A stretch of DNA of 20,632 nt from a virus, in IMG/VR virus record IMGVR_UViG_3300027987_000378, positions 1-20,632 of that record. One strand, given 5' to 3'. The translations under genes and the position numbers were made by a program. Under the pieces are notes generated by a model. It made no database searches and was not told where the DNA came from. It saw only the letters and a program-made list of their open reading frames with translations. This document shows positions 1 to 20,632 of this stretch, in pieces (positions within the stretch are counted from its first letter, which is position 1; every line of letters starts with the position of its first letter).

Positions 1-202
1 CGCAGAATCGATTGCGGCACTCGTCAAAGCCGAGACCTGGATGTCCGCGTCGGAAGCAGTGAAGGAAGGCTTCGCGACGAAGATGCTCACAGAGTCTGGC
101 ACCAAGAATTCAGGGCGCCGAACGGCCCAAGCTGGCTTGCCCAGCAACACGTCGAGACCAGTCGCGACGGCTGGGTTCAAACCACTTCGCGGGCTCCTCT
201 GA
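1..202 (+). CDS. Head maturation protease, ClpP-related (C-terminal fragment)
   Basis: Only the last 66 codons are inside the window, read from base 2 to the TGA at 200-202; the start lies upstream. The visible segment ETWMSASEAVKEGFATKM matches the helix near the end of phage ClpP-like prohead proteases, where the sequence is typically an E-T-W/F-x-S/T-A-x-E-A-x-x-x-G-F-A pattern. It is followed by a polar, probably disordered tail of about 35 residues. The Ser-His-Asp catalytic residues would lie upstream and cannot be checked. Family role: serine protease that removes scaffold and trims capsid proteins during prohead maturation. A separate scaffold gene starts 30 bases downstream, which supports this role. 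The family call rests on one short motif plus context. Confidence 0.72.
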   Translation, partial: AESIAALVKAETWMSASEAVKEGFATKMLTESGTKNSGRRTAQAGLPSNTSRPVATAGFKPLRGLL

Positions 203-231
203 GCGCGCGCCAACCAAAGGAAAAGAGTTCC

Positions 232-837
232 ATGGACGAGTTGCAACAGCTGCTCAACGCCCTCGGTGCGTCCACTTCCGCCGAGGCGCTGACGATCATC
301 AATGGGTTCAACGCATTCGCATCCGACGCGCGAGTGGCGACCGCAAGCGCAGATCTGAAGTCTGCGAACGTGAGTATTCAGGCGAATGCCACGCTCGCCC
401 GTCAGATCGAGAACGCTACCGGCAAGTCCGGGGCCGAGGCCATGGCCGCGGTGCTCGCTTGGAAGCAGGGCTCCGAAAGCGCCGCAGCGACCAAGAAGGA
501 ACTCGAGGAACTGCAAGCTGCGACCACGAAGTCGCAAGCCGCAGCGCTGCTCGATGCGGCAATCGAAGAGGGGCGCCTCGCTCCGAGCAATCGCGCCTCG
601 CTTGAATCGCTCTTCGCCGACTACGGCCTGAAGGCGCTCGAAACGTCTCTCGCCGCCATGCCGAAAGCAACGGCCATCACCCCCGGTGCGCCGCCTCCCG
701 GGCAGCTACCTGCAGGCTCGGCCGCCGACAACGCGCTCACCGCCGAGGACCTCGAGATTGGAAAGCAGCTCGGTCTGAGCCGCGAGCAGATCATCGAGAA
801 CAAGAAGAATGCCGCGCAGTACGCGCCGGCGAACTGA
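232..837 (+). CDS. Capsid scaffold protein (Mu gpI/Z C-terminus-like)
   Basis: 201 aa, rich in Ala, Glu, Lys and Ser and predicted largely helical, as expected for a scaffold. Residues about 60-125 are charged and heptad-like. A Pro/Gly linker at about 148-160 leads to a C-terminal motif LTAEDLEIGKQLGLSREQII. This resembles the end of Mu gpI-type protease/scaffold proteins (LT-x-E-E/D-x-x-x-x-x-x-L-G-L-S-x-E-x-ΦΦ), the part thought to bind the capsid protein. The ATG at 232 follows an AAAGGAAAAG Shine-Dalgarno region. It lies between the protease end and the decoration and capsid genes. In Mu, protease and scaffold are one polypeptide with an internal scaffold start; here they are separate genes. 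Confidence 0.75.
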   Translation: MDELQQLLNALGASTSAEALTIINGFNAFASDARVATASADLKSANVSIQANATLARQIENATGKSGAEAMAAVLAWKQGSESAAATKKELEELQAATTKSQAAALLDAAIEEGRLAPSNRASLESLFADYGLKALETSLAAMPKATAITPGAPPPGQLPAGSAADNALTAEDLEIGKQLGLSREQIIENKKNAAQYAPAN

Positions 838-885
838 CGCTGTCGTTGGCACAGCGAACCACAACCGTTTTTGCAGGAGTAACCA

Positions 886-1317
886 ATGGCAGCATTGACC
901 ACTGAGCGCGACACCAGGAAGCGCGGCCCACACTCGCAGCTCGATGAGCTGGACCTACCGGTCGCAGCGAGCGCGATCATCTACGCAGGCGCGCTCGTCT
1001 GCTTGAACGCGGCAGGGTACGCGGTTCCAGGCGCAACAGCCACGACGTTGACCGCGGCAGGCCGCGCAGAAGAAACCGTCGACAACGGATCCGGGGCGAA
1101 CGGAGACAAGCGCATCAAGGTTTTTCGCGGCGTGTTCAAGTACGCCAATCTCGGAGCCGACCAGATCGTGCAAGCGGACCTGCTCAAGCAGAACTGCTAC
1201 GTGGTCGACGACCAAACCGTCGCGAAGACCAACGGAACCAACACGCGTTCGCTCGCTGGGACCGTGATGGACATCGATTCCGACGGCGTTTGGGTGAAGG
1301 TCGGCGCGGCCATCTGA
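886..1317 (+). CDS. Head decoration / cement protein (DUF2190-like)
   Basis: 143 aa. After a basic N-terminus the protein has the pattern of small phage capsid decoration proteins: alternating beta-type segments rich in Gly, Ala and Val (PVAASAIIYAGALVCLNAAGY near residues 25-46), a central segment with FRGVFKYAN, and an ending RSLAGTVMDIDSDGVWVKV. That ending resembles the closing strand of DUF2190-type proteins (A-G-x-V-x-D-V/I-D-x-x-G-V-W-V). Such proteins sit on the outside of the shell and stabilise the expanded capsid. The ATG at 886 is preceded by GCAGGAGTAACC, a good ribosome binding site. Its position just before the major capsid gene supports the call. Confidence 0.75.
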   Translation: MAALTTERDTRKRGPHSQLDELDLPVAASAIIYAGALVCLNAAGYAVPGATATTLTAAGRAEETVDNGSGANGDKRIKVFRGVFKYANLGADQIVQADLLKQNCYVVDDQTVAKTNGTNTRSLAGTVMDIDSDGVWVKVGAAI

Positions 1318-1360
1318 CCCCCTGAAAACAACCACAAGGCTTTTTGAAGGAGTAACTCAG

Positions 1361-2305
1361 ATGCAGTTGACCCCCACGGCTCTTCGGAGCCTCAACACAC
1401 AGTTCGTTTCCATGTTCGGAAAAGCCTACGATGGCACCGAAGCTTGGTGGAGCGAAGTCGCGACGGAAGTTCCGTCGAGCACCAAGAGCAACACCTACGG
1501 GTGGATGGCGAAGCGCACGCGTATGCGTGAGTGGCTTGGTGAACGCGTGATCCAGAACCTCGCATCGCATTCCTACGCGATCGAGAACAAGGATTGGGAA
1601 CTCACAATCGGAGTCGATCGCAACGACTTCAAGGACGACAACCTCGGCGTCTACAACGTCCCGGTTCAAGAGATGGGCGAGGAGTCGAAGAAGCACCCGG
1701 ACGATCTGATTCTCGACCTCATGCAAACTGGGCACGCTCAGGTTTGCTTCGACGGGCAGAACTTCTACGACACGGATCACCCGGTCGACATTCGTGACGC
1801 GTCAAAAGGCACGCAGAGCAACTACTCGGCGTCGGGGATGGCCCTGAACCAGACGAACCTGCTCACCGTCGTGCAGACAATGATGGCCTACAAGGGCGAG
1901 GACGATCGTCCCATGCGGGTGTTCCCGAACGTCCTGGACGTTCCTCCGCAGCTGTGGGGCACCGCCAAGGCGCTTCTCGAGAACGATCTGATCATTCAGG
2001 CGCTGCAGAACGTAGCTGGTACCGAGAACGTTGCCGCTGGTGCGGTTTCGAACACGACCAAGGGGCTGCTGCAGGTGCGCGTGCGACCAGAACTCGCGAA
2101 CCAGCCGACAGCTTGGTACGTGCACGACACGCGCAAGATCGTGAAGCCGTTCGTGCTGCAGATGCGCGAACGCCCGATCATCGTCGCCCGGATGAACCTG
2201 AACGACGACAACGTCTTCTGGCAGAAGCAGTACGTCTGGGGTGTCGAAGCCAGGTACAACGCCGGGTACGCGCTCTGGTTCTTGTCCTACAAGGCCTCTG
2301 CCTGA
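1361..2305 (+). CDS. Major capsid protein, Mu gpT family
   Basis: 314 aa, the usual length for Mu-like gpT. Family-typical segments are visible: an N-terminal start with LNTQFVSMFGKAYDG, then EVPSSTKSNTYGWM near residue 45, MREWLGERVIQNLASHSY near 58, and a central ELTIGVDRNDFKDDNLGVY. These are followed by CFDGQNFYDTDHPVD, a characteristic Mu gpT-like block. The C-terminal third carries RPIIVARM and a tyrosine-rich end. The protein assembles into the icosahedral shell with an HK97-type fold. A strong ribosome binding site, AAGGAGTAA, precedes the ATG at 1361. The high-quality site and the separate intergenic gap fit a protein needed in several hundred copies. Confidence 0.94.
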   Translation: MQLTPTALRSLNTQFVSMFGKAYDGTEAWWSEVATEVPSSTKSNTYGWMAKRTRMREWLGERVIQNLASHSYAIENKDWELTIGVDRNDFKDDNLGVYNVPVQEMGEESKKHPDDLILDLMQTGHAQVCFDGQNFYDTDHPVDIRDASKGTQSNYSASGMALNQTNLLTVVQTMMAYKGEDDRPMRVFPNVLDVPPQLWGTAKALLENDLIIQALQNVAGTENVAAGAVSNTTKGLLQVRVRPELANQPTAWYVHDTRKIVKPFVLQMRERPIIVARMNLNDDNVFWQKQYVWGVEARYNAGYALWFLSYKASA

Positions 2306-2712
2306 TGTCGAAGACTGAAGAGACGCCGCTCACGCTGGTGCGGGTGTATGCCCGTTCCGATCGTGGGCGTTGGCGCGCCGGGCTTCACTGGCCCCACGAT
2401 TGGGTCGAGGCAGAAGTCACCGACGAGCAGCTCGCGCTGTTGGAGGGCGACGACCAATTGGTCGTGCATCGCCCGGAGCTGCGCAACGAGTCGCTGCCTC
2501 TGGTCACTTCGGTTCAGCCTGGAGTCAATCGGCCGCCTCCGCCTCGCCCGTGGAAAAACCAGGGGCTCGAGCGACTTCGCCAAGAGGCGCTTCGTCTCGA
2601 CGAGGAAGCCAAGGAGATGGCCGTGGAAGTGCGCGGCGAGCTCAACACTCGGGATGAGGAAGCGGACTCTCCCACCGTCGAGCACATCAACCCGTCGAAG
2701 AAACGCCGCTGA
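2305..2712 (+). CDS. Mu gp35 / HI1506-like head-region protein
   Basis: 135 aa. The ATG at 2305 shares its A with the capsid stop (TGATG), so translation is probably coupled. Residues about 8-50 (RVYARSDRGRWRAGLHW, then VEAEVTDEQLALLEGDDQLVV) resemble the N-terminal domain of the Mu-like gp35/HI1506 family, where an R-x-G-x-x-W segment is followed by an E-Q-L-A-x-L motif. The rest is Pro-rich (about residues 70-85) and then highly charged and probably disordered, ending in lysines and arginines. In Mu-like phages this gene lies between gpT and the gp36 connector, as here. Its exact role in the virion is not established. Confidence 0.68.
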   Translation: MSKTEETPLTLVRVYARSDRGRWRAGLHWPHDWVEAEVTDEQLALLEGDDQLVVHRPELRNESLPLVTSVQPGVNRPPPPRPWKNQGLERLRQEALRLDEEAKEMAVEVRGELNTRDEEADSPTVEHINPSKKRR

Positions 2713-2724
2713 GAAAACTGACCG

Positions 2725-3138
2725 ATGCCGTACCCCTACATCACCGAAGCCGAGCTTCGGAACAAGGTGGGTTCGGCATTGGTCGATCGTGTGCTCGACG
2801 ACGACAACGTCGGGCCCGCGAAGCCGGCTGCAGTCGTTCAGCTAATCGCAGACGGTTGCAGCCGAGTTCGCTCGCGCCTGAAGACCAAGCTCACCGACGG
2901 CCAGGTCTCCGCGTTGGAAAGTGACACGCCTCCAGAGGTGAAGCGGCTCTCGCTGAAGATCTGCGAGGTCGAGCTGCTCTCTCGATACCCCGAGGTGTGG
3001 CCGTCGAAGGATTGGCGCGAGTACGAAAAGTCCTGGCGCCAGGACCTCGACGACTGGGCCACAGGAATGATCAGCGTTGAGGACGAGTACTCGCCGCAGG
3101 AGGCGAGCGTATTCAGCGAAGACCTGCGCGGGTTCTGA
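2725..3138 (+). CDS. Head-tail connector protein, Mu gp36-like (DUF1320)
   Basis: 137 aa. Family features are visible: the opening PYITEAELRNKVGSALVDRV, a helix beginning VVQLIADGCSRVRSRL, and a helix KRLSLKICEVELLSRYP. They are followed by a segment with repeated Trp residues (W91, W96, W104 and W112). This is the all-helical layout of DUF1320/gp36 proteins, which form an adaptor ring below the portal. The ATG at 2725 starts 12 bases after the gp35-like stop. The gene end overlaps the next start by one base. Order and length both agree with Mu-like phages. Confidence 0.86.
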   Translation: MPYPYITEAELRNKVGSALVDRVLDDDNVGPAKPAAVVQLIADGCSRVRSRLKTKLTDGQVSALESDTPPEVKRLSLKICEVELLSRYPEVWPSKDWREYEKSWRQDLDDWATGMISVEDEYSPQEASVFSEDLRGF

Positions 3139-3683
3139 TGTTCTCCGTCACCGTCGACACCAGCGGCTTCGATCGCGCAGTGATTCGCACCCACATCGCG
3201 CTTGCTGACGAGATGCGCGAGGGCGTGGTGTACGCAGCTAAGACCGGCGCGGCCCATGCCCGCACTCACCACAAGCACACGCGCCGCACGGGCACGCTGA
3301 CATCGCCGTCGATGCTGTACCACCTACTCGAATACTCCGGGCAGAACTCGGCGCGCGCCGCACTCGTCAACCTGACGCCCTACGCGCGGTTCGTCGAGTA
3401 CCCGACGCGCCCGCACATTATCCGCCCGAAGGAAGGGCACGGATTCCAGGGTCCGCTACGTCGCGGGCAGTCACGCCGGGCCATCACCGACATCGGAACG
3501 CATCGGGTTGCGCTGCGCTGGTACGTTGGAAACCGCCCCGTGTTCGCCCGCATGGTGAAGCACCCAGGAACGCCAGGGTTCCCGTTCATGGCCCCGGGCC
3601 TGAAGGTCGCTGGCGAAACCTTCCTAGACCGCTTTCAGAAGCGCTCCACCACGAGGCTCGCTCGAATTTGGCGCACACGCTAG
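3138..3683 (+). CDS. HK97 gp10-like / virion morphogenesis tail-completion protein
   Basis: 181 aa, starting in a TGATG overlap with the gp36-like gene. The N-terminal helix region (about residues 12-45) is followed by the family-type motif PYARFVEYPTRPHIIRPK at about 82-99. This resembles the Y-A-x-x-V-E-Φ-G-T-x-x-x-x-I-x-P-K signature of gp10-like connector proteins. A second segment, KHPGTPGFPFMAPGL at about 141-155, matches the usual H-P-G-T-x-x-x-P-F-Φ-x-P-A/G-L ending. Such proteins bridge the head connector and the tail terminator. A His-rich patch (HHKHTRR, residues 42-48) is present. The 3' end overlaps the next gene by 16 bases. Confidence 0.76.
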   Translation: MFSVTVDTSGFDRAVIRTHIALADEMREGVVYAAKTGAAHARTHHKHTRRTGTLTSPSMLYHLLEYSGQNSARAALVNLTPYARFVEYPTRPHIIRPKEGHGFQGPLRRGQSRRAITDIGTHRVALRWYVGNRPVFARMVKHPGTPGFPFMAPGLKVAGETFLDRFQKRSTTRLARIWRTR

Positions 3684-4372
3684 CCGGCGTCACGCTGCCG
3701 CTGCAGCTCACCGAAAACCAAGACGCTGGCCTGCCGTGGCTGACGACGATGGTCGACACGCTGGCGTCGGAGTTCCGCCGGTACTGCGGTGTCGCGTGGT
3801 CGCAGCTCTGCAGTGTCGAAACGGACGTCGTGAAGGCCACGTTCACCCGCGATCCAAAGCGCGGCGACTTCGCGATCAAGGACCTGCCAGCGCTGTACCT
3901 CTGGGCAGAAACAGCGCGCCCCATGATGCCGGCGGATGGCATCCGGGTGATGCAGTTCGACCTGCAGCTGCTTTGGGTCCCTCCGCCTGTTCAGCAGGAC
4001 AAGAAGCTGGCCTGGGCGCAGTTCTGGGCGGCACTCAACGCGGTCATCGAGCTGAACGTCGGCGTCAACTACTACAGCGCCGACACGACCGAAAGTGCTT
4101 ACGGCGAGCGACTCGCCGACAAGCTGAAGCTCTACCAGCTCGAGCTCGGTCCGGCGACGACGGTCGACATCGGGATCTCCGGAGCGGAGTCTGCGCAGGT
4201 AACCGGCCACCTCTGGCAGTTCGCCGCACAGGCGCGCCTGGAACCGGACCCTGACTTCAGCGCGCCGTTCGGACCCGCCTGCACGCAAATCACCTACGCG
4301 GTCCGCCCCGAATCAGGGGTGACCAACAACGACGTCCCGGTGCTCGAGTCGCACCTACCGGAGAACCAATGA
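3668..4372 (+). CDS. Probable tail terminator (position of Mu gp37), TTG start
   Basis: 234 aa if begun at the TTG at 3668, which is 16 bases inside the preceding gene, with a GAGG about 10 bases upstream. The first in-frame ATG (3749) would remove 27 residues. I do not recognise a strong family signature. However, DFAIKDLPALYLWAE near residue 76 and a closing segment LWQFAAQARLEPDPDF near residue 179 resemble phage terminator proteins, which carry a LPALYV-like strand. The gene sits between the gp10-like completion protein and the pre-sheath gene, where Mu-like phages have gp37. The inferred role is capping the finished tail tube and joining it to the head. The gene is certain; the role is inferred mainly from position. 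Confidence 0.55.
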   Translation: MAHTLAGVTLPLQLTENQDAGLPWLTTMVDTLASEFRRYCGVAWSQLCSVETDVVKATFTRDPKRGDFAIKDLPALYLWAETARPMMPADGIRVMQFDLQLLWVPPPVQQDKKLAWAQFWAALNAVIELNVGVNYYSADTTESAYGERLADKLKLYQLELGPATTVDIGISGAESAQVTGHLWQFAAQARLEPDPDFSAPFGPACTQITYAVRPESGVTNNDVPVLESHLPENQ

Positions 4373-4911
4373 AAGTCTACCCAAACCCCTGGGGCGTTCA
4401 CCCGTTGGCGCTTTCCTCAACAGGCTGTGTCCCGCATTCGTTGGACCGCCACGGGTATCCGACTCATCGCGTGATGGTCGAGCGGCTACCCGGAACCAAC
4501 CCGGGGCAAGTATTCGTCGGTGCGAAGATCGCATCGGCAGTGGTTACGGACCACCGCTCAAACGAAGAGAAACGCAGTGGGGCAGTCCCGTTGGGCAGCC
4601 CGCCGCAAACGACGATCTGGTCGTTTCTCGGCGTTCGCGCAGACGCGCCAGACTTCTGCGATCGATTCTCCGAGCGGGAACCAGTCGAGGTGCCGGAAAC
4701 GGCCTACTACCTCGGCGCGCTGCGAAGCGGCGATCTGCTCCCAGGCGACGGCCGATCTGCATCGCTCGCCAAGTACCAGTGCAAGCCCGAGCTGTTCTCA
4801 ATGCTCGAAGCGAAGGCGCGGCAATCGGCGGGCATTGAAGCCGCAGCGCCGCCAGCACCGCCCGCCACCACCTCAACCGACGCCACCAAGCCCAAGAAAG
4901 GTAACGGCTGA
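4369..4911 (+). CDS. DUF2635-like protein (position of Mu gp38), extended
   Basis: 180 aa, beginning in an ATGA overlap with the upstream gene. The start MKVYPNPWGVH and a later REPVEVPETAYYLGALRSGDL (about residues 105-125) resemble the two conserved parts of DUF2635, the short family found just before the sheath gene in Mu-like phages (typically around 60-80 aa, with an E-V-P-x-x-x-Y-x-x-R-x-x-x-G-D pattern). Here the two parts are separated by roughly 90 additional residues, and an Ala/Pro/Thr-rich tail ending in lysines follows. The function is unknown in the family. The position directly before the sheath supports a role in tail assembly. The family match is suggestive, not strong. Confidence 0.58.
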   Translation: MKVYPNPWGVHPLALSSTGCVPHSLDRHGYPTHRVMVERLPGTNPGQVFVGAKIASAVVTDHRSNEEKRSGAVPLGSPPQTTIWSFLGVRADAPDFCDRFSEREPVEVPETAYYLGALRSGDLLPGDGRSASLAKYQCKPELFSMLEAKARQSAGIEAAAPPAPPATTSTDATKPKKGNG

Positions 4912-6425
4912 TGCTGCTAATTCCCAGCGGATTCACCGGCTCCAGCAAGACGCCGCGGGTAGTATCCGAAACCCGCTACGGGCAAGGCGCCGGAAACATC
5001 GGAGAGTTTCCCAGGTCGCTGCTGCTCATTGGCTACAAGGGCGCAGCGTCCACGTTGGGCGACTACGAGATCTTCGACATCAACGACCAGGACGAGGCGA
5101 TCGCCTCGTGCGTTGCTGGTGCTGAGCTGTCCGAGATGATCGCCGTGGCAAGCCAAACACCTGGCGTCTACGGGCTGCTCAAGGGCTGTGCGGTCCCTGA
5201 GCCGACGGCAGGAACAGCTGCCACCGCGACCGTGACGTTCACGGGAACGGCGACGGCGGGCGGAACCATCCCCTGCTGGTTCGACGAGCACCTGTGCAGC
5301 GTCGACGTCAACGTTGGCGACACGGGGACGTCGCTCGGCGACAAGCTGGAGGATCTGGTCAACGCAATCGTGAACGGGTTCTGCACCGGCGCAAATGTTG
5401 CAGGCACGATGACCGCAACGACGAGACATGCGGCCGCACGCGCCAACGAGCACGTGTTGTGGGTCGACAAGTCGCGCCTGCCAGCAGGCATCAGCGTCGC
5501 GTTTGCAGGCGGCACAGCCTACGGCAACGGCGCGGTCCCGTTCACGGGTGGCGTCGGAACGGACTCGGCGAACCTGACCTCGATCCTCGCCGCAACGGTC
5601 GGTGCCAAGTACGACTACAGCGCGTGGGCGCTCAACGAGGCCGCGTCGATCGACGACATCGCCGCTCAGGCCGCGATCAAGGCGGGCCCAACAGGCGTTG
5701 GTCCCGAGAACCCAGTGATCGGCTTCAACGGCACGGTGTCCGCTGCGGTCACGCGCTCTCAGATCATGAACCAGGTTCTTTGCCAGACGGCTTGGATGGA
5801 GGGTCGCGTGCACCCGGCGAAACTGGCCGCGGCCATGGCCGCCCTGCGTTGCGTGACCGAGGCCCAGCCCAACACGCGGTACTGGGGCAACCCGAACCAC
5901 CGGTACAACAACAACCAGCTGTACGGCATCCCTCCACACTTCAAGGACACGCAGAGCCCGCAGCCGGCCATCACCGACGTGGCGCTCAATGGCGGCGTGA
6001 CCCCAATCATCAGTCGCAACGGCATCGCCGTCGTGTGTCGGTCGATCACATCGCGTTCGCTCAACGGGTCAAACCCCGACTACCGCACGCTCGACACGGG
6101 AACATCGATGACGCCGCAGCGCATCCGTGAGGACCTCGACACGCTGTGGACCGAGAGTCACGCCGTCGAGAACCCCACGGTCGGACCTGACTTGCCCAAC
6201 GGCGAGTCGCCTCCTCCCGGGCGCTCCACCCCCGCGAACTGGGGCGCGGAGATCAAGGGACGACTCATCATCGCCGAGCAGGACGGTCTGCTCATCGACG
6301 TCGAAGGCAACCCTCCGGCCGTCGAATACAACACGACGCTCAAGTGCCTCATCTCCAACGTGCCCACCGTCGTGCAGCCGTTGAATCACCAGACCGGCAC
6401 AGTCATTCGCCAAATCCCGGCGTGA
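4911..6425 (+). CDS. Contractile tail sheath protein, Mu gpL-like
   Basis: 504 aa, close to Mu gpL length. The N-terminus has PRSLLLIGYKGAA, the typical RxLLIG-like strand. The segment at residues about 103-215 is the added beta domain seen in gpL proteins (TVTFTGTATAGGTIPCW, then VGDTGTSLGDKLEDLVNAIN-like). AAQAAIKAGPTGVGPENPVIGFNG-type sequence follows near residue 250. The C-terminal part (AEQDGLLIDVEGNPP, then ISNVPTVVQPLNHQTGTV) corresponds to the conserved strand that makes the sheath mesh. The sheath polymerises around the tube and contracts on infection. ATG overlaps the previous stop (TGATG), with AAAGG about 10 bases upstream. The following gene encodes the tube. Confidence 0.94.
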   Translation: MLLIPSGFTGSSKTPRVVSETRYGQGAGNIGEFPRSLLLIGYKGAASTLGDYEIFDINDQDEAIASCVAGAELSEMIAVASQTPGVYGLLKGCAVPEPTAGTAATATVTFTGTATAGGTIPCWFDEHLCSVDVNVGDTGTSLGDKLEDLVNAIVNGFCTGANVAGTMTATTRHAAARANEHVLWVDKSRLPAGISVAFAGGTAYGNGAVPFTGGVGTDSANLTSILAATVGAKYDYSAWALNEAASIDDIAAQAAIKAGPTGVGPENPVIGFNGTVSAAVTRSQIMNQVLCQTAWMEGRVHPAKLAAAMAALRCVTEAQPNTRYWGNPNHRYNNNQLYGIPPHFKDTQSPQPAITDVALNGGVTPIISRNGIAVVCRSITSRSLNGSNPDYRTLDTGTSMTPQRIREDLDTLWTESHAVENPTVGPDLPNGESPPPGRSTPANWGAEIKGRLIIAEQDGLLIDVEGNPPAVEYNTTLKCLISNVPTVVQPLNHQTGTVIRQIPA

Positions 6426-6439
6426 GGAGTTCCTGAACG

Positions 6440-6823
6440 ATGCCAACAAATGATCGCATCAGAACCCCAAAGATGTACCTGGACTCCAGGTTGTTCGTCG
6501 AGCTCACGCAGAAGGGCATGGAGGCCAACTCCAACACGACGACCGTGGCAACCGACGGCGGCCCAGTCGTCGTTCAGGGTGTTCCACAGGGCAGTTTCTC
6601 AGGGGACTTCATCGTCCCGAGTGGGAGCACCCACGTCGAGAAGCTCATTCGCAGCATGAATGCTGGCGACATCAAGCGCGTGTCGTTCGGAGTCGTCGGT
6701 ACGAAGATCCTGCAGGCAGAGTGCATCGTCGGCTCGATCAACCTGTCGAGCACCGTGGAAGACGGCAACTTCACCGGCAGCGTCTCGCTGACGATGAAGA
6801 ACGGCAAGCCCGAGCTGGTGTGA
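6440..6823 (+). CDS. Tail tube protein, Mu gpM-like
   Basis: 127 aa, the expected size for gpM-type tube proteins. The sequence is beta-rich with the family layout: a short N-terminus (KMYLDSRLFVEL), a loop with VQGVPQGSFSGDFIVPSGS, a helix HVEKLIRSMN, and closing strands VSFGVVGTKILQAECIVG and FTGSVSLTMK. The protein stacks as rings to form the conduit for DNA inside the sheath. ATG at 6440 follows GAGGAG about 11 bases upstream, a clear ribosome binding site and one of the few strong ones in the tail genes, consistent with high copy number. Its last codon provides the GTG start of the next gene in the +1 frame. Confidence 0.89.
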   Translation: MPTNDRIRTPKMYLDSRLFVELTQKGMEANSNTTTVATDGGPVVVQGVPQGSFSGDFIVPSGSTHVEKLIRSMNAGDIKRVSFGVVGTKILQAECIVGSINLSSTVEDGNFTGSVSLTMKNGKPELV

Positions 6824-7410
6824 AGCTCTCAGACATTCAGATCGTCAAGCGGCCGCTCAAGGTTGTTCCGCTGCGAGTCCCCGGTTCGACCGAGCAGTTC
6901 GAGGTGGGGTTCCGACTGGGCACGCCGACCGAGCACGCAAGCGTGTACCGACGCGCCAAAGCGGCGGCAACGGAGCGCGGCGCCGAGTCGTGGGACATCG
7001 ACGACCCGATTTGCTCGCTCGAGCTCTACGTCGAGACCGTTGCGGCGTTCGCCGTCAGTGTCGAGAACGGCAAGAGTGACTTCGACCCTTGGGCAACCGC
7101 CGATCAGATTCGTGGCTCGGTTGCGGTCGGTCAGGAAAACCTGGCCTACCTGTACAACGCCTACCAAGCATTCGAGTCCGAGCAATCGACACCCATCGGC
7201 AAGCTCGAACCGTTCGAGTTGGTGAAGTTCTGTCTCGAGGCCGCGGGAGACGACACCAGTTTTTTAGATCGATTGCGGCCAGGCACGCTGCGGACCTACG
7301 TGCGTTTTTTGGCCGCCCAGTACATCGTCTCCATCCGCGAGAAGTCGCAGAGTTCTTCGGGCTTCGACTCCAGTTCAACGCCTTCGAACACAGCTGGCGA
7401 GAACAGCTGA
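6820..7410 (+). CDS. Tail assembly chaperone (gpG-like), GTG start
   Basis: 196 aa from the GTG at 6820, which overlaps the tube stop as GTGA. The protein is mostly helical and acidic; the central part contains LELYVETVAAFAVSVENG and QENLAYLYNAYQAFE, followed by LEPFELVKFCLEAAGD. Location directly after the tube and before the tape measure is where contractile and siphophage tails keep their assembly chaperones, usually expressed as a short and a frameshifted long form. Two slippery heptamers lie near the 3' end and the last 25 residues in this frame are Ser/Thr-rich low complexity. No named family is recognised with certainty; chaperone is inferred from place, size and frameshift signals. 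It shares the KL[ST]DIQ start with the next gene. Confidence 0.62.
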   Translation: MKLSDIQIVKRPLKVVPLRVPGSTEQFEVGFRLGTPTEHASVYRRAKAAATERGAESWDIDDPICSLELYVETVAAFAVSVENGKSDFDPWATADQIRGSVAVGQENLAYLYNAYQAFESEQSTPIGKLEPFELVKFCLEAAGDDTSFLDRLRPGTLRTYVRFLAAQYIVSIREKSQSSSGFDSSSTPSNTAGENS

Positions 7411-7436
7411 AGGAGGCACACGGCAACAAGCCGTGA
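7260..7436 (+). other. Candidate -1 programmed frameshift region (two slippery heptamers) and -1 frame extension
   Basis: Two perfect X_XXY_YYZ heptamers occur in the chaperone frame: T TTT TTA at 7260-7266 and T TTT TTG at 7305-7311. A -1 slip at the second gives Phe-Phe-Gly and continues in an open frame to the TGA at 7434-7436, replacing the Ser-rich tail with 41 residues containing REVAEFFGLRLQFNAFEHSW. The long product would be 205 aa against 196 aa for the zero-frame product. Frameshifting in this gene pair is known in lambda (G/GT) and many other tailed phages. The unusual feature is the small difference in length. Third-position G/C bias favours the zero frame up to about 7360 and is ambiguous after it, so use of the -1 frame is not proven. 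Confidence 0.5.
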
Positions 7437-7515
7437 CCAATCCCCAACCCCCGCGGGGGCCCCTCGTGTCGTCAGGCGCTGGAGGGTGCCGTCGACGGGG
7501 GTTTTGGCGTTTTGC
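7437..7515 (+). promoter_or_regulatory. GC-rich palindromic gap between chaperone genes
   Basis: 79 bases with no clear coding signal. They contain three perfect palindromes (CCCCCGCGGGGG at 7448-7459, GGGGCCCC at 7456-7463, CCGTCGACGG at 7489-7498). A longer 8-bp inverted repeat, AACCCCCG at 7446-7453 with CGGGGGTT at 7496-7503, encloses about 42 bases. A T-rich stretch (TTTT, then TTTT) follows at 7502-7513, right before the next start. The layout could form an RNA structure that limits ribosome access or acts as a partial terminator. No strong Shine-Dalgarno sequence is seen for the ATG at 7516. The function is inferred only from base pairing. Confidence 0.38.
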
Positions 7516-8067
7516 ATGAAGCTCACCGACATCCAAGACTCACTGGCAAAGACGCCCCCCGGCACACTGTCGCTCCCTCCCGAAGTCTGGGCGACGACGT
7601 GGGACGAGCGCCCCACCGAGCCGGTCGTCGTTGGGCTGCGCCTGCTGTCTGAGTACGACCGACGGGAAGCACTGAAGCAGGCGCGGAGCAACGCGGCGAA
7701 GAGCGAGCGGCCAGAGGAATCCTTCGACGACGCGGCGGTGAGGCTACTGGTTGCTGTTGGAATCTGCGATCCAAACGACGCGACCGCGACATCCAGCCTC
7801 TTTCCCTACCCGCACGACCAGGTCTTCCTACTTCTGACAGAGTCAGGGGCCCGCTACATCTTCGACGCGATGCAGAAGCTCGAAGTGGAGATTTCCCCCC
7901 GCTTCCTCGAAGCCGACGCCGACGACATTGTAGAGTTGGTCGAGATGCTGGCGTCTGGCGGCGTCGAAGCGCTGGACGACCAAGACCGCGGAGCGGCTCT
8001 TCGCCACCTGCGCTACGTGTTCGACATTCTCGCCGAGGCCCAGACTGATGCTAGTTCAGTCGCCTGA
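7516..8067 (+). CDS. Second tail-chaperone-like protein
   Basis: 183 aa from ATG 7516 (MKLTDIQDSLAK). An in-frame GTG at 7486 would add 10 residues but has GGAG only one base away, so ATG is preferred. The protein is acidic and helical, with VVVGLRLLSEYDRREALKQA, AAVRLLVAVGICDPNDA and a distal EADADDIVELVEMLASGG. No family is recognised outright. Placement between the gpG-like gene and the tape measure suggests a second chaperone. Its KLTDIQ start and the order of a helix, a short acidic loop, a second helix and an E-x-S-P motif parallel the upstream gene, which hints at shared ancestry. The last 17 bases overlap the end of the opposite-strand gene tail to tail. Confidence 0.6.
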   Translation: MKLTDIQDSLAKTPPGTLSLPPEVWATTWDERPTEPVVVGLRLLSEYDRREALKQARSNAAKSERPEESFDDAAVRLLVAVGICDPNDATATSSLFPYPHDQVFLLLTESGARYIFDAMQKLEVEISPRFLEADADDIVELVEMLASGGVEALDDQDRGAALRHLRYVFDILAEAQTDASSVA

Positions 8068-8434
8068 CGTGGTCGGCTTCTAGGTAATCGTCGACTTCGA
8101 ACTCGGCGAACTTCTGTTCCGCGCGGGCCAGTTCTTCTTCCTCTTCTAGCTCAGGGTCTGGCAGGGCCAGGTGCCCGACGGCGTAGCCCTTGCGCAGCAG
8201 CCGCTGGCGCTCGGCCTCGTACTCGTCGCGCATCGCCTCCAGTTCGGAGCCAGGGCTACGCTGGGCCCGCATCCTGGCCCTGTCATCAGGCTCGTACAGG
8301 GCGCGCTGCACGGCGTTGGCGCGGGATGTAGCAGACTGTGCGGCCATCACCGCGTCGCGGAACTCGACGAGCCGCTGAACCGGCTCAGGTGGCAGTCCAA
8401 GAAGCGCTCGGCCGAGAAACTCTCGCAAACCCAT
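8051..8434 (-). CDS. Opposite-strand small acidic/helical protein, unknown function
   Basis: 127 aa read on the minus strand from ATG at 8434-8432 (MGLREFLGRALLGLPPEPVQ) to TAG at 8053-8051. An alternative ATG at 8452-8450 adds six residues. No family is recognised. The middle is a charged, probably coiled-coil helix (LEAMRDEYEAERQRLLRKG), and the C-terminal part is strongly acidic (ELEEEEELARAEQKFAEFEVDDY). Codons on this strand are strongly G/C-biased at position 3, while plus-strand frames across the same bases give Arg/Gln/Ser-rich sequence without a credible protein. It is the only gene on this strand. It converges on the chaperone gene and diverges from the tape measure. The ribosome binding site is weak (GGCGGG). 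Confidence 0.7.
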   Translation of the reverse strand: MGLREFLGRALLGLPPEPVQRLVEFRDAVMAAQSATSRANAVQRALYEPDDRARMRAQRSPGSELEAMRDEYEAERQRLLRKGYAVGHLALPDPELEEEEELARAEQKFAEFEVDDYLEADHVRRLN

Positions 8435-8450
8435 CCCGCCAACGTAGCAC

Positions 8451-10568
8451 ATGGCAGACCACATCAAGTTCACGATCGGCGCAGCGAAGGGTGCGTCGGT
8501 GGACCGCGTGTTCAGGGATATTCGACGCGACTCGCACCGGATCGGGTCGGAGCTCGGCAAGTACTTCAACCGCAGCGCCAAGGGCGTGAAGGGCTACCGG
8601 GACGAAGTTTCCAGGCTTTCTCGCGAGGTTCGCGCCGGTGTCAAGGCTGAAGAGGAGCTCGGTCGCGCGCGTCGCCGCCAGATGAGCGAGGCCGAGAAGG
8701 CGGCGCGTCGCGAGGCGGCTGCTCGGCAGTACGTCCACCGGCTGCGCATGCGCCAGATGCGGCAGGAGGATGCCGCGCTGCAGCGACAACAGCGGCAACA
8801 GGAACGCTCCGCCAGTCGCTTCGCGCGGATGACCTCGCATCGGGCCACGCGATTCTTCTGGCCCAACGCTCCACTAGGCTCGCTTGCCCGGCGCGCTGCC
8901 GGAGACATCGCGCGCGGCATTGGCGTCGACCTGAGCGGCGCGAGCGCCCTGCAGTCATCGGTGTCCAATCAGGCCGCGGCGACCAAGCTAAGCAACGCGG
9001 CGGTCATTGCCAACGACCCGCGAAACGCGCAACGCGTCGACCCGACCGCCATCGTCGGCGAGGCGCAAAACATCGGCGCCAAGTACAACTACGACCCCTC
9101 GCAAGTCATCGAGGGCCTGAATCAGTACACGAAGCGCACTGGCGACCTGGCCAGCGGGCGAGAGATGCTCACCGAGCTTTCCCGGATCGCCGCGGCAACC
9201 GGGTCGGAGATCGACCAGCTCTTCGGCACGGCCGGTGAGCTAGCGAATCAGCTGACGGACATTGCCCCAGACCAGCGATCGCGCTCCGTTATCCAGCTGC
9301 TCAAGTCATTCGCCGGCCAGGGCAAGCTTGGGGCCGTCGAGCTCGAGGACCTGTCTCGGTACGGCGCGCGTATCGCGGCGACGGCTGGGCTCTACGAGGG
9401 TGACCGGGCAACGAACATCACCAAGCTCGGCGCGCTGGCTCAGGCCTCCCGCGCATTCGGCGGTGCTGACACGCCAGCAATGGCCGCCACGTCGGTGGCT
9501 CGCTTGGCAACGACGTTCAAGACCAAGGCTCGTGCCCAAGCGTTCGAGAACATCACCGGCAAGTCGGTATTCGGCGAAGGCGGCAAGATCCGAGACCCCA
9601 TCGAGCTCATCAAGGAAGCCGTCGCGGCGACCAACGGTGACCCGCTCAAGTGGAACAAGATCTTCATGAACGTGATGGGCGAGCGCGCCGCCGGCGGCCT
9701 CGCCTCAAAGTACCGTGAAGCCTACTCCTCGGCGAGCGGCACCGAGGAGCAGAAGCAGGCGGCAGGCTTCGCTGGCATTGACAAGTTCATGGTCGAGATG
9801 GAATCGGCTGCACTGTCCGAGAAGCAGATCTCCGACAACATCGACAAGGTCTCGAAGACGTACGAGGCGCAGGTAAACGCGCTGAACGTGAAGTTTCAGC
9901 AGATCGCGACGCGCTTCCTCGACAAGCTGCTTCCAAAGCTAGAGCAGGCAGCGCCAGCCATCGAAGAGTTTGCAGAGAAGCTCTCCGACATCGCAATCTG
10001 GATCGTCGAGAACCCCAAGAAGGCGATCGCCGCTGGCATCGGGTTGTCGATCGCACGCGCTGGCATAGAGAGCGTCTTACGTGTTGGTCTCGAGAAAGCG
10101 ATGGGGTCGGCACTCATCGCCGAAGGCGCAGCGAAGGGACTCTCGATGGGGTTGGCAGCGGCGGGGCCAGCCGGTGTGATCGCTGCCGCAATAGCTGCAG
10201 CCATCGCTGCCCACGAACTAGGCAAAGCAGGCGCCACTTGGCTCCAAAAGAACGACCCGGCGATGAAGGGTCACAATCGCAGCTTCTCTGATTCCGAGAT
10301 CGAAAAGGACTGGGAGGACGCGAAGCTGCTGTTCAGCCGCGACAAGAACTTCTGGCAGAACCTGTCAGCGCACAACGTAAGCGAAGCGGGGCGCCCGGAA
10401 GGGTTCACCGTCAACGCAAAGAGCACTGGGATACAGCGCGGCAATGGGTCCGAGGCGCAGATGCATCGCCTCGAAGCAGCAATGCAGCGAGTCGACCGGC
10501 GCCTGTCCGGGACACTCAGTGTGCGGGTTGAGCAAACGGGCAAAGTCACTCAGCACGGCGACAACTGA
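8451..10568 (+). CDS. Tail tape measure protein
   Basis: 705 aa, the longest complete gene here and in the usual place between chaperones and gpN. The N-terminal 130 residues are basic and Arg/Gln/Glu-rich, likely coiled coil (VSRLSREVRAGVKAEEELGR). The middle is helical and contains tape-measure-like segments such as EMLTELSRIAAATGSEIDQL and a VSKTYEAQVNALNVKFQQIA helix near residue 465. Residues about 520-590 are hydrophobic and Ala/Gly-rich (AAAGPAGVIAAAIAAAIAAH), typical of the membrane-active part. A hydrophilic C-terminus follows. The protein sets tail length and is ejected at infection. ATG at 8451 has no visible Shine-Dalgarno sequence, and a stop two codons upstream excludes an earlier start. 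Confidence 0.93.
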   Translation: MADHIKFTIGAAKGASVDRVFRDIRRDSHRIGSELGKYFNRSAKGVKGYRDEVSRLSREVRAGVKAEEELGRARRRQMSEAEKAARREAAARQYVHRLRMRQMRQEDAALQRQQRQQERSASRFARMTSHRATRFFWPNAPLGSLARRAAGDIARGIGVDLSGASALQSSVSNQAAATKLSNAAVIANDPRNAQRVDPTAIVGEAQNIGAKYNYDPSQVIEGLNQYTKRTGDLASGREMLTELSRIAAATGSEIDQLFGTAGELANQLTDIAPDQRSRSVIQLLKSFAGQGKLGAVELEDLSRYGARIAATAGLYEGDRATNITKLGALAQASRAFGGADTPAMAATSVARLATTFKTKARAQAFENITGKSVFGEGGKIRDPIELIKEAVAATNGDPLKWNKIFMNVMGERAAGGLASKYREAYSSASGTEEQKQAAGFAGIDKFMVEMESAALSEKQISDNIDKVSKTYEAQVNALNVKFQQIATRFLDKLLPKLEQAAPAIEEFAEKLSDIAIWIVENPKKAIAAGIGLSIARAGIESVLRVGLEKAMGSALIAEGAAKGLSMGLAAAGPAGVIAAAIAAAIAAHELGKAGATWLQKNDPAMKGHNRSFSDSEIEKDWEDAKLLFSRDKNFWQNLSAHNVSEAGRPEGFTVNAKSTGIQRGNGSEAQMHRLEAAMQRVDRRLSGTLSVRVEQTGKVTQHGDN

Positions 10569-11512
10569 TGCCCGACGTCATCTCGAAACTGGAGCGCTGC
10601 ACGTTCGAGGGCTGGCGGATCCCCATCGTCGACATGGAGATCCGCTCCACGCGACGCCGAACGATTCACGAGTACCTGTGGATCGCTGGCGGCAAGCGCG
10701 AGGACCACGGGCGCGGCATCTACACGTTCCAGGTGTCGACGACATTCCAGGCGGACCCGCGCTTCTCTCCACCGCTGTTCCCTGACACGATGAACGCCCT
10801 TCGCGGGCACTACAACTCAGGGACAGTGGGGACGCTCGTCGTTCCCCACATCGGCCCAGTCAAGTGCACGATCCAAGACTGGGGCGGTCACCTGTCGGGG
10901 TCGATGCTCTCCGGATGCACTGCGACGCTCACGTTCGAGGAGGATTCGACCAATCGGTTCTTGCCTCAAGGCGTTCAGGTCAACGCAGCCTCGTTTGGCA
11001 CGGCGCTGTCGGCGTTCAAACTGCAGGTCGCAGAGGCACTGCCAGTCACAGAGCCAGATCCCAACGCCCCGCTCGAGCTCGTACCCGACGCGGAGAGCAA
11101 CGCCCGAGACCTGTTCGACCAAATCGGCGACGTTGCCGATCAGATCCTCGCATTCCGCGACCAGGCCGAACTGAACGGCGAACTCATCGCCAGCAAGGTC
11201 GACTTCCTCCGGCGGCTGATGGGTGACGCGAGCGACATGCTCGCATGGCTTGACGACCCCATGAACTGGGAGACGCTCTACGCGCTGCGCGACCTGCAAG
11301 CAGCCGCAATCGACGTTTCCGAGCGACCCACCGACAACCTCGTGAAGCCGAAGCACTTCGTCGTCGACCGACAGATGTCGATCATGCAGGTCTCGACGCG
11401 CATCTTCGGCACCACCGAGCGGGCGCGCGACATCATGGGCCTGAACGACATCCCCGACGCGATGCGAATACCAGCCGGGAAGCGTCTCATCTACCTGCCG
11501 GATGCAGCATGA
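10568..11512 (+). CDS. Mu gpN-like (DNA circularisation N domain) baseplate protein with C-terminal LysM-like domain
   Basis: 314 aa, start in a TGATG overlap with the tape measure. Residues about 13-126 match the DNA_circ_N/gpN layout: FEGWRIPIVDMEIRSTRRR, then HEYLW, HGRGIYTFQVSTTFQ, GTVGTLVVPHIGPVKCTI and closing TLTFEEDS. A helical linker follows. Residues about 261-312 (KHFVVDRQMSIMQVSTRIFG, then ARDIMGLNDI and PAGKRLIYLP) look like a LysM fold, with the D-x-x-x-x-Φ-S-x-x-x-G and final P-x-G-x-x-L-x-Φ-P pattern. The Mu gpN proteins are longer (about 490 aa), so this one is a shorter version that ends in LysM. Inferred role: part of the tail tip that joins the tube to the hub, with LysM perhaps anchoring neighbours, as in T4 gp53. 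Confidence 0.8.
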   Translation: MPDVISKLERCTFEGWRIPIVDMEIRSTRRRTIHEYLWIAGGKREDHGRGIYTFQVSTTFQADPRFSPPLFPDTMNALRGHYNSGTVGTLVVPHIGPVKCTIQDWGGHLSGSMLSGCTATLTFEEDSTNRFLPQGVQVNAASFGTALSAFKLQVAEALPVTEPDPNAPLELVPDAESNARDLFDQIGDVADQILAFRDQAELNGELIASKVDFLRRLMGDASDMLAWLDDPMNWETLYALRDLQAAAIDVSERPTDNLVKPKHFVVDRQMSIMQVSTRIFGTTERARDIMGLNDIPDAMRIPAGKRLIYLPDAA

Positions 11513-12984
11513 ACGAGGACGTCACGATCAAACTCGCAGGGCAAATCGCCTTCCGGGTGACCGAGTACGAGTTGACGTTTGGCATCTTCGAGCAGCCAAA
11601 CACGTTCGAGTGCGTCATTGGGCGCGACTACGAGTTCCGTCGGCTCGCCGCAGCGTTCCCGCCCAAGACTCCCTACCAGGTGTTCGTCGGTGATGCGCTG
11701 TATCAAACAGGTCTAATCGACGGCTACACCAGACAGGGCTCCGGGAAGACGGAAATCAAGCTGCACGGGCGCGGCATTCTCGGGCGACTCGCCGATGACG
11801 AGGTGCAGGTAGAGCACAGCTTTCGGTCGCCGACCTATGCGAAGCTCGTGCACGAGGTGCTCGAAAGGAGCGGCACCTACAAGCTCATGGAGCGGTTTGG
11901 GATCCCAACCGCCGACGCACTTGTCACTTCCAACGAAGCAAACCGGGCGCTGATGACCGGCAAGAAGGCGGGCAAGCGCAAGAAGAACGCTCCAGAAGTC
12001 GTCGAGGTCATCCAAGAGGCGGTTGGCGGCACGGAGGGGGCAGGCACCAAGCGTCTCTACCAGTACGTACGCGCCGAAGTCGGAACGAAGTGGTGGAGCT
12101 TCCTCACTGAGCAGTTGCGCCGCGCCGGGTTCTTTCTTTGGGAAGCAGTCGACGGCAAGATCGTTCTATCGACACCGAACACGGAGCAGATTCCGATCGG
12201 GAGACTCGTTCGCACCCGAGACGAGAACAACATTCTCGACGACTCGTTCTCGAACGATACGCGCGGGCGACACTCCGAGTGCACGATCTATGGCCGCGAC
12301 AGCAACGGCAAGGACGGCACTTCAAAGCTGGAAGCCAAGTTCGTCGACGACGAGATGGTCGCGTTCCTCAACCCGAATCCCAGCGACCGCGCCGACGGCG
12401 GCGTCATCAAGCTTGCGCTGACGAAGCGGGACTCGGAGGTCAAGTCAAAGGAGCAGGCAGAGGCGCTGGCAAGGCGCGAGATTGCCGAGGAGCGTCGTGC
12501 TGGCTGGCAGCTCACATACACGATCCAGGGGCACGGCATCGACGGGATCGGAACTAGTGAGAAGGCGCGCCCAGCGCCTGACAGCATCGTCGAAGTGTAT
12601 GACGACTACCTCGGCATCTACGGGCAGATGTTGATCGAGAGCGGGAAGCTCAAGGGCGAGAGCGGCAACACCATGACGACGCTGAATCTGCTCCGCCTCG
12701 AAGACTGCTTCTTTCTACTGCCGACGTACAAGGAACCGAAGCTGCAGAAGAAGGGCCCGAACTCCGACCCGATCGACACGCGTGTTCACATTCCGCGGAT
12801 TGCTGCGTTCAACTCGAACCTGCTCCCCGAGTACACGACGAGCGGGTACAGTTACCCCGACCCGTTTGAAGAACTCGCACCGAACCCAGATGCTGGATCG
12901 GCAGCGCCTGGAACAGCATCTGTCGAGCCAGTTGGCTCATGGGTGTCGATTGACGGTGAACCAGATCCCTTTCGCGTGAAGTGA
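11509..12984 (+). CDS. Baseplate hub protein, Mu gpP-like (gp44 family)
   Basis: 491 aa, starting in an ATGA overlap. The first 110 residues have the gpP hub layout: VTIKLAGQIAFRVTEYELTF, a strand with FECVIG, then PYQVFVGDALYQTGLIDGY and IKLHGRG with the usual LxLxGRD-like turn. A central part (about 170-400) contains WSFLTEQLRRAGFFLWEAVDG, a DDSFSNDTRGRHSECTIYGR strand, and RREIAEERRAGWQLTYTIQG, as in gpP/gpD hub proteins. The C-terminal 90 residues are Pro/Ser-rich and likely flexible. The protein trimerises at the centre of the baseplate and holds the spike encoded next. Between about 140 and 180 there is an extra charged loop (KKAGKRKKNAPEVVEVIQ). Confidence 0.86.
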   Translation: MNEDVTIKLAGQIAFRVTEYELTFGIFEQPNTFECVIGRDYEFRRLAAAFPPKTPYQVFVGDALYQTGLIDGYTRQGSGKTEIKLHGRGILGRLADDEVQVEHSFRSPTYAKLVHEVLERSGTYKLMERFGIPTADALVTSNEANRALMTGKKAGKRKKNAPEVVEVIQEAVGGTEGAGTKRLYQYVRAEVGTKWWSFLTEQLRRAGFFLWEAVDGKIVLSTPNTEQIPIGRLVRTRDENNILDDSFSNDTRGRHSECTIYGRDSNGKDGTSKLEAKFVDDEMVAFLNPNPSDRADGGVIKLALTKRDSEVKSKEQAEALARREIAEERRAGWQLTYTIQGHGIDGIGTSEKARPAPDSIVEVYDDYLGIYGQMLIESGKLKGESGNTMTTLNLLRLEDCFFLLPTYKEPKLQKKGPNSDPIDTRVHIPRIAAFNSNLLPEYTTSGYSYPDPFEELAPNPDAGSAAPGTASVEPVGSWVSIDGEPDPFRVK

Positions 12985-12991
12985 ATACACG

Positions 12992-13768
12992 ATGCGATCG
13001 CGTGGATTGATTTGGGACATCTCTGGTGTCACGTTCTCTGACCGAGATGAAGACGGGCACCCAATCGTCCAGGCGGATGCCTACGGAGACACGGGCGGCG
13101 CGCCGTTCTACTTGCAGCACCAGTACGGGCTCTACACACGCCCGCACGACCCGACCGAGTCAGGGATGTGCACGTTGCTCGTCGCCAAAGACGGATCGAC
13201 GCGCATCGGAAAGCTTGGCTACGACCCGCGATTCCTCGACAACATCCCGCTCCCCCCCAAGGGCAGCTCAATGCAGTACGCTGCGTTTGACGATGGGGGC
13301 ACATGGAAAGCAGCGTTCCTCTACCTCGACGGCGACGACGGGTCGCTTCAGTACTATCGCCCAACGGGCGACACCGCGATCGCGATCTCGGTTGGACTCG
13401 ATGGCGCCGGGGAGCCGACGATCAGTCTTCGCCACTCGGATGGGTCGTTCGTCGAGCTGTTCGACGGCAAGATCGTGCTCAAAGCCCCGGGCGGGGGCGT
13501 TTACGTTGAGGTTTCCGACACCGGCATCGTCCTAAAGGGCGCCGTGACGATGACGGGGGGCTTCTCACCGCCGGGCGGCGTGCCGCTGTCGAAGGCGGTT
13601 GAGAACACCTCGGCACTCACTGCGATATCCGCAGCATTGACGGCGTTGGGGGCGTTTGCTCAGAACCCAACACAAGGCGCTGCTGCTGTGGCCCCGTGCG
13701 CCGCAGCAACGGCCGCAATAACGCTGGCTCTTACCACGCTGGCAACCACAACCACGCGAGGCTCATGA
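12992..13768 (+). CDS. Baseplate spike protein, Mu gp45-like (gpV)
   Basis: 258 aa. The N-terminal half looks like the OB-fold and collar of gp45-type spikes, with a conserved-looking GLYTRPHDP segment near residue 47. Residues about 140-185 form short beta strands in an alternating pattern (ISLRHSDGSFVELFDGKIVL, then KAPGGGVYVEVSDTGIVL), the shape expected for a trimeric beta-helix spike shaft. The C-terminal 60 residues are Ala/Thr-rich and hydrophobic. No His-x-His iron-binding tip motif is visible. The spike pierces the outer membrane. Context is strong: hub gene upstream, wedge genes downstream. The start has no strong Shine-Dalgarno sequence, and the stop forms an ATGA overlap with the next gene. 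Confidence 0.8.
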   Translation: MRSRGLIWDISGVTFSDRDEDGHPIVQADAYGDTGGAPFYLQHQYGLYTRPHDPTESGMCTLLVAKDGSTRIGKLGYDPRFLDNIPLPPKGSSMQYAAFDDGGTWKAAFLYLDGDDGSLQYYRPTGDTAIAISVGLDGAGEPTISLRHSDGSFVELFDGKIVLKAPGGGVYVEVSDTGIVLKGAVTMTGGFSPPGGVPLSKAVENTSALTAISAALTALGAFAQNPTQGAAAVAPCAAATAAITLALTTLATTTTRGS

Positions 13769-14130
13769 TGGCAAGCCGCTGCGCATTCGCACCTGCTGGG
13801 TTCCAGTCATTCGGAATCGACATCCACATTCCAGGGCTACCAACGCCGCCACGTGTGAGCGTTCCGCGGGTGTTCGGAACGATTGGCGGAAACCTGCCAA
13901 TGCCGACAGCATCGATCCCCGCCGCTTCTCTTGGCGACATCCTGCCGCACATTCCGAGCATCCCGACGCCGCCCGCTGTCTCCACGCCACGCGTGCTGCT
14001 CACACCGTCGGGGCCGCTACTGATTGACCTGCTCAACATCGCTGGCGCGCTGCTTGAAGACCTCGTTCCGCACCTGCCGAGCTTCCCAAAGTTGCCCCGC
14101 GCGTCTGCAGTGCGCTGCTTCCTAGACTGA
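13765..14130 (+). CDS. Proline-rich protein of three 41-residue repeats, unknown function
   Basis: 121 aa from ATG 13765 (ATGATG overlapping the spike stop); an ATG at 13768 would shorten it by one residue. No family is recognised. The sequence is built from three similar units, with His at 21, 62 and 103, Ser at 32, 73 and 114, and Arg at 35, 76 and 117, so the period is exactly 41 residues. Each unit carries H-I/L-P-x-x-P-x-x-P and then R-V/C-F/L; the first two also share P-T-P-P. Units 2 and 3 share LxDΦxPHΦPSΦP. The gene lies between the spike (gp45-like) and the wedge gp46-like gene. A structural part of the spike or central baseplate is possible but unproven. Confidence 0.78.
   Translation: MMASRCAFAPAGFQSFGIDIHIPGLPTPPRVSVPRVFGTIGGNLPMPTASIPAASLGDILPHIPSIPTPPAVSTPRVLLTPSGPLLIDLLNIAGALLEDLVPHLPSFPKLPRASAVRCFLD
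13804..14127 (+). repeat. Three tandem 123-base coding repeats
   Basis: The repeat units correspond to residues about 14-54, 55-95 and 96-121 of the proline-rich protein, the third lacking its last part. The period is 123 bases (codons for His at 13825, 13948 and 14071). Units 1 and 2 still match well at the DNA level around CACATTCC and ACGCCGCC, so they probably arose by duplication inside the gene. Unit 3 has diverged more. Confidence 0.75.
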
Positions 14131-14132
14131 CC

Positions 14133-14585
14133 ATGCCAGTCCTGCAACCAGGCTTCGGCCTCGACGCGTTTGGGCAACCCCAGCTCGGTTTGCCCGCTGC
14201 GCCACTTCCGCCACGCGTGCGACTCGAGCCAATCGAGGCTCGCGAGCTGGACCCAGGTTCCAAAACGTTCGTGGTCAACGAGGTTGGTCAATACGTCGGC
14301 ACCACTGGGCTCATGCAGTGGGTCACGATGCAGCTGACGCTCATCCGTGGCTCCATCGCCAGCGCCCCCGACCTGGGCAACCCGTCGCATGACTACCCGT
14401 CGCTCGCTGGTGATCACGCCGAGAAGGTGCGTACGCGGATCTTGCAGCGACTCAACACCCGGGTCGCCAAGCGGGAGCTCAAGATCCACCAGCTCGTCGT
14501 CGAGGTGAAGGGCAACGCGACGCTGATTGGACTCGACGTCACCGACCTGACCACCGGCAAACGAACGGGCCTGCAGAGCTACTGA
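14133..14585 (+). CDS. Baseplate wedge protein, Mu gp46-like (GPW/gp25 family)
   Basis: 150 aa. The C-terminal two thirds match the gp25-like pattern: FVVNEVGQYVGTTGLMQWVT, a helix EKVRTRILQRLNTRVAKREL, and then strands KIHQLVVEVKGNATLIGLDV with a final DLTTGKRTG turn. In gp25/gpW proteins the E-P-R and IL/RV positions near this helix are typical. The first 40 residues are Pro-rich and look like the neighbouring proline-rich gene (PGFGLDAFGQPQLGLPAAP). The protein joins the baseplate wedge to the sheath and starts sheath polymerisation. ATG follows the previous stop by two bases. The next gene encodes gp47-like baseplate protein J, the usual partner. Confidence 0.86.
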   Translation: MPVLQPGFGLDAFGQPQLGLPAAPLPPRVRLEPIEARELDPGSKTFVVNEVGQYVGTTGLMQWVTMQLTLIRGSIASAPDLGNPSHDYPSLAGDHAEKVRTRILQRLNTRVAKRELKIHQLVVEVKGNATLIGLDVTDLTTGKRTGLQSY

Positions 14586-14588
14586 CCC

Positions 14589-16100
14589 ATGGCGATTGAA
14601 GACCTCGAGTTGCAAATCCCGACGAGACGTCAACTCGTCGAGCGGCATCTTCAGTTTCGGAAGATCTGGAACCCGAAGATCGACACGAGCGAGGGCGGAG
14701 AGCCGCACACCGACGCGCTCGTTGCAGCTGACACCTCGCTCCCGCTCGTTGCCCATGCGCGGCGTGTGACCCAGTCGGCGTTCCCGACGACAGCCCCCCC
14801 GGAGGACGTTGCGTACTGGGGCGACGTTCACGGGGTGGATCCGTCAGAGGCAACCGGCGCAATTGGGCTCGTGCGGATCACTGCCAGCGTTGGCGGCGGC
14901 GAATTGCAGGCCGGCGACGCGCTCACCATCCGAGGCCGCTCCAACGGGCCGCGCTTCGTTTGCCAGGTTGGTGGCCGCTACTACGACAACGGAGTCGTTC
15001 CAGTCGTTGCGCTCGACACGGGCGTCGAGACCAACCTGCCTCCGGGCACCGTGCTCGAATGGTTCCAGTCCCCGCCCGGGATAGGGCCGCGCGCGGTGGT
15101 CGTCGACCAGGACGGCGAGGGGCTCACCGGTGGCCGTGATGCATCCTCGCCCGAAGAGCACAAGGAGGCGATCCTCGGCAAGCTAAGGGATCCACCTGGT
15201 GCCGAGAACGACGCGCACTATCGAGCCGAAGCCAGGCGAGCAGGCGTGCCTGTCGTGCAGGCCTTCAGCTATCCAGCGATCCTGGGGCCCGGCACGACCG
15301 CACTCGCCCTTCTTGTGTTTCCGAACCGGCGCGGTGGTTCCAGGGCGCCCACGGGTCAACAGTTGACCCGAGTCGGCGAGCACCTCGACTCGGCTTTTGG
15401 TGCCGATGACTCGGTGCTGATGTCCCACGTCTTTCAGATTCGCACCACAATCGCGTTTCAGGTCGACTGGGCCAAGAACGCGTCAGGATGGGCGGACCCA
15501 GCGCCGTGGCCAACGTACGCCGCAGCAGGCGGCAAAGCGATCGCGATCACGGCCGTCACCGACGCGTTGACGTTCAGCGTCGGAACGCAGAACGGAAGCT
15601 ATTCCGGGGTCACGGCTCCAAGCGCAGGCAAACGCATCGCTCTCTACGACATCGACAACTCTCGTTTCGTCGAGAAGCGAATCGCCACCGTCACGGGTAG
15701 CGGCCCATGGGTGTTGACCATCGACACCACGAACAACGCCAGCGACGAGGACTACACCCCAGTAGTTGGGCAGCGCGTGTCGCCCTGGTCCAGCTCGCTG
15801 GGTCGCATCGCGGACGCCACCATCGACGCGTTCGAGCAGCTTGGCCCGGGTGAGCAGCTCACCAAGAACCAAGCGGACGAGAACCGACGCAGACGACAGC
15901 CGCCAGCGCCTGCCCGTTGGCCCTATCGCATCACGCAAGACCTGCTCGAAGGGGCTGTGTCGCCGGCGCGAATCGGCGTGGTGAGCGATCGCGCACTTGT
16001 CGAGGGGGACGGGGCAGAGCCGCTCGTCGGGCTCCCTGGGCAGTACAGCTACATCCTCGTTCTCGGCGACCTCGCCGTGTTCCCGAAGACAACCCAATGA
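14589..16100 (+). CDS. Baseplate J-like protein, Mu gp47
   Basis: 503 aa, longer than typical gp47 (roughly 380 aa). The N-terminus has the family layout: LQIPTRRQLVERHLQF, then a turn with DTSEGGEPHTDALVAADTS and a helix ending in AFPTTAPPEDV. The middle contains GAENDAHYRAEARRAGVPVV and a strand PAILGPGTTALALLVFPN, both characteristic of baseplate J. Residues about 309-404 form an added beta domain (ITAVTDALTFSVGTQNGSYSG, LYDIDNSRFVEKRIATVTG, and so on). The C-terminal 100 residues contain a conserved-looking LGRIADATIDAFEQLGPGEQ helix. The protein is the main wedge component that encircles the hub. ATG at 14589 lies three bases after the gp46-like stop. Confidence 0.9.
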   Translation: MAIEDLELQIPTRRQLVERHLQFRKIWNPKIDTSEGGEPHTDALVAADTSLPLVAHARRVTQSAFPTTAPPEDVAYWGDVHGVDPSEATGAIGLVRITASVGGGELQAGDALTIRGRSNGPRFVCQVGGRYYDNGVVPVVALDTGVETNLPPGTVLEWFQSPPGIGPRAVVVDQDGEGLTGGRDASSPEEHKEAILGKLRDPPGAENDAHYRAEARRAGVPVVQAFSYPAILGPGTTALALLVFPNRRGGSRAPTGQQLTRVGEHLDSAFGADDSVLMSHVFQIRTTIAFQVDWAKNASGWADPAPWPTYAAAGGKAIAITAVTDALTFSVGTQNGSYSGVTAPSAGKRIALYDIDNSRFVEKRIATVTGSGPWVLTIDTTNNASDEDYTPVVGQRVSPWSSSLGRIADATIDAFEQLGPGEQLTKNQADENRRRRQPPAPARWPYRITQDLLEGAVSPARIGVVSDRALVEGDGAEPLVGLPGQYSYILVLGDLAVFPKTTQ

Positions 16101-16579
16101 GCATCGAATATTTCTGCTTCGACGGCGATCCGGCAAACAACGTCGCGCCACATCGACCATCGCTCGACGACGTGGGTGGCGACTCGATCGAGGACTTCCC
16201 TGGGCAGCCAACGGATCCGAGGTATTGGGTCACCGACAAGGACGAGAACCAGCGAAACCAACTCCTGCACGGCATGGCGAAGGTCACGCCGGCGACAATC
16301 ATCTCAGTGCGGTTCAGCGGGGGGGCCCCGTTCATCTACAAGCACTCGCAGGTGCGCACTTCCGACGCAACCCTGACTCCAGCTGACAACGGGGTTGGGG
16401 ACACGACGATCACGTGGGCCGCCAACTCGTTCCCTCCGGAGCTTGTGGAGCCGCGGGTTTCGATCAACGGCCCAACGCCGGGTATGGCGTCTGTGGAGCT
16501 TGTCGCAAACGGCGTGCACGTGGTCACTCTCGACAGTTCCGGCGCAGCCGCTGACCTGCCGTTCACCGTGGAGCTCTGA
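16097..16579 (+). CDS. Baseplate-associated beta-rich protein, unknown family
   Basis: 160 aa starting in an ATGA overlap with the J gene. No named family is recognised. The N-terminal half is acidic (DDVGGDSIEDFPGQPTDPRY) with a WVTDKDENQRNQLLHGMAK helix. The C-terminal half looks like a small beta sandwich (GVGDTTITWAANSFPPELVE, then VANGVHVVTLDSSGAAADL). The same type of G-D-T-T-I-T-W-plus-SSGAAADL ending appears in phage baseplate proteins of high-GC bacteria, but this is recollection of a pattern and not a checked match. Placement between gp47 and gp48 suggests a decoration of the wedge or tail tip. Stop overlaps the next start by one base. Confidence 0.75.
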   Translation: MSIEYFCFDGDPANNVAPHRPSLDDVGGDSIEDFPGQPTDPRYWVTDKDENQRNQLLHGMAKVTPATIISVRFSGGAPFIYKHSQVRTSDATLTPADNGVGDTTITWAANSFPPELVEPRVSINGPTPGMASVELVANGVHVVTLDSSGAAADLPFTVEL

Positions 16580-17517
16580 TGCCGTCTCGATTCCTGCCGC
16601 AGGGACACACGCGGCGAGACCCAGAGGACGCCCCGGGGTGGCGACACTACGTCGACAAGCTCCGAAACTGGGGTGTCGACGACAACTTCCTGGACGACGA
16701 CCACCTTCGGGGCAAGCTGTACGCGGACGCGATGCTGACACAGGACGTCCAGCTGCTGCTCGACCGCGCCAAGGCTGAGCTGCACCCGCTTTCGACGCAA
16801 ACGTTTCTCGAACTGCACGAGCAACAACTCGGCGCCGTGCCACTTGAAGGCGACTCGCTCAAGACGCGTCGGGAGCGCGTGTATGCCTACGGGCGGCTCT
16901 TGCTCGACGGACGCGTTTCTTCGATCGACGCAACTCTCCGCCAATTCCTCGGGTCGCTGTACGCGTTCTACCGAACGACGCGCGTCAACGAGCTGACGTC
17001 CTTCGACAAGTCACCGCAGAACCGAACGGACTTCAACCACGTTGGCAGACAGACGCCGATCCGGGCTATGCGCGCCACCGTTGGGGTCGTGCGACTGGGT
17101 GTGCAGCTGACGGTGCCAACCGAGTTTCTAGGCGGTGTTACAGACCCGTACTCGGTTGGGCAAGTCGTTCTGTTCGATGCTGGGCGCAACGACAGAACCG
17201 AACGCGTCACGGTCTTGGGCTGCACGGATACGACGATCACGGCCGTTTTTTCCAAGCCACACGACGCCGGCGCGTTCGTCACCAGCGGTCACCAGCCGCG
17301 TTACCCATCAGCGAAACGCATGCACCACATCGTCGTAAAGGACGACGGGGCGCTCAACCCCTCCACACGAGGAACAGTGAACGAACTCATGCGACGACTC
17401 GTCAAGGGCACGGCCACCTGGCAGGTGCTCCAAGAGACCGACCCGAGCACGGCCGGGCCGTTCATCCTGGACGAAAGCCCGATGGACGCCACCCCGTTCG
17501 CAGAGGTGCAATCATGA
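16579..17517 (+). CDS. Tail protein, Mu gp48-like (gpI/DUF2313 family), with inserted domain
   Basis: 312 aa, longer than the usual gp48 (about 190 aa). The N-terminal region has family features: KLYADAMLTQDVQLLLDRAK, an AELHPLSTQTFLELHEQQLG helix and SLKTRRERVYAYGRLLLDGR, matching the typical L-x-x-E-L-x-P-x-T-A/S...L-E-x-W-E...G-L and repeated R-R/x-R. The C-terminal region (GTVNELMRRLVKGTATWQVL) is the rest of this fold. In between, at about 160-250, a beta domain has been added (YSVGQVVLFDAGRNDRTERV, TTITAVFSKPHDAGAFV). The protein sits at the baseplate edge, linking the wedge to the fibre encoded next. TGATG overlap at the start and ATGA overlap at the end. Confidence 0.86.
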   Translation: MPSRFLPQGHTRRDPEDAPGWRHYVDKLRNWGVDDNFLDDDHLRGKLYADAMLTQDVQLLLDRAKAELHPLSTQTFLELHEQQLGAVPLEGDSLKTRRERVYAYGRLLLDGRVSSIDATLRQFLGSLYAFYRTTRVNELTSFDKSPQNRTDFNHVGRQTPIRAMRATVGVVRLGVQLTVPTEFLGGVTDPYSVGQVVLFDAGRNDRTERVTVLGCTDTTITAVFSKPHDAGAFVTSGHQPRYPSAKRMHHIVVKDDGALNPSTRGTVNELMRRLVKGTATWQVLQETDPSTAGPFILDESPMDATPFAEVQS

Positions 17518-18665
17518 GTTTTGGGCTGGTGCGACAGACGTGGAACTCGCTCACCGCGTTGTTCGCCAGCGAGATGGCGCAGCTCGACCAGAACGTATCG
17601 AACGCACTCGACGGTGCCGGAGGCGGCTCGTACGCACCGTCCGCCAAGCTGCTCATCGGCGGCGGCGGCATCATGGATGCCAACTCGGCAACCCACGACG
17701 TCGCGAGCTCTACCGCAAACGTGACGATCAGCGGAGTCACGGCGCATCGACTACGCGTAACCAACGCGTTCAACGTTACAGAGAAGCTCGAGGTTCAGTT
17801 TGACGCCGGCGCGGATGGTGAAAAGCGGGAGCTGCAACTCGACTTCCTTTCAGCTGGCACACAGCTGCTGGTCAAAGGCGATGGCGGAGCAACGATCGCA
17901 AGCGGGCTGTTCTGGGCCAATAGGACCCTCCGATACGTCAGCGTGACGCTGGAGCGAGACGGGGGTGCTTGGCACATCGCGACGCGCAGCGCTTCCCCTG
18001 ACGCGCCGTTTCTAACGACGTCGCTGACACCAGTTCAGACCCCATCCGTCAACACGCAGATGGTGACGAGCGAGTACGTGTATGCCAACACGGCATCCGG
18101 ATCGATCTCCATGCGGCTACCGGATGCGGCCGACATTGGAAACGGCGTGTTCCGCACGATCCGATTCGAGCGAATCGATGGAGGAACGCAGCTCGGGTTC
18201 CACAATCCGGCAGGAAGCCTGCAGTACCTGCACCTCGCCAACGGCGCTGGCGAGGTCAACACAACGTTCACCTTCGTGTCGAGGAACTCGGGTTGGACAC
18301 TGTGGGGTCTGCGACGTAACGAGCGAGATCTGGTAGCAGGCATCGCTTACACCAACCCATCGAGCGCCGAAATCAATACCGATGCTATCGATGCCGTGTA
18401 CTTCGACCTGGACGTCAGCCCGTTCGGCTACAACGAAGACACGACAGTGTCGCTCTACCCGCCACTTTTCGAGGGGCAAGAGCTGGCGATTCTCTGGCGA
18501 CTGTTTCGTGACGATGCGACCGCCACGAACGTGCACTTCATCACGACTGCGAACGCAAACCCGTTCTTCACCTACCGCCCCAAGAACACGCTCGCAAGCG
18601 GGCCTATGACATGGCGCCTGCGCGTCGTGAATGGCCAGTGGCGCTGGGCAGGGGCTAGCTACTGA
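17514..18665 (+). CDS. Tail fibre / receptor-binding protein, three similar modules
   Basis: 383 aa, starting in an ATGA overlap. A short helical N-terminus (VRQTWNSLTALFASEMAQLDQ) probably attaches to the baseplate. The rest reads as three beta-rich modules of about 100-115 residues (roughly 55-165, 166-275, 276-383). Each ends in a similar pattern: strand, then N/D-G/S-G-x-W-x-Φ (DGGAWHIATRS, RNSGWTLWGLRR, VNGQWRWAGASY). No catalytic motif or collagen repeat is visible. The position after the gp48-like gene and directly before a collagen-type fibre makes it a fibre or adaptor protein. A receptor-binding role is inferred. Confidence 0.7.
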   Translation: MSFGLVRQTWNSLTALFASEMAQLDQNVSNALDGAGGGSYAPSAKLLIGGGGIMDANSATHDVASSTANVTISGVTAHRLRVTNAFNVTEKLEVQFDAGADGEKRELQLDFLSAGTQLLVKGDGGATIASGLFWANRTLRYVSVTLERDGGAWHIATRSASPDAPFLTTSLTPVQTPSVNTQMVTSEYVYANTASGSISMRLPDAADIGNGVFRTIRFERIDGGTQLGFHNPAGSLQYLHLANGAGEVNTTFTFVSRNSGWTLWGLRRNERDLVAGIAYTNPSSAEINTDAIDAVYFDLDVSPFGYNEDTTVSLYPPLFEGQELAILWRLFRDDATATNVHFITTANANPFFTYRPKNTLASGPMTWRLRVVNGQWRWAGASY

Positions 18666-20632
18666 TGCCTTCAAACATCAAGCTCACAATCTCGGTCAAT
18701 GGCGGAGCCCCGCTGCAGGGGCCCATCAGCGGCGGCGTCGCCGTCACCGGTGGTGACTCCGTACAACTCGGTCACGCCAACACGAGCGGAGCGAAGCAGT
18801 ACCGCTTCGAGATCCTCGAATACCCGCCCGGGTTCACGCTTCCCAGCGGCTGGTCGATCGATGGTGAGGACAATCGGACCTACTACTACCCGGGCCCAAA
18901 CCCGCCAGCGTTCAGCATTCCCGGCTCGTCGGCGATTTGGGGAAATTGGATCTTCCGCCTAGTCATCGACAACGGCAAGCGCCCGAGCTCGACATCACCC
19001 GGAGAGATGGAGGCAGCCAGCGACCTGGTTGACGCATCTCTCGGCGCGCAGAAGCCCGGTACACTGCTGAAAGACACTGGATTCTTAGAGACGAACCAGT
19101 TCAGTCAGGAGCGATACGCCGTCGAGGCGATGAAGTTCAACTGGCGGGCACTTGATGACTTGGTGTTGTCAGCTGGCGGCCAGTCCAACACGGCGAGCAA
19201 CCTCGGAACTGGGGTCGGTGTCTTCGAGCAGAAGGTGCTGGCGGACTTGCAGTTCCGCTCGATCCTTGCCGGCGCCGGCATCAGCGTCCAGCTCGTCGAC
19301 GGCGGTTCCGGACTGCACGACATTCGGATCACCAACACTGGCGCAAACGGTGGTGGAGGCGGGATACCCTACACCTTCAACCCGAGCACTGGCGCGGCCG
19401 ACCCCGGCGATGGCCACCTGTCGTTCAATGCCGCAAAAACGATCCTCTACATCAACGACGAGGACTCCAATGGCGCGCCTGTAGCCGCTTGGCTGGAGAC
19501 CTGGGACGACTCCACTAGCACGGTCAAGGGCTACGCGATCATCTCTGCGGGATCGACAGCGCTGGCTGTTGCTGCGGTGACTTCGTTCTCTGGTTCCGGG
19601 TACTACACGGTGGGGATCATCTCACTCGTTGCATTCGGAACGTTCCCGACCGACGACGGGGCGCTGCGTGTGCTGTTCGTCCCGAAGGGCGACAAGGGCG
19701 ACACCGGAGCCGCTGGTGCAGCTGGAACGAACGGGACGAATGGCACCAATGGCTCTGACGGAGCGCCTGGAGCCACCGGAGCAGTGGGACCCAATGGCTA
19801 CCCTGGCGGTGAGTCCGCACTCGTCACGTTCAAAACAGCGATCGACGCGACCGATCCTGGCAGCGGCTTCGCAAAGCTCAATGCCTCTACGGTCGGCGGA
19901 AGCACATCGCTCTACGTCAACGCGAACACAGTCGACAATCGCGACCTTTCCGAAGTGTGGCCAACGCTGCAAGTCGGCGATCGCGTGCGCGCATTCGAGG
20001 TCGACGCTGTCGAAAACTGGGTAACGTGGAAGGTCGAAAGCGTCGTCGATCTAACAACGTGGTTCGAGATCAAGTTCTCTGAGATCGCGGACCGCAAGTC
20101 CGGATCGTGGACGTTCGGGACCACCACGGCGAACCTCGTACTGATGGTCCTGCGCGGCGGAGCGTCGTCGACGGCGGTTTCTCCAGGGGTGTCGAGCGTC
20201 GCCGGCAAGCTCGCTCTATTCAACGCGTGGTCAGCCTTCCAGCAGCCGGGCGGCAACGTACCGATGTTCACGCATCGGCACGCCGTGTGGTTGCCTGAGT
20301 TCGAGTACTGGCTCGTGCTTGCGTTCACTGGCTACTTGACGTCTCCAGATGCAGGCATCTCCGCAGGCTATATCAATGCTATGGCATTTGCCAACCGAGA
20401 GGGCGGCCTCACTGGTGCGATCACTCACTCCGATGAGAACTACGCACCCGGTGGATTGAGAGTCATCGGCGGAATGGGCGGGCCAGAACTGCAGTCACCG
20501 TTCTGCGTCGAGACTGCACCAATCGTCTCCGGTCAGACCAAGAGCACAATGGTGCTGGTTGGCGCATCTCGGAAAACAGGCGAGGACAGCGCCACCAACA
20601 AGCTGTTCAAGTCGATCAATGGCGGCGCCACG
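18665..20632 (+). CDS. Large tail fibre/adhesin with Ig-like, collagen-like and Asp-box parts (3' truncated)
   Basis: At least 656 codons, open from ATG 18665 (TGATG overlap) to the last base; the stop lies beyond the window. Order: residues 1-120 an Ig-like domain (SGGVAVTGGDSVQLGHANTS, EYPPGFTLPSGW, WGNWIFRLVIDNG); a linker to about 235; about 238-341 a pre-collagen beta domain (HLSFNAAKTILYINDEDSNG, VKGYAIISAGS); 342-381 a collagen-like stretch of thirteen G-x-x triplets; about 385-500 a second pre-collagen-like domain; then a beta-rich C-terminal part with VWLPEFEYWLVLAF. The visible end S-I-N-G-G-A-T resembles an Asp-box (S-x-N/D-x-G-x-T), suggesting a beta-propeller. Inferred role: host recognition, possibly with glycan binding or cleavage. 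Confidence 0.86.
   Translation, partial: MPSNIKLTISVNGGAPLQGPISGGVAVTGGDSVQLGHANTSGAKQYRFEILEYPPGFTLPSGWSIDGEDNRTYYYPGPNPPAFSIPGSSAIWGNWIFRLVIDNGKRPSSTSPGEMEAASDLVDASLGAQKPGTLLKDTGFLETNQFSQERYAVEAMKFNWRALDDLVLSAGGQSNTASNLGTGVGVFEQKVLADLQFRSILAGAGISVQLVDGGSGLHDIRITNTGANGGGGGIPYTFNPSTGAADPGDGHLSFNAAKTILYINDEDSNGAPVAAWLETWDDSTSTVKGYAIISAGSTALAVAAVTSFSGSGYYTVGIISLVAFGTFPTDDGALRVLFVPKGDKGDTGAAGAAGTNGTNGTNGSDGAPGATGAVGPNGYPGGESALVTFKTAIDATDPGSGFAKLNASTVGGSTSLYVNANTVDNRDLSEVWPTLQVGDRVRAFEVDAVENWVTWKVESVVDLTTWFEIKFSEIADRKSGSWTFGTTTANLVLMVLRGGASSTAVSPGVSSVAGKLALFNAWSAFQQPGGNVPMFTHRHAVWLPEFEYWLVLAFTGYLTSPDAGISAGYINAMAFANREGGLTGAITHSDENYAPGGLRVIGGMGGPELQSPFCVETAPIVSGQTKSTMVLVGASRKTGEDSATNKLFKSINGGAT
19688..19807 (+). 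repeat. Collagen-like Gly-x-x repeat within the fibre gene
   Basis: Thirteen consecutive Gly-x-x triplets plus a closing Gly: GDK GDT GAA GAA, GTN three times, GSD, GAP, GAT, GAV, GPN, GYP. The stretch codes residues 342-381. The triple G-T-N run makes the DNA locally repetitive (GGxACxAAx). Such stretches form triple-helical stalks in phage fibres and are length-variable hot spots. Confidence 0.9.

What the first reader, a model, noticed from the sequence alone, without database searches (positions are those of the whole stretch)
8051..8434. A single opposite-strand gene inside the tail operon, between chaperones and tape measure
Every other gene in 20.6 kb is on the plus strand. This 127-aa frame has coding-like codon bias and a plausible protein (coiled coil, acidic C-terminus), while the plus strand leaves 383 bases without a credible gene. 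The late transcript must run through it as antisense, and its own transcription would meet the late operon head-on. Its end overlaps the chaperone end by 17 bases. The tape-measure start and an alternative minus-strand ATG share one CATG at 8450-8453. It could be a lysogenically expressed moron (for example superinfection exclusion or anti-phage), or a regulator of tape-measure output. The function is unknown.
Basis: partly seen in the sequence, partly recalled or inferred. Interest (0 to 1): 0.62.

Follow-up and report, generated by a model that had tools for sequence, protein, structure and literature searches.

The report
Reverse-strand moron inside phage tail operon
A small protein gene lies backwards inside the tail-gene operon of a contractile-tailed (Mu-like structural module) phage; relatives in other uncultured phages keep it in the same slot and orientation under purifying selection, so it is a real extra ('moron') gene, most likely expressed in the dormant prophage and silenced when tails are made.

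Summary
Window 8051-8434 (minus) is a genuine protein gene, not a shadow frame. Homologues lie in the same slot, antisense, between tail-assembly chaperone 2 and the tape measure, in two further phage lineages: IMG/VR 3300043410_002484, and 3300037474_000174 / 3300045391_004365 (99.96% identical over 22.8 kb). All share the tail-to-tail overlap with the chaperone stop and the ending ..LN*. Between the two relatives dN/dS is 0.20, differences by codon position are 26/16/48, and only this frame lacks internal stops. The window protein is the top hit of 1338 ORFs for their HMM (E 1e-4). In more distant relatives (G585, G397) chaperone and tape measure (nearly) abut, so the gene is an insertion (moron). 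In both relative lineages, but not the window, a sense-strand antirepressor-like gene (P22_AR_N; or P63C/pRha) follows, head-to-head with the antisense gene across ~200 bp that are 78% identical, recalling P22 immI. The 90-kb relative carries an integrase and repressor-like HTH genes, so it looks temperate. The protein matches nothing in Pfam, PHROGs, NCBIfam, PADLOC or PDB. Best reading: a lysogeny-expressed reverse moron in a 'noncontiguous operon', probably superinfection interference (compare phi80 Tai, HK97 gp15). A Mnt-like regulator is the main rival. Mechanism is inferred.

The parts
8051..8434 (-). Antisense moron gene, 127 aa, all-helical prediction (low confidence), acidic C-terminus, pI 4.9
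8051..8067 (.). Tail-to-tail overlap of the antisense stop with the stop of tail-assembly chaperone 2; a shorter overlap of the same kind is present in L002 and L034
   Evidence: and sequence
6820..7410 (+). Upstream tail gene, probably tail-assembly chaperone 1 by position
   Evidence: orthologues in L002, L005, L034
7516..8067 (+). Tail-assembly chaperone 2 (named by position before the tape measure)
   Evidence: orthologues 40-45% identical in L002, L005, L034; profile match in L026
8451..10568 (+). Tape-measure protein
   Evidence: 52% to L002, 45-47% to L034/L033, 27% to L026, 26-29% to annotated tape measures of GenBank phages
8435..8450 (.). 16-base gap between the two start codons, all that separates the antisense start from the tape-measure start; the relatives have about 200 bp plus an antirepressor-like gene here
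8450..8453 (.). CATG shared by the tape-measure ATG and an alternative in-frame minus ATG at 8452; homologues support the 8434 start instead

Best explanation
A true protein-coding reverse moron inserted antisense at the chaperone/tape-measure junction of a probably temperate contractile-tailed phage, forming a noncontiguous operon. Shown: it is a gene, conserved in place and orientation, and absent from more distant tail modules. Inferred: it has its own promoter and is made in the lysogen, when the late operon is off; on induction, late transcription runs through it as antisense and shuts it down. Inferred and less certain: its product is a small helical protein that protects the lysogen by interfering with an infecting phage's tail, tape-measure or injection step, and it must be off in the lytic cycle because it might act on its own tail module.
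For: Homologous antisense genes in the identical slot in two other lineages. Purifying selection in that frame. HMM rank 1 of 1338 ORFs; 20.1 bits against 7.7 for the best of 2000 shuffles. Best minus-strand codon score in the window. Two distant relatives lack the gene: chaperone and tape measure abut in G585 and are about 18 bases apart in G397. The G594 relative has an integrase and repressor-like HTH genes, and the antisense gene is the only well-scoring minus gene inside its tail operon. Precedents: HK97 gp15 moron in the same slot and gp23 annotated 'reverse moron'; phi80 taiEcA, an anti-tail defence gene antisense inside the late operon, expressed in the lysogen and reduced when Q is expressed (PMC11364771); antisense noncontiguous operons in prophage 80alpha (PMC11087260).
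Against: No expression data. No sigma-70-like promoter found near the start, though that scan may not suit this host. No match to any known exclusion or defence protein. No membrane segment (highest 19-residue hydropathy 0.41-0.92), unlike HK97 gp15. In two lineages it is paired head-to-head with an antirepressor-like gene, which fits a regulator at least as well as a defence protein.
Confidence: 0.5

Rival explanations
1. P22 immI-like lysogeny regulator: the antisense protein is a Mnt-like partner that holds down the divergently transcribed antirepressor gene through the conserved ~200 bp region between them. The window lineage has lost (or never had) the antirepressor.
For: In L002 and L034 the antisense gene is head-to-head with a sense antirepressor-like gene of different families. 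The shared intergenic region is 77.7% identical over 202 bp although the downstream proteins differ. P22 has mnt/sieA on minus and arc-ant on plus between late genes 16 and 9.
Against: The window keeps the antisense gene with neither the antirepressor nor the intergenic region. No DNA-binding domain is detected. The prediction is all-helical, so not the ribbon-helix-helix fold of Arc/Mnt, but the models are low confidence. The window protein is acidic (pI 4.9).
Confidence: 0.2
2. Other lysogenic-conversion moron (host physiology, not exclusion or lysogeny control), with the same antisense genetic design.
For: Same anatomy; phage morons have diverse roles; no family match narrows it down.
Against: A fixed position next to the tape measure in three lineages hints at a tie to the tail or lysogeny module, but positional conservation may just be descent.
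Confidence: 0.2
3. Virion- or tail-assembly-related function, or tuning of tape-measure output by antisense transcription.
For: Adjacent to the chaperone and tape measure; in the window a promoter for it would have to lie within the tape-measure gene, so its transcript could overlap that gene's start.
Against: More distant tail modules lack the gene, so it is dispensable for tails there. In the relatives its start lies about 1 kb from the tape-measure start. The opposite strand disfavours co-expression with the late genes.
Confidence: 0.08
4. Chance open frame on the non-coding strand of an untranslated spacer.
For: At 63% GC such frames occur: 4.7% of shuffles are as open.
Against: Conservation of the frame, dN/dS 0.20, codon-position pattern 26/16/48, HMM match and shared ends in three lineages.
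Confidence: 0.02

Closest known systems
HK97 gp15 (superinfection-exclusion moron) and HK97 gp23 ('reverse moron')
   Same: gp15 sits in the same chaperone/tape-measure slot; gp23 is a small antisense gene in the same tail operon
   Different: gp15 is on the sense strand and is an inner-membrane protein (from the titles of Cumby et al. cited in PMC10884400 and general knowledge); the present gene is antisense with no membrane segment; no direct sequence comparison was made
phi80 TaiEcA and related Tai systems (PMC11364771)
   Same: Small prophage defence gene antisense inside the late operon, lysogen-expressed, reduced by late transcription; acts on tail assembly
   Different: Tai homologues mostly lie upstream of the packaging module; the present gene is at the tape measure, and no sequence or functional link was shown
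P22 immI region (sieA, mnt / arc, ant)
   Same: In the relatives: minus-strand gene and plus-strand antirepressor-like gene, head-to-head, inserted between two late genes
   Different: The window has no antirepressor; no Arc/Mnt-type repressor recognised; different slot
Tab of P. aeruginosa prophage JBD26 (PMC10884400)
   Same: Small prophage moron in a late operon; its inhibition maps to the tape measure of a Mu-like phage
   Different: Encoded between the terminase genes; homology to the present gene not tested

Membership tests
Reverse moron / noncontiguous operon (antisense gene nested in an operon) | Protein-coding gene on the opposite strand, nested between genes of one operon | tested here: met
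   (that the flanking genes form one operon is inferred from their spacing and order)
Reverse moron / noncontiguous operon (antisense gene nested in an operon) | Added relative to other phages (absent from homologous modules) | tested here: met
   G585 and G397 have chaperone and tape measure adjacent
Reverse moron / noncontiguous operon (antisense gene nested in an operon) | Own promoter and reciprocal expression with the operon | tested here: inconclusive
   No sigma-70-like site found; RNA data needed
Tai tail-assembly-inhibition proteins | Sequence similarity to Tai or other listed defence families | tested here: inconclusive
   No PADLOC 2023, Pfam or PHROG match, but Tai (2024) postdates that PADLOC copy
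Tai tail-assembly-inhibition proteins | Blocks tail assembly of an infecting phage | not testable with these tools
   needs a plating experiment
HK97 gp15-type exclusion proteins | Inner-membrane anchoring segment | tested here: not met
   highest 19-residue mean hydropathy 0.41 (window), 0.91-0.92 (relatives)
P22 immI-type module | Antirepressor gene divergent from the minus-strand gene, between late genes | tested here: not met
   Absent from the window (16-base gap); present in the relatives L002 and L034
Arc/Mnt repressors | Ribbon-helix-helix domain | tested here: not met
   No Pfam or NCBIfam match; models all-helical but low confidence

The most novel reading that the evidence does not exclude
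An unrecognised immI-like cassette sits at the chaperone/tape-measure junction of a group of uncultured temperate phages: a new family of antisense lysogeny or exclusion protein, a conserved, possibly structured ~200 bp control region, and an exchangeable antirepressor. The cassette couples prophage protection and lysogeny control to tail-gene transcription, and the window carries a stripped form with the antisense gene alone.
Probability: 0.3. Interest if true: 0.65.

Novelty: new member of a known kind. Interest (0 to 1): 0.42.

Why it matters
Antisense genes nested in prophage operons are now known to include defence genes whose silencing is built into the lytic switch. This adds a new, conserved protein family in a slot next to the tape measure, in phages of an uncultured host group. 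It shows that one small gene can persist antisense across diverged phages, with and without an exchangeable antirepressor partner, so exclusion versus regulation can be tested directly.

Tried and rejected
(1) Plus-strand gene in the spacer: rejected; every plus frame of the spacer has stops, and the plus frame that stays open across 8171-8650 gives only short or scattered matches to the relatives. Six-frame tblastn with composition correction off gave comparable scores in several frames, so it was not used as evidence for the frame. (2) Family searches (Pfam, PHROGs, NCBIfam, PADLOC, PDB profile) found nothing. (3) Two AlphaFold runs gave low confidence (pLDDT 64 and 61, pTM 0.26 and 0.31), so no fold search was made. 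(4) Weak profile hits in other genomes: of four inspected, two are segments of large cellular proteins, one is broken by a stop and one lies in a long frame of no evident relation; rejected as chance. (5) GenBank phages and plasmids: no homologue. (6) The relatives' control region is not an Rfam family. Its late-strand fold is shared, but with only 2 compensatory, 5 one-sided and 4 broken pairs, so an RNA role stays a suggestion; it was not found elsewhere beyond one short partial hit. (7) A first gene call on G592 used a join with a one-base error and was redone.

Full report
Observation. The window is a complete 20,632-base contig (C309) of a 10.4-Mb bacterial genome assembly. It carries a contractile-tail structural module: Mu-like gpI and gpT, tail sheath, tail tube by position, two chaperone-like genes by position, tape measure and baseplate genes. 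It is the only minus-strand ORF with a clearly gene-like codon score: 30.4 against 11.2 for the next.

Is it a gene? Being open is not enough: 4.7% of shuffles are as open. Relatives settle it. A scan of IMG/VR with the tape measure found a phage (L002, 52% identical tape measure) with a minus-strand ORF of 109 aa in the same slot. A scan with that protein found two more records with a 72% identical protein, again antisense between chaperone 2 and tape measure. These two records are 99.96% identical over 22.8 kb, so there are three lineages in all. Between L002 and L034 the gene shows 78 of 109 identical residues, differences of 26/16/48 at codon positions 1/2/3, dN/dS 0.20, and no internal stops in this frame only. 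An HMM of these two ranks the window ORF first of 1338 ORFs (E 1.1e-4; next 0.8); against 2000 shuffles of the protein it scores 20.1 bits, best shuffle 7.7. Conserved features include R-L-L-x-x-G-Y-x-V, a following L-P, and the final L-N. The homologues start at the residue matching 8434, so the alternative ATG at 8452 is unlikely to be the start.

Is it an insertion? In a more distant phage (G585, tape measure 27% identical; chaperone match by profile) chaperone 2 and tape measure abut with no gap. In G397 about 18 bases separate them. The gene is therefore best read as an addition in this group: a moron.

Neighbourhood in the relatives. Both relative lineages have a sense-strand gene between the antisense gene and the tape measure. 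In L034 it is an antirepressor with a P22_AR_N domain (E 8e-33); in L002 it is a different protein with a P63C match and weak pRha similarity. The region between the two divergent genes is 77.7% identical over 202 bp, although the downstream proteins are of different families. On the late strand it folds in much the same way in both, with the 5' end of the structure pairing to the purine-rich stretch before the antirepressor start, but the covariation is modest. The window has none of this: 16 bases separate the antisense start from the tape-measure start. The 90-kb relative has an integrase and repressor-like HTH genes, so it looks temperate.

Mechanism. Shown: a conserved coding gene, antisense, fixed slot, absent from more distant modules. 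Inferred: expression in the lysogen from its own promoter, and silencing by read-through of the late transcript. This design is documented for phi80 taiEcA, which is made in the lysogen and falls when Q is expressed (PMC11364771), and a related antisense design for prophage 80alpha (PMC11087260). HK97 carries gp15 in the same slot and a 'reverse moron' gp23. P22 immI gives the layout of the relatives. I put about 0.9 on 'real antisense moron', 0.5 on the full exclusion reading, and 0.2 on a Mnt-like regulator.

Limits. Three lineages, all from metagenomes or a draft assembly; no expression data; no fold; no family. The host group was not named by the tools. Contig C226 of the same assembly (a related tail module) ends just after its chaperone, with an open acidic minus frame of 42 codons running off the end, which may be another antisense gene at this slot.

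Noticed in passing
L002:4036-4243 and L034:4793-5003: About 200 bp between the antisense gene and the antirepressor-like gene is 78% identical in two phages whose downstream proteins belong to different families; a shared late-strand fold may cover the antirepressor ribosome-binding site. No Rfam match.
   Followed up: partly
L034:9753-10094 (-), L033:7621-7962 (-): A tmRNA gene (tag ANDNATALPVAA) on the late strand inside the head-to-tail gene region of the phage.
   Followed up: no
L047:17078-18535 and 18535-18771 (-) (G594 about 77-78.8 kb): Phage-encoded nicotinate/nicotinamide phosphoribosyltransferase-family protein next to a phosphoribosyl-pyrophosphate-synthetase-like piece, suggestive of NAD replenishment.
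   Followed up: partly
L006:7600-7728 (G000:C226): Minus frame open for 42 codons from the contig end into the chaperone end, acidic, no similarity seen to the window protein: possible further antisense gene at the same slot.
   Followed up: partly
G000 contigs C226, C102, C475: Three more fragments with related tail genes in the same assembly, so it holds several related phages or prophages.
   Followed up: partly
G592:34176-34556 (-) and G594:49763-50254 (-): Low-scoring minus ORFs in both relatives that share an FNWAPP motif, downstream of the tail fibre genes; possibly a second antisense gene or a shadow frame.
   Followed up: no
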